Shown in pieces: positions 1 through 64,000 of a stretch of DNA of 64,000 nucleotides. Under the pieces are notes generated by a model. It made no database searches and had not been told where the DNA came from. It was given only the letters and a program-made list of their open reading frames with translations. The translations under genes and the position numbers were made by a program. Source of the stretch: Bimuria novae-zelandiae CBS 107.79 (taxonomy: Eukaryota; Ascomycota; Dothideomycetes; Pleosporales; Didymosphaeriaceae); contig ML976658.1 of the NCBI GenBank assembly GCA_010015655.1, forward strand, positions 139,787-203,786, in the 5' to 3' direction. Each line of letters starts with the position of its first letter. Position 1 is the first letter of the stretch.

Positions 1-569
1 AATTACTCTTTTCCGAATTACCCTTTATGTCTTAAAATCATTGCACTTCATACCAAATTTGACTTATTAGTATATTTTTGATCTGTATTGTACCAGTACT
101 GTTCTCCTGTGAAAAGAAATCAAATAACTAATCCATAAGTTATAAAGAATGTCGATTCACGACACTATCGAGTCGCTATCGGATTTAACTGACACAGAAT
201 GCTGGACAGGAGACCATTGAGCAGAGCAGTCTCTCCTGAGGAGTCGTGGTGTTGTGAGAGGCTGGTAGCCGCTAAGCCCAATGCGGGTCTCTTGATTGCA
301 CCATCGGCTTAGTAATATTTGGCTTCCCAACGGGCCGATAAAATTATCACCCACATGTTTAAGCGCCTGCGAAGGTAGAACCAGGAAGCAAGGAAAGTCA
401 GGCATAACTGGAAAGGAGGCCTTGGCTTCTGTCGATTAGTGAACCCCGGCTCTGCAGCACTTTGCTAGTGGTCACGCCACAAACTTGCACCGGTGGACTC
501 AGCTTAACATTGTTCTCACCACGAGTGCACCTTCTCCTTGCTCTTGACTTCCACACGAAAACTGAAACA
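1..569. other. AT-rich edge and upstream region of the SQR gene
   Basis: The first 150 bases are AT-rich and may be the edge of a mutated repeat outside the window. The remainder has genic base composition and is the likely promoter and 5' leader of the sulfide:quinone oxidoreductase gene. Small ORFs on either strand show no recognisable protein signature. A pyrimidine- and CAC-rich stretch at 515-568 just before the chosen start looks like a fungal 5' leader. Confidence 0.4.
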
Positions 570-1925
570 ATGTTGCCCCGGGCCTCCGCCACGTGCCGGA
601 GAGCAGCCTCCGCTGCAGGGCGATCTATCACAAACCCACATTCACTTCGGACTCATGCATCAGTAGCGCCCGTCGCTCCTCCTTATCTTTACAAGGTCGT
701 GGTCGTTGGCGGAGGCACTGCGGGTATGACAGTCAGTCACCAGTTACTGCGGACCGGAAAATTCACTCAGGACGAGATTGCAATTGTCGACCCAGCCGAG
801 TGGCATCACTACCAGCCCGGATGGACCCTGGTCGGCGGAGGCTTGAAGAAGAAAGAAGACCTGCGGCAACCCCTCAGGAAACTCGTTGGTCCGAAGTTGA
901 GGCTGTTCCACGAGCAAGTGGGTTCCTTCTCGCCAGAGGAGAACCAAGTCACACTTAGCAATGGCGACAGGCTAATCTACGAACAACTCGTAGTCGCTCC
1001 TGGTATCAACGTCGACACAAGCACCATCAAAGGACTTCCTGAGGCTCTGGCTGACCCGAAGTCTCCGGTCTCCACCATCTTCAAGTACGAAACTTGTGAC
1101 AAAGCTTGGAGAAACATCCAGGATTTCAAGAAGGGCACCGCCATCTTCGCACACCCTGCCGGGGCTATCAAGTGCGCAGGCGCCCCTCAGAAGATCATGT
1201 GGCTAGCTTCCGACCACTGGCAGCGCGCAGATCTGTACAACTACAAAGACCCTTCATCTTCGCCTATCAATATCTCCTTCGCAACCGGTCTCCCTGTTAT
1301 GTTCGGTGTACCCAAGTACAACGCCACGTTAGAGGAGCTGCGCAAAGAACGCGGCATCGAGGGTCTGTTCCAGCACGATCTCGTCGAGATCAACGGCGAT
1401 ACCGCCGTCTTCGCGACCCCTTCCGGGGAGCGCCACACCAAGAAATTCGACTTCCTCCACGCGGTGCCGAAGATGGGACCGTACACATTCGTCAAGAACA
1501 GCGCTCTCGCGGATGCGGCGGGCTACGTCGACGTCGACCAAGCCACGCTCCAGCACAAGAAGTACCCCAATGTTTGGTCCGCTGGCGATGCGTCTTCGCT
1601 CCCGACGTCCAAAACCGCCGCTGCCGTTACCGCGCAGGCTCCAGTGCTCGTCAGCAATATGCTGCGCAGCATGGAAGGAAAGGAGGTCGAGGCAGACTAC
1701 GATGGGTACACTTCGTGCCCACTGCTGACCGAGTACGGGAAGGTGCTGCTTGCGGAGTTCAAGTATGGCGGCCAGCCGAAGGAGACGTTTGGGAAGATGT
1801 TTGGTGTGGATCAGGCGACGCCGAGGAAGGCGTTTTATTATTTGAAGAAGGACTTCTTCCCTTGGGTGTATCAGAATCATATGGTTAAGGGAAGGTGGGG
1901 CGGACCGAAGGGGTTCATTCGGTGA
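570..1925 (+). CDS. Sulfide:quinone oxidoreductase, mitochondrial
   Basis: This flavoprotein of the inner mitochondrial membrane oxidises sulfide and passes electrons to ubiquinone. The chosen ATG gives 451 residues, single exon; an in-frame start 36 codons upstream is possible, but this one begins a typical mitochondrial presequence (Arg/Ala/Ser-rich, no acids) for about 35 residues. A Rossmann FAD motif VVVVGGGTAG lies near residues 43-56. Two family cysteines are visible: Cys202 in KCAGAPQK and Cys383 in YTSCPLL, matching the redox-active pair of the eukaryotic type. GDASSLP near residue 348 is the second FAD-contact motif. The C-terminal residues LKKDFFPWVYQNHM fit the membrane-associated end. 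Length is normal and no lesion is visible. The MFS gene downstream is unrelated, so no cluster is implied. Confidence 0.95.
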   Translation: MLPRASATCRRAASAAGRSITNPHSLRTHASVAPVAPPYLYKVVVVGGGTAGMTVSHQLLRTGKFTQDEIAIVDPAEWHHYQPGWTLVGGGLKKKEDLRQPLRKLVGPKLRLFHEQVGSFSPEENQVTLSNGDRLIYEQLVVAPGINVDTSTIKGLPEALADPKSPVSTIFKYETCDKAWRNIQDFKKGTAIFAHPAGAIKCAGAPQKIMWLASDHWQRADLYNYKDPSSSPINISFATGLPVMFGVPKYNATLEELRKERGIEGLFQHDLVEINGDTAVFATPSGERHTKKFDFLHAVPKMGPYTFVKNSALADAAGYVDVDQATLQHKKYPNVWSAGDASSLPTSKTAAAVTAQAPVLVSNMLRSMEGKEVEADYDGYTSCPLLTEYGKVLLAEFKYGGQPKETFGKMFGVDQATPRKAFYYLKKDFFPWVYQNHMVKGRWGGPKGFIR

Positions 1926-3127
1926 GCATGTTCTGAATACTGGGGAACGACATGTACGATGGTACCTAGATGTACAATGATAGAGATAGTTGTTAACCTT
2001 TATCTCACTGTTCCGTCGCCTATACGCATTGATTTAGGCTAGAAGCTTAGCCCCACTCTAAGGGATGATATTGCCGATGAAATATCCCAAGGGGATTTAA
2101 AAGCGGAGAGATCTAAAAAAAATTAGGGGTCCTAGATCTTTAGTAGATCGTAGTACGGGCGGGTCAGATGCACTTATCCCCGTCGCACAACGTTCGCCTC
2201 AAGTCTCGCACGAATCATGCGCATATTAACACGGCACATATGCGCTTGGATTGCTAAGTGGCGTATGCAGGTGGGACGTTTCTGTCACACTGTGGCCTTG
2301 TGACAGCACGGTTGCGGGCGTTCGCGTCCGTTTTTACAAAAAAAGAATGTATGCTCGGGAAACAGATTGTGATGCTTCGAGTACTCCATGATGTATCGTC
2401 CGCTGCCGCTAGAACTATGAACATGCGATGCGTACATATATAGGATGTGAATTGATGACGTCTGAGATCGCAAATGCAACCTTCCCGTTCTCGGCTAGTC
2501 AGGGACACTACAAGGCGCTTTCCAACCCCGGGTCTTCTACTCTACGAACCACGAGCAACACCAACTCCCCGGGGAACCCGAGGGGTAATAGTAACGCAGG
2601 CCGTGTGTACAGTCAGTCCGCCTTAAAAACTGACCAGTGAAGTATGCAGAAAGTCATGTCCGGAGTAAGAAGACTTGTGTGTACCCAAGCTACCAGTTCC
2701 TCGGAGCGCCCTTCGCTCTGATGAATTCACATCGAGCTTCTTCACCTAGGCCACACCCTAAGAAAACATCGGGAGTCCAAGGCCACCGAAATAACAATCG
2801 AATCCACAAGTACGAAAATTTCGTATGACCGGAGGCTGAAGCAAGGCTCATTCTATTTACATGTCGTCATGAATATCCGTCGCCACAAAGAGATCGCACC
2901 CGCCTTGCCGTCTTCAGTCTAGCCTTGCACGGCACATCTGCATAAGTGAGGTGGGTTAATTCGATCGCGTAGATCGTAGTGTCTTGTTACATAGATCCCA
3001 GTGCGGAAGGTAGACGACAGCGCGTTCACAGCGCGCCTCTCGGAGTAGGGTATATTACCATGTCGCGCGCCGTAAAGTAACCCTGCATTTGCCCGGCAAT
3101 TTGGACTGTCACTGCTCAACTTTCGAC
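1926..3127. other. Intergenic region, no gene seen
   Basis: About 1.2 kb between the SQR gene and the transporter pseudogene. Base composition is normal and small ORFs on both strands look like chance. I see no tRNA, no terminal repeats and no conserved coding signature. An in-frame ATG at 3089 lies 39 bases before the chosen transporter start. Confidence 0.5.
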
Positions 3128-4957
3128 ATGGTGGCCACAAACGCTCTCGACGAACATACGACGGGCCTGGACGCGGACCAGAAACCTCCAATCGAGAAGA
3201 CGCAGTCGAACGTCGCGATTCCCATCTACAATGACGTGGAGCGCGTGTCGTCGACGGATCTTTCCTTTGGCGCCATTCTCAGAGGCAAAGCTGCGAATCC
3301 GCTCACCCCGTTTGAGAAGAAGGCTGCGCTTGCCAATGTTGAGTTGGACAAGTTTGGCATGGGGAGATACCAGATATGCATCTGGTTCTTATGCGGTTTT
3401 GGATACTTTCTTGATCTTGCATGGAGTCAAGGTGTCGGATTGATCGCATCTGCAGTGTATCAAGAGATGAATGTGCCGGATTCGAGAACGAGAGATATCT
3501 GGGCTTTAGCTAATGCGGGGCTTGCTGTTGGAGCACTGACCTTTGGCTTGCTCGTCGATGTTATAGGGAGAAAGTGGGCTTTCAACTTGACCTGCATGAT
3601 TACATCTGTCTTCGGACTGCTTCTTGTAAGTCTCGGAAACCGTTGTTGCGTTTAGACAGTCTGCTAAGTTTCCCCAGGCTGCACCGAAGTACAATTACGA
3701 AGCGATCTGCGGAATCTACTTTCTTGCGTCCCTCGGTCTCGGCGGTAACATTCCCATTGACGCTACAATTGCCTTGGAATTCCTCCCGCAAAGCCGCAGA
3801 AACCTTGTGACTCTTCTGTCTCTGTGGCAGCCTATCGGTGTGGTAGCTGCTTCGGGAATCGCGTACGGAACCGCCGCCAAATACCGATGTGACGTCGATC
3901 TTCCTTCCTGCACCGTCTCGAGCAATATGGGTTGGCGCTACGAAGTCATCGTCCTGGGCTGCGTGACTTTACTCATCTTCTTCCTCCGCTTCTTCGTCTT
4001 CACGTTCCACGAATCGCCAAAGTTTCTGCTCAGCAGAGGAAGGGAGGCCGAAGTGATCGAAGTGTTGCACGAGATTGCGAAGTTCAATCGAGCACCACCG
4101 CCAGCTTTGACTATGGAGATGTTCGCGTTGATCGACGAGGTCGACTCAAACAGCCCCATGGCACCTACTGATGCACCTCAGTCACGCGCAGACTGCTAAA
4201 AATGTGGGGAGAGGCTTCCTCCGAGAGATCAAGCGCTTGAAAGGGGTTTTCGGCAATAGACTTCAGTTGTTCACCTTCATTCTGCTTGCCATAGCTTACA
4301 TGGTATTACACCAACTCTATTCATCATGAATTGTATGCTGACCAGGCAATATAGGGCGATTACTGGTCATTCAACCTTGTCGGGTCCTTCCTTCCGATCA
4401 TTTTACTACGAAATAACGTATCTGACGGCCGTGACTCCGTGTCGGACACGTATGAGCAATACATTATCATCTACGCACCTGGTATCATCGGTGCGGTAAT
4501 GGGTCTCGTATCGGTTCAGATGCCGCTTGTGGGCCGCAAGTGGTCACTTGTGTTCTCCGCCATCTGCCAGGGTCTAGCGATGGCTATGTAAACGCAAGTC
4601 AAGAATACTGCTGGCTACGTGGGTCTCAATGCTCTGGAATACGTCATGCAGACTGTAAGTACCTTGAACTTCTCTGCACGGCAGGGCTAGAGAAAACTTG
4701 CTGACTCTGCACAGTACTTCAACGCCGTCCTATACGCATCCGCTCCCGAATTGTTCGACACAAGCTACCGCGGATCTGTTAGTGGCATGCTGTCCTGCCT
4801 CGGTCGTATATCGGGGATTGTCGCGCCGTTCGCGGGTGCGAGCTACCTTGCTGCAGAGAGCTCGGGCATTCTTTGGCTAGGTGCGGGTGGTATTTGGCTT
4901 GCTGCGTTTGTAATGGTGTTCCTACCTGTGGAGATGAGAAACAGGCAGATGTTCTAG
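3128..4957 (+). pseudogene. MFS transporter (SV2/sugar-porter-like), probably inactive
   Basis: A 12-helix major facilitator protein for a small organic solute; the substrate cannot be told. Four exons with GT-AG introns at 3626-3677, 4303-4354 and 4655-4714. The N-terminal half carries the signature GLLVDVIGRKW between helices 2 and 3 (MFS motif A region), and GLGGNIPIDATIALEFLPQSRR, typical of SV2-like fungal transporters, follows intron 1. The C-terminal half ends in FLPVEMRNRQMF. Two lesions are visible. The frame shifts between about 4158 and 4200: upstream coding is in frame 3 and the continuation NVGRGFLREIKRL is in frame 1, with no room for an intron. An in-frame TAA lies at 4589-4591 in exon 3, after QGLAMAM. 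Introns otherwise keep phase, so decay is recent or these are sequence errors. RIP is not evident around it. Confidence 0.8.
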
Positions 4958-5535
4958 ATGCTCAACGCAAGTTAGCAACTCATGAAATCAAGTCAAATGC
5001 CGGCAAAACGCAGAAGGGCTCTACTTACGGGTTTCATGGAGGTCTGGGTGTGACTTTCAAGTTTGGTTTCTCAATGTTTCGATCCGTGGTTCTGCCTAGG
5101 CAGAAGTTCAGTGTTGAGCATCGAGCGACTCATGAAACAAATTCAAATGTGGGGCAATGAAACCCGCGTTATCCGTTTCGAAATCATCTGTACGAGGACT
5201 CGATTTTTTTTTTTTTTACAAAGCACTGCAACAAAACAGATATTAAGAAAAGTGCACACTGCAGATCGCAATGAGTTGGATATGGAAGGCTAGGGGCCGA
5301 GCACATACCGTTCTCACTTTAATAGACCGTTCGCAACCAGTTCGTCTTAAAGTGTTCAAACACTACGTGAGGCTGAAAAAAACGAAACACTAAGCGTGGT
5401 GGGTTAACGTATTCAACGACGAACATGTCACGCAGTGTGAAATTTCGACCTAGTACCACATTGTTCTATTAACAGAGTTCACATCCTTCTCTTAGATGTG
5501 TTTCATATGCTTGGCATTCGGCCATGACCGCTCTT
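4958..5535. other. Intergenic region with an imperfect short direct duplication
   Basis: No gene is recognised. The phrase around 4974-5010 (gcaactcatgaaatcaag, then tcaaatgccggcaaaacg) recurs in altered form at 5126-5160 (gcgactcatgaaacaaattc, then aaatgtggggcaatga), a small direct duplication about 150 bp apart. A poly-T run at 5205-5217 is present. The region separates the transporter from the convergent 2EXR pseudogene. Confidence 0.4.
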
Positions 5536-6759
5536 TTACCGAAACAAAGGCGCAAAGAAGTTGACGTTGAGGTCAAAAGTCATGGTATTCCCCGCGACGC
5601 CCACGTTCTCCTCCGCAACATACCAATTGTAATCTTGTAGTTCCTTCTCAGCTTCGCCGAACATCTCGGCAACGCCATAGTCTCCGTAGTAGAAAGGCTG
5701 ACCTTTGAGGAGTTTCTTTTCGTGCTGCTAAAACATCAAGGAAACGCTCCAGACAGGTACTGCATCCGCTTCTCGGATCGCGCGCCAATGTGCTTTTCGA
5801 CGAGTCTTGAACGGCACTTCGCCCTTCTCAACGAAGTCGAAGATAGTTACCCTGCTGTAGGTGCCTGGAATGAAGAGCTCGACGCTACGCTCCCACGAGC
5901 TCTTGCAGTAGTCGCACGCAACCACCTCACAAGTTTTGCCTAGAACAACATTTAGACCTTTGCAAGATGATCCGAATGCATTATTGGTCTCTTCCCTAGC
6001 GTTCTTTGGTATGAGAAACTACCCAAAGAATGCTCTACTCAGCTCTTCCTCGCTTAAATCCGGTATCAGTCCTTGACTGATCCAGTAATCTGAGGTTCCG
6101 TCCTCATACAGGCCCAACGGCCTGGAACAATCCTCAGCCTGATATTACCGCCAATAGCGCCACTCATCATAAGCCTCTGCATCCATTATCATCCCAGATT
6201 TTGGATCAATGAATTTAACATCCATTTCTGGGCGTACAACGCGAGAATATTGAAGTTTATCCGCCAACTGGAGACTACAGCAGGTACTCGCGATCTGAAT
6301 TTCTTTTAAATTCGCAAATGAGGGAGTCCGGTCTTCATCGAGAGTGAGCCAATGGCTTCCATCGTTTCTCTTGATACGTAGCCGTCGGAGAAAAGGTTCG
6401 TAATCTTTGAAATACTCCAAGAAGAGAAGACCAATTGAAAGCGTATCGAGATCCCAGTTAATCCACGTATAGCGATTTTGGGAGTTGAGCCCTGCACTTG
6501 GGAGGCAAGTGCGCGTGTAAAGACTCCGACGGACGATATGGTTGCGTGCCTCCTGGCAGGTATGCATGATAGCTGGTGCGGGGGTGGATATCGTGAAGAA
6601 GCACAAGGCGCCAAGATCGAATGAGTGAGGAAGGAGGCCTCTGGCTCTCGGTTTGTAGTTGCATTTTCGATGGACGAGATGAACATGAACAACGCGAGGG
6701 ACGACCGCCAGTTCCCAAACTATAGTGCGCAGCTCGTATGGAAGTGCCGAAAAAGACAT
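5536..6759 (-). pseudogene. 2EXR-domain (F-box-like) protein with three in-frame stops
   Basis: The first 204 codons start MSFSALPYELRTIVWELAV and PRVVHVHLV, the 2EXR signature seen in a large fungal family of unknown, F-box-like proteins. A TAA at 6145-6147 ends that ORF, but the same frame stays open for another 200 codons with two further stops only, TAG at 6019-6021 and TAG at 5728-5730, to a final TAA at 5536. The downstream protein is coding-like (for example ELFIPGTYSRVTIFDFVEKG and the tail DLNVNFFAPLFR). All three interior stops could come from CAA or CAG by one C-to-T change, consistent with mild RIP. Either the gene was once about 407 residues and is dead, or a 204-residue form survives. 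Confidence 0.7.
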
Positions 6760-7333
6760 GGCGAATGTTGAAGGCCGGTTGGCTCAAGCTCCACGGTCCG
6801 ATCTGGGGCAATGAAGTCGCTGATTGATTAAGGCGAAAATGACAGTGAGTCGCTAGCGAGCCATCGAGACACCTTCCCAGGACAGCTAGTCTGACGGTCT
6901 TCTCCATGATGGCAGGTCGTTTATCTTGACGTTGCGCGCGCGCGTCTGCAGTGTTTGTCAGCCGTAGAGGGTATGGAGAGTGCTTTCGATTGAGCAGGAA
7001 TATTCATAGCGACTTTTTTTTTGCTCGCTACGAGCATTGCTGAACCAAATTAGTAACGCAAATCGTTGCGTCGGGGTTACTAGCGTGGGCGCGTTGTTGT
7101 TGAGGCGGAAATACTCCGCTGGGTGGGGCGCGTACCGGAGGAAGCATTCGCCACGACGACGCCAATACTCCTGTGTGGGTCAGGTACGAATGGCTCCGAT
7201 GCAATAAAACTGATTTCAACTTGTGAGACGAGTGCGGTCATATCATACAAGTGATTTATAAGACCCTGGGTGAAATGATAACATTAGTGGACAAGTGATT
7301 GAATTGTAGAAAGAACTAGGCTTCGATACCGAG
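6760..7333. other. Intergenic region between two minus-strand genes
   Basis: It contains the upstream region of the 2EXR pseudogene and the 3' region of the acyltransferase. Small ORFs here look like chance. No repeats or RNA gene recognised. Confidence 0.4.
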
Positions 7334-8669
7334 TTACGCAGGGCAGTTCTGAAAAGCGAAAGCTGCCTTCGGTGCGGACCACAACAGCCAAGCAACAACC
7401 CATAAATACCCCACCGCTGTCTCGAAAGCCGAAAGAATCGACGTATTGACCCATGACAGCGAGCTCTTCCGATATTGTTTCCAGTTGTACTGGACCAGGC
7501 CCTCCAACACGAACGACAATGGCTGGATGCACCAAAACACCATTGTTCCTCTGCCCCAAGCACATCTTCCTCCATATAGCGTAGTAACCATCGCATGCAT
7601 TATAGCTGACAGAACAAAGACGAGGCAGTTGTTGAGAATCCTCGAAAAAGGAGTGCCTTGCGGAATGCGAAGCATCCTTGTGAACGTCGATGCATGGAAG
7701 TTGAAGGACTTGTAGACGAGACGATGCCAAAAGTTTGCCCAAAAGCGCCTCATCGTGTATGACTCGGTCAAGGGTCCGAAAAGTGGCGGCCACTCCCATG
7801 ATTGGTCAATGCCAGTGGCGATGAAGAAGATGGCGAGAGCATCGTGGTAGGCGGACAAGCAAAGTATGTCAGGTATGAACTTGTTCGCAGCAAGTAAGGC
7901 CCGGATCTGGAGCTCTCGAACAGTAACGGGCGAGGTCGACGGTTCATCAGAGAACATTTGCTGGAAGAGGCGTCGCAATAGTACCTCTTTCTCTGGACTC
8001 ATGTCTGAGGGTTTGAAATAGCCGACTGTTGCTGACACCCTGTGCTCAAAGTAAAGAGACAATAAGACAGAGTTCAGTAGTAGGTAACCCAGGCGAATGA
8101 ATATCGCTGACCATTTGCCCCTAGTTGCGAGGCTAAAACGAGAGGCAGGTGCTTCGAGTGGCTTGTCTTTGAAAGTGTCGGTCGACGGTTTTGCGAACAC
8201 GATAGTGCTTCTCTGTTCAGGCCAAAGATACGGGTTTTCCCAGGCCATTCCGATTCCTCTTGCATTGTATGCTCGCTTCCACCCCCTTCTCCATGATGTA
8301 TCCCGATCTTCGGCCTCGTTTTTGGTGATCTATGCTCCGTTAGCCATTTAGTCTTACGAAATTCCCAGCCTGGTATCAAGAGAGTAAACCTACACCAGCC
8401 CTACCTCCAGGCATGAAACACAGAGCCACGATATACGAGGAGAGTATTATAACAAAGCGAGAATATGTGTCGTTAAAGAAGTCATCCGGCGAAAGTTTTG
8501 GGGAGGTTTGCAGCGCCCCGTATGCTGGTGCTACAAGTAGAAGGAACCCAGTCCATCTGTTAAGCTCTGGTAAACACCCCACAGCGAGACATGTGAAACA
8601 AAATGAGAACGCCCAAGCGATAGGTTGCGCTGCTGAAGTCAAAGTCCACTCGGTATCGTGACCCGCCAT
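7334..8669 (-). CDS. Wax-synthase-like membrane-bound O-acyltransferase
   Basis: Two exons, 8669-8394 and 8329-7334, joined over a 64-bp GT-AG intron in phase 0, give 423 residues. The protein is a multi-pass membrane enzyme of the MBOAT/wax-synthase family, which transfers acyl groups to hydroxyls; fungal relatives include acetyltransferases of secondary metabolism. The splice joins PGGRAG to ITKNEAEDRDTSW and restores the family phrase KRAYNARGIGMAWE. The domain core follows: WPPLFGPLTESYTMRRFWANFWHR and, 50 residues on, the catalytic His in FVLSAIMHAMV. At least seven hydrophobic segments are visible. Neighbours are secreted-protein genes, not a synthase, so a role in a metabolite cluster is not supported here. 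Substrate unknown. No lesion is seen. Confidence 0.85.
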
Positions 8670-9673
8670 GACGAAGGATTGTCAAGAAATAGAAAACTTG
8701 GTTTAAAGAACGTTGAGAAAGTAAACGAATCGATCGCAAAAGAGTGTTTGAGAACCGGAAATCTATCAAAAACGAGTGACAAGAGAATTGTAGAGGAACG
8801 TAGATGTCCACAGCCGGCCAGCGTCTGCTCGAGGATATAATCTCGTCCCCAACGGACTTCTGATACATCGCATAATTGTTCTGCTCGGACGCCAACTCTA
8901 TGGCGTCCCTCTGCAACGATCCGTGGTCGACGTCAAGAGTCCTGCGCGCTAGCGTCGTGCCCAGGTTCGTCCACCAGCATCCAGGAAATCTCCGACCATA
9001 TCCAGCTACGAAGAGGCGCCCAAGGTCGGAGTTGCGTTGGAAACAACGACAGGCAGCCTAGAGTCGGAGACGAGGACATTGTGCATATGCGATTAGCGGT
9101 CGGCAGAAACCAGATGCGGCTCGCAGGGCGCAGGGCCGCTTTTGGGGGCCTAAATCCACTAGCCTCCGGACTCCGATTCTTAGCGCTCCTATTCAATGCC
9201 CTCGGGCGGTGATTCGGGCGAAAACAGCCTCATATGCTTATCTCAGTCGGGTTAGCATAAGGCTTGGTCTTTCTCGGTTCGATTTGCTACGACATTTCGA
9301 GAGACAGCCCTATATGGTAGCGGCAGTTAAGCGAAGGCTTTCGTGCGACTCCTAGATGGAGTCCTCGTCGCCAATGTTTGAACACATCGGAGAGCCCATT
9401 CGGGCTCCTAACAATTTCCCTCTTTTGGGGTAGCGGTTATTGCGTCGCGTAGACCAAGACCGGACAATGCCTTGTAGAATGTGAGCTGAACAGTATAAAG
9501 TATCATGAGTTTGTTGTCGAAAGCTCAGCATCACACTCACTACCAATCCAACTTCCAATCTACTCTTCACTTCACAGTCGCTCTTTCTGCCCGGTTGCAG
9601 TTAGCTTTCAATCAACGCTCCAAACTTCTCCTCTACCAAACAACAACTAACCTAACCAACCAACTCATTCAAA
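8670..9673. other. Intergenic region and promoter of the small secreted protein gene
   Basis: No gene is recognised. Near the right end, cagtataaagtatc at about 9490-9504 is a plausible TATA box, followed by a C/A-rich, G-poor leader (9540-9670) typical of highly expressed fungal genes, running to the ATG at 9674. Confidence 0.45.
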
Positions 9674-9895
9674 ATGCAGTTCTTCGCCATCATCGCCCTT
9701 GCTTTCGCCGCCACCGGCGTCACTGCCTGCAGCGACAACAACATCTTCTGCGCTCCCGGCATGGGCGCTTGCCAGGACCCCGCCGCCAACTGCGCTAAGC
9801 GCTCCGTCGACACCACCTTCGGTGGCTTCGCCAACGTCGCTCGCTCTGCCCTCCACTTGGAGAAGCCCGCTGAGGCCAAGATTGACGCCGAGTAA
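9674..9895 (+). CDS. Small secreted cysteine-containing protein, 73 residues
   Basis: The ATG opens a clear signal peptide (MQFFAIIALAFAATGVTA, cleavage before or near Cys19). The mature part has four cysteines, at 19, 26, 33 and 40, in an even seven-residue spacing, then a Lys-Arg pair at 42-43 that could be a Kex2 site, leaving a short tail SVDTTFGGFANVARSALHLE. Codon use is strongly C-ending, unlike the flanks, which supports real coding and high expression. A TATA box and a C/A-rich leader precede it. It could be a secreted effector-like peptide, a processed peptide or a cell-wall protein; I do not recognise the family and assign no function. Confidence 0.75.
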   Translation: MQFFAIIALAFAATGVTACSDNNIFCAPGMGACQDPAANCAKRSVDTTFGGFANVARSALHLEKPAEAKIDAE

Positions 9896-10736
9896 ACGAG
9901 CATCTCAACGGTATGGAGCACCTGCCAACCATCCCCGTGCTACTACTGATCGCCCAGCAGACCGTTCGAGATGACTGGCATGCATAGCATTTGGGGGGAG
10001 TTTCATCGTTGATAGAAGCGGTTTGAGGGTTTAGAGCTTTGATTGAACTTTTCATATTCTCACAGTCATTACCGATGTACGATCTTCAATATAATTGGAT
10101 TGAGTAGAACCGTTTTCCCATCTCTGCCGACGGTGACTCCACATCGATTGAAACCAGGGGCTACCGGTACCCACAAAGAAAACACCTGCAATGGGCTATT
10201 GCTGCGGGGTTCAAATTTCCAATAACATCTGGGCATCCATGGATCGATGATGATTTTCGAGAGCTTTTGATCAAAACTTGGGTACTGTACTATAGCCACG
10301 TGACTGACGTCAGAGGTGGTGTGCGTGGAAGGCACCACCTAAGTGCACGGACTACTAACTCAACAGACTCCACACACTCTTTTCTGCAGATATCAATACA
10401 GATTGTTGTCCTCATATGTCTGCCTGCCCACATGTACCGTACTGTTGCCTTGCGTGTTCTTCAGTTGGAAACCACTTTAGAACCAGGCGTTATTTGGTAG
10501 CGAAAAATTGCAACCACAACACAGCTATTGCCAATATATTTATATTCCCAACAATGACAGTATTTCCCCGGGAACACACGACAATCGAGACTTTCAGGAA
10601 GACCACCGTATTGCCTTTCCTGATTGTGCACCTGCCGCTTGACCCTTCTGTTCAAAGAAAACAGTAAGTTGAACCTGAAGTTCAGGACGGATAGTTTCTC
10701 ACGCTTATCAGGCACTCAAAAAGATTACCGAGCAAC
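9896..10736. other. Intergenic region, no gene seen
   Basis: About 840 bases between two secreted-protein genes. It must hold the 3' end of the first and the promoter of the second. No RNA gene, repeat or coding signature recognised. Confidence 0.4.
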
Positions 10737-11267
10737 ATGCATCTCCTGACGTTCACTCTGATAATCAACGTGGGCATCCTCTCCGCTTGCTTCCCCACCC
10801 TCGCATTATCCCAGCTCACCTCATCCAAATGCGATGACGCCGCTCTCGCGGCCTTCATCCCGCCCAACTCCACCCAGCCTGCCGCCCACTTCAAATCCTA
10901 CCTCCAAGCTCCCGCCTGCGCGCCCCAGCCTCATATCATAGGTCTCGACGCAAAGAACCGCTTTGAGGAGGACTACGAGCACTTCGCCGAGTACTTCAAC
11001 AAGAGTAGTCCCGATCATGTTCCCGAGGCATGCGATAGCAGATTTAAGAAGGTTGAGAAGGATGGAAAGCTGCCGCGAAAGTGGGACGACTATGTTGGTG
11101 AGGAGAAGAAGAAGTGCAGGGTTAGCACTAGCACCAAGGGGCCCGAGGATGGTGGGAAAGGGCAAAGGAAATACAAGAGTGTCGGTATCAGGACTTTGGA
11201 AGGGGACATGAAGACTGCTGCGATAGCAATTGTAGCCGCACATGCTTGGGGTCAGGCGATGTTCTAG
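10737..11267 (+). CDS. Predicted secreted protein, 176 residues, unknown function
   Basis: Begins with a hydrophobic signal sequence (MHLLTFTLIINVGILSAC, then FPTLALSQL). The mature part has cysteines near residues 32, 61, 99 and 126, one N-glycosylation sequon in the NSTQ segment and another at NKSS, and a charged middle (RFEEDYEHFAEYFNKSS, KKVEKDGKLPRKWDDY). The tail ends AIAIVAAHAWGQAMF and is hydrophobic, possibly a GPI-type or membrane-associated end. C-ending codons near the start support coding. The middle part from about residue 85 is less convincing, and an intron with a different C-terminus cannot be ruled out. No family recognised. Confidence 0.6.
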   Translation: MHLLTFTLIINVGILSACFPTLALSQLTSSKCDDAALAAFIPPNSTQPAAHFKSYLQAPACAPQPHIIGLDAKNRFEEDYEHFAEYFNKSSPDHVPEACDSRFKKVEKDGKLPRKWDDYVGEEKKKCRVSTSTKGPEDGGKGQRKYKSVGIRTLEGDMKTAAIAIVAAHAWGQAMF

Positions 11268-12150
11268 ATAAGGAATTCGCAACGTTCCGGCTCTCGATTC
11301 ATCTCGACCCAATTTCAAAAACTCATCATTTCAGTCCCAGAAATCGCACAACCTCAAGATCTCTGTACGCGACAAGATCTGCGTCTCGATTTTCTTACCC
11401 TCTTTTTGTGCCGTCGCTGAAAGCCAAACTGAGCTCCCCGTGCTAAATCCTCCAAAAGTTCAAGAATTCGTGGTACACCTAGCAGTTCCAATACCCCAAC
11501 CAACCCATCCAATGTTTTCACACGCCATAAATTCCCATCCGCCGCCCACTTCTCCTTTAAAACGCCCATTCCAATACCCACCAAAACCATACCCGATCCC
11601 TCCGCCCTCCGAACAATCAGCTTCTGAATCCCGCACTCATTCTCTATCAACACACTATAATAGTACAAAGGCCTTAAACATACCCCACCAGCTGTGAAAC
11701 CCGCTATAGACATAATGCCACACAACATATACCTCGCAATACTTCGATCATCTACACAATCTATATGTATAAGAATAATATGACAGATACGCCATAAACA
11801 TTACACAAGCATCAGCAGCACATCACATCCTGTGACGGTTTAGGACATGAAGCTTGGGCCACCCGTGTACGTGCGGCCCGTCCACGTGATCCACGTGATC
11901 CACAGTATATAGCTCTATAGCGTAGCTTCTCAATCAAAACAACGATTGCCTCAACACTATTTTCGACGTCACACATCCCATCAAAACCAACCTCCACTCA
12001 AAACAAATAGATAAAACTAAACGAGTGTGGCTATATTTTCGACTTGCTAGCTGAACCTGGGCACTCCTCGTCTCGCCCACTCTCCCCAATCACCCCACCC
12101 TCCGCGTGCTCTCCACTCACNNNNNNNNNNCCCCCTCCCCCCCCAGCGCT
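11268..12150. other. Intergenic region with a weak minus-strand ORF and a 10-N gap
   Basis: A 124-codon open frame on the minus strand at 11354-11728 begins MLCGIMSIAGFTAGG and has one hydrophobic segment, then a basic tail; I cannot tell whether it is a small membrane protein or chance. A run of 10 N lies at 12121-12130, between C-rich stretches, and probably marks an unresolved homopolymer. Near 11880 the phrase cgtgatccacgtgatccac is a short tandem duplication. Confidence 0.4.
12121..12130. other. Assembly gap, 10 N
   Basis: Ten undetermined bases flanked on the right by an almost pure C run. It lies 20 bases beyond the stop codon of the small secreted protein gene and does not interrupt it. 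Confidence 0.99.
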
Positions 12151-12511
12151 CTAGCAGTGGTCGCTAACCTGGCTGCCAAAAGGCTCATTGACGCAGTTTC
12201 CATCGCACAAGCGGATGAACTGAATAGCCCCGTCGTTGACGCAGTTGAACAGGGCTTTGGTCTGCGCGTTGGCGTCGGTGGGTTGGCCGGCTGCGTCGAG
12301 GGTCTGGTAGATGGTTGAGGCGTAGTCTCCTGGCGTCTGTGTTAGTCTCCACTGGAAGCGGTGCGGGAGAGAGGGGGAGAGGGGGGTGGGGAGACGAACC
12401 CTGAGAAAGGAGGTTGCCACTGCAGTACGCGAATCCAGCGAAGCAGTTATCTGCAACGACGGTGCTGGCCATGGTGGCAGCGGCGAGGAAGGCGATCTTG
12501 GAGAAGAACAT
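12151..12511 (-). CDS. Small secreted six-cysteine protein, 96 residues
   Basis: Two exons, 12511-12400 and 12329-12151, with a 70-bp intron (gttcgt to gccag) in phase 1. The joined reading gives 96 residues: signal peptide MFFSKIAFLAAATMASTVVA, then a mature domain with six cysteines, in NCFAGFAYCSGNLLSQGDY, FNCVNDG, RLCDGNCVNE and a terminal HC. The pattern (two Cys early, then C...C...C, and C at the very end) fits a widespread family of small secreted fungal proteins of unknown role with a YC-x3-LL-x2-GDY phrase. Choosing the splice acceptor gccag rather than cacag is what makes GDY and the frame. It may act outside the cell, for example as an effector; that is inference. Codons are C-rich, unlike the flanking RIP block. 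Confidence 0.82.
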
Positions 12512-12944
12512 GGTGATTGATTGATTGAGTGAGAAGTGTTGATTTGGTTTGGTGAAAGATGCAGGTGATTGGAGAACTGGTTGTTGTGTGACTATTCTCC
12601 ATAGAGCGGAAAAGATGCCTCTTTATATACACCTCTTCCCCTTCAGGCTTTCCATCTTCTTGTCCACTCTGCACGATGATGCTATTCGGACCTCCATGCC
12701 TGAAAATGTTCGTCACTGCCATCAACAGGCGTACTTGGCCAAGTAACATCAGGTAATTAGCCAAGTACCCTCCGGTAGACAGTGCTACGTTGTGTTGTGC
12801 AATGTGAAGCATCGGGCGTTGTCTTATTCAGCCGCTAGGACGCACCTAGGACACAGCGGATGTCGATCTCCTAGGCGGCCCCCATACCCCGACATACGCA
12901 GGATCTACGTTCGGGGATAATAAATGCCTAAAATACACGTGTTA
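12512..12944. other. Promoter region and boundary of the AT-rich block
   Basis: Upstream region of the small secreted protein gene. Base composition is normal until about 12920, where element B begins. No gene recognised. Confidence 0.4.
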
Positions 12945-13063
12945 TTATGATTCTGGAAATACCTGCTCGACCCACAATATTAGTCAGTCATCTAATCTAG
13001 CTTTAGGCAGGGTAATTAAGTAATTTTACCTTAATAACGTTATTTTTTAATATTACTTTTATA

Positions 13064-14015
13064 AATAATATACCTTATACTCTTAGAGAACCTACTAAAT
13101 ATAAATTATAGCTTTTAGTACTATAAGTAGTACTTAAAAAGTTAACTACTAATTACTTAAATTACTTAGTTTAAAAAATAATAGGCGTTCCCTACTCTAC
13201 TACTAAAAGGAATAAATTATTAATAAAGTGTTTTAGTTAATTATATAGACTATTTAGTATTTAGCGTAGGTGCCTACTTATACTTAATTAGTTTTATAGA
13301 GATAAGCTACTTAAATACCTTAAGAGTAAACCAACTATATATTTAAATAAGATACAGGCCTTTTTATATAATAACTTTAATATAAGAATCTTTATTTTAT
13401 CCCTCTAAAAGACCTTAGCTAAACTTAATTAGAGTAGAAAAGTAGCTTTAAAAGCTATAGCTAAGCGTAATAAGCTATTTTATTAGGCCTTTTATGCGTC
13501 CTGCTAGCAAATATATATAACTAATTAAGTTATCTACCTTAACAAGAGGCCGCTAATAAGCGAACTAGCGATAGGAAGTACAGCTGGTCGCCCGTTAATA
13601 GCCCTATTGACGCCGTCTACTCAGCGCGACGCTTAGAGAAGTGGAGCGTTCTGCCGGCCATAGACGCGTCTGGTTACCTTACCCACGTCGTATACCAGGG
13701 AGCAATTACTGCAGAGCCGATGGAGCATTTTGTGGCTACTCAGGTGCTCCCACTTTGCAACTCCTAGCTAGGCAAATAATTAGTAATACTCCTTAGTAAC
13801 GCGTCTATCTATAAGTTAGTAAGGCTTTAGTAACTATATAAAGACGGAGGCGTAATATTAGAATACTTATTATTATACTTACTTAATTTTATCCTAATTA
13901 AGTAGATCTTTAAAGCTCTAAAAAGCTAAATAAAACAAAACTTTAAGCGGGCTAATATATATGCTAATTTTACCTACTTCTTAAAAGAAGCTATATAAGC
14001 TATTTACTATAATTG
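13064..14015 (+). pseudogene. Tc1/mariner-type transposase of element B, RIP-inactivated
   Basis: A DDE transposase relic. The clearest patch, 13545-13770, reads NKRTSDRKYSWSPVN then EKWSVLPAIDASGYLTHVVY, QGAITAEPMEHF and VLPLCNS, the middle of a Tc1-type catalytic domain. Downstream comes NASIYK (usual DNASIH region, its Asp lost), then GVILEYLLLYLLNFILIK where the family has a LPPYSPDLNPIE-type motif, and FKALKSWIK. In-frame stops are TAA or TAG. It aligns along its length with the transposase of element A (NKRTSNRKYAWSPIN, RWSLLPTIDI, NASIYK, VKALKN). The start is placed by comparison with element A and is approximate. Confidence 0.75.
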
Positions 14016-14878
14016 TAATGAGGTAAGCGCCCCGCTTACTAAGCCAATACTATGTGACTTCCTCACCTGCACCAAAAGGTACGCACGAGAATACTTAAGC
14101 CAAGTATTACTCGTATAGTATAATATATATAGGATATGCTAGGGTCAGCCACTAGCGCTAGTGTTTGATCCTAGCCTAGCCGGAACCTCTATAAGCGAGA
14201 GAAGGCCACGTGTTCGACCGTGCCTACCTCGTTACAATAATATGCCTACTATAAGTAAGTGGCGGCGTAACTACGCGTGAAGAAAGTCTATTAAAGAAAT
14301 ATTAAAATAGCCTTTATAGTAGTAGAGATTTTGTACCTATAATGCTAAGAAATAAATACTATATTAATTAAGTAAAATAGAAATAAACTTCCTAAACTAA
14401 TGACTGTTATTAAATTTTAAATAGCTTTTATAATTATAAAGTTATAGATAAAGAGGTGTTAGCGGCATTAATATAATAAGCTATTTTAATAATGGTAGGT
14501 AATACTAGCGGAGATAATTTTATAGTAACCTACTATAAAATGGGCACGTACTTAGTTAAATTAATAAAGAAATTATTTTAGTTTTATTTAAATGCACTAG
14601 ATAGCCCGGGCCTATAACGCGTTTTCTATGCCTAAGTTACTAGCTTCCCTATTATAATACCCTACTTAGTTAACTACTTTACGTTTCTTATTACTTAATT
14701 TCTACTTATTATTACTCTTTAAGCCTTTACAGCGCCCCTAATTTCGCTTACTAAAAGTCTAGCGTATTTAAATTACTATTATTTTACTATGCTGGGTAGC
14801 CGTAAGAGTAGCCTAATAAGTAAAGTAAACTTCTCTCTTTAAACGCTAAATAGCATACCTCCGTATAATACTATACTA

Positions 14879-16397
14879 TGCCAAAAGTATTGTCGCGCTA
14901 GGCGCACGAGCCACCACAACAATGCGAAGCTGTAGATACACGTGTTCTTTAACACGATATTACTCTATTAAAATAAGGTCTTTTAGTATAGAAATTTTAG
15001 GCAATTAACGCGTAAGGAATAAATTAATAAAATAGTAGTATAATTATATTCTAGCCTAAGTAGAGGCTAGTGCGAAGATAACTAAAATTATAAAGTAGCT
15101 TAATATAATACAGCGTATAGTATAGCGTATAATTAAGAAATAAAAGACTATTTATAATAATATTTTAAAACCTTATATAGGCCGTCTACCTATTTTAACT
15201 GAGAAAGACTATTAAAAACTTATTTATATTACTAAAAAATACTTAAAAATTAAGTACTATATACTTATAAATAAAGCTAGGTTTTAACTATTTAATAAAG
15301 CTTTACCTAGCGTCTTAAGGCGTATAATAGCTTAAATTTTAGTAAAAAAAGATCTCTATAAGTTTAGGGTAAAGTAGAGATGTCGCGGGAATTATCCCTT
15401 GTAGGTATCCTGATCGGAAGGATCTGGTGGAACGGGCAAACATAACACCGAATGCTCAATATAAATACTGCTCTTACAGCAACTTTTTATATGTTACTGA
15501 TCAATCAATTCGATCTCCGAACTATATACTATCCAGCTCGTTTTACCCTCCACAAGAGACTAAAAATTAATACTATTATAATAAAAAAGGATTTTAAGTT
15601 TGCCTAAAATTAGTATAAATTTAATTAGTGAAGGACTACTTTAAAATTTAGTAATAAGTGTTCTATCGCCTAAGACTTTAACTATATAAATTAATAGGTA
15701 TAGCGCCTACCTTCGGAGAAATAGGCATATAGCAAGATAGAGGAGCTCTCTACAGCCAGGCAACCCGCGCGTATGGTTTGGGCCGCCGTATGGATGACAC
15801 CAGGGGCTCGAGTTGGGCGTAGTCCTCTGGTAATCATGACCCGCAATATATCATCACGACGCCATAGGTATTCGGCTTGGAGCTATACTAAAGCACTCGA
15901 GGAAGGTCTCTTGCCTCATTTTAGAGCTAGCTAGCGGTTTATGCAGGATAATGCACCTATCTACACTACTTATTACTTAAGGAACTAGCTTATAGATTAT
16001 AGCGTATAGATTATAGATTTCCTAGCGTACTCTCTAAATCTTAACCTTATAAAATACCTATAGTAAGTACTTAAAAAGAAGCTCTAGAAGCTCTATCTTA
16101 AGTTTAACTATATAAGGACGTCTAAAGTTAAGTAGGAGTAGTTTAAAGATAGTTTATATAAAATATAAGTAACTATACCTAATACTTTAATTAAAATATT
16201 TATTACTATAATGCTACATTGCCTCGCCGCCGTATAATAAGTAAGAGACTATTAGACTAAATATAAAATATAATATAATTAATTTTTAACTTTTAGTATC
16301 TAACTAAGGCGTAGTCTTATAGAGTTATAGTGTCTTAAAACTTACTTTAAAAGTGGTGTTAATGGTCTAAGCGCCTAGCGCAACAATACTTTTATCA
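14879..16397 (+). mobile_element. Nested Tc1-like transposon inside the accessory gene of element B
   Basis: Bounded by inverted copies of one sequence: ccaaaagtattgtcgcgcta at the left and, reversed, taaaagtattgttgcgctag at the right. It sits between NMLIDL and GMLFSV of the accessory gene, which are only a few codons apart in element A. It encodes a different Tc1-type transposase on the plus strand: RFMQDNAPIYTTYYLRN at about 15945, then DFLAYSLNLNPIKYL (the SPDLNPIE-type motif) and KKKLQKLYLKFNYI, ending in YYNATLPRRRIISKR. A GC-richer patch at 15720-15960 escaped RIP. A 174-bp solo LTR at 15381 lies inside it. The TA duplication is not clean, so the end positions are approximate. Confidence 0.7.
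15381..15554. repeat. Solo LTR, 174 bp, target duplication AGAGA
   Basis: Starts tgtcgcgggaattatccctt and ends accctccaca (TG...CA), with a perfect 5-bp direct repeat AGAGA at 15376-15380 and 15555-15559. A TATA-like caatataaatactgctc lies in the middle, as in an LTR promoter. No internal retrotransposon sequence adjoins it, so it is a solo LTR left by LTR-LTR recombination. Its base composition is normal although it is embedded in heavily mutated DNA. Confidence 0.88.
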
Positions 16398-17696
16398 TCC
16401 AATTATAAATCTATAAGCATATTAATATTAATCTTAAAGTCTTAAATAACTATTTCTAGCACTTCATTAATTTTTATAATTTAATTAGTAAAAGCTTTAA
16501 ATTTTTAATATATAAAGAACTTTTAGGTGTAGGTTAATAGCTATAATAGATTTTAATAAGTTAAAGACTCCTAGCTAAGCCTTAAGGGCTTAGCTAGTCT
16601 AATTACTTTAAGTAAAGGACGTAGTAAAGCTTAACTTTAGGCTAATTACTATATAGTATTAGCTATAATAAGTCTAATATATTTATTAAAGGTATCTTTA
16701 CTACCGCTGTCGCTGGCCGCCCGTTTTTTGCGCCTCTGTGCCTTCTTGTTAGCCGCCCGCGCCCTCGCGTTGACCAGGCATAAACGTATATTGTCTGAAG
16801 GAGCCTCGACGCTACTCTCTCCGAGGGTTATCTCGCGCGCCCAGATCGCCACGATATTGCTATTGGCTAGGTAGTGGTCCTCGAAGCGATCAGCTCTCCC
16901 TGGCGTCCGCGATACCCAGCAGCAGAAGGAGTAGTTGCGACACTTTAAGTCCTGGCACCTCTATTTATTACGGATCTATATTGCAACGCTGTTACCTACA
17001 GCAACTTTAGTAATAAGCACCTTAAGTAAATTTAAAAATTACTAATTTATTATTATTAGTTAGATCCTTAGCTAGCCTTTTAATACCCTTTATTACGTAT
17101 TTAGGCATTTTATAGCGTTTTTATACGCTATAACTTTAAGTTAAAGTTAATGTAAATAACTTTATTTAACGTCTTTTTAAGCTACTAGGCCTACTCTCTT
17201 ACGTAATTAAATTTAAGGACCTTTCTATACTAGAGTAACTTAATAAGTTATAGCTTCTTTAACTACTTACTTATATATATAGTAGTAGTAAAGTGTTCCA
17301 AGGTGCTTTTACGTACCTAAGCCTAATCTAGGTTAGGGGAGGATAGGTCAAGAGTAATATACCTTATAAATACGTTTAGTAGTTAAGAGCTTAAAATAAT
17401 AACGTTAGGGTTTATAAATAATATAATTTTATAATAAACTATAGAATAACTAACTAGGAGATTTACTAATTTATTATAAAAAATATACTTATAGTATCTT
17501 AAGTTAATTATAAGGAGTAGGAAAGGTATAAAGAAATTATTAAATTATATACTATTTATCTTAGTCTTTACTATTAATAAAATTATTATTGTAGTCCTGC
17601 TAAGACCTTCCTTTTAAAGGTAGTCCCTAAAACTTACTATAGTCCTGACTTTTATACAGGACTTCTCGCTTATGCAGGACTTTATTACGTAATTAC

Positions 17697-17943
17697 TGTG
17701 ACGATCGTGGGACTTGCTGTGATCTGGGCATCGTCACAAGGGCGATGGATGGCAGGTGCCACGCTGTGATGGCAGCTGCTACACTGAGAAGGCAGTCGCA
17801 GCATTGAGATAGCAGTTACTAGATAGCGGCAGACTGTATGCCGCCTACTCGGCCCTCTCGATCCCTTTCTCTTCTTTAGCTTTGAGTCTTTGTCCATAGC
17901 GCCAATCTATCAGCCGCAAGGCTATATCTTGCTGGCCGTTACA
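17697..17943. repeat. Solo LTR, 247 bp, target duplication ATTAC
   Basis: Starts tgtgacgatcgtgggacttg and ends cttgctggccgttaca (TG...CA). The 5-bp duplication ATTAC is perfect, at 17692-17696 and 17944-17948. Inside, a motif like gatggcaggtgccacgctgt is repeated about three times in altered form at 17749-17822. Not RIP-mutated, in contrast to element B around it, whose accessory gene it interrupts. An apparent 70-codon ORF on its minus strand has no support. Confidence 0.9.
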
Positions 17944-18757
17944 ATTACTAACCTAAGCTACCCCGCGCTTCCTTGTGTTCCTCCGCTCTAGTTATTTTGC
18001 TAATACTAGCCTTCTTAGCGTAATTGTCTGGTCTCTTTGTTCTTGTGGGGTTTGTGATTGTAACATAAGGCTCTTAATAGAAGCTCTTTATAGTAGCTAC
18101 TTATTTACAAGATTTCTTACAACGTTATTTACTTACCTTTAAAGTCTTATTAACGTTTAATTATCTATAATAGCTTTATTATTGAAGTCTTAGTAGTAGG
18201 TAAGAGAGTCCTTATCTAAAAAGGCGTGCTAATAAGTAATAACTAATAGCTTCTTTTTCTTATACTTAGGCTCCTTAGTAGGCTCCCTAGCAGCCTTAGG
18301 GGTATTAGAACTTAAGTAAAGGCTTAATAATCTACTTAGCATACTTAGTAGCTAGCTTAAAAGCTAGGTTTTTTTATTTTCTACGTATAACTCCGCGTTT
18401 ACAATAATATTATTTTTTAACACCTTATTAGCCTATGCGTTAATAGCTAATTAGCTTTTTTATTATAACTTTTATAAGGACTTTTTAGCCTCACTAGTAG
18501 TAATAGGGCCCTTATTACGCCTACTCTACTTATTACCTAAAAGGTTAATTTTAGTGTTAAATACCTACGTTACTTTACGTCTCCTATAAGTCTTTAGTAT
18601 ATTAATTCACCCTTAGTAATTAAATTAAGGTTAAATGTAAGTATATATTCTTAATAAATATTGCCTATCACCTATTTTAGGTGGCGGAGAATGAAGGCGG
18701 GGAAGCGCTTACTAAAACAGTGGGTCGAGCAGGTATTTGCAGAATCACCGATAGCTC

Positions 18758-19469
18758 TTACAACCTTGGAATTTGAGACATTGTGACTAATTCCCCACAA
18801 ACACTGCCTGGGAGTACGGAGCGGGTATTATAAATTCGTGTTTTGGTATCTACGGCAAGACGTAGGTGGCATGGGCACAATTTCACATTTACCGGGTGCA
18901 TGCGTTAGGAGCGAAAAATTCACATGGTGCTGCCTTGGTTCGTGCACTCAGGATGCACCTCCAAAAACGAGACACTAGCAGCAACTTATAGAACTACATC
19001 ATTAAGATCCAGGATGCGAGCAGCAGCGCATGCCTGCAGTCGATCAAAAGCCATCGCAAATAGATTAATTCGGTCGCCATCTCGCACGGCTCGTGCCTGC
19101 AGATGCTGGAGGGCCATAGCGATTGGGTTAAATCGGTCGCGCCTTCGCACGACTCGACCCAGCTTTGCGAGACATATCCGCATAGGGAAAATTGCTCGCT
19201 GGATCTCTGTAAATGCACAACGGCGTAGACTTAGCCACATTTAGTAACAAGAAGTACGCCTGGATTTCTTTCTGGGACTGTTGACGTAGTGAGGGAACTT
19301 AGTTGTGTGTATACGCAATGAACAAAAACTCATTACACATAGCCACATAGGAAAGACTGTGTGCTGGAGTTTAAATAACGCAAAACGCCGCCTATGCTAA
19401 TGTAAAGGGTATACACATTATGTACAGATACAGCTTGAAATCGCCAGAAGAGGAGGGGCTACGCGTCGC
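18758..19469. other. Intergenic region containing a WD40 relic
   Basis: Normal base composition returns here. Apart from the WD40 fragment annotated separately, I see no gene; the right part is the 3' flank of the homoaconitase gene. Confidence 0.45.
19001..19230 (+). pseudogene. WD40-repeat fragment of a NACHT/WD (HET-E-like) gene
   Basis: Two successive repeat units can be read in one frame: IKIQDASSSACLQSIKSH, then a stop, INSVAISHGS, then [20 protein letters not shown] and STQL. These match the highly regular WD40 units of fungal NACHT-WD proteins ([31 protein letters not shown] type), which act in non-self recognition. A TAG follows KSHRK and the frame is lost at both ends, so this is a small remnant, not a gene. 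No NACHT or HET domain is visible nearby. Confidence 0.75.
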
Positions 19470-22043
19470 TCACCCAGTACCCCCGATCTCTTTCTTCACC
19501 CAGCTCTCGAGACCGCCTAGGGCAATGATCTCCTGGACATTGGGTGGCAACTCGCCCACCTTGACGCTCCACTTCCTCCCCTCAGGGCCCTCTCGCACGT
19601 TAACGGTGCTCCGTCGTACGTCCCACTCGAGCGTCCAGCCTGTCCGCCTCGTAAGCTGCTTAGCCTGACTGGGTTGTGCCTGCGCAGCAGGAGGCGGTGA
19701 ATCGAGCGACTCGCGGTTTTGTGTCGGCTCCTGCAGATTCTGCTGTGACGCAGGCGGTGCGGAGGAAGAGAAGACTTCGCGCAAGCGGTTCGCTAGCTTG
19801 GGGACTTCGACGCCCATGAGCGCGTTGTTGATGCTGTTGCGGCTAAAGATGTTACCGAAGCTACCGGCGACGACGAGCGGGATGCCCTTCGCGAGGATGG
19901 CCGTCGCAGCTTGTTCTCGACTGCTACCGCAGCCGAAGTTGAAGCCTGAGACGAGGATGTCACCTGCCTTAGCGAGGGTGCCAAAGCTGGGGTCGTAGTT
20001 CTCCATGCAGACCTCTGCCATCTTTTCGCGGCTCACGTCATCCTGGTAAGTGTATTTGCCGGGGTAAATGCCATCAGTGTTGATATTGTCGGCGTCGCAG
20101 AAGACGATCTCGCCGCTGATTTTTTCTGGGAAGCCGGGCAGGATTTCGGTGTGAGTCTCTGATTCGGAGGCGGAGTCTGGAGGGTTGATGGACTGAGTCT
20201 CCACGGCGGTGTTTTCTGCTGACTCGATCTGTTCCTCTGCTTGCTTGATGGCCTTCTCGAGCATGTCTTCAATCGTCATCATGCGCTCTTCTTCGACAAC
20301 ACCGTCTCCTTCGCCGCGGCGGACACCTTGGTAGCCAGTGGGCTCCTCGTACCATCCAGGGCCAGAGATCTTCCCAGAAAGAGCGCTCGCTGCAACAACT
20401 TCTGGGCTCGCAAGATAGGCCTTGGCATCAGGCGAGCCCATCCGGCCCTTGAAATTACGGTTGCTCGCGCTGATGCCGACCTCACCAGGCTCTAGGAGAC
20501 CGGTACCAAGGCCGATACAGGGGCCACATCCTGCAGGTAGCGGCTGCGCGCCTGCTTCGAGGAGGGCCTGCCAGTCGCCCAGCTCCTCCGAAGCACGCTG
20601 TTCGGGAACTGACGCGGCGGCGATGTAAAAATTCACATGAGACGGAAGCTTGGGAATCTTGCCGTCGTTCGCAGCAGCAGCATCCTTGAAGACCTTGGCG
20701 GCAGCGTGCAGGTCAGACGCTCGCGAATTAGTGCAGGAAACCAAGTAAGCCTTGTTGATCTTGATGTCCTGTGTTTGTAGTTCAGCAAGCGGGGTAGCAA
20801 CCTTGACAGAGTTGGGCCCGGACACGTATGGGGAGAGCGTAGACAAATCGAGGAACAGCTCTTTGGCATATACCGCGCCCTTGTCTGCGGCCAATGCAGG
20901 CTGGAAGATGTGGCCGATCTCCTGCCCCACGATTCCGGTGGATTTGAACAGTTTGTCGATGCGCTCGTGTACGAACTGCTCCTGGTGATGGTCCTTGTAT
21001 TCAGTCCGGTTCCCGAACATGGCGGCGTCGGTAGCGCGCGCTCTCAGCCAGCTGTGGAGCACCGAGTCGATAGGAAACAGTCCCGTGAGCGCACCCCATT
21101 CAGTCGTCATGTTCGCAATGGTAAGACGTTCGTTCACAGGTATCGTCCGTAGGGTCTCGTCGGTACCGGTGAACTCGATGGCGTGGTTCAGGACCTCGTC
21201 CTTGTTGAAAAGCCCGGCGAGGGCAACGATGACATCCTTGCCCGTCACACCTTCGGGCAATGCTCCGGTGAGATTGACCTTGGCCACCGGTGGGATCTGC
21301 CACCATGTCTTTCCAGTCGCCCAGATACTTGCGGCATCTGTCCGCACTACCGGTGTTCCCAAGCAGCCAATGCCCCCGTACATGTTCGAGTGGCTGTCCG
21401 AAGCCACGGCAACGGTGCCAGGCCATGCATAGCCCTCCTCAACCATGATCTGGTGGCCAATGCCACGTCCAGCTGGGTAGAAGACGACATCCTGCTTCTT
21501 CGCAAACTCTTCAATCTGACTGTACTTCTTCAGATTCTTCTCTGTCTTATTTTGTACGTCGTGGTCGAGCGTCATGACAATCTGCTTCGGGTGGTGGATC
21601 TTGGTGGCGCCGATAGACATGAACTTCATCGCCACGGGCCACGAGTTGTCGTGTGTCATGCATTTGTGCGGTTGTAACGTGACGTAGTCACCAGATTTGA
21701 GCACCTTTCCTTCGGCCACGCCAACAGCATAGCGCTGAACAATCTTCTCTGTGAGCGTCTGGGGTGTTTTCGTCTTTTGCTGGAACGTCGAGAGGAAGCC
21801 GGCGGCGGGACCTTCTTGCAAGGAGTGAAATACGTCCGGCGATGAATCGAATTGGCGTCTTGTGTAGCAGAATGTGCGCTGGGTAGTCACAGGACGTGGC
21901 AAGTGCAATGCGCTTCGGAGAGGAAAGCGCGTCTGAGTCTGAAAACAGCGTTAGGGAAGGAACGGGTCACAATTCTGAGGCGAAAAACACACCAAGGCCT
22001 GTCTCCGGCACAGTGACCGGGCTGCTCGCATCGACATGGCCAT
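19470..22043 (-). CDS. LYS4: Homoaconitase, mitochondrial (lysine biosynthesis)
   Basis: Converts homocitrate-derived homoaconitate to homoisocitrate in the fungal alpha-aminoadipate lysine pathway, in mitochondria. Two exons: 22043-21993 ([17 protein letters not shown]) and 21938-19470, with a 54-bp intron (gtgtgt to ttcag) in phase 0, giving 839 residues. Without that exon the frame has no ATG start, and the joined N-terminus is a textbook presequence rich in Arg, Ser and Ala. The [4Fe-4S] ligands are visible as [11 protein letters not shown] and [28 protein letters not shown] and [20 protein letters not shown] are aconitase-family motifs; the swivel domain follows the acidic linker with [16 protein letters not shown]. 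Slightly longer than usual (about 780), through the N-terminus and linker. Divergent from SER1. Intact. Confidence 0.95.
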
Positions 22044-22483
22044 TGTCGCGATCAAGGTACTTGACGATGGACGGCCGGGTGTTGATGATTGCGCAAACTT
22101 CCCCAAAATTTCTGGCTTGGCAGGACCTCGGGCCGATCTCGCACCAGTCATCGGCTTCTGCCATCTTCTCATTGGGCAAGCACACCCACACTCAATGGCT
22201 TCACCTAATGCAATCGTGTGCTGCCTTCTCCCACACCATGGATGTGACACGCGTGGGACGCGTATTTTCTAGAGAGACGATTGCTGCTATTCGTACCGCT
22301 AACCGACACCGGCGCGGGCTTTGATGCAAGCCGCGCGCTGTCCGTTCATATGACTATGACTCTCCCAGCACATTGGTGACGCCGTTGAACTAACCATATT
22401 ACACCAACGTCTTTTGCATCCCGGATTCCTCTCTCTGCTAACCATCTGGCTACAATCCACTGACCAGCAACTCTCCTGCCGCC
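22044..22483. promoter_or_regulatory. Shared divergent promoter of LYS4 and SER1
   Basis: A 440-bp region between the two start codons. Both genes make amino acids, and one perfect TGACTC core is present at 22357-22362, so joint control by the general amino-acid control factor (Gcn4/CpcA) is plausible. The CT- and CAAC-rich segment at 22400-22483 is the likely SER1 leader. Confidence 0.6.
22356..22363 (+). promoter_or_regulatory. Candidate Gcn4/CpcA site (ATGACTCT)
   Basis: The sequence atgactct contains TGACTC, the core half of the TGASTCA element bound by Gcn4/CPC1/CpcA. It lies 121 bases before the SER1 start and 313 before the LYS4 start. One six-base match is weak on its own; its place between two amino-acid biosynthesis genes is what makes it worth listing. 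Confidence 0.45.
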
Positions 22484-24012
22484 ATGGTCAATCGCTCAGA
22501 TGTCCACTACTTCGGTGCGGGGCCTGCACCCCTCCCCACCAACGTCCTCGAGAAGGCATCCCAGGTGCTGCTGAACTACAGGGACAAAGGCATTGGCCTC
22601 TGCGAAATCTCCCACCGCTCGCCCGAAGCGAACGAAATATTGGCCGAGGCGAAGCAGGCGCTAACCGACCTGCTCGAGATTCCCGACGACTATGACATCC
22701 TCTTCCTGCAGAGCGGCGGCAGCGGCGAGTTCAGCGCCACTGTGTACAACCTGGTGGCCATCTGGGTTGAGAAGAAGCGCGCAAAGATAGCCGCAGAGGT
22801 CGGTGACGACCGAGAGGAGGTCCTCAAGCGGCTGCGCAAGGTCGTAGACGAGGAGCTGAAGCTTGACTACCTGGTCACCGGCTCGTGGTCGCTCAAGGCT
22901 TCGCAGGAAGCTGCCCGTTTGATCGGCGCGCAACACGTCAACGTCGCGACGGATGCGCGTAAGGCTAACAACGGCAAGTTTGGCGTGATCCCGCCTGAAG
23001 ATCAGTGGAGCCTCACGCCGCGCACGTCGGGTGGCGGTCCTGCCCTGGTGTACTTCTGCGACAACGAGACGGTTGATGGCATCGAGTTCCCTGCCTTCCC
23101 CAGCAGCCTCGAAGGCGATGATGCTCCGCTGGTATGCGCCGACATGTCCTCTAACTTCATCTCGCGCAAGGTCGACGTGCGAAAATATGCCGTCATCTTC
23201 GGCGGTGCTCAGAAGAACATCGGCAACACGGGTATTACCATCGTAATACTGCGCAAGTCCCTGCTTCCGCCTCACTCCACGCCTGCCTCACCCGACCTTC
23301 TCAGGCAGCTGAATCTCTCTGTGGGTCCTATTGTACTGGATTATCCCACCATTGCGAAGAACAATTCACTATACAACACCCTGCCCATCTTCGACGTGTG
23401 GGTCGCGGGCCAGGTCATGTCAGGCCTCGTCAATACGTATGGCACCAAACGCATTGGGGGTCAACAGGAAGTATCCGATGAGAAGGCCCATCTAATTTAC
23501 AACACGCTTGACAAATACTCGGATGTGTATCGGGTCGTGCCGGACAAATCAGTTCGCAGTCGGATGAACATCTGCTTCAGGGTCCACGGCGGAGACGCTG
23601 GCAAAGAGAAGGCGTTCCTGGCGGGTGCTGAGAAGCAAGGATTGCTCGGTCTCAAAGGTCACCGCAGTGTGGGCGGTATTCGAGCAAGCAATTGTAAGTG
23701 AAGCTATATTGTCCCCGTTATTGCCACTTCAACTTCGGTATGAGAGCATGCGAAGAAAAGTACAGGTATTTGTCTATGCGAGGCATGCGCCCAGACGGAT
23801 TGGGCGAGGGACACGTCAATACGGTATAGCCTACCTGATCCAGACGTCGATCTTAAGATTGGCCCAGGGCGGTCTGCCATGGCATAGCAACCATGACATC
23901 TTGCGCATACGAATGACTAGAGAACTAACGATTCCGCGCCACAGACAATGCCGTGTCGCTAGAGGGCACAGAGAAGCTGGTGGCCTACCTCGAAGAATTC
24001 GCAAAGTCATGA
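22484..24012 (+). CDS. SER1: Phosphoserine aminotransferase (serine biosynthesis)
   Basis: A PLP enzyme that turns 3-phosphohydroxypyruvate and glutamate into phosphoserine, the second step of the phosphorylated serine pathway, in the cytosol. Two exons, 22484-23693 and 23945-24012, separated by a 251-bp intron (gtaagt to cacag), give 425 residues. Motifs: FGAGPAPLPTNVLEKA at the N-terminus, SHRSPEANEIL, LQSGGSGEFSA (phosphate cup), DMSSNFISRKVDV, and the PLP lysine at residue 244 in FGGAQKNIG. Ending the last exon at EEFAKS is required: reading through the intron stops at once, and the joined tail NAVSLEGTEKLVAYLEEF is the conserved C-terminus. Intact. Confidence 0.96.
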
Positions 24013-26015
24013 AGGTGAACACGATGCGCATGTGGACGCGACGGCGCGTTGCGGCTAGATACGAACGGCCAGTTTACGCGTCACAGCACCACATGGTGGT
24101 GTACAGTACACCTCAAAAGGCCTCAATCAATTCAACATGATACCCTCGCTACCAGGGAACTGTGGACAGTTCATCCGTGTTTTAACCCATGTTGCTTTCT
24201 GCCAACCTCGATCTTTACCCACTACAGTCACTCCAAACTGCAGATTTACGCAGGCTTTAATGCATTTGATATTGGCTGTTTACGCGGTTGCATGTGCTAC
24301 CAGCATCTCTGCTATCATAGAAGCCAGTGACTGTGTTCTGGAAGATATCCTCGCGTGGCCGTCTACAATGCGTCCGACCGAAGAGGCTGAGAGGCGAAGT
24401 GGGATCATGATTCCCGAAAAGGGTCTTTTGTGAGACGTGGGACGAACCAAGCTTTCCTCCAAGTGCCGCCATCCGCTAGACACATGAACTCCGGCTTAGC
24501 AGACGTGTTATTATGACCATGCCCAGAACACTGAAGCGATGGCGCTCTGCGTTTGATTGGAATGCACAACAGCGATGCTCCAAAAGGGTGGCACACGGTC
24601 ACAATGACGCCGAATATAATGTGATGAAGACGAAAAGCAAGGCAACTGCAAATTCTTCTCTTACCACCAGGGCGCTTCTGGGGTTTTGCATCCTCGAGGT
24701 TCGAGCACAAGAGGATACGAACTGCCCCTGCGGAGATCACGCTCGCGCGTGCTCTTTAACCAATCGAAATATTGGGCGTGACCTTTTATGCCTGTACAGG
24801 CTAATATTACGGTTTCTTATCCTCATGCATCCCCGGTTCGAGGTGCTCCTTAGCATGCGTCGCATTGACATGGTGTTTCGCCCATACTGCAAGCGAGGAG
24901 CTGGAACACACCTAAATCCAACAACGTCACAACCTCATCCCAAGGAGATGGTGGACGGGGAAGTCACGGGGGAGAGAAATGGCTTCGAACAGCTCCATTC
25001 TGAATTCAATGTTCAAGATTCACGTAGACAGTGACGAAGAGGGAAGGAATTGTGAAGGGAAATGTATGTTGGTTAGGTACAAACTGTAGGGCACTAGGAC
25101 GCGCCGCATTGACAGGTCGCGTTTCGCAAATCCCGGAAGCGAGAGGCTAACACCTACAACGTCACAACCTCACTCCAAGCTCTCCTCCACACCACAACGG
25201 GCCACGACACGACTCGCCGAGCCTCTGGTCTCTCAAAGCGCCGGAGAAGAGTACCAAGACTCTAAATATGGAGTTACATGCAGAAACGAAACGATTGCGA
25301 TGTGAGAACGCGCCAGCAGCCTCGACAGGCAGTCGCGCTGGAGTGAAGCGCCAGCAACTTGATGAGAGATTCACAGACAGATGCGTACATGTAACAGGCC
25401 GACCTGAGCTCGCGTGAAGATCTACCTCAATGGCTGGCTAGCTTGAAGGGCACACTTTCCGAGTACAGCCAATCTCCACAGTGTGCGTCCTGTGGCTGGT
25501 TGCAAGACTCCAGTGCAGTGGTCCCCGAACGGGTCTCACTGCTCCCGCCGCCTAGGTATCCTGGGGCACACGGGTTGCATGATGTTGAAACCCACATCGT
25601 GCTAGCGTGCGTGGATACAACCTCTCATAAGTCCAGATTTGGAGGGCGCCAATGCTCCCACATAGCGCAGCGGAATGACAGACGCCTCAGGATCGCTGTC
25701 TCGAAACCCCGCGCTACTGGTCCAAGTCCAGGTTTCCACAAATACTGTTTGACGTCTCATCGCTCACTCCTGCCTCCACGCCTTCATGCCTACGCTCTTT
25801 ACCCTTCTTTTCTCACTGCTGGCAGGTTCAGGGACAACTTACGACTGGCGTTGAACAAGTTACGATCTCTTGTTCATCAGTGGTCGGTTATTGCACTTGC
25901 CTCCATGAATACCTGAACGTTTTTCCTTCCTTTTAGCCGCTGCTGGTTTCCAGCGAGACGAATATCTACCTTTTTGTATCTTTCTCCAGTCTGCTGCGAG
26001 CGAAGAGCTGGAAAA
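24013..26015. other. Intergenic region, 2 kb, no gene seen
   Basis: Several open frames occur on both strands, up to 173 codons (24513-25034 plus), but none has a recognisable motif, coherent codon use or splice structure. A phrase caacgtcacaacctc occurs twice, near 24920 and 25153, followed by similar bases (atcccaag, actccaag), a small dispersed direct repeat. The pyrimidine-rich end at about 25730-26015 is probably the leader of the next gene. Confidence 0.45.
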
Positions 26016-28324
26016 ATGGAAGGATGGGGCCTCCTACATCCGCATCTCGACGTGCGGTCGCACTTCAACATGACGCTAAATAGCTCGTCGGTTCTCACGA
26101 ACCCTTGGGCGAGCCAGAACGAAACCCGCACGTTGATTGGGAGCCTCAAGCTTGCTCAGGTCCAGACGCTGCGCACGATGCATCTGACCTTGGGCGCTTT
26201 CAGTCTGGGATTGGCACTGTTGACGGTCCATCGGATAATTTCGGACGCGAAAAGGGCAGCTGCGCTACATGTGCCCTTGAAGAAACAGTAGGTGGTGGCA
26301 CTGCATCGCTCACAGGTGGAATACTGACAGTCGACAGACGGTTCAGCGCCCTCCGGAACGTTCACCCTGCAGAGACATTCCCACTCGTACTAGCTTGCGG
26401 TGCGGTATTACAACAAGTGATTTTTGTAGCAGTGCAGAGCACTTCTCTCAATAGTGTTTTATCAAACTCATGTAGAGGACTGGCTATGATCACGCTACCA
26501 GGTACGCATATGCCACTCTTTATCCCCTGGCTCAACTAATTGCCGCCAGCGATCTTCCTCCTGGGTATTATAACTTTAGTCTTTGGTATCGATATGGCAA
26601 TACGAGCACTCAAGGCCGAACGATTCGCTCCGAAGGGAAAATGGACTACAACAATCTGCGTTGGAGCCATTTCGTTCCTGACACTGATGACCTGGATGCC
26701 AACGGTTGCCTGGCCGATGTATAACACCTGTTTCGGGAGTCTGATCTGGTTCCCGATGCGCTACGAACTTCTCATGCTAGTTCTTCTCATCCTCCTAATC
26801 AGCACTCTCCTAATACTCGCGGCTATCATCAGCATCCAGCTCATGCGGACTTCGGATGTTGACCCAAATCAGCGAATTGCAGCTTCGCGGATGTGCTACT
26901 ACCTCATTGTGGGGGCTTTCTTATACGTACGTTACAGGGCACGACTGATCTTACTGATAACGGACTAACTGAGCCTGCAGACGTTTGTCTTGCCAGTAGA
27001 GATACAGGCTCACCGACTAGACTTCAACAGCACCTATGCTACGTCTAGAATTGCCGAAGTCGCTCTTTTCACCTCCGGAATCGTCCTCGCTTTCTTTCAT
27101 CTCTTTCTCCGTGTGAACGCCACGCGCCTCGTCATTAAGCCCATGAACGAGATGAGTTCGCAATCTAAGCAGAAGCGCCCCAAGCTCCGACTGTGGGGTG
27201 TTAGCGATCTGGAGATGAACATCAGCGGCCCATTGGCATTGCAAGGCGGGCGCCGTCCGGAAAGTAGACAAGGTCTTATCGACGTTGGCCCGGAGAAGAA
27301 TCGATTCGACTTCGAACAAGGCTACTTCGACCGTCCTCAACGCCCGTTAACTCCTGTTTCTGTTCGATCCCAAGGTCCGATTGACCCCACGAAGTGGCCG
27401 CTTCCACCGGATCCAGTTCAGACTGGAATCTTCGCGGAGCCAAACGACGGAACCACTGGCCTACACAGACAGAACAAGTCGAACTATTCCCTTTTCCCGA
27501 CACGTGCCGAAGACGTCCCACGACTACCTGCTACCATCTACTACCCTTCAAAGGCGGGAGAAAGGGATGTGAAGTTCTCCATGCTTGCATTGCGCCGCCA
27601 ATCTCGCCAAAATTCCTTTACCGACGGCAAATCTGTCACCGACGTCGGAGAAGCCTTCCATTTCATCGCAAAACCACCGCCACTGTTTTCCAATCGACAC
27701 AACCGAATGCAGAGCACCGACAGCAGCGCAACAGTCCAAATCGGCCTCCGCTTTTCCCTCGCGCCAGCAACCCTCGCGGCCGCAACCTTCACAAAGGCCG
27801 AACGCGAAGGCCCACCGCCCGTCCCACGTCTACACCGTGAGGAGAGCGATGAGAGCGTCGAAACTCTCGGCCTCCCCATCCAGGCTCCTTCCACCAGGAC
27901 GACATCTTCCGACGATCTCGAAGGTGAAACCCTCCAAGCAGTGGCCTTTCCCGCCCCTCCAAAACCAACCTACTCCTCCGACAAGCCCAGTCCGGCACCG
28001 AACGCAGAAACCCTTACCCCAGCAACATACCTCAAAGACCAGCGCGAGAAGCTTCTTCCTCAAACTCCACGTTCTGCTGTGCCCGGTCCACCGCCCACAG
28101 TGCAGCCGCCTGCACCACAACTGCCTCCTCCTAGCGTGAGTGGATTGAGAATGAACCCCATCTCGCCCGCTTCAACTCTCTCTCCTACGTCGCCTGCGAC
28201 ACCGAGCATCCAGTCTAGTCGAGGCGGATCGCTGAGGAATGCGACAAGCCTGAGTCCCACCGCGCGGATACCGCTAGGTGCAGGTACTATGGCGAGGACT
28301 CCACCAGCAAACGGCTGGATATGA
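26016..28324 (+). CDS. Seven-helix membrane protein with long Pro/Ser-rich cytosolic tail
   Basis: Four exons (26016-26287, 26338-26501, 26550-26926, 26981-28324), all GT-AG and phase-consistent, give 718 residues. The first 300 residues have an N-terminal part with N-glycosylation sites (NMTLN, NSSS, NETR) and about seven hydrophobic helices, among them LGAFSLGLALLTV, FPLVLACGAVLQQVIFVAV, LLGIITLVFGI, VGAISFLTLMTW, YELLMLVLLILLISTLLIL, YYLIVGAFLYTFVL and VALFTSGIVLAFFHLFL. The remaining 400 residues are polar, disordered and rich in Pro, Ser and Arg (PGPPPTVQPPAPQLPPPSVS), a likely docking and phosphorylation tail. Topology resembles fungal GPCR-like proteins, but no named class is recognised. 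Intact; intron positions are consistent with hydrophobic-segment boundaries. Confidence 0.8.
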
Positions 28325-29406
28325 ACACCACACGCACACACCACCTCCTCTCCTTGTCCTCTCTTACTTGCACCACGGGAGTCTTGGGATAGATCGGCAC
28401 CGGGCCGGCGCACCCGACGCCGTTGTACTACTAGTTCGTTTGAAAGTCCTTTACCCAGGCCACACAGCCCCCGAGCCCCACGTCTGGGCATGGCAGGCGC
28501 TTGGCACAAGGGGTCCACCCTGGGGTGATCTGCGGCGTTCGGAGGTTTCATCTTTGTCCTACACTGTTACACAACCCTTACAGGCACCACGGCCTTCCGT
28601 ACCCCACAAACCGTTCCGCGCGCGCACGTACCGTTGTCCTGCTTCGCGGCTGGCTTGGTGCCTTTCCTTTCTCTGTTCATGTCACTTGTTGAAGTTATGT
28701 CCTTATGCCCCCCGCCCGGCGCGCTACCCCGTTGTCTGTCTCTCTTGCATGCACTTTTAGCTTCTTTTACCGTCTCGCTCATCCCGTTTGTGTGTATGTG
28801 TGGAGTGGTGCATCCATTTGCCGCTATTTTAATATTTTGGGGAGGAGGAGTGTGGGTGGGCGTTTGAGGAAGACACTGTGTGCCTTTTAGATAGAGGTGT
28901 GCGCTGGAGGTTGAGAAGGATGGGAGAGGAGGGAGTGAGTGGTGTATGTATCATACTATCAGCATGCTAGGCCGTGCTACCTGTCACTTGAATGCAGATG
29001 TTGAGTGAGATGAAGAACTTGAGCTTTGGCGTCTTGATGTGGGAGTAACTCGTTCAGTCGGCCCGTGGGAGATACACCGTCTTACAGTTCACGAACACGC
29101 CCTCCCTTTCTCAAATCCGCTTCCAACAAAACTCCTACCTGCACAGCTCCATACTGCTCACACACCAGCCTCCTTACCCCCAGCTCTCCAGATGCTCTGA
29201 CACCATCTTTCCGCCACATCGATACCCCGTCCCATCTCATCAGCATCCCCACAGTCATTCATTCGATATAATAGCTACCCAACTATACACCTCAAAGCCC
29301 GGCACAGCCCCCATCCCTTCATCTACGCTCACCGCACCACGTATCGCACGAAAAGGGTGGTTTGTGCAGCGAGTCGTTAGGAACCTAGGCCGCGGGGAGG
29401 AGAAAG
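28325..29406. other. Intergenic region up to the hAT insertion
   Basis: Pyrimidine-rich 3' flank of the seven-helix protein gene. No gene recognised. It was originally continuous with 38146 onwards, the far side of the hAT insertion. Confidence 0.5.
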
Positions 29407-30599
29407 GTGGGGTGCATAGTTATTAACAATTAACCTAATCTTAAGTATTACTATAGTCACGTGTACGTACTGTGCTAAAAAGTAGTTACCCTATTACCTA
29501 TTATTACTACACTTAAAATACACTAATTATATTTAGTATAATAGTTAGAAATATAAGTCTAAGGAGATTTCTTTGCTAAATTATTTAAAAATAGATACTA
29601 AGTTAGAGAGATTAGAGACGTTGGAGGCTAAAGAGGAAGTAAAACTTTAAGTAGAAAAAGAGCTCGCTCATCCAGCGCTCCTACGTACTTGTCTGGCATG
29701 AGAGAAAATAGCGCGTTTACGTAATTAGCGTAAGAAGTTATATTAAAAGGAATAAGAGTTATTTAATTATAGTATATTTATAATAGATAAGCTAAAGGCC
29801 TTAAAGGCTCGTAAGGAGCTTACTTAGGTAATAGTATTAATTAACCTTGATACTACTTTAGGTGCTAAAGTAATTAATTAGTTTATAATTTAATTAAAAC
29901 TTTCTTTTCTGCTGCGTAATAGTGCGCTAATATTATTAGATTCTTTTTTAGTAGTTTTATAAGTAGTCCTATAGTTCCTAAGTATTCTTACTATATATAT
30001 AACCTTTCTATTTAATAAGATACGTGCGTGGCTAATTAGTGTATTATAGTATTTATTTTACTTTAAATTTATTTTCTTCCATAGGTTAGTAATAAAAGGT
30101 TATCTCTACTAGTGTCTCGGGGTCTGCAGGTTTTAATTAGTTAATATAAAATACTAAGTGTATCTTTGCATCTAGTAGTAGTTCTAATTGGTAGTTAACT
30201 AGTAATACTTATTTAGAAATAAAAAATAGTTTAATCTTAACATAGTTTAGTTTCTTATATTTCTTTTTGTAGATTAAAATTCTTCATAACCAGATATGCT
30301 TTACCCTCTTTTTTTAGCTAAGGTGCAATTTTTTTTATTTTTAGTTTATATAGAAAATGCTTTGCTATTAAGCTTTCTTAACATTCTTTTAGAGTTATTC
30401 GTGTGTCATTTTTATAGTTTCTGCTATATTAATCGCGTCTTTTGTCCTAATTACTGTAGGAAATGCTTAATTAAAGTAATATAGGTGTCTTTTAAAGTTT
30501 ACCTAAAATAGTGTGTATTCTATTACTTCTAATACTTTATTATTGTATATTAATTATTCTATAAGTAATAAGGAAATCTAATTATTTTTCTAATTCTTG

Positions 30600-33500
30600 T
30601 AATAAATGCGTAGGTATGTTTTAATCGTCTAATTTATACGTTCTGTTTGTCCGTTTGTCTATAGATAATATACTATTAATAATTTCCGTTTTATTCTAAT
30701 AAGTACTATAAGCGTTATCTAGTAGTTTAAGGTAAAGAGCTTATTTCTATCGCTAATAATTATTTTTAAAATGTCATGGTATTATATAAGTTAGTCTAGT
30801 ATAAGAAATGCGAATTCCTTAGCTATAGTTGTTTTCTAGCAAGGTATTAATTCTACGTATTTAGTAAATTAACAAACGATTGCTAATATAGCATCGTATC
30901 TTATTCTATTTAATAGGTCTTTTAACTTAGGTAGCCTAGTTATAAAGTCTATAGCGATGTCTTTCTATAGTGCCGTAGGTATTTAGATTACTTATATCTC
31001 TCTATACTTAAGGTATGTAGCGTACTTGTTCTGCTAGCAGCTTGTATATTTTTAAATATATTTTATAATTACTTCTTTTATTCCTCTAAATAAGTAGTTC
31101 CTTTAGATAAGTTCTATCGTTTTTCTAACTCCTAGGCGTCCGTATACCGGGTTATCGTGGTATTATTATATAATCTTAGTCTATAAATACTTAGGTACTT
31201 CTCGTGTGATAATAAGGAGTTAATTAAGTACTACTATAAGTTCTAATAATCCTTTATTATTTCGTTATAGAATAGTAAAGTATATCTTAATTTTATCTCC
31301 TACTAAGTCTCTGCGCCTACTTAAGGCGTCTACTTATCTATTTTCTTTACCTAGCGTATTTATAATCTTTGCCTATCTTACCTAACGTGGTGTCAGTTCT
31401 TTTATAGTTATAAACTTTAAAAGATTCTTATAATCTATAAAGATTATACGTTCTAAATAGCTATATATATAAATTCCTTAATACTTAAGTACTTTTATAA
31501 TCGTATAGAGTTCTTTATTATATATATTATATTATAATTTCGCATTATTTAGTTTGCGTAAGTAGTAGGCTATTAGATACCAATATCTATTCTAGAATTA
31601 TTTTACACATGCTCCTATAGCGCGGTCGCTAGCGTTAGTTTTAAATCGTAGAGGTTTATTGTCTCTAAGTGCACTAGTGTAGGTGGAATAATATACATAG
31701 TTTTTAAAAGTTAAAATAACGTTCTACACTTTACTATTTATATAAAAGGTGTATCTTTCTTCGTGAGGTTAGTAAAAGGTATCGTAATTTTAGAGTACTT
31801 CTTAATAAATTATCTATTAAATCTATAAAATTCTAATTTTTTTTTAAATATCTTTAGCCTTTTCTACTCTTAGCTAGTTCTTTACGTATTTAATTATTTC
31901 TAGACTTACTTATATTCCTTTTAGGCTAACGATGTATCCCAGAAATTCTAGTTTCTATATATAGAATTTAAATTTCTTTAGCATGATTTGTAGGTATGGT
32001 TAATCTAGTACTTGAAGTACTATTTATACGTGTGGTACGTGATCTAATTCGTTTTCAGAAAAAACAAAAATATTATCTATATAAGCAATAATAAATATAT
32101 ATAAATAATTACGTAAGACATTATTAATAAGAGCTTAAAATATTACTAGTGCATTAGTAAGTCTAAAATGTATAATTAGATATTTAAAGAGTTTATAGCG
32201 TATTTTAAATACTATCTTCTACTTATTACCTTCCTTAATTTATATAAGGTAGTATCTATCTTATAGATCTATTATCGTAAAGATGTTTACTCTTGTGAGT
32301 TAGTCTTAGAGTTCTAAGATATTTAGTAGTAAGTATTAATTCTTAATTATTATGTTATTAAGTTTCTTATAGTTTATATAGGACTGTGGTTATCTGTCCT
32401 TTTTTAGTATAAATATAAATAGGTTTGCTACTAGTAACTTTCAAGGTCTAATATATCCTTTTGCGAGGTTTATCTTAATAAATTCTTTTTCTTACTAATG
32501 CTCCTTTTTAGTTTTATTATATAATAGTTTAAAGGATAGCGTCTTCCCTTCTTCTAGGTTAATTGCATAATTTTAAAGTTAATATTCTAGAAAGTTAGCT
32601 TTTCCTTCTCTCTTAGTGAACATATGATTCCATGCTCGATAGCATTCTAGAATTCTATAGAGTGTGTCATCCATCTTCTTGCGCTCCGTAACCTAGTAGT
32701 TCCTACTAGCGTCTACTAAGGTGATTTCGTGTTTATTAACTTCTAATCGCGAGAGTAAGGTGTTTATAGCTCTTTTATCTATTATTATGCTCTATTAATA
32801 CGCAGGTTTAGCTTATAATATATATTTATAGCGTTGAAAGAATAGCATTATCTTTTTTTAATTAATTATAAGGTTGTACTTCCTTAACTAGGGTAGTTTT
32901 AAAATTATATCGTAATTAGCTTCTTTAATAATATTAAGGATAATTAATTCCTAGTATCTATAGCTCTTAAGGGTTATTTTTACTTTATGTTTAATCTTTG
33001 CTTTAGCAGGCATTATTATTCTATTTATAATATAAATAGTATAGGGTATAGCCTTTTTGCGTTTATAGAGTCCTACTCTATTAAGTGCGTTTTACAACAT
33101 ATAGTTCTCCTGTGCTCCTAAGTCTAGTATAGCTATTATTTATATTTCTTTAAGCTATACTAGTAGCTTAATTAATACCTAATTATTAGTAATTTTTAAT
33201 TCTTTAAAGGCGTTCTCTCCCCTAAGTCTAGGTTTTGTGACGGCCAAGTACACTGGCAGGTCACATGATTCCACGCCTAAACGCAACTGCCTCCCATACC
33301 TAGGGCGACTACCTGCGCAGATGGGGTCCGAAGGGCTATTCCGTGCCGAACGGCAGCGCACAAAAGCACTGCTAGCCTATGTACCTATAGTCTCCTCATC
33401 TTAGTGTAGCTGAAATAGAGCCAACTTACCTCATCTACTCTTTCGATGCAGGAGTCCGCGCTCGTCCTCACAGGTTTGAAAAAGACACTTCCTTAATCAG

Positions 33501-34600
33501 TATTTCTATAGATCTTAGTATTCCATCTTTATTCTATAGATATTTATTATATTTTTTTATAAATAAATTACTTTACTAAACTCTCTTCCCTCTACGTTAT
33601 CCTAACGTACTAGTTCTCTATAGTAGTTCCTTAGTCTTAATCCGTATAGTGCTTTATCCTACTTATATTCTTTATAGTCTAGTTGGAGGCATGTTTGCCA
33701 TTCTATTAATATATAATTTCTATTAATTAATATTAATAGTACGTTATTTGTGGCTTTATTTAGATACGAGAAGTATTTAGTTTCGCGTTTATTTTAAAGG
33801 TGTACGTTATATATTATAATTAGGCAATTAAACTATTCCTATAAGTATTATTATTTTTATTTTAAAAAATATCTTTCTCACTATCCTGCGTAATGTGTAG
33901 TATAATAGTCGTATGTGTAGTATCTCTATTAAAGGGTACTATAATTAGGGTTTTAGTAGTCTATGTAGTATTTTAGTTTATAATTATTATTTTTTATAAT
34001 ATATATCTTGCGTAAGTCCTAATATTTATATCTATAGTCTATAAATTCTCGCGCGGCCTTGCTAATTAGGTTAGTTTATTTTAGTAGATACGTAATATGT
34101 TTAGTTTTTATTATTAAGTATCCGAAGTCTCCTTCTCTAGGTTATTATATTTCTAGAAAATTAAAAATATTTTGTTATTTAGCTTCTTCTAGAGATTGTC
34201 TTATATTTAGGTGTAGTATAAGAGATTATTATATTATCTTATTTTTTCCTACACCTTTATTATTAGTATCCTCGTATACACGAAGGTCTAGTAATTCTAA
34301 TTATTCTTAGTCTTTATCTAGGATATTAGATTATATAATAGTAGATATTACTTGCCATTCTTCGTTGTTTAAATCGTTATTAATAGTTAGTATATTTAAC
34401 TATCTAATAACCTTGTTCTTAGATCTCTAATTTTTAGTAATGTGTCTTAGTTTTCTATATATATAAAGCAGGTACGTGTCTTAGTCCTTAGCGGTTAAGT
34501 TCTATTTGAGAGTTATATATAGTTATTAGTTAGCTTTTAAGGGCCTAGGACCTTCCCTAGTTCCTTTTCTAAGTTATTAAACTAGATTTCTTTTATTAAC
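30600..34600 (-). mobile_element. Gypsy (Ty3-type) retrotransposon relic nested in the hAT element
   Basis: On the minus strand, reverse transcriptase is readable at about 32300-32040: FTIIDL, IKEGNK, FKIRYKLFKYLIIHFRLTNA, LVIFQALINNVLRNYLYIFI, YIDNIFVFS, the last being the YxDD box with Asp changed to Asn. Integrase is readable at about 30790-30610: KIIISDRNKLFT, IKRKL, and TNGQTERIN where the family has QTDGQTERxNQ. Order (RT on the right, integrase on the left) fits gypsy. Stops are TAA/TAG. Long terminal repeats and exact ends could not be found in this AT-rich sequence, so the coordinates mark the recognisable part only. Confidence 0.8.
33236..33472. repeat. Solo LTR, 237 bp, target duplication GGTTT
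   Basis: Starts tgtgacggccaagtacactg and ends cgctcgtcctcaca, so the termini are inverted (TGTGA/TCACA). The 5-bp duplication GGTTT is perfect at 33231-33235 and 33473-33477. GC-normal in the middle of a RIP-mutated gypsy element. A 60-codon minus-strand frame across it has no support. Confidence 0.9.
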
Positions 34601-35699
34601 TAGTAACTATAAAAGTCGCGTTATTATCGTCGCGGTGCTTTTAATAGTGCCCTATAGACTACAGGTGCTAGCCTACTAAAGCTAGCGTTCCTTAGATTTC
34701 TGCGAAATTCTTCTTATAGCGTAAACTATTCTCTATTAATCCTAATTAATTCCTTATATAGTTTATTAAAGGTTTTAACTTTTATACTACTATATAGGGG
34801 GTTCCTCTTATACCTTATATTTAAGTCCTTACTTATATATAGTCTTAAGGGATTCTTCTTTTTACTTAAGTTATATAGCATACTTATAGAATTTTGCTAC
34901 GTATTTAGCTGTAGATTATTATTACTTAATTATCTAAATAGCTTATTTAGCTATAGTGGTTTGCTAGTAATTCTAAATAGTTATTTAAGGCACTTTTTAA
35001 AGTTAGAATAGTCCTTAATAATATTAACTACGTTAGTATAGCTATTTATATAGTTCTCGTCCTCGTCCTCGTGAACCCTGTCTATCAATTTAACTAGATA
35101 TAGTTAGATGTATTCTTTAGCTACTCATATATATTACTGCGAAGATAACCTTCTTTTCGTTTATCAGCTTATCGTTTTAGTTAATGAAGTATAGTTCTAG
35201 TTATAGTAGTTATATATTAAAAAGTTTATAATAATTATTATATAAATTATGTTTATACACCATATTTTTATTATTTTTTATTAGTTAAACGCTAGTGCTA
35301 TTAAAAGCTATAAAAGAGGTAAAGGTCCTTATAGTACTTATATTAAGGATGTTTAAAATGTTAAGCCCTTTAGGATAGCTAGTCCTAAAGGAGACTAGGG
35401 TTAGTTCTTAAGTAAGAGTACTAATAAGATAAAAAAACTATTACTAGTAGCTTATGCGTATTAATAAGGTTATTAGTATTAAAGATAGTGCGCGATTATA
35501 AGCAAATTAACTAAAGCTAGAGTATAATTTAAATAATAGATTAATAACTTAAATTAAATATAAGTATAGAAGGGCAATACTTAGCGTTCCTATATATATA
35601 ACTAATCCTATAAATTTTAATAGTCCTAAGAGTCCTAAAATCCTAAGTACTAAAATACTTCTAAAACGTCTAATACTTCTAGCACGCGTAACTCGTCAC

Positions 35700-37949
35700 G
35701 TAATTTATAGCTAAGTTAGGATTCTTAGCTAGGCGTACGGATAAGTGCCAGTGCCCCGCCCTCGTTATGTTAAATCTTCAACAGATCTTAATAAATTACC
35801 TAGCTTTACAGAATCTGCAACGCCGCCTTTGTATAAAAAGAGCTAGATTTTTTAATATAGCTATTATGTTATTATAATAGCTAAGCCTTAGCGTATCATT
35901 TTTATCTATAAGTACTATTATTAGCGGCGTAATATTAATTCTGGAGGCGCTGAAGGGTATAAATTTATTACATTAATACACTTTATAATAGCGTACTTAA
36001 GCGCTTTAACGCCTAACTATAATTATAATAAAGCTAAATAGAGCGCTCTGCTAGTGGCGGATAGTAGCTAAATAACTGAATTAATAAAGAAAGGTAGTAC
36101 ACTTCGTAAGTAGTAGTTTAATATTTATAGCGTTTATATAGTAGCTATAAGCTAGCTTATTAATAATAACTATTTACTACGCAAGTTTAAAACTATAGCT
36201 TTTTATAAGATATTACGTATAGCGATCCTAAAGGCAGAATAAGCGCTATAGAAGAGCTACAATAGCGTGTTAAGGTTCATATTAAAGCTCTATACTTATA
36301 TAAAGTTGCTAGTTATGTAGAGCTTGTCTAACGTTACAAGTAAGATCTATATAAGTTTTAATAGCTAGTTAGTTAAAAATAGCAAGCGAGGCTTCTTAAA
36401 GATTATTATATACTTTACTAGCTATAATAGCTACGTATACGACTTACTAATTACGCTTCTATAGCTTACAGGCATCTATAATAGTAAATAAATCGTAGTA
36501 GCTATTACTAAAGTGCTACTTTATTTTAGCGTTAATTTTGTAAAGAATAGCTATTTTATGCTTAATAACGCTTATCTTAATAATACTATAGTTAACCTTT
36601 TTATAAAGGAGCTTAATTTTAACGTAAAAGAAAGGCGCCTTTCCTATAGCAACTACCTAATAAACCTTATTAGGTAGTAACTAATCTATAGTAAAGACAA
36701 AGGCGCGCAAGGCAACGTTAAAGTAAAGATAGTTAATAAGGAAAAAATTATAAAGGCTTAGCGCTATAATAGGCTACTTAAACAATTTTTTATAGCTATT
36801 AACTATATTAAAATACTACTATAGCACGCTTTATTTAAAGGCTTTTAATATACGGCACACTAATTAGTACTAGCTAGTACTAAATTAGTAACTAAAAAAA
36901 CTATTAAATCTTGCGTTACACGCTAAAATAGCTACGCTAGCTACTTTAAGCGTGGTATTAAGTAAAAGCTTATAATAGACATGTATATTAATTACCACAC
37001 TAAGGCAGTATGTAAAGCTAACTCTATCGCCGCCTAGCGCGGTACTCCTCTACAAGACGTACCTAAATAGATGCGACTAGGCGGGCTTACAGTGGCCGAT
37101 TGGCAGGTCCTTACTAAGTATTTAGCAGTACTAACGTCGTTAAAGCTCGCTACTAAGCGCCTTAAAGGTCGCAGCAAAGCTAGTAATTATAGCGTAATTT
37201 ATAAAGTACTCCCTATTTATAAGTACTTACTTACTAAGTATAAGTAGCTAGCAACGACGTGTAAAACTATTAATTATAATAAATATAACGTACCTAAAGA
37301 CTACCTTGTAATTAACTTTTAAGCCACTATTAACAAACTTAATAAGTTGCTATACTACTTTATCGCTACACTCCTATACCTATACTATAAGACATACTAC
37401 AAAGTATCGTAGTAAGATAACAGACTCCGCTTTAAACAAGTAATAGTAGCTTTCTAACAGATTTAGGCGGGGTATAAGCTAGTTATAGAGCCTATTTAGG
37501 CAGCTCGCTTTTCGGATAATACTATTAATAACGCTATAGAGGCACTTATGAGCTAGGAAGTAAGCATAGAACTAGGCGCGGAGGTGCTTAATAAGTATAA
37601 CTACTAGTAGTAGCTTAAGCCTCGCTAGTAGCGTAAGTACTATAAGGATAAGAAAAGTAAGTCGCTAGTAAAGTACTAGTAGTAGCTATAGTCTTAGTAT
37701 CTAAACCTCTCACGATTAGCTATCGACGTGCTTACTATCCCCGCCTCCAGCAGCAATTGTAAGCGTATATTCACTAATCCTAGCGACTTATTAGAGCCTA
37801 AACGACGTAAGATTAGTGCAGAGTTACTAGTAGCGCTTAAGTGTGTGAAAGCGTGGCAAAAGTATAGTATAAAAACCCTATCGATGGCAGAAACGAAGCG
37901 CTATACTAACGTAGAAATTAACATTAAATTTAGGCTACTTAATTAGGGA
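35700..37949 (+). pseudogene. hAT transposase relic
   Basis: Only the C-terminal dimerisation (hATC) domain is clearly readable, at 37728-37946: LTIPASSSNCKRIFTNPSDL, LEPKRRKISAELLVALKCVK and AWQKY, the standard hATC pattern of fungal hAT elements. Upstream about 2 kb of plus-strand sequence is consistent with the rest of the transposase but has many TAA/TAG stops; its start is a guess. Confidence 0.7.
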
Positions 37950-38145
37950 ATTATTACTAGCTAATTACTATATAAACTCTTTTAAAAATACCTTTTTTAA
38001 TTAACTTATTAATTTATAATTAATCTAATTGCTCTTAAAAGCGCTATTAATTAATTTATTAAGTAATAATACTAATAATTTAATCTTAATTTAATCTAAC
38101 AGCGTTAAGTTAATTAAATTAATTATTGACAACTCTGGTGGGGTG

Positions 38146-38900
38146 GCAGTGCTGCTGAGGTATATTAGTGATCTCCTCCTTGCGTCCAGGTAATGTAGCG
38201 TCCAAACCCACGGAGAGCAATTCCATGTACCGTACCGGAGGAGCGCGCTTTTCACTTTGCGAAGTAGGGTAGGCGGTCAACAGCGCAGTGGAAGTTGTCG
38301 ATTTTGGTGCTGAGGTGATGGTGTGGAAAGGATCCATGGGATCGCGTTGCAGGTCAGTGTTGGGGATGTCGCCTCGTGAGGAAATGAAGACGGGGTTCTG
38401 CAGGAGGTGAGATGGGTGTGGATATAGATAGGTCGCCGAGGCGTTAAATATTATTGAGTGTTGTCGTCGATGAGGTAGTAGTGTGCACCATGAAGAACTC
38501 TGGAATGTGGACATGGTGGGATTTGTTTGGATTCGTGAAGGAGGCGTATTCGGCGATGGACGTAGAGCTTGAGAGATTGAGGTAGACATTCGGAGAGTAG
38601 TAGCGAAGGTTGGGTAGGTTCGTGAAATGCTTTAGGTTCGCGGGTCCGCTCCGTCCAGAAATGAGGTTGAAAGCCTCGGCACCGTTCCTACTGATCAAGG
38701 ACGCCCATCATTCAGGCCCTTTATTATCTTGGCCATCAGGGATAAAGCCCTGCGGTGACGCACTTCGGACCCTCGCAGATTCACGAGGTGCACCATGGTG
38801 TTGTTGTTGTATTGAAGCCGTTGTGATATGAGCCTTCTTTTCGCATAGTGTGTCGAGGCTGCAGTTGGCGATGGAAGAGGATTTCGCAGTTACCGTGACC
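38146..38900 (-). other. Unrecognised minus-strand open frames beside the hAT insertion
   Basis: Two overlapping minus-strand frames are open here. One (38698-38444) reads NLISGRSGPANLKHFTNLPN and LRYYSPNVYLNLSSSTSIAE; the other (38589 to the hAT end) is Ser/Thr/Pro-rich and ends PQQHCHPT at the insertion. If the hAT element is removed, the second frame runs only into FLLPAA and a stop. They may be exons of a small gene whose end was cut by the insertion, or chance. No family recognised. Confidence 0.3.
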
Positions 38901-39010
38901 CAACACTGCTAGAGGACATCACATGGCGTTTGGCCGGGAGAACGATGGCGAGCCGTTCGAATTCAAGTATCACCGTTACAACCGTAAATTCTTAGGGCGG
39001 TGTAAGCAGT

Positions 39011-39976
39011 TTAGCTCCGAACTGTTGCTGAGCTTGTGGGAAGAAGAGCCCGATGCGCAGCACATCGTTCCAGGTAACGCGCGCTTGCGCCTGCTTGTTG
39101 ATCTTCTTGCTGCGAATTATCGACACCTCGCCACAATCTCCAGAATTTGTGGCTCAAGCCCATAAAATACGAGAATATCATTCGGGCGAGCAATCGGATG
39201 GGACGTTGCAGTAGAACACAGAGCAAGATAGAACTCGGATACCGAGCTGTATAAAAAATCTGAAAAACAGTCAACAGAACGCTGTCAGGTTCAGGGATAC
39301 CTAAAAGAGGCCTGCTTATGAGGCCGAAAAGCTGCATCCCCATCACGTGGAAGAGGATCAGATCTGCTGCATCGATCCCATGCCATCTGGGAGGGAACCA
39401 TCCTGACATCTCCCGCTGTGAAATTTCGGACTCCGGGACTGTGAAAGCGTAGCCGATGCAATCTCGGCTTTCTTCGAAATTTCCATCTTGGTTCGCTTCG
39501 CGGATGGCTCTGAAGATTGCACTATATGGAAGTGGAAGTTCTCGTCCTTGATCTATCCAGTACATGCGATAGAACTCGCACTCGAAAACAACGAGAAACG
39601 GTAGAGCGAAATGTATCGCGCATGCTTGGACGTCTGCGCCGAGGTTCGCGTCATCGACGGTGACGGCAAGAAACGTTTGGATCCAGGTTGCGACTTGACC
39701 CAACAAGGGCAGGAGTAGCGCGAGTTGTACTATGCATAGTACCTGTGGGCATGGCGTGGTGGAGCCTTGGACACAGCACCGACGATCGTAGGCGTAATGG
39801 TCCATAGCGGAGAATATTTGCCATAGAGCAAACGGAGCGGGGATGAACCATAGTACTGTCGGCAAAACATCTACGCTCGCGTTAGCTCTGATTTGAAAGA
39901 TCGCCACACAAATAAGCGAAACGATGCAGTATGTGACGAAGCGAGTATTCGTGGGTGTTTCCGGCTTGCGAGGCAT
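39011..39976 (-). CDS. Predicted multi-pass membrane protein, unknown family
   Basis: The first ATG in the frame gives about 321 residues (MPRKPETPTNTRFVTYCIV). The frame is open for another 36 codons upstream without an ATG, ending in residues that could belong to an earlier exon, so the N-terminus is uncertain. Hydrophobic segments: YCIVSLICVAIFQI, LPTVLWFIPAPFALWQIF, VLCIVQLALLLPLLGQVA, CAIHFALPFLVVF, LILFHVMGMQLFGLI, VLLTVFQIFY and SSILLCVLLQ. Polar loops include DGNFEESRDCIGYAF and GWFPPRWHGIDAAD. It lacks the His of MBOAT enzymes and I do not recognise it. C-terminal residues after VDNSQQED are low-complexity. Single exon as read; no lesion visible. Confidence 0.6.
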   Translation of the reverse strand: MPRKPETPTNTRFVTYCIVSLICVAIFQIRANASVDVLPTVLWFIPAPFALWQIFSAMDHYAYDRRCCVQGSTTPCPQVLCIVQLALLLPLLGQVATWIQTFLAVTVDDANLGADVQACAIHFALPFLVVFECEFYRMYWIDQGRELPLPYSAIFRAIREANQDGNFEESRDCIGYAFTVPESEISQREMSGWFPPRWHGIDAADLILFHVMGMQLFGLISRPLLGIPEPDSVLLTVFQIFYTARYPSSILLCVLLQRPIRLLARMIFSYFMGLSHKFWRLWRGVDNSQQEDQQAGASARYLERCAAHRALLPTSSATVRS

Positions 39977-40084
39977 GAGTGGATGAAGAATGGGTTTCAA
40001 CTTGGCATAGGTCGAGGTTGACCGCTCAAGGGGGTTGTCGATGGTCAAGGCAGAAGTGATTTGTACGGAGATTTGGCCACGCAC

Positions 40085-40539
40085 GCAAAGAACTTGATGC
40101 CGCCGAGTTCACCCAGGGTAACGGTACAGCGGGACAAATTTTCCCAATAATGGTGTTTGGCTTGGGCACGGATGGGCTCAACCAAGCCAGCGGTACAGCT
40201 CGCGACCATTCATCGATGAGATAATTTCTGGCGAATCAATAAGTAAGACCAATCAACTGAAAGTGTCTGAATTGCGAAGCATAGAGTAGTAGCGGGATCC
40301 CGTGAACCTCCGCAACCTCGCGAAACCCCGCTATGCTACGAGAGAGAATATAGTCCTTATTTTGCCACACCTTGTTCGAATGGCTCATCGTGTTTGTTTA
40401 TATTCATCTGGCTGCTGAAAGATACCTCGTCGAGCTCGATATCGCTATCTGTCCGCACCCACCCATTATTCTGGCCCATCGTGCTAACCCGTATCCTACT
40501 CTGTATGCGACTTTGTATACTCTGGCCGTTCGTGCCTGT
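40085..40539. other. Intergenic region
   Basis: Upstream region of the membrane protein and 3' flank of the receptor pseudogene. No further feature recognised. Confidence 0.35.
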
Positions 40540-43500
40540 ACCGTAAGCGTTTCGGCTGTTGGACTGTTGCGTCGTCGGGAGTCTGAGAACGCCACCGGCG
40601 AGGGGCTTGAGCGAGGGCGCGCACGCCGCGATAATACCGAGATTGACTTGGATAAATCCCCAGTATTGGATATCGTTTGTACTGTCCGGAAGTTAGTCGC
40701 CGTTCATATGTGTGCGAGCGGTGGGGTAGAGGCGCACAATGACTGGTCGGGATCGCCCCTCTTTGTGTTCTGGACGACGGTCTTGACGATACCTGCTACT
40801 ACAGCTCTTGGATGCGGTCAGTACGGACTCAAGCTGTTAGGTCTTCCCAGTCTAAGATCAGGCGAGCTTACAAGTAGCCCAAGCTCAAAATGCAGATGAG
40901 GTAGATCCGGGTCTTCCGTTTCATCTGCAGAGCCCATATGATGGGTATAGGAATGATCGCGAAGCAGATGTCCGTTAAGATGTTGCAGGCCAGATAGATA
41001 TATTAGTCGCCGAATACCTCATGCTGAAAAGTAAGGTAGACCGACATGTGTTCATGAGCGCGAAACCTTTATGAGTTGCGACAGGTAGACAGGTAGGCTT
41101 GAGGTCTTTGTTCCAGAAGCCGGCTAGGGGTTTGCAGACGGCTAGCCATTCACCCCACGAGACCGCTGTATAAAGGCAGACGAAAGCTGCGGATGGCTTA
41201 GTGGCGACATCCTGTGCGGCTTCCCCGGCGTTGCAGATGTAGGAACTTACTGATAAGCCCCCAGAGCATTTTAGTGTATAAGTCGGGCACCCTAGTTTCC
41301 GACACCCCCCCCATTTTCCGACACCCCGCCAAATTTCGCCGCTGCCACCACTCTACGTTGCGAATGTGCTCACAGCTTCATTAAATAATTTTGAAAAAGC
41401 ATTAAAAAAATCGTATTTAAAGGATTTTAATTGCTTTCTTTATCTACACTTAAATCACGATTAAGATACCGTCGTATTAATTATTAATTCCGTGCTAAAC
41501 ATTACACTAATAATTACTCTACTTCCTCCTTAGAGCTACTCTCTTTTTTTATAATAATAACCCCTTGCTCTACGCTTCTCACCTTACAAACACGTTAAGC
41601 AGGCTCTTAATTAGTTTAAAAGAAAACTTTTACAAGACTTATAAAGGGATTATTTAGATTAGTTATAACTTTACGGCGTTTTAGCGGGTTAGCTTACTCT
41701 ACCTACTTACGTAAGGAAGCAACCTCACGGTCTTGCATAGTAATTATTATTATGGTATGGTCAAACGCTGTGGCAGTAAGCCGAACGTATTATTATATAG
41801 TTGGTAAGAAGTTCTTTCTAGAAAACAGCTTTATAATATCGCTGCCGCGTTTTGGCGTCCTAATATCTATAGTAGAAGGGGGTGGTGTTGACGGCCGTTC
41901 GCGCACTACTACCCAGCAAGAACCTAAGGGCTTCCTTACGCTCTTAGGGTATAAGCCTGTTGCCTTCCACCTAGATCGGATGCACTGCTCTCAAAGGCCG
42001 ATTTTACGTGCTTTTGTATAAAATTCAAGAAACTTAGCCTTCCTAAGCTTTGTTTTATCTATCCAAGCCGTATATTTGCTAACAAAGCGCCAATATGCCG
42101 CCTTTAGACTTAAGAAATAGCCCAAATCTAAAGGCTAGAGTAGATGTGAAGTATAAGCAGGGAAAAAGAGTAAGTAGACATTATTTAAGTAATATATAGT
42201 TATAAATTTGTTTAAAGTATAACTGCTATAGCCGTTAACGATAAGTAACCGTGCCTTAGAGGGATTATTAGGCTTAGTCTATAGCAAAAACACCTTTTCT
42301 AGCCACTTGACAGCAATGTTATTACTTGTCTATCTATTTTACGAAAAGGTAATATGCTAGCCTAGGTTCTAAGCTAAAAACTCCTTCTTAAACTACTGCT
42401 CCTGGATACTCTTAGCCTTAAAAATAATAAGGGGGTCTAGAGCGACGCCAAGCGCAGAGATACACTCTACTATAGAGGTCTAAGTATAAGTATTTATTAT
42501 CTTAACTAGTACGGCGTTTAGGCTCTCCTGCAAGGAGCCTATAATAAGCCTATTAATGCCCTAGCCCTCTATAATACTGCCCTTGTTAGCATTATACCTG
42601 CGCTAGGGGGGAATCTAGCTTACTATTTTGTACAGGTTAAACAAGTGCCTAATATTTTCTAGAGTAGCCTTATTTACGCGTTCCTAGCTAGTCCGGCAAC
42701 CTAACTTTAACTTAATAGCTAAGTAGCGTTATATAAAGTAACTAGTCCACTTCTTCCCTAAGTTCTTATAGTTACCTTATTACTTAAGAATAGTAATTAT
42801 AATAGCCTATACTTACGCGTGCGTTAGCGCATAACTAAGAGCCTTTTACTAAAGAATTTATTTTTCTAGAAGCTCTTCTTAAATAGTTATAAGCTATTAT
42901 TCACCGTTATAAGCGTACTAATAGGGTTAGGCACTATTAAAGTGGCCGCGAAGAGTGTTGCGTAGGACCCCGTGTTAGGTGGCAATAGTAGCTAAAGCAA
43001 CCCTAGATTTAAGATCTATAAGCGTATTCTAAACATCTTTTTCTATGTATCTAGCTATTTAAAGGTAGCGAAAATAGTGCAAAAAATATTTTTAAAATTA
43101 GCGAAGAATTAAGTTATTTAAAGTTAATATTTAGTCGTGGTGCATGGTGGGGGGCGAGGTTGCGGGGCTGTCGGAAACTATGGGGTGTCGGAAACTAGGG
43201 TGCCCGACTTAATGATGGAGTGCCGAGTCGGAGGAGGGAAAACCCAATTGATAGCTTAAGAAAAGTCATACCACCAATCGTCGAGACGATAGCTTGTATG
43301 AAGGTCATCGTCAGGTACTCGTGGTGGTCTTCCATTTCGAGGGTGTCGGTGTGGTGGCCTAAGCCGTGTTGAGCTGCAATAATGTAGGTCAACATGTCAC
43401 CGAACAAGACACAAGCCTAGAAATCACAGTCAGGCAAAGACTGCGGCACAAAAATATATTGACGTGGTACTTGCCGTCGAGGCCAGCATCAGGGCGTCGT

Positions 43501-43660
43501 CTTTGCCAAAAACCTTCACGAGAGCGATCCTGGCGTACATGCGCATTCCAACAAATAGCAAGGCAATGAGATGAAACGATGCAGTAACGCCGAGAAGATA
43601 ACTCAAATTGCTCTCTGCGGCGCGTGCCGGGTCAGTATTTTTGGGCCATAGTCGCAGAAA
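40540..43660 (-). pseudogene. PTH11-like GPCR (fungal rhodopsin-type domain), split by a transposon
   Basis: On the minus strand the N-terminal part reads SYLLGVTASFHLIALLFVGM, RMYARIALVKVFGKDDALML, intron, then FGDMLTYIIAAQHGLGHHTD, MEDHHEYLTMTFIQAIVSTI and FLKLSIGFSLLRLGTPSL, where element E0 enters. On the far side come YTKMLWGLI, an intron, GEWLAVCKPLAGFWN, GFALMNT, ILTDICFAIIPIPIIWALQM, KRKTRIYLICILSLGYL, an intron, AGIVKTVVQ and QYWGFIQVNLGIIAACAPSL then KPLAGG. These are the motifs of PTH11-like receptors, which sense surfaces or nutrients. Removing E0 and one TA joins LGTPSL to YTKMLW in frame, so the gene was open when hit. A further lesion near GFALMNT, and no clear start codon, suggest later decay. 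Confidence 0.85.
41281..43209 (-). mobile_element. E0: pogo/Fot1-like transposon inserted in the PTH11-like gene
   Basis: Inverted ends agtcgggcaccctagtttcc then gacacccc at left and the reverse at right, with TA duplicated at 41279-41280 and 43210-43211. Length 1,929 bp. The transposase is on the minus strand; its C-terminal part (about 42010-41850) reads CIRSRWKATGLYPKSVRKPL and TPPPSTIDIRTPKR, as in Fot1-like DDE transposases. The rest is RIP-mutated. Each end carries the box TTTCCGACACCCC twice, 17 bp apart at the right end and 19 bp apart at the left, where the C run is longer. Confidence 0.9.
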
Positions 43661-44164
43661 GAACGAGAGCGCAACAGGAGGTCAGTGGGAGGGATCGTCA
43701 GAGCCATATGTATTGTTCAAAACTAAGGATTCATCATGTTACATGTCCCTTTCCAGCCGATTTCATTAAGCGTGCGCGCGGTGAAGACCAAGAGGATCAA
43801 TACCATACTCTACCGAGATACGGTTCCGTTGTTTGCCCCCTACCTGTTAGAAATTACCGGGCAATACGTGCGGGTGCTTAAGTGATATAACGTGCTAGGA
43901 ATGTCCTACTAATCAATGCCCCCTCGGAGGCTCTGCAGTTTTGACGCGCCCGGTTCGTCCTTACAAAACACTCGCAAGGGATTTCTCTTGACACACTCGA
44001 AAAATAAACCCACTGCACCTGCATGAAAACTCGGATGTTATCTGCGTGGCGTACGGAATAATTATGTCAGAGTACTAGCCTGGAAGTGAACACTAACTTA
44101 TCGGGGAAATGGCGGCCCAGCGCAACGGGCCGCGGCGGGGCTGAACGTTTGGTGGGACCACATA
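43661..44164. other. Region between receptor pseudogene and transposon train
   Basis: Normal base composition; probably the promoter side of the receptor gene. No gene recognised. The last bases before the train are ggtgggaccaca, followed by TA. Confidence 0.4.
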
Positions 44165-44439
44165 ACGTGTCCGTGCACTCAACGCCCGGATTTAGTTAAC
44201 GCCCCGCTAAATACTATAACACCTTAATTAAAATAACGCTATAAGTCTAACATAATTACTATTATTATAATATTTTATAGTAGATTACTATATTTATACT
44301 TATAACTAACCTATACTATTTATATTTACTTAGAAGCTGTTAGGATCTGAACATGTATAGGACGCGGAGGACCAACGGGCCCTCAGCGGGGGTGACACTT
44401 GGTGGGGTTGCGCAACCGAGGTCACGTGATGTACCATCC

Positions 44440-44560
44440 AGCCAAGGCAGCACCAGCCATGGAAGGCAGCACCAGCCATGGATGGCAGCACCAGCCATGG
44501 AAGGCAGCACCAGCCGTGGATGGTGACACCAGCCATGGATGGCAGCAAGACCTTGGATGG
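44440..44560 (+). repeat. 19-bp minisatellite in the solo LTR
   Basis: The unit ccagccatggaaggcagca is repeated about five times with small changes (atgg/aagg; one copy has ccgtgg, one has gtgaca). It lies within the retrotransposon LTR and not in a gene. Confidence 0.85.
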
Positions 44561-44715
44561 TACAGAAATCCTTATGTATATAGGAACGCGAGAATGATCT
44601 CTCATATTCGCGTTTAACCTGTTTATCAATCTAACGTGTTCCACCAGTCATCCGCGCACACCAGTCATCCGCGCACCCCACCAAAATCACGACGCGTCTC
44701 TACACAACACCCACG

Positions 44716-46341
44716 ATGCCAGCCACACAGGACACCCAGCAACTCCAGAAAGAAGGCAGACTAGCTTTATCAATGCAGGCGATTCAGACTAAGCAGGTTA
44801 GAAGTCGCCGTCAGGCTGCGCGACTGTACAATATCCCCGAATCAACTATCCGCGACCGNNNNNNNNNNNNNNNNNNNNNNNNNNNNNNNNNNNNNNNNNN
44901 NNNNNNNNNNNNNNNNNNNNNNNNNNNNNNNNNNNNNNNNNNNNNNNNNNNNNNNNNNNNNNNNNNNNNNNNNNNNNNNNNNNNNNNNNNNNNNNNNNNN
45001 NNNNNNNNNNNNNNNNNNNNNNNNNNNNNNNNNNNNNNNNNNNNNNNNNNNNNNNNNNNNNNNNNNNNNNNNNNNNNNNNNNNNNNNNNNNNNNNNNNNN
45101 NNNNNNNNNNNNNNNNNNNNNNNNNNNNNNNNNNNNNNNNNNNNNNNNNNNNNNNNNNNNNNNNNNNNNNNNNNNNNNNNNNNNNNNNNNNNNNNNNNNN
45201 NNNNNNNNNNNNNNNNNNNNNNNNNNNNNNNNNNNNNNNNNNNNNNNNNNNNNNNNNNNNNNNNNNNNNNNNNNNNNNNNNNNNNNNNNNNNNNNNNNNN
45301 NNNNNNNNNNNNNNNNNNNNNNNNNNNNNNNNNNNNNNNNNNNNNNNNNNNNNNNNNNNNNNNNNNNNNNNNNNNNNNNNNNNNNNNNNNNNNNNNNNNN
45401 NNNNNNNNNNNNNNNNNNNNNNNNNNNNNNNNNNNNNNNNNNNNNNNNNNNNNNNNNNNNNNNNNNNNNNNNNNNNNNNNNNNNNNNNNNNNNNNNNNNN
45501 NNNNNNNNNNNNNNNNNNNNNNNNNNNNNNNNNNNNNNNNNNNNNNNNNNNNNNNNNNNNNNNNNNNNNNNNNNNNNNNNNNNNNNNNNNNNNNNNNNNN
45601 NNNNNNNNNNNNNNNNNNNNNNNNNNNNNNNNNNNNNNNNNNNNNNNNNNNNNNNNNNNNNNNNNNNNCCTGCAGCCTCTAGATGTCGGCTGTTTCTCAC
45701 CTCTCAAGACAGCGTACGGACATGAGGTGACTGAGCTAGCCAGACAGCATGTCTATCATGTAGACAAGGAAGAGTTCCTGTCAATCTACCCACGTGTACG
45801 TAAGGATGTTTTTACAGAGCAGAACATTAAGGCTGGCTTTCAAGCGACAGGGCTGGTGCCTTCCTGTCCAGATCGGGTCCTCTCATGCCTGACTATAGTC
45901 AGGACACCGTCACCACCACAGACGGGCGCTGAGCCAGCATGGACAGCTGAGACGCCTCACACTACTACTCAGGTTGAGCAGCAGGCTATGCTTATACGTA
46001 ATCGTCTGCAACGACCGCCCCAGAGCCCTACACACCAGATGCTTGGGCAGCTTGTCAAAGGCTGTCAGCTTGCGATGAACTCAGCGACTCTCTTAGCAGA
46101 GGAAGTTAAGAAGCTACGGGCAGCCAACCATCGCCGTAGACAAAGGCAGAGTAGGCAGCGACAGTATATTGCTAGAGGAGGCGCTCTACAGGCTGAGCAA
46201 GGCCGTGCTCTGGCTGCTACAGCCCATCAAGCTCTCGTTGAGGCTGGTCAAACTGCGTCTACGCCAGGTCGCCAGCGAGCACCACCAACGTGTAGCAAGT
46301 GCCATGAGCAAGGACACAAGATGACCCAGTGTAGAAAGTAG
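44716..46341 (+). CDS. Pogo/Fot1-type DDE transposase of E1n (middle undetermined)
   Basis: The ATG opens MPATQDTQQLQKEGRLALSM and a psq-type helix-turn-helix (SRRQAARLYNIPESTIRD) that binds the terminal repeats. After 270 undetermined codons the frame resumes at LQPLDVGCFSPLKTAYGHEV, whose Asp is the third catalytic residue of DD35D pogo transposases. Then FLSIYPRVRKDVFTEQNIKA, GFQATGLVP (typical of the family), a Gln/Arg-rich coiled region, and a terminal zinc knuckle CSKCHEQGHKMTQC (C-x2-C-x4-H-x4-C). The frame stays open across the gap in both directions, so 541 codons total is plausible and the enzyme may be functional. The N gap hides the first two Asp. Confidence 0.85.
   Translation: MPATQDTQQLQKEGRLALSMQAIQTKQVRSRRQAARLYNIPESTIRDXXXXXXXXXXXXXXXXXXXXXXXXXXXXXXXXXXXXXXXXXXXXXXXXXXXXXXXXXXXXXXXXXXXXXXXXXXXXXXXXXXXXXXXXXXXXXXXXXXXXXXXXXXXXXXXXXXXXXXXXXXXXXXXXXXXXXXXXXXXXXXXXXXXXXXXXXXXXXXXXXXXXXXXXXXXXXXXXXXXXXXXXXXXXXXXXXXXXXXXXXXXXXXXXXXXXXXXXXXXXXXXXXXXXXXXXXXXXXXXXXXXXXXXXXXXXXXXXXXXXXXXXXXXXXXXLQPLDVGCFSPLKTAYGHEVTELARQHVYHVDKEEFLSIYPRVRKDVFTEQNIKAGFQATGLVPSCPDRVLSCLTIVRTPSPPQTGAEPAWTAETPHTTTQVEQQAMLIRNRLQRPPQSPTHQMLGQLVKGCQLAMNSATLLAEEVKKLRAANHRRRQRQSRQRQYIARGGALQAEQGRALAATAHQALVEAGQTASTPGRQRAPPTCSKCHEQGHKMTQCRK
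44859..45668. other. Assembly gap, 810 N
   Basis: Undetermined bases inside the E1n transposase frame. The length is a multiple of three, and the frame is open on both sides. Confidence 0.99.
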
Positions 46342-48513
46342 CTAGCTATCTATATATGAAGTTGCATACAGAAATACCCTCTGGTTGTTGAGTAATCGGT
46401 GTTGAGGTGTCGCGCGTCTGGGTGGGGTGCGCGGATGACTGGTGTGCGCGGATGACTGGTGGAACACGTTATCGTTTGGATCTGACTAAGCAACCTTGTT
46501 GATTTGATTGTGCTGTACACACCTTCGATACCAACGCCCCAGTGACAAGCGTGAGCTATCACTACACCCTCTCCCGTCCTACCAAGTACTCCTGCCCGAG
46601 AACCTAACAGAAGCTTAACGTTGCGGCTACGCCGCGTAGTCTTAGGTAGAGCTACTAATAAAGTACTTAAGGCGTCTATAGTAACTATAGCGTTAACTAT
46701 ACGTTTTTAATACTTAATACTTATATAAATAGCTGCGATGTCTTTCTCTTACCCTTTCGGGTGAATTGTATAGCTTTTTCCACATTACGAGCCTCCTTTT
46801 CGCAAGCCGGCTCTGCTGCCTTCTTAGCCCTCTTCTTCTCCCTAGCTAGCTTGGCTCCCTCCCGCGCCACACGCTTCTCCACTGTAATTTTTTCCTTAAC
46901 TTAGCTATCTTAGCTTTTTAAAGTCTCTACTTCTTTTTTTTCTTTTTTATAAACTAACGTACATAAGCCTACCTAACTTTATTTAATAATTAGAAGACTA
47001 CCCTACTATAACACTCTTAATATTATTAAACATTTAAAAGCTTACCTTTTTTTTGTTGTAAGCGCTTCTCTTAATTTAGTATTTTTATAATAGAGTAGCT
47101 AAATATTAGTAAAAATATAATAAAGTAAATAACTAAGCTTTTGCGTGTTCTTCCTACTCTATTACTTTATAGCTTATATAAGGTAATTTAGTTTACGCTA
47201 GTTATTACTACTAAGTACTAAGTAAAAGCTCTCTTATAATCCCTAATTATTATTTTAAGTGGTTTTTTTTTAAATCTTTTAAGTATAACCTCTAGGTTAA
47301 AAAGTAATATACTAGTAGCTTTAAAAGACTTAGGATTATCTCCTCTTTAAAAAAAAAAGCTTATTTAGGCCTTTTAGAATAGGGGGAAGACGTTGCCTAT
47401 TTTAATTAAAAATAGGCCTTAGCTCTTTTAAAGGTAAATTATACGCTTAGCTAAGTAGGCTAATAAAAAAGTCCTAAAAGTATTGTATTAAGTAGCTAAA
47501 GCGTAGAAGTTAAATAAAGGGGTAAGATAGCTAGTAGTATCTTATTTTAATTATAATAGTTAATAAAATCTATAGTAACGTAAGCTCTATAGCTATTAGG
47601 GGTAAATAATTAGTAAGATTATTAAGCTTTTACCTTAGTATAGCGATTAAACATCTACTTAAGCTAAGTAAGGTTAATATTATTATTTATCTAGCCTAAA
47701 ATTAACAACCTAATAAAGACTTAGTATTCTCTTCTTTAGATATTATCTACCTAGCTTAATTATATACCATTTAAGCAGACTAATAGAAAAATTTTGATAG
47801 TAAAACTAATTTATTAGTGTACACGCACGCTGGAAAGGTAATGTATTTATAAAAGCTATTTTAAAAAGCTACTATAACTTTCTTTTCTTTTATATTTGCC
47901 TTCTAAACACTTATATTAATTTACTAATAATACTAATTAAGTAGCCCCTTTTGTCTCCATTATACGTATAATAACGTTTAATATTGTATTCCTTAAATTG
48001 TTACTTAGGAAGCTAAAATATAGGCAATATTTATTACTTAAGTTAGATTTTTAATAATTACTATTTAAACTAGCTACCTATTAAGAGATAAGATAAATAC
48101 TATATTAATTAATAAACTATATAATCTAGCTCTCGCTTACTAGCTTCTTAGCTATTATTAACGCGAAATTTTATATTTTTATAAGTAGTAAGTAATGCGC
48201 CGTAAGCCTTTTTATATAAATAGTAAGCTCTTACTCTTACTAGGAAATAAGTTTCTATTAGTTAAACCTTATAGTAGTATATAATATTTAAATTACTTAG
48301 TTCTTTAATAATAGCATGCTTTAATTAACGCTATACTTACTAGCCACTTTAGTATAAAAAAATTCTTTAGGCTTTAGTAATTCTATTTCTTTAATTATAG
48401 CCTTAATTAAGCTTACATTAGTAGCATTATAGCACGTTAAAAGTTAGGGTTATTTGTGTTGCGTGGGGCGTTGACTGAATCCGGGCGTTAAGTGCACAGA
48501 CACGTTAATCCTA

Positions 48514-50595
48514 CCGTGTCTTGGCAGTCAGTGCGCAACATCACTCAATGCGCAACCCTAACATGATCGCGACGTTAATAATATAAGGCTATAGAGCTCT
48601 ATACAAAAGCTATTATCACGAGATTTTTTAGTGGAGAGGTTTTCTAGGTCTGTAGATAATTACTAGCAACTTAGATTATAGATATCTACTTAGTATTCTA
48701 ACTAGATAGCTACTGCGCGATACTAGCGTTAGTAAAGTAGATATTATTATATTAACGCGTATAGGTGCTAGCATGAATTTCTTTCTCTTTATAACTTTAG
48801 AAATAGCTTTTAAGGCTCACTAACCTCCCTTTTTAGTAATCTAATAATATCTTTAAAGTTATTATTAAGTTTTATAAGCCTATTAATAAAAATATTACTT
48901 AGTAGCTTATTTAGCTTTTTCCTTATCGCGCATATTTTTAGCTACTACCTATATAATATATCTTTTTTAAACAAATAAGCTTTAAGCTATTTATTAGCAT
49001 TTTATATTTTTTATTATTAACTTTTTTAAAGTTATAATTATTACTTTTTAGTTTTTTATTAACTAAGAAAATTATGCGCTTTTTATATTTAAGTAGGTAA
49101 TAAAAAATCGCTTTTTTATACTACGTTTTAGGTTACTCTAAAGTTAGAGTCTTACCCTTTATTTAACGCAAATTTTTTTTAAAAAACTTTTTAAAGCCTT
49201 TTAAAGACCCTTATTCTCGTGCTTTAGAAGTTACTTTTATATAAAAATTAAATATATTATTTAGCTAAGCTTACACGACTCTTAAATTATAATATTTTTA
49301 ATAATAAAGCGTAATAATTACTTTATTATACGCTAATCTAATGCGCTAAGTACTATTATAAAGCTTTTTTATAACTTTACCTTTAAAAAGGACTTCTTAT
49401 TAAATTACTTAAGAATAGATATAGAATCTAGTAGTAAGATACTTATATACTTAAAGGCATTAATAATAAATTATAGCGTAGCTAACGTAGTCTAGGTGTT
49501 CTAAAAAAGTGTAAAGAAGTTTTTTTAGTAACTATTAATAGTTTTTGGCTTTTATAAAGATAGGCATTAAGCTTATTAGAGCAGGTAATAAAAAGAGACT
49601 AAATATATATATCTTAAAAGGCTATAATATATGCGTTAAACAAAAAGGAAATATAGTTAAAAGGATCTTATTTCAGTTATAATAATTAATAAAATCTATA
49701 GCAGCGTAAGATCTATAGCTTTTAAGAATTAAAAGATAGTGTATTTATTAAGCCTATTTGGCTTTTTCTCTTATATAATAATTAAATACGTATTAAAGCT
49801 ATTAAAAGCCTATCTCGTTATTTAATTAGCTGAAGCGAAATAAGGTAATAAAAACTTATAATATTAAAGATTAATTTTTTTTTACTTAGCTTAATTATAG
49901 GCTCCTAGCGTTAAATTAATAAATTAATAATACATTAATAGTAGATCTATTAGCGTATATATACATAATAATTAAAATTTACTTACGGCTACTATCTTAT
50001 ATAAATTACTTTACTTAGTAACTCTTATACAGGGGCCTATTAAAAATTCTTTTTAAGTAGCTAGTAATACTAAGGAGGATGCCTTTCTTATCTATATTAT
50101 AATAATAATAAAACTTAATACTATACTTCGCGATTTTCTTATATAAAAGCTTAAAATAAAGTTTATGTGTTACCTCTAAATTAGCGCTATAGTAATTACT
50201 AGTAATTCTAATTATTTAGCGTAATTTTAAGGCGTTTTCATTACGCTTAATAAGGCAATTAACTTAAGATATACTTACGTCCTTTAAAGTAATACAGGAC
50301 ATAAAGTTCTAGAGTTACTTTTCTTATTATTGGCTAAGTATATAGCGCGTAGTATTAGTAATTATACGCGCCTACGTGATGCGTTAGTGCCTACGTATTA
50401 ATATAGAATATATAACGCTAAATTATTTTATAATTTTATTATATAATAAATTTTATTTTTATTTTTATAATTCAATTACTAGTATCGCGGCGTTAATTAG
50501 GTCTATATTAGTGAAGTTGTGGCGCGTTAAAGTAGGTGCACGATCACGCGGGGTTGCGCATTAAGTGATGTTGTGCACTGACTGCCGAGACACGG
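48514..50595 (-). mobile_element. E2: pogo-like transposon, second of the train
   Basis: Left end ccgtgtcttggcagtcagtg, right end (reversed) ccgtgtctcggcagtcagtg; TA at 48512-48513 and 50596-50597. Only ATCC separates its left TA from the TA of E1. The box TGCGCAAC repeats with a 17-bp period in the left end. Very strongly RIP-mutated; no transposase motif is readable with confidence. A minus-strand gene is suggested by agttgtggcgcg near 50515, resembling the leader of E4. Confidence 0.82.
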
Positions 50596-50597
50596 TA

Positions 50598-52714
50598 CCA
50601 AATCTTGGTAGCTTATGCCGCACCTTAGCTTATGCCGCACCTACCTATAATTAATACTAACTTTAACCCCTTATATCTCTACTAATATAGATTTAATTAA
50701 GGCCGCGATTACAGTAATTAAATTATAAAAACTAAGAAAATCTTTTTTATATAAAAAAGTTATAAAAGATTGTAGTATTATAAAATCTATACTATAGCGC
50801 TAGTACTAAGGCCTTACAGCGTCGCGCGAAGACGGATACGCTAAATAATATAACTTTAGTTATAAAGAGGAGATAGAGCTCTTATAATATATTAAAATAC
50901 TTACTAAACAGGGCCTGCTACCTATACGCTAGATAATTAAAAGCTTTACTTTTATAATAGCTTATAGAGAGGTCTTTATTACCTACATTAATTAATTTAC
51001 TACTAAAAATAAAGAATTCTTAATATCTTAATAGACTACTAGCATTAATTATAATCGCTACGTAACTAATTCCCTATATAAATATAAGCTCTACTTTAAC
51101 CTCCTACATAATAAAATTAGCTAGTATTAGATAGAGGCTTATTATATATATAATATAAATAAAAAAGGCTTCCTAATTGGTATCCTGTCTAGGTCAAAGA
51201 GGATATTCAATCGCCCTCTATAGGAGGCACATACTGTACGGCAGGCCATCCAGGATGGATCCCGTGATTGGATATCCCTGATTGCAGGTATCTGTGCAGA
51301 TAGGAGCTGCCTTGACCCAGCCCTAATCTATCCATCCACCGCTGGCAATATACTAGATACCTGGGTTGAGGATATTGACCCTGCCAAGCTATCTACCTTT
51401 GTCACCTCATCTAATTCTGGCTAGAACAACAATTAGATAGGGCTAGTATAGTTAGAGAGGGTATTTAATCGCCTTACTAAGGAGAAAGCTTAATAATTAT
51501 ATTAATTATTAATTCTTAATAGCTATAGATCCTATATTACTATAGATTTTATTAACTATTATAACTGTAATAGGATCTTGCTAGCTATCTATCTACCCTA
51601 TATAACCTATACGCTATAGCCTCTTAATATATTTATATTTAAGCCTCTATTAACAGCGTATTTAAACAAGCTTACTTTATTTATTAACACTAGCCAGGGG
51701 CTTATTGCTATAACTATAAAGCACTTTTATTAACTTTTCTAAAAAGCCTAAATTAATATAATAAGGCCTTAATTAATCCTTAGTGCCTTTAAAGCTACCA
51801 GTATATAACTACTTAATCTATAAAGGATTCTTAATTAATTCTATTAATTAATACTATCTAATTAAAATATACTTAATAATAATATTTTAGCCCTTAGCGC
51901 GTCTAATTAGCGTAAAATTAATTAACTTCTAAAGGCTGTTATTAGTATAGGAGGTAATAGTTAGGCTAAGAAGCTAAGTTAAATTGTATACTATATTACT
52001 ATCTAAAAATAGCTCCTAAATAAGGAGAATAAGTACCTATAAGAAGTCTTACTTACTAAGAAACGCCGCTCTAAAAAAGACAGGTCTTTACCCCTTAATT
52101 AGTGCTATAGTAAAGTAATATTTTAGTTTTTTAGTAAAGTATAGAGGGCACGTAATCTTTAATACTAACTTAATTAAAAAAAGGAGTAAAAGGAGCGTTA
52201 AAAAGCTAATTAAATAAAGGCCTATAGGGCTAATTAACTACTTAAGGCTTAATTAGATAAGAAAAAATATATTATTTAAATAGCTAATAAAGAGGCGCGT
52301 AGGCGCTAGAAGGCTAATATAGCTATATAAAGACGCCTTAATTAATAGGCCCGTAGGGCCTAAAAATAATACTAATAATTAATTAAAATAGCTTAATTAG
52401 CTTCTAAGATACCTTTTATACCTTATAAGTAAATTATTAGGCGTATAAAAGTACCTAGTAGAGCTATAGAGGTAGTAGAGGCTATATTATTAGTATTAAT
52501 ATTATTAACCCGCAGAGGCTGCTAAATTAGAACACTAAGTAAATATTAATAAGCTAAGTAGATAGTATAAATTTATAGCCCTAATTACCCTTAACCCTAA
52601 GAGATCTCGTGATAATAGCACGTTTTAGTGTATCTATAGTATAAAGTTGCTGGCCGATTAAGCTTGTTGGGGTGCGGCATGAGCTGAGGTGCGGCACAAG
52701 CTGCCAAGATTCGG
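50598..52714 (+). mobile_element. E3: pogo-like transposon, third of the train, sharing TA with E2 and E4
   Basis: Left end ccaaatcttggtagcttatg, right end (reversed) ccgaatcttggcagcttgtg. Its left TA (50596-50597) is the right TA of E2, and its right TA (52715-52716) is the left TA of E4. The end box AGCTTATGCCGCACCT repeats with a 17-bp period. The plus-strand transposase is RIP-mutated except in one patch at 51175-51425: GFLIGILSRSKRIFNRPL, QAIQDGSRDWISLIAGICAD, ALIYPST, DTWVEDIDPAKLSTFVTSSN, close to the same part of E5. Confidence 0.87.
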
Positions 52715-52716
52715 TA

Positions 52717-54825
52717 ACGTGCACGGACAGCTCATGCCCGGAGACACCTCGTGCCCCGCCGAACACCATATCCACCACTTCAAAAGTGAGGCTACTGAGC
52801 CACGTACAATAGCTATTATCATGAGATTTTCTAGTGAAGCACTATATCGACTCTTGCAATTAATTTAAACTAATTATATTTACTTAAGAGCTTAATGTTG
52901 CGGCTACGTGATATAACTTTAGGTAGAGTAGTAAATAGCTTATTTTAAGCTTAAATACTAGCGTAAGCAGCGCTAGCGCGTTTTTAACACTTATTACTTA
53001 ATAAGATTACTTGCAAGGCTAGTTACTTGCGTTTTTAAGCTTATTAGATAGCTTTTTTTTAGTATTAAGCTTTAATTTTACGCGCGCGTTTAGCTGCTTT
53101 CTTAGCTTACTTAACCTCCCTTATCTCTTTAAGCCTCTACCTCTCTACACGCTTCTCTTTAAGCTTAACTTAACGCTATAGTTAAGCCTTCTTACGCTAC
53201 TTCTTAGCCTATGCTTTTTAGAGTTTCTCCTCTGTCTTATCTCGCTCTTGTACTACTTCTCTAGCTCGAGCCTTACGTAGCTTGCGAGGAGACTAGTGGA
53301 TAGCGCTATTATAATATTCCTAGCGCTATTAAAGGTTAAGAGCTTTACCCTTTTTTTTATACTTTTTTTTGTGTTAAAGAGCCTCCTTTAAGCCCTTATT
53401 CTTATGCTTTAAAAGCTTATTCTAAACAGAGAGATAGTAAACGCTTAAACGTAGCTTTCTTACCTTATACTAATAGCTATTAGTAATAGTAGCTTAAACT
53501 AATCGATCTATCTTTCTTTAATTATAATTAGAGAGCCCTAATAATAAGCTTCTCTTAGCTTCTGGCGTGCTAGCAAATCTACGGAGGATAACGTTGGCAT
53601 CTATAGGCCAGATCCTAGTAGCTTCGAAGGCCTTTAATATGAGGCTCTCCGTGAAGGAGGATATCCAGGCGCTCTAAAAGAGTAGGAAGAAGTCTTCTTT
53701 CTTAATTAGAATAAGACCTTAAGCCTTATAGAGATAGTTGGTGAGCTTATTAGAGTAAGCTTAAGAGAGAGGCTTAAATAGTACTACGTTAAGCGGCTAG
53801 AGCGTATAAGTTAAATAAGGGGGAAGGATTATAAGGAGGATCCTATGGCGATTATAGTAGTCGATAAACTCTATCGTGACATGAGATCTATAGCTATTAA
53901 GGATAAGCAATTGCTATCTCCTTAATTACTACTTTATATAGCGATTAAACACCTGCTCTAGCTAAGCTAGGCCTATGTCGTCGTTTAACTAGCCTATTAA
54001 AGATAATAAGATAAAGACCTTATGTTCTCTTGCCTTAATATCCTCTACCTAACTTAATTATATAGCTCCTTTTTTAGCTACGTAAATAAGGCTTAGAGGT
54101 AGCGAGCTCCTATTAGCGTAGTAGTAGGCTAGGAGTATTAGGAACTTACGTGATCTATCTTAAAGAGATACTTAAACCTCCTTCTTCTCCTATTAACGCT
54201 TGCTAAATATCCTCTTACTTCTGCCTATTAAGCTAATTAAGAAGCCCTTCTTATCCATATTGTATATATCTCGAGCCTTAAGGTGATATTCAGTGATCTT
54301 TCAATGCAGTAGCTCGAAATAGAGACGGTATTTTAACTTAGAATTAGCCAGGTGGCGAACACGATCCATGGCGGTGGTCCACTTTAAGATTATATAGATC
54401 TAGTGTCTAGTAATAAAGCGAGAAACCTATTGATTGCTTAGCTACTAATAGGCTATTTTAGATAAGAAATTCCTAATTATCTCTCTTATAGGAGGAAGGC
54501 CTTTCTCTATAAGCTTTATAATATATTATATAAGCTCTAGCTCTTGTTATTAGTCGAGAGCTTGTTAATTTAAGTATCTATCCTCCTAAGACGCTGTTAC
54601 GCCTCTCTACCTTCGCCCTAGCATTAAGCGGTTAACCTTGTATTTCTTAGTAACTTCCCTTAACGTAAAGTGTTCTCTTAGATTACGCGATTTCAAATCT
54701 TTAATTGCATCGTCGATAGGTGCCATGGCTGTAGCGTTATAGTCTGTTGAAGTTGTGGTGTTGAGACGCGGCTTGGTGTTCGGCGGGGCACGAGGTGTCT
54801 CCGGGCATGAGCTGTCCGTGCACGT
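52717..54825 (-). mobile_element. E4: pogo-like transposon with a perfect 52-bp inverted repeat
   Basis: The first 52 bases (acgtgcacggacagctcatg...) are the exact reverse complement of the last 52, although the interior is RIP-mutated. TA at 52715-52716 (shared with E3) and 54826-54827 (shared with E5). The boxes CTCATGCCC and CTCGTGCCC are 17 bp apart. The transposase is on the minus strand, starting at about 54725 with MAPIDDAIKDLKSRNLREHF and TLREVTKKYKVNRLMLGRR, a psq-type helix-turn-helix; the basic C-terminal coil is at about 53300-53050. A less mutated stretch lies at 53560-53900. Confidence 0.9.
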
Positions 54826-54827
54826 TA

Positions 54828-56940
54828 ACATGCCCGTGCGCGTGATGAGCCACTTCGCGTGATGGGCCACCCACGCCAAAACACTCAAACTTCACAACCT
54901 TATAACTCTACCATTATGGCTCTAATTAACGACGCGCTTGCAGATCTAATGTTGCTAAGCCCTAGCGAACAGTTTTTGTACCGAAAAGTAGCTAAAAAGT
55001 ATGGTGTTTCTCGCTTAACTTTGATGCGAAGGCACCATGCTACAACATAGCCACACGCATTAAAGATTATTAACTAATAAAAGCTTGCTCTACAACAAGA
55101 GGCAGAGCTTATTAAATATATAGAAGGACTCACAGCACGTCACCTACCACCTACAAGAGAGATGATACGAAATTTCGCGTCAACAATAGCCAAGGAGCCA
55201 GTAAGCGAGAGCTAGGTTACGCGCTTCATCAATCGGCACAGCATCTATCTTACCTCGCGATGGGCAACTGGTATGGACAGCAATCGCCACCAAGCCGACT
55301 CAGGGGATAAATACAGCCTGTATTTTAATATCCTAGGTGATAAAATCAAGGAATATGGTATTGAGCCTCGTCACACGTACAATATGGATGAGAAAGGCTT
55401 CCTTATCGGTATCATTGGCCGATCGAAACGAGTGTTCAGCAGACGTATGTGGGAGAAGAAGGAGGTTAGAGCATCTCTACAAGATGGCTCTCGCGAATGG
55501 ATTACCCTCCTAGCATGCGTGTGCGCTGATGGATCAGCCTTGCCGCCAAGCCTTATCTACCAGTCTACCAACAAGGACATCCAATCAAGCTGGGTTAAGG
55601 ATATCGAGGCAGGAAAGCATAGCGTACACGTCTCCTCTTCACCCTCAGGCTGGACAAACAACGATATCGGCCTTGCCTGGCTTGAGCAGGTGTTTGATCG
55701 CTACACTAAGGCAAAAGCTCGACGATCCTACCGACTTCTTATCCTTGACGGCCATAGATCTCATGTTACTATAGATTTTATCGACTATTGCGACAGGAAT
55801 AGGATCCTCCTAGCCATACTTCCTCCTCACTCGACGCATACGCTTTAGCCACTTAATGTGGTGCTCTTCAAGCCTCTCTCATCAGCCTACTCCGCTGAGC
55901 TCACGACCTACCTCTAAAAGAGCCAAGACCTAGTCCTAATCAAAAAAGGAAACTTCTTCCCTCTCTTCTAGAAGGCCTAGGCAAGCTCCCTTCAGGAGGA
56001 GACGATTCTCAAGTCTTTTGAGGCTACTAGCATATCACCTTTCAACCCAGAGGTTATACTCAAAAGATTTGCCAAAACCACCCAAGATGAGCAGGAATCA
56101 CGAGAGAGCTCTACGTCAGTACTCAGTGGATCTGACTGGCGTAAATTAGATCGCCTCGTACGAGCTGCAGTAGAGAATCAGGCCAGTAAAGACGCGCAGA
56201 AGCTCAGCCGCTCACTTCACCACATCTCAGTTCAAAATAAGCTACTTCACCACGAGATCAACGGGCTTAAGGAGGCACTACTAGTTAAGAAGAAGCATAA
56301 GAAGAAGGGCAAGCGTCTTGACCTTCAGCAGCGTTAAGAGTACCATGGGGGAGCAGTCCTCTGGTCACCGAGGAAGGTCAGGGAGGCTCGTGTACGCCAG
56401 TCTGTGAAGGAGCAAGAGGAAAAGGAGCAAAAGCTTCGAAAAGCAGAGACAGCTGAGTTAAGGAAGGCAGCTAAGCTGTACAAGGAGAAAATTGCAGAGG
56501 AGAAGCGTGTGGGGCGGGAGGCCGCCAAGGTAGCTAGGGAGAAGGAGAGGGCTGAGAAGGCAGCAGAGCGCGCTCGCCAGAAAGAGGCTCGTGACGCAGC
56601 AAAAGCTCTACAATCTACCCAGAAGGGTAAGAGAAAAGCCTCGCAGCCACCTACACAAAGTAACAAGCGCTAGAAACGTGTGGTTGACGCTGTAGCTACT
56701 AAGGAAGCCTTAGGTGCCGTATTAGCAGCTCCACCCAAGACCACGCGGCGCGGTCGCAACGTTAAGCTTCCAAGTAAATATAAATAGCACAGGTTAATTG
56801 CAAGTATTAATATAGTACTTCTATAAAGAAATCTCGTGATAATAGCTACTGTGTGTAGCTCTACAGCCTCGTTTCTCGTAGAGATGTTTTGGTGTTGGTG
56901 GCCCATCACGCGAAGTGGCTCATCACGCGCACGGACACGT
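54828..56940 (+). mobile_element. E5: pogo-like transposon, last of the train, least mutated
   Basis: Left end acatgcccgtgcgcgtgatg, right end (reversed) acgtgtccgtgcgcgtgatg; TA at 54826-54827 (shared with E4) and 56941-56942. The box GCGTGATGRGCCAC repeats with a 17-bp period at both ends. The transposase frame runs almost end to end with ten stops. Confidence 0.92.
54916..56787 (+). pseudogene. Pogo-type DD35D transposase of E5, RIP-inactivated
   Basis: One frame of 624 codons including the stop, from MALINDALADLMLLSPSEQF to KLPSKYK, broken by ten TAA/TAG codons (for example at 55048, after HSIYLT-region frames, at 55846, and before the tail). N-terminal helix-turn-helix: LYRKVAKKYGVSRLTLMRRH. 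Catalytic core: YNMDEKGFLIG (first Asp), LLILDGHRSHV (second Asp), then LPPHSTHTL-stop-PLNVVLFKPL, where the third catalytic Asp (normally QPLDV) reads Asn, exactly 35 residues after the second. That G-to-A change and the stops are the RIP spectrum. The C-terminal 100 residues are a basic Lys/Glu/Ala coiled coil (EEKRVGREAAKVAREKERAE), shared with E1. Confidence 0.9.
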
Positions 56941-56942
56941 TA

Positions 56943-57647
56943 TAGCAAGCTCTTACTATGACCGAGCTCGCTTCGAGAATATGATTCCTCCCATCCGCGT
57001 GAGATTTTGGATACTTTTTTCACGCCGAACTGGACTCAAATGCAACTTAGGGATGCTGTTCATCTATAGTACATAAGTAACCTTAGAAGTCTTCAAATAT
57101 TGCGAGCTTTCAAACTACGTCTGCACACGTTTAAGAGACCGCGGGAGACAGCAATCGTGAGATCCACTTCTCCTGTTTTGCCGGCTTTCGCCCTCCCACC
57201 AAGGCAAATCGAACGAAGGTCCAGAATGCGGCTAGCCCGGTTACCGACTTCCTTGGCACAATGGGCGAGATTACCACGAGTACGTCCAAGGTGTGAGATC
57301 GTCGATTGCGACCCGCACAGGTACTGAAATCCCTTACATTAGGAACTCGGCCTTGTATCCTCGGTTGGCTATCGCTGAATTACCTGCTGTAGGGAGTTAG
57401 CTAAAGGATCTTGTTCCTAGAGCAGCTATGCCGCGGACGCGCCTGCATGCATGCGACGGCCTGGTATTCCATCAATTCCTACAATCCTCGTATTCACCTC
57501 CAACATCAGAAATAAAACCCCAGTAGGCGGCAATGCCCCTGGGATGAATCAAAATGCGAATTCTCTGTCATGCATATATAACCGCTAATTTGGATCAGCG
57601 ATTCCTTTCTTCGCCCGTCGTTGTTCCCTGCACATAGGCACGTTACG
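56943..57647. other. Intergenic region right of the train
   Basis: Normal composition from 56943 (tagcaagctcttactatgac). No gene recognised; the last 150 bases are the promoter and leader of the tyrosinase pseudogene. Confidence 0.45.
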
Positions 57648-58789
57648 ATGCATTTGTTTCACACTGCAACCGTGCAGCTGCTCGCTGCCTGGCTCGTGAT
57701 TGCTGCCCCCGTTGGCTGTAATGCTTCGACCATCGACATAGATGCAGCGACCAATCCTGTCGATGCTCTCGCGCAGCTGCAGCAGCACGCCTATGAAACG
57801 CTCAAGCAGAGGGAAGGAGTGTCCAAAAGGACCCCGAAAGGATGCTCCCTGGTTAACACGGTCGTGCGGAAGGACTGGTAAATCCGCCATCTCCATGACT
57901 TTACACTGGCTGACCTCGCGAAGGAAGTACATGACCAAGCCGGAATGAAAGGCCTACATCAACGCTGTGAAGTGTCTCCAGACATTACCGTCAAAGTCCG
58001 ATCCCGCATGGGCTCTAGCAGCGAAGACCCGTTTCGATGACTTCGTCGCCATCCACGTGAATAAGACCATGTACATACATGGCAATGGACTTTTCCTCAC
58101 CTGTCACCGCTACTTCGTGTGGTCGTACGAACAAGCCTTGCGAAACGAGTGCGGTTACACTGGCTATCAGCCCGTAAGTCTCAAAACCTGTCATTCCATT
58201 TGACCCGTAGCTGACTTCATAGTATTGGAACTGGTTCGCCCGCACCGATGACATCTACAAATCCCCCGTCTTCGACGGAAGCGACGCCAGCATGGGTGGC
58301 GACGGCGTCTTCTTCTCCCACAACGGGTCCCTCGCCGGCGCCCGCACAATCTTCATCCCCTCCAGCGCAGGAGGCGGCTGCATCGAGAGTGGTCCTTTCG
58401 TGAAGTAATCCCCCCACCACATACTTTTAACAACCTCAAATCTAACCCAGCTCCAGCGTGCAAGCCAACATCGGCCCCATCTCGCCCGGCATGCACACGT
58501 CGGGGCACTACACGATGGGCGGCGACCCAACGGACCTGTACTCTTTCGTCAATGACCCCGCGTTTTGGCTGCACCATACGATGCTGGATCACATATATTG
58601 GGTCTGGCAGGTGCTGCATCCGGCGGAGGCGGAGAAGGTGGTCGGGACGCTGACGCTGCAGAATAAACCCCCGACTAGGGATGCTACTGTGGACGAGGAG
58701 TTGGAGTTGGGGTCAATGGGGAGACGAGGAGGATTAGGGTTATGTTTGATACGTTGGGTGGGACGCCGCTGTGTTATATCTATGCATGA
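57648..58789 (+). pseudogene. Tyrosinase (type-3 copper oxidase), decayed
   Basis: Tyrosinases oxidise phenols, as in melanin formation. The ATG opens a signal peptide (MHLFHTATVQLLAAWLVIAA) and a propeptide, then GCSLVNTVVRKDW, KAYINAVKCLQTLPSKSDP, HGNGLFLTCHRYFVWSYEQA (first copper site), YWNWFARTDDIYKSPVFDGS, GGGCIESGPF, HTSGHYTMGG and DPAFWLHHTMLDHIYWVWQ (second copper site). Lesions: a TGA inside E-stop-KAYINAV (one C-to-T from CGA); Cys in FLTCHRYF where Trp is nearly invariant; about 75 residues missing between QANIGPISPGM and HTSGHYT; and a one-base frameshift after EELELG, with the true tail NGETRRIRVMFDTLGG in another frame. Introns lie at about 57880, 58172-58222 and 58404-58452. 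Not in a RIP block, so decay is ordinary. Confidence 0.85.
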
Positions 58790-59006
58790 GTATGTGTGGT
58801 ACACATTTTAGTTCTGTATATATTTAGAAGCTACCTAGGAGGGCTTCAACAAATAATAGCAAGACACAGCTTCTTGACATCATGCAAGAAATCATCTCAA
58901 TCGATTGTGGCTATGAATCGAAGTTGCGGTCATTACCCTTGTTGCTAAGACTTCGTCTGAAGAAAGTGGTATATTGTATAAACCAACCGAGGAGCTCTGC
59001 ACAGCT
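58790..59006. other. Short intergenic region between convergent genes
   Basis: 217 bases, no feature recognised; 3' flanks of the tyrosinase pseudogene and the oxidoreductase. Confidence 0.4.
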
Positions 59007-60317
59007 CTACATGAACTTCTTCGGATCCAGACTACTTAGGTTCGCGCTCTTCACTTTCCCGTCCCAAACCAGTTCGGCAAGACACTTCGCCGTGCCAGGC
59101 GCGTTCTGAATGCCCCAGCACGTGTGCCCAGCGCCCATTAACAGCCCTCGCACCTTCGTCGCGCCGATCATCGGACCGCCGCCTCTGCTAACATTCGGTA
59201 GGTAACATGCTTGCTTCGCAGTGACCTCGCCATCACGCAGCTCTTCCGAGATGGACGTAACCTCATCTACGATATCTTGACACCGCGATTCATCAACTTC
59301 GACAAGGTCTGAAGAAGTTGGTAGCGGGATGATAGTATCGCCTTCTCCACAGGCGTAGACCTCGTTGTTGGGCCGCGCATAGATTTCGGGCGTTACCGTC
59401 TTGCTCTTACGGCTGTTTCCACGCGGAAGGTCGATGGACGTGAAAAGACAGTATGCCGACACCGGGCAACTGGGTCGTATCGTGACGGAGTGAGCGCGCA
59501 TAGCTGAGATGGGGGCCGCGGGCCACACGGTTTTCGTCCACGGTCCAGCAGTCAGTATCACGGTATCTGCGTCAAGCGTCTTTTCCTCGCCACCGTTCTT
59601 TGGTTTGTAGGTGACTGATTTGACGGCTCCTGCGTCTTGGTCGATGTTCGTAGCGCTACCATAGATGATCTTGACGCCCTGATCTTCCGCGAGCGAGGCC
59701 ATGCTGGTAGTGAACTGATATGGGTGAACCTGTGCCGTCGTCGATGGCGTACCCATCTCATCGTATGCTCTTATCCCCTCTGCAGCTACCCAGTCCAGCT
59801 CTTTGGGTACACCCGCCGCTCTTAACAAACCTAGAGCTTTCTCACTGCGCTTCTGCAGTGACACGGAATCCAATTTGTCTTTGTTATCTATGGAAGAAGG
59901 GGCCTTGTTCTTGTGCAAGATGCCATACATGTCTATCTGGCCGCAGTGTACGGCGCGATAGCCCCAGCGGTCAGCACCACCATATTTTTCGGCTAGCTCT
60001 TGGTGCAGTTTGTAGGACAGGGGAACGATGCATGATGGATATGCCCAAAGAGCGAGGAGACCACCCGCTTTTCCGGACGCGCCACCAGCAATTTTTGTCG
60101 CTTCGAGTAATGTTATACTATTTCTTTCTTTATTGAAGCTGGGATGATGCGAGAGGAAATAGGCCGTTGTCGAGCCTATTATTCCTCCGCCTGTTGATTG
60201 TTAGTGCGGAGCCGCAAAGTGGGGGCGGGTGCACATGTGTAGAAAGGACACAGTGATCAAAAGGAGGGCTAAAATACCAATAATGACAATATTACGTTTC
60301 TGATGTTCGGTCGCCAT
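59007..60317 (-). CDS. FAD-dependent oxidoreductase, D-amino-acid/glycine oxidase fold (Tda3-like)
   Basis: Two exons, 60317-60278 and 60190-59007, with an 87-bp intron (gtattt to aacag), give 407 residues. The intron falls inside the FAD-binding motif and its removal yields IVIIGGGIIGSTTAYFL at residues 10-26, the GxGxxG Rossmann signature. Then LLEATKIAGGASGKAGGLLA, ALWAYPSCIVPLSYKLHQEL, RWGYRAVHCGQIDMYG, and near the C-terminus RPNNEVYACGEGDTIIP and LLMGAGHTCWGIQNAPGTAK, the second FAD motif. This pattern is that of the fungal Tda3 group, implicated in late endosome and vacuole traffic in yeast, rather than a proven amino-acid oxidase; the substrate is unknown. Intact, single intron, normal composition. 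Confidence 0.88.
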
Positions 60318-60406
60318 TGTCTGCAAGAGACATGATGAGGATTTAGTGTCGATGCGACGATCGGTGTTTGGTAAGGTTGACGCTGCTAATTCAGATTAAC
60401 GGGTAT
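60318..60406. other. Promoter region between the oxidoreductase and element A
   Basis: The 5' flank of the minus-strand oxidoreductase is cut short by element A, which begins about 90 bases upstream of its start codon. Confidence 0.45.
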
Positions 60407-60594
60407 AACGCTTTGCAAAAGACCGTCCCGACCCACTTGGGGCGAGTTTCTGAGTGGCTGCACGCTTTTTAGGTAATCGCTTCCCCGCTTTTATCGCCCT
60501 ACACCTAAAATTATATGAGAGACGATGTAATACAGGAAAATTAACTTTCTACGAGGTGTATAAAGGCAGTTAGTTGCCGTGTAGTGAATGTATC

Positions 60595-62313
60595 ATGCCG
60601 AGTACCCGCAAAAGGAAGGCAAAACAGGTGTTTAACGCTGGCCGCAACCCTCCGAGGAAGCGCAGGGCGCCAAAAAAAGCCCTATTGACGAGGGCACCCC
60701 TGGCCGTCGTACGATTTGCTGGCATAGAGGAGGAAGGACCTACAGAGGAGGAACAACCTCTGCCAGAGGGCGTTAACGACAACGACTTTTATATATACGT
60801 TGACGATTACCCTAAGGACGAAGAACCTTAGTTAGCTTAGAGGCCTACGTCGCTAGAGAAAGAGCATTCGCGTAATAGGGGGGTATTTAACAACAATAAG
60901 TAGGCTTTAATTTTTGGCAAAGTTAACGCGCTAACACCGCTGCCAGAGATTAATAATAATAGCTAAACGTGTAATAAGGGGGTATTTAACAAATTACTAG
61001 AATTATATAAAGTTAAGCTATACGTTACCTATCGCTGGCGCGCGTTCCTACGCAAGGAGAAAGTTAGGACTAATTTTAATACTAAAATAAGAATACGTAC
61101 GTACTTCTACGCAGAGCTCTGGCAGTAGGTAGATAATATTATATAAGACTTCTTAGAGTTAACTCCCCCTATTAAAACTATAGTAAAAAACTTAACCGCG
61201 GTTGTATATATACTATAGATACCTAAGTAACAGAGACTTGCGTAGTCTCTTAAACGTGGTAATAGTGTTACCTTTATGCAGGTTGTTAAGCGCGCGTATA
61301 AGTTAAAGGAGGAGTCTATTACTAAGATAACTTACGTTAACTTTAATTTAACGCTATTAGAGCTAGAAACTAGCTAAAATAATTAGACGCGTAATAGGGG
61401 GGTATTTAGCTTATAGAGCTCTTAGAGCTCTCTGCCGCGACTTACTATAACTTAGCGCTAGTTATATAACCTGCTAGAAGTCCTCGCACATACTACCATT
61501 GGCGAGGGCCCTATAGTCGCTATACGTAATTAATGGCAATGCCAGGATACCTACTATAGTAACTATCCGTACGTATGCTAGGTTAAACGTACGCCTAGGC
61601 AACCTAATTATTTTAAGAACCATTACTTAGTAAGTAGCACTATAGTGGCGGCATAGGCGCGCGATATAACAAAGGGCAGGTGTATAGTTGACGAGCCACA
61701 TGACAATATACGCCTAAGTCTCTCGCTGGCCAGAGAGAGGTCTGTAAAGGAGAAGGCGTCGCAGAAATCAGCCAAAAAAGATACTAGATCCAAGCTTAAT
61801 ATAGACAACTTTATAAAGGTTATCGCCGCTAGCTCTCTCTTTATAAGCTAGTTAGCACAGAGTTAAATTATTAGCTAGTAGTAATAGGTTAAGACGCCGT
61901 CTGCGACTTTAGGGAGCTTTTTAACGTTAGTATAGTAAGACTTAATTTATAAAAACACGATAGAGCTTGCCTATTAAACTTAGCACTTCTTTAACTAGTA
62001 AAAAGACTAAGCACTAGCTAGAGAGCTGCCTAAAGTTAATTAGGTGTTTAATAACGTTATTTAACGGGGGCAAATTAACCTTAATATGCTAATAGATCTG
62101 TCTAACACAGGGATGCCGTACGCCGTGTAAGAGTAGCATTTTATGTTACTAATGCCGTTGCTCCTCCGCCTCTGCAGGATGGCGATTCGGTGGCGATCTG
62201 GGTATAATAAACTCACAGAGAGCGATGAGGAGGGTGCCGCAGACGTATATAGAGAGGATTAAGAGCGTAAATAGCGTGAGAGGTTGCGTAGGGAGAGAGA
62301 CAATTTAGTGTAA
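60595..62313 (+). pseudogene. Accessory gene of element A, about 572 codons, function unknown
   Basis: One frame can be followed from the ATG (MPSTRKRKAKQVFNAGRNPP, a very basic start) to 62313. It is interrupted by about 40 stops, all TAA or TAG and none TGA, as RIP makes from CAA, CAG and TGG. After the acidic stretch EEEGPTEEEQPLPEGVNDND, a short motif R/C-N-R/K-G-V-F-N/S recurs three times in frame (near 60869, 60968 and 61388). Then IGEGPIVAIRN, WQCQDTYYSNYPYVC, VKRTPRQPNYFKNHYL, IVAA-stop-ARDITKGRC, DNIRLSLSLARERSVKEKAS, a Lys-rich linker, QINLNMLIDLSNTGMPYAV and MLLMPLLLRLCRMAIRWRSG. The same blocks occur in element B. Cys pairs with a following His resemble a metal site. No known family recognised. 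Confidence 0.78.
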
Positions 62314-62649
62314 AGAGCTAGCAACGTTGGCGGAGAGGTTCTGTACACTACGCACAGGCCATTTTCTAATTAAAATTTAACTAAGTCCACGCGTACGCGC
62401 GCCTGTCTAGTAATAAAGTTACTTATAAAGGCGCCAAGACCTACTAAAAATACTATACTTTGTCCACGCTAATAATATCTTTCCCTTTATAACTCTTCAC
62501 CCACAACAGATATCGCAAAACGGATAATATTAATTAATTTAGTAATATTAGTTACACCTTCTCTAGCTATTAAAGCTAAAGTTTTAAATAATAGCAGGCG
62601 ACTTTTAGCGACCTCCGCGATATCGTTATAGACACTAATTCTTTAGTGT

Positions 62650-63662
62650 TATACCTTATCTAGCACCTACGGCACCTACTTATAGAACTTAAAGAATCCT
62701 CGCGCGGATTCCACCTAATTATAGCATACGTTCTATACTGCCTTCTCTAAAAAGTAGGTAAAATCCTTATACGTATAAGCGCGTTCGTAGTGCTTTTTTA
62801 TCTAGTTTTTTAACGCCTTAACGGTCTGCTTAATCGGGTTAAAATCTGGCGAGTATAGTAGTAAATATTTAAGTACAACGCCCGCCTCCGCGCATAATAA
62901 GACAATCTTTTCTAACTTATAGATAGAGGCATTATTAAGGACTATTACTAATTATTTACCTAGCTAAGGATTGTAATAAGGGAGTACTTTATTTGCTAGA
63001 AACTCCTTTATTAAATCTGCGGTAATTGCTCCTTAGTATAGGACATAATTAACGTAACTATCTATATCTATAGTAGGGAGCAAGCTCTACCTCTCCGTGC
63101 GTCGCGCTAAGTATTATACGTCTGCCAGCGTGTTTATAGGTGACCAGGCATACTTTCTATTGCTAGTTCTCTTATTACAGGCGCTCTCGTCGAGGCAAAC
63201 AACCTACTCTAGTTTATATATTTATTGGCAGCGTGCACGAAACACCCGACGGAGGCCTTTATAGCGCTCCCTGGCAGCTTTTAACGCAGCTTTTCGACTC
63301 CACCTTATGCCAGCAAGAAATCTCGTAATAGTGGCTGCCAACACCTGTAAGTCGAAGTCGTCGCACAAGAAGGCCTGCATCTCATCGAGATATGCCGTAG
63401 GTTTGCCCCGTAGGAACTCCAATAGGGCGTCTTTATGACATTAACGCAGCGATAGTGACTAACTAATTTTAATATATCGCGGAGGGTATGGCTAACTAAA
63501 CGCTTCTAGATTAAGTTGGTATTTCTACATAGTTTTAGTGTTAACTCTAAAAGATCTATAAATCTCGTGGTTTTTTTGCCCTGCCTTTATGCGCTTAATA
63601 ATCGCCTACACTATTAACGCCTATAGTCTATAGCCTGTAGGCTTCCCAGGATTAATTGGCAT
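62650..63662 (-). pseudogene. Tc1/mariner-type transposase of element A, RIP-inactivated
   Basis: Start at 63662 (MPINPGKPTGYRL), ending near 62650. The intact patch 63422-63222 reads FLRGKPTAYLDEMQAFLCDD and ATITRFLAGIRWSRKAALKA, the paired helix-turn-helix and linker of Tc1-type enzymes. Further on: VCLDESACNKRTSNRKYAWS (first Asp), RWSLLPTIDIDSYVNYVLY, GAITADLIKEFLANKVLPYY, LNNASIYK (second Asp changed to Asn), VVLKYLLLYSPDFNPIKQTV and KALKN-stop-IKKHYERA. The SPDFNPI motif carries the third acidic site region. Stops are TAA/TAG. Clearly orthologous to the transposase of element B. Confidence 0.85.
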
Positions 63663-63838
63663 ACTATACAGAACTCTAGTAATAAGAAAAGTTAGTGTAA
63701 TTTCCTTAATTACATCGTCTCTCATATAATTTTGTATGAGCGATAATGAAAGTGGGGAAGCGATTACCTAACAAGCGCCCAGAGTGGGTCGGGACGGTCT
63801 TTTGCAAAGCACCGATAATTGCCGTAGATCCCAGCGTA

Positions 63839-64000
63839 CCGTGCCTTGGCAGTTACCGTGCCGAGACAGGCAATGCGCGGGGACAGGCAATGCGCACCCC
63901 AACAAAATCGCTCCTATTACTTAACGCTTTATAACTCTACCAACATGGATCTGATCTAGGCTATAATTAATACTGTTAAATAGCTAAGCTAAGGAGAATA
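63839..64000 (+). mobile_element. E6: start of a further pogo-like transposon, cut by the window end
   Basis: After TA at 63837-63838 the sequence ccgtgccttggcagt is followed by ttaccgtgccgagacaggca; the box GACAGGCAATGCGC then occurs twice, 17 bp apart, as in the other pogo-like ends. A transposase start is visible at about 63945: MDLI-stop-AIINTVK-stop-LS, the usual N-terminus, with RIP-type stops. The beginning may instead be the second TACCGTGCC at 63854, since the first 17 bases resemble a separate terminus. Confidence 0.8.

What the first reader, a model, noticed from the sequence alone, without database searches (positions are those of the whole stretch)
60407..63815. A two-gene Tc1/mariner-type transposon family with a conserved, unrecognised accessory protein
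Tc1-type elements usually carry only a transposase. Here element A (60.4-63.8 kb) and element B (12.9-18.8 kb) have related ends, orthologous transposases, and a second gene facing the transposase. Despite RIP stops, the second gene matches between A and B in order: CQD...CWV-RTP, HYL...IVA-WAR-E/D-IT, DNIRL plus a basic linker, NMLIDL, GM...LLLRL. Such collinear similarity between two diverged copies means the gene was kept by selection while the family was active. It might be a DNA-binding partner, a regulator or a protection factor; that is inference.
Basis: partly seen in the sequence, partly recalled or inferred. Interest (0 to 1): 0.88.

Follow-up and report, generated by a model that had tools for sequence, protein, structure and literature searches.

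The report
Two-gene Tc1-type fungal transposon family
A large family of Tc1-type jumping genes in one fungal genome carries, besides the usual transposase, a second conserved gene facing it, whose protein matched nothing in the libraries that could be searched and whose job is not yet known.

Summary
Elements A (60406-63815) and B (12945-18751, broken by inserts) are mutated members of a family with at least five subfamilies and more than 80 full-length copies in one 77-Mb genome. Each subfamily pairs an IS630/Tc1-type transposase (DD34E in the open copies) with a convergent second gene of roughly 540-570 codons; ends flanked by TA were checked in three subfamilies. Second-gene frames of A and B match at E 2e-36 (114 bits; best of 100 shuffles 3.2 bits). 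Transversions, which RIP cannot make, fall most often at third codon positions of the second gene, so it was under selection before RIP. Transposase and second-gene trees branch alike. The two second-gene-less copies that could be read are truncated. The second protein has a basic N-terminus and a C-x4-C-x6-C-x14-H motif, and no accepted match in Pfam, NCBIfam, PHROGs, PDB sequences, IMG/VR or prokaryote genomes. The large protein database was switched off, so novelty among fungi is untested. Most likely it is a nuclear, metal-binding accessory to transposition, laid out like maize MuDR; that function is inference.

The parts
60404..60405 (.). TA target duplication, left of element A
   Evidence: read; same flank in 19 of 19 A copies with both ends
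60406..63815 (.). Element A, a RIP-mutated two-gene Tc1/IS630-type transposon
   Evidence: 19 rows spanning the whole 3409-base query in the own genome; ends
60406..60539 (.). Left end: about 130 bp that resemble the right end inverted (74%)
   Evidence: rows 4-133 against 3295-3404
60595..62313 (+). Second gene of A, about 572 codons, broken by RIP stops
61540..61623 (+). C-x4-C-x6-C-x14-H motif of the second gene (second C reads Y in this copy)
62691..63665 (-). Transposase of A (51% to the B' transposase over 3-326, 16 stops)
63701..63815 (.). Right end of A, ending in CACCGA before TA
63816..63817 (.). TA target duplication, right of element A
12945..18751 (.). Element B, same family (B subfamily), carrying three inserts
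13501..13983 (+). Piece of B's transposase that matches A's transposase DNA at 69%
14014..14240 (.). Insert 1 in B (approximate bounds)
   Evidence: query 1084-1312 lacks a counterpart in G000:C1:72188-73908
14871..16408 (.). Insert 2 in B (approximate bounds), itself composite and repeated elsewhere
17292..18065 (.). Insert 3 in B (approximate bounds), repeated elsewhere
   Evidence: adjacent pieces in G000:C1:73906-75488
18031..18594 (-). Second-gene piece of B (matches residues 3-190 of the L047 protein; its low end overlaps the approximate edge of insert 3)
17065..17313 (-). Second-gene piece of B (residues 171-253)
16409..17089 (-). Second-gene piece of B (residues 246-474), with the Cys/His motif
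14719..14862 (-). Second-gene piece of B (residues 478-525)

Best explanation
Elements A and B are members of an IS630/Tc1-type (DD34E) cut-and-paste transposon family whose complete form has two genes that face each other: a transposase of about 334 codons and a second gene of about 540-570 codons. Shown: both genes, their order, TA-flanked ends, co-inheritance across subfamilies, protein-level constraint before RIP. Inferred: the second protein enters the nucleus (basic N-terminus), folds part of itself around a metal ion (C-x4-C-x6-C-x14-H), and helps the element move, most likely by binding the end DNA or the transposase. Also inferred: each gene is driven inward from a promoter in its own end, as in maize MuDR. 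RIP has since mutated nearly all copies read, the B' group least.
For: Homology A-B 2.2e-36 against shuffles; A-B' 1e-80. Full-span copies: 19 A rows, 11 A' and 5 B' with both ends, 30 C rows, 18 E rows. Both genes in 37 of 42, 37 of 44 and 37 of 42 DNA-level intervals. Convergent in 57 of 58 pairs, gap 535-613 bp in 54 of 58. Transversions by codon position, nucleotide alignment: A against A' 30/21/47, B' against B 4/5/12; position 3 highest in 15 of 15 subfamily pairs, p below 0.05 in 14. Same subfamily branching for the two genes, 18 loci each. Transposase DDE_3 1e-29, IS630 model 6.7e-44, D161-D246-E281 invariant, 34 residues between the last two. Within the A copies 238 transitions to 1 transversion (L001 against L002); RIP indices.
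Against: No function was tested. Both fold predictions failed (mean pLDDT 38.6 and 40.3), so metal binding rests on the motif alone; the first Cys is kept in 9 of 10 rows, the second in 6 of 10, the rest read Tyr (one RIP-type change), the third Cys and His in 10 of 10. No fully open second gene was read; the best have 3 and 4 stops in 542 codons. The deeper transversion counts use a protein-guided alignment, which favours positions 1 and 2. In the A-A' comparison the transposase itself shows no third-position excess over position 1 (21/7/19). 14 of 96 second-gene hits and 27 of 120 transposase hits lack a listed partner. Ends of the C and E subfamilies were not checked for TA.
Confidence: 0.6

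Rival explanations
1. The second protein is not a transposition factor but acts on the host: a silencing or RIP suppressor, or a regulator of element expression.
For: The genome mutates repeats heavily and the gene is conserved like a gene the element needs. The basic N-terminus and Cys/His motif fit a chromatin or DNA factor.
Against: Nearly all copies read are RIP-mutated, so it gives no lasting protection; only B' copies are light. Nothing links it to a known silencing protein.
Confidence: 0.22
2. The second gene is a passenger: a host gene captured once by the common ancestor and carried along without use to the element.
For: No family library recognises it as a transposon protein.
Against: Transversion pattern shows constraint in every subfamily pair, five subfamilies with 31-71% identity keep it in the same place and direction, and trees agree. 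A useless passenger would decay or be lost.
Confidence: 0.08
3. The frame is an antisense or chance open frame opposite the transposase region, not a gene.
For: All copies in the window are full of stops.
Against: It lies in its own half of the element, not opposite the transposase; one of six frames matches at 1e-80; a 438-codon open piece survives in L047; shuffles fail.
Confidence: 0.01

Closest known systems
Tc1/mariner (IS630-Tc1-mariner) elements
   Same: DDE_3/IS630-type transposase with DD34E spacing, inverted ends, TA duplication.
   Different: Usual members hold only the transposase; 3.3-3.5 kb and a second conserved convergent gene here.
MuDR of maize (mudrA and mudrB)
   Same: Two convergently transcribed genes, one the transposase, the other of unknown function, promoters inside the ends (passages of PMC3440606).
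   Different: MuDR is a Mutator element; here the transposase is IS630/Tc1 type and the duplication is TA, not 9-11 bp (Mutator figure from a passage of PMC3562529).
PIF/Harbinger
   Same: Transposase plus a second, DNA-binding protein (passage of PMC3562529).
   Different: Different transposase family; no Myb-like match in the second protein (Pfam).
Tec and TBE of ciliates
   Same: DD34E Tc1-type transposase with further genes (passage of PMC7325037).
   Different: They have three genes and long ends of about 700 bp; here two genes and ends alike over about 40-160 bp.
Trem elements of Paracoccidioides (TremE, TremF)
   Same: Fungal Tc1/mariner elements reported with two open frames (passages of PMC2836289).
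   Different: 1.9-2.3 kb; DDD-type transposase; the frames of TremF carry CENPB and DDE parts, and TremE's 217-residue second frame is only called similar to a hypothetical protein. Whether it relates to the gene here was not tested.

Membership tests
Tc1/mariner (IS630-Tc1-mariner) | DDE transposase of the DDE_3/IS630 type | tested here: met
   DDE_3 1e-29; IS630 NF033545 6.7e-44, cut-off passed
Tc1/mariner (IS630-Tc1-mariner) | DD34E spacing of the catalytic residues | tested here: met
   invariant D161, D246, E281 in five open copies, 34 residues between the last two
Tc1/mariner (IS630-Tc1-mariner) | TA target duplication | tested here: met
   A 19 of 19 copies both sides; A' 10 of 11 on each side; B' 5 of 5; C and E not tested
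Tc1/mariner (IS630-Tc1-mariner) | inverted terminal ends | tested here: met
Tc1/mariner (IS630-Tc1-mariner) | single gene, the transposase (usual, not absolute) | tested here: not met
   second convergent gene in all five subfamilies
Mutator/MuDR | MULE-type transposase | tested here: not met
   Pfam matches are DDE_3, HTH_33, HTH_32, DDE_1
Mutator/MuDR | 9-11 bp target duplication | tested here: not met
   TA
Mutator/MuDR | two convergent genes (works-like feature) | tested here: met
   57 of 58 pairs convergent
PIF/Harbinger | Harbinger-type transposase with a Myb-like second protein | tested here: not met
   no such Pfam match for either gene
Tec/TBE | three genes and very long terminal repeats | tested here: not met
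   two genes seen; alike ends 41-160 bp
C-x4-C-x6-C-x14-H as a metal-binding site | metal bound by the protein | not testable with these tools
   motif only; fold models unusable

The most novel reading that the evidence does not exclude
A two-component Tc1-type lineage: a DD34E transposase that has become dependent on a dedicated, previously undescribed metal-binding helper protein, so that the pair moves and diversifies as one unit through a fungal genome, a separate invention of the MuDR plan within the Tc1 superfamily.
Probability: 0.3. Interest if true: 0.8.

Novelty: new variant of a known kind. Interest (0 to 1): 0.62.

Why it matters
Tc1-type transposases are regarded as self-sufficient, which is why several serve as laboratory tools (general knowledge). 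A large, long-lived lineage that keeps a second protein under selection would mean that some Tc1-type elements need, or profit from, a partner. That is testable in a yeast transposition assay. The profile would also let genome annotators recognise a protein family that otherwise ends up among hypothetical proteins, and it gives an RIP-proof way (transversions only) to show selection on genes of dead elements.

Tried and rejected
Profile and sequence searches of the second protein gave nothing acceptable. Pfam: DUF7033 E 0.16, REC114-like 0.037 and 0.092, below their cut-offs. PHROGs: WhiB-like 0.048 at best. NCBIfam: none for three second-gene pieces. PDB sequences: three matches up to E 10, best 7jwb_D at 4.5e-5 but over 20 residues of an antibody chain with no stretch passing alone, judged noise. 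IMG/VR: 33 pattern matches, none a relative; prokaryote genomes: 31, none; each of these scans used two short peptide patterns only.

Two structure predictions from unbroken pieces were of no use (mean pLDDT 38.6 and 40.3), so no fold search was made.

Papers: nine searches answered, one failed on a character. I saw listings with starts of abstracts, and passages of PMC3158057, PMC7325037, PMC4112212, PMC3562529, PMC3441728, PMC3017866, PMC4495683, PMC3440606, PMC2836289 and PMC7386202. None describes a Tc1-type element with a convergent, non-transposase second gene in fungi; this is no proof of absence, and no repeat library was available.

The idea that list gaps mean missing partners was checked: three second-gene hits without a listed transposase (L061, L064, L065) all have one.

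Full report
What was checked. Element A lies at 60406-63815 with TA on each side; element B at 12945-18751 with TA on each side. That it is a filamentous ascomycete is inference from the RIP pattern.

The family in this genome. A's DNA gave 130 matches from 40 scored candidates; 19 rows span the whole 3409-base query. A second subfamily, A', is about 78% like A; 11 of 11 fetched copies show both ends. B's DNA found relatives without its inserts, fetched as B (L043) and B' (L044-L050); 5 of 7 B' copies show both ends by my anchors. A protein search with the open 438-residue piece of the B' second gene gave 96 scored hits of 254 candidates, revealing two further subfamilies, C and E. DNA searches for these gave 30 of 44 rows spanning the whole C query and 18 of 42 longer rows spanning the whole E query, 61 short end matches left aside. 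L061, L064, L065 are C copies and L066 an E copy by those searches. L058 is a further lineage with an open transposase of 330 residues and a partly masked second gene.

Two genes, facing each other. A transposase search gave 120 scored hits of 421 candidates. Within these capped lists 58 of 96 second-gene hits have a transposase within 4 kb; 57 of 58 pairs are convergent and 54 of 58 have a gap of 535-613 bp. Adding the DNA-level intervals, 82 of 96 second-gene hits have a transposase and 93 of 120 transposase hits have a second gene; of the longer intervals I entered, 37 of 42 (A and A'), 37 of 44 (C) and 37 of 42 (E) hold both. For one search I entered 42 of the 130 rows and 42 of the 103 rows, leaving out short end pieces and, small fragments. 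Among the unpaired hits is element B itself, whose parts are split by inserts. In contig C8 a second gene at 211093 and a transposase at 221576 lie between one pair of ends 12.3 kb apart, as if an insert had split one element. Of the 27 unpaired transposase hits I could look at four: L058 has the gene, L057 is masked, L059 matches A' copies only up to about position 1772, and L067 matches the E copy for only about 280 bp.

Is the second gene a gene? The A frame against six frames of B gives 114.2 bits, E 2.2e-36, where the best of 100 shuffles gives 3.2 bits. Against the B' copy L047, A gives E 1e-80 in one frame. Copies of A differ almost only by transitions (L001 against L002: 238 transitions, 1 transversion) and RIP indices are high for A, B, A', C and E and low for B', so stops are explained by RIP. 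Since RIP makes only transitions, I counted transversions by codon position. Nucleotide-aligned, A against A' L038 gives 30/21/47 and B' against B 4/5/12 in the second gene. In a protein-guided alignment, which leans towards this result, position 3 is highest in 15 of 15 pairs of six representatives, with p below 0.05 in 14 and 0.051 in one. The transposase in the A-A' comparison gives 21/7/19 and the intergenic part 9/6/10: the transposase shows a depleted position 2 but no excess at position 3 over position 1. Trees of the two proteins from 18 loci show the same order of subfamilies, (A, A'), C and (E, (B, B')), with local support 0.97 or more on the deep branches; within B and B' they differ, where RIP-laden L043 is drawn into B' in the second-gene tree. 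Identity between the representatives runs from 0.47 to 0.70 for the transposase and 0.30 to 0.71 for the second protein.

Ends and transposase. TA flanks: A 19 of 19 on both sides, A' 10 of 11 on each side, B' 5 of 5. The two ends differ at the tip: TCGGTG at one, TAACG, TAATG or TTATG at the other. Alike stretches of the two ends run from 41 bp (B') to 160 bp (A). The transposase matches DDE_3 (1e-29) and NCBI's IS630 model (6.7e-44), with D161, D246 and E281 invariant in five copies. It is open over 334 residues in L046 and L048. A 22-base end pattern with up to 2 mismatches occurs 104 times forward and 108 reverse, against 0 for the reversed control; of 32 pairs in the listed part, 11 span 3391, 9 span 3485 and 5 about 270 bases.

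The second protein. About 542 residues in B' (best copies 3 and 4 stops). Aligned rows show an N-terminus rich in Arg and Lys, a central block with C-x4-C-x6-C-x14-H, a basic stretch after it and a conserved C-terminal part. The first Cys stands in 9 of 10 rows, the second in 6 of 10, the third and the His in 10 of 10; the exceptions read Tyr, one RIP-type change away. No library or structure search gave an acceptable relative. From memory only, the central block recalls motifs in unnamed fungal proteins; I could not test that.

How it most likely works. Shown: the two-gene plan, its age within this genome, constraint on the second protein. Inferred: each gene is read inward from its end; the transposase cuts and pastes at TA; the second protein goes to the nucleus and helps, by binding ends or transposase. 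Rivals are a host-directed factor (silencing or regulation) and a passenger gene; the passenger is disfavoured by the constraint, the chance frame is refuted.

Known relatives. The layout is that of MuDR, with two convergent genes and promoters in the ends (passages, PMC3440606), but transposase type and duplication put the element in the Tc1/IS630 group. Reviews of that group, of which I saw passages, allow extra frames and name Tec and TBE of ciliates (PMC7325037); pogo elements have one or two frames encoding transposases (PMC7386202). I found no description of this fungal two-gene form in nine answered searches, but most subscription papers, Repbase and the large protein database were out of reach. 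I therefore call it a new variant of a known kind.

Noticed in passing
G000:C13:802002-802271, C15:873008-873274, C24:796511-796777, C61:402263-402529, C66:149417-149683: Pairs of A-type ends only about 270 bp apart, MITE-like by spacing; their letters could not be fetched.
   Followed up: partly
G000:C73:284872-287222: A pair of A-type ends 2351 bp apart, shorter than any two-gene copy; contents unread.
   Followed up: partly
window 44716-46341: Frame of 541 residues with a weak Pipsqueak-type HTH match (2e-4) and a CCHC-like C-terminus, pogo-like by these features; its middle reads N, which also explains the GC of 0.175 at 45-46 kb.
   Followed up: partly
window 14871-16408 and 17292-18065: Inserts in element B that are repeated elsewhere in the genome; the first is composite.
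   Followed up: no
L044-L050: The B' subfamily is far less RIP-mutated than the others (RIP indices of L047 and L048), suggesting a recent burst or escape.
   Followed up: partly
L011:315-489: A second short match to the A right end directly beside a full A copy, possibly a nested or solo end.
   Followed up: no
window 29-38 kb and 47-54 kb: Long AT-rich stretches (GC 0.22-0.40) between gene-rich parts at GC about 0.5-0.58, an AT-isochore pattern.
   Followed up: no
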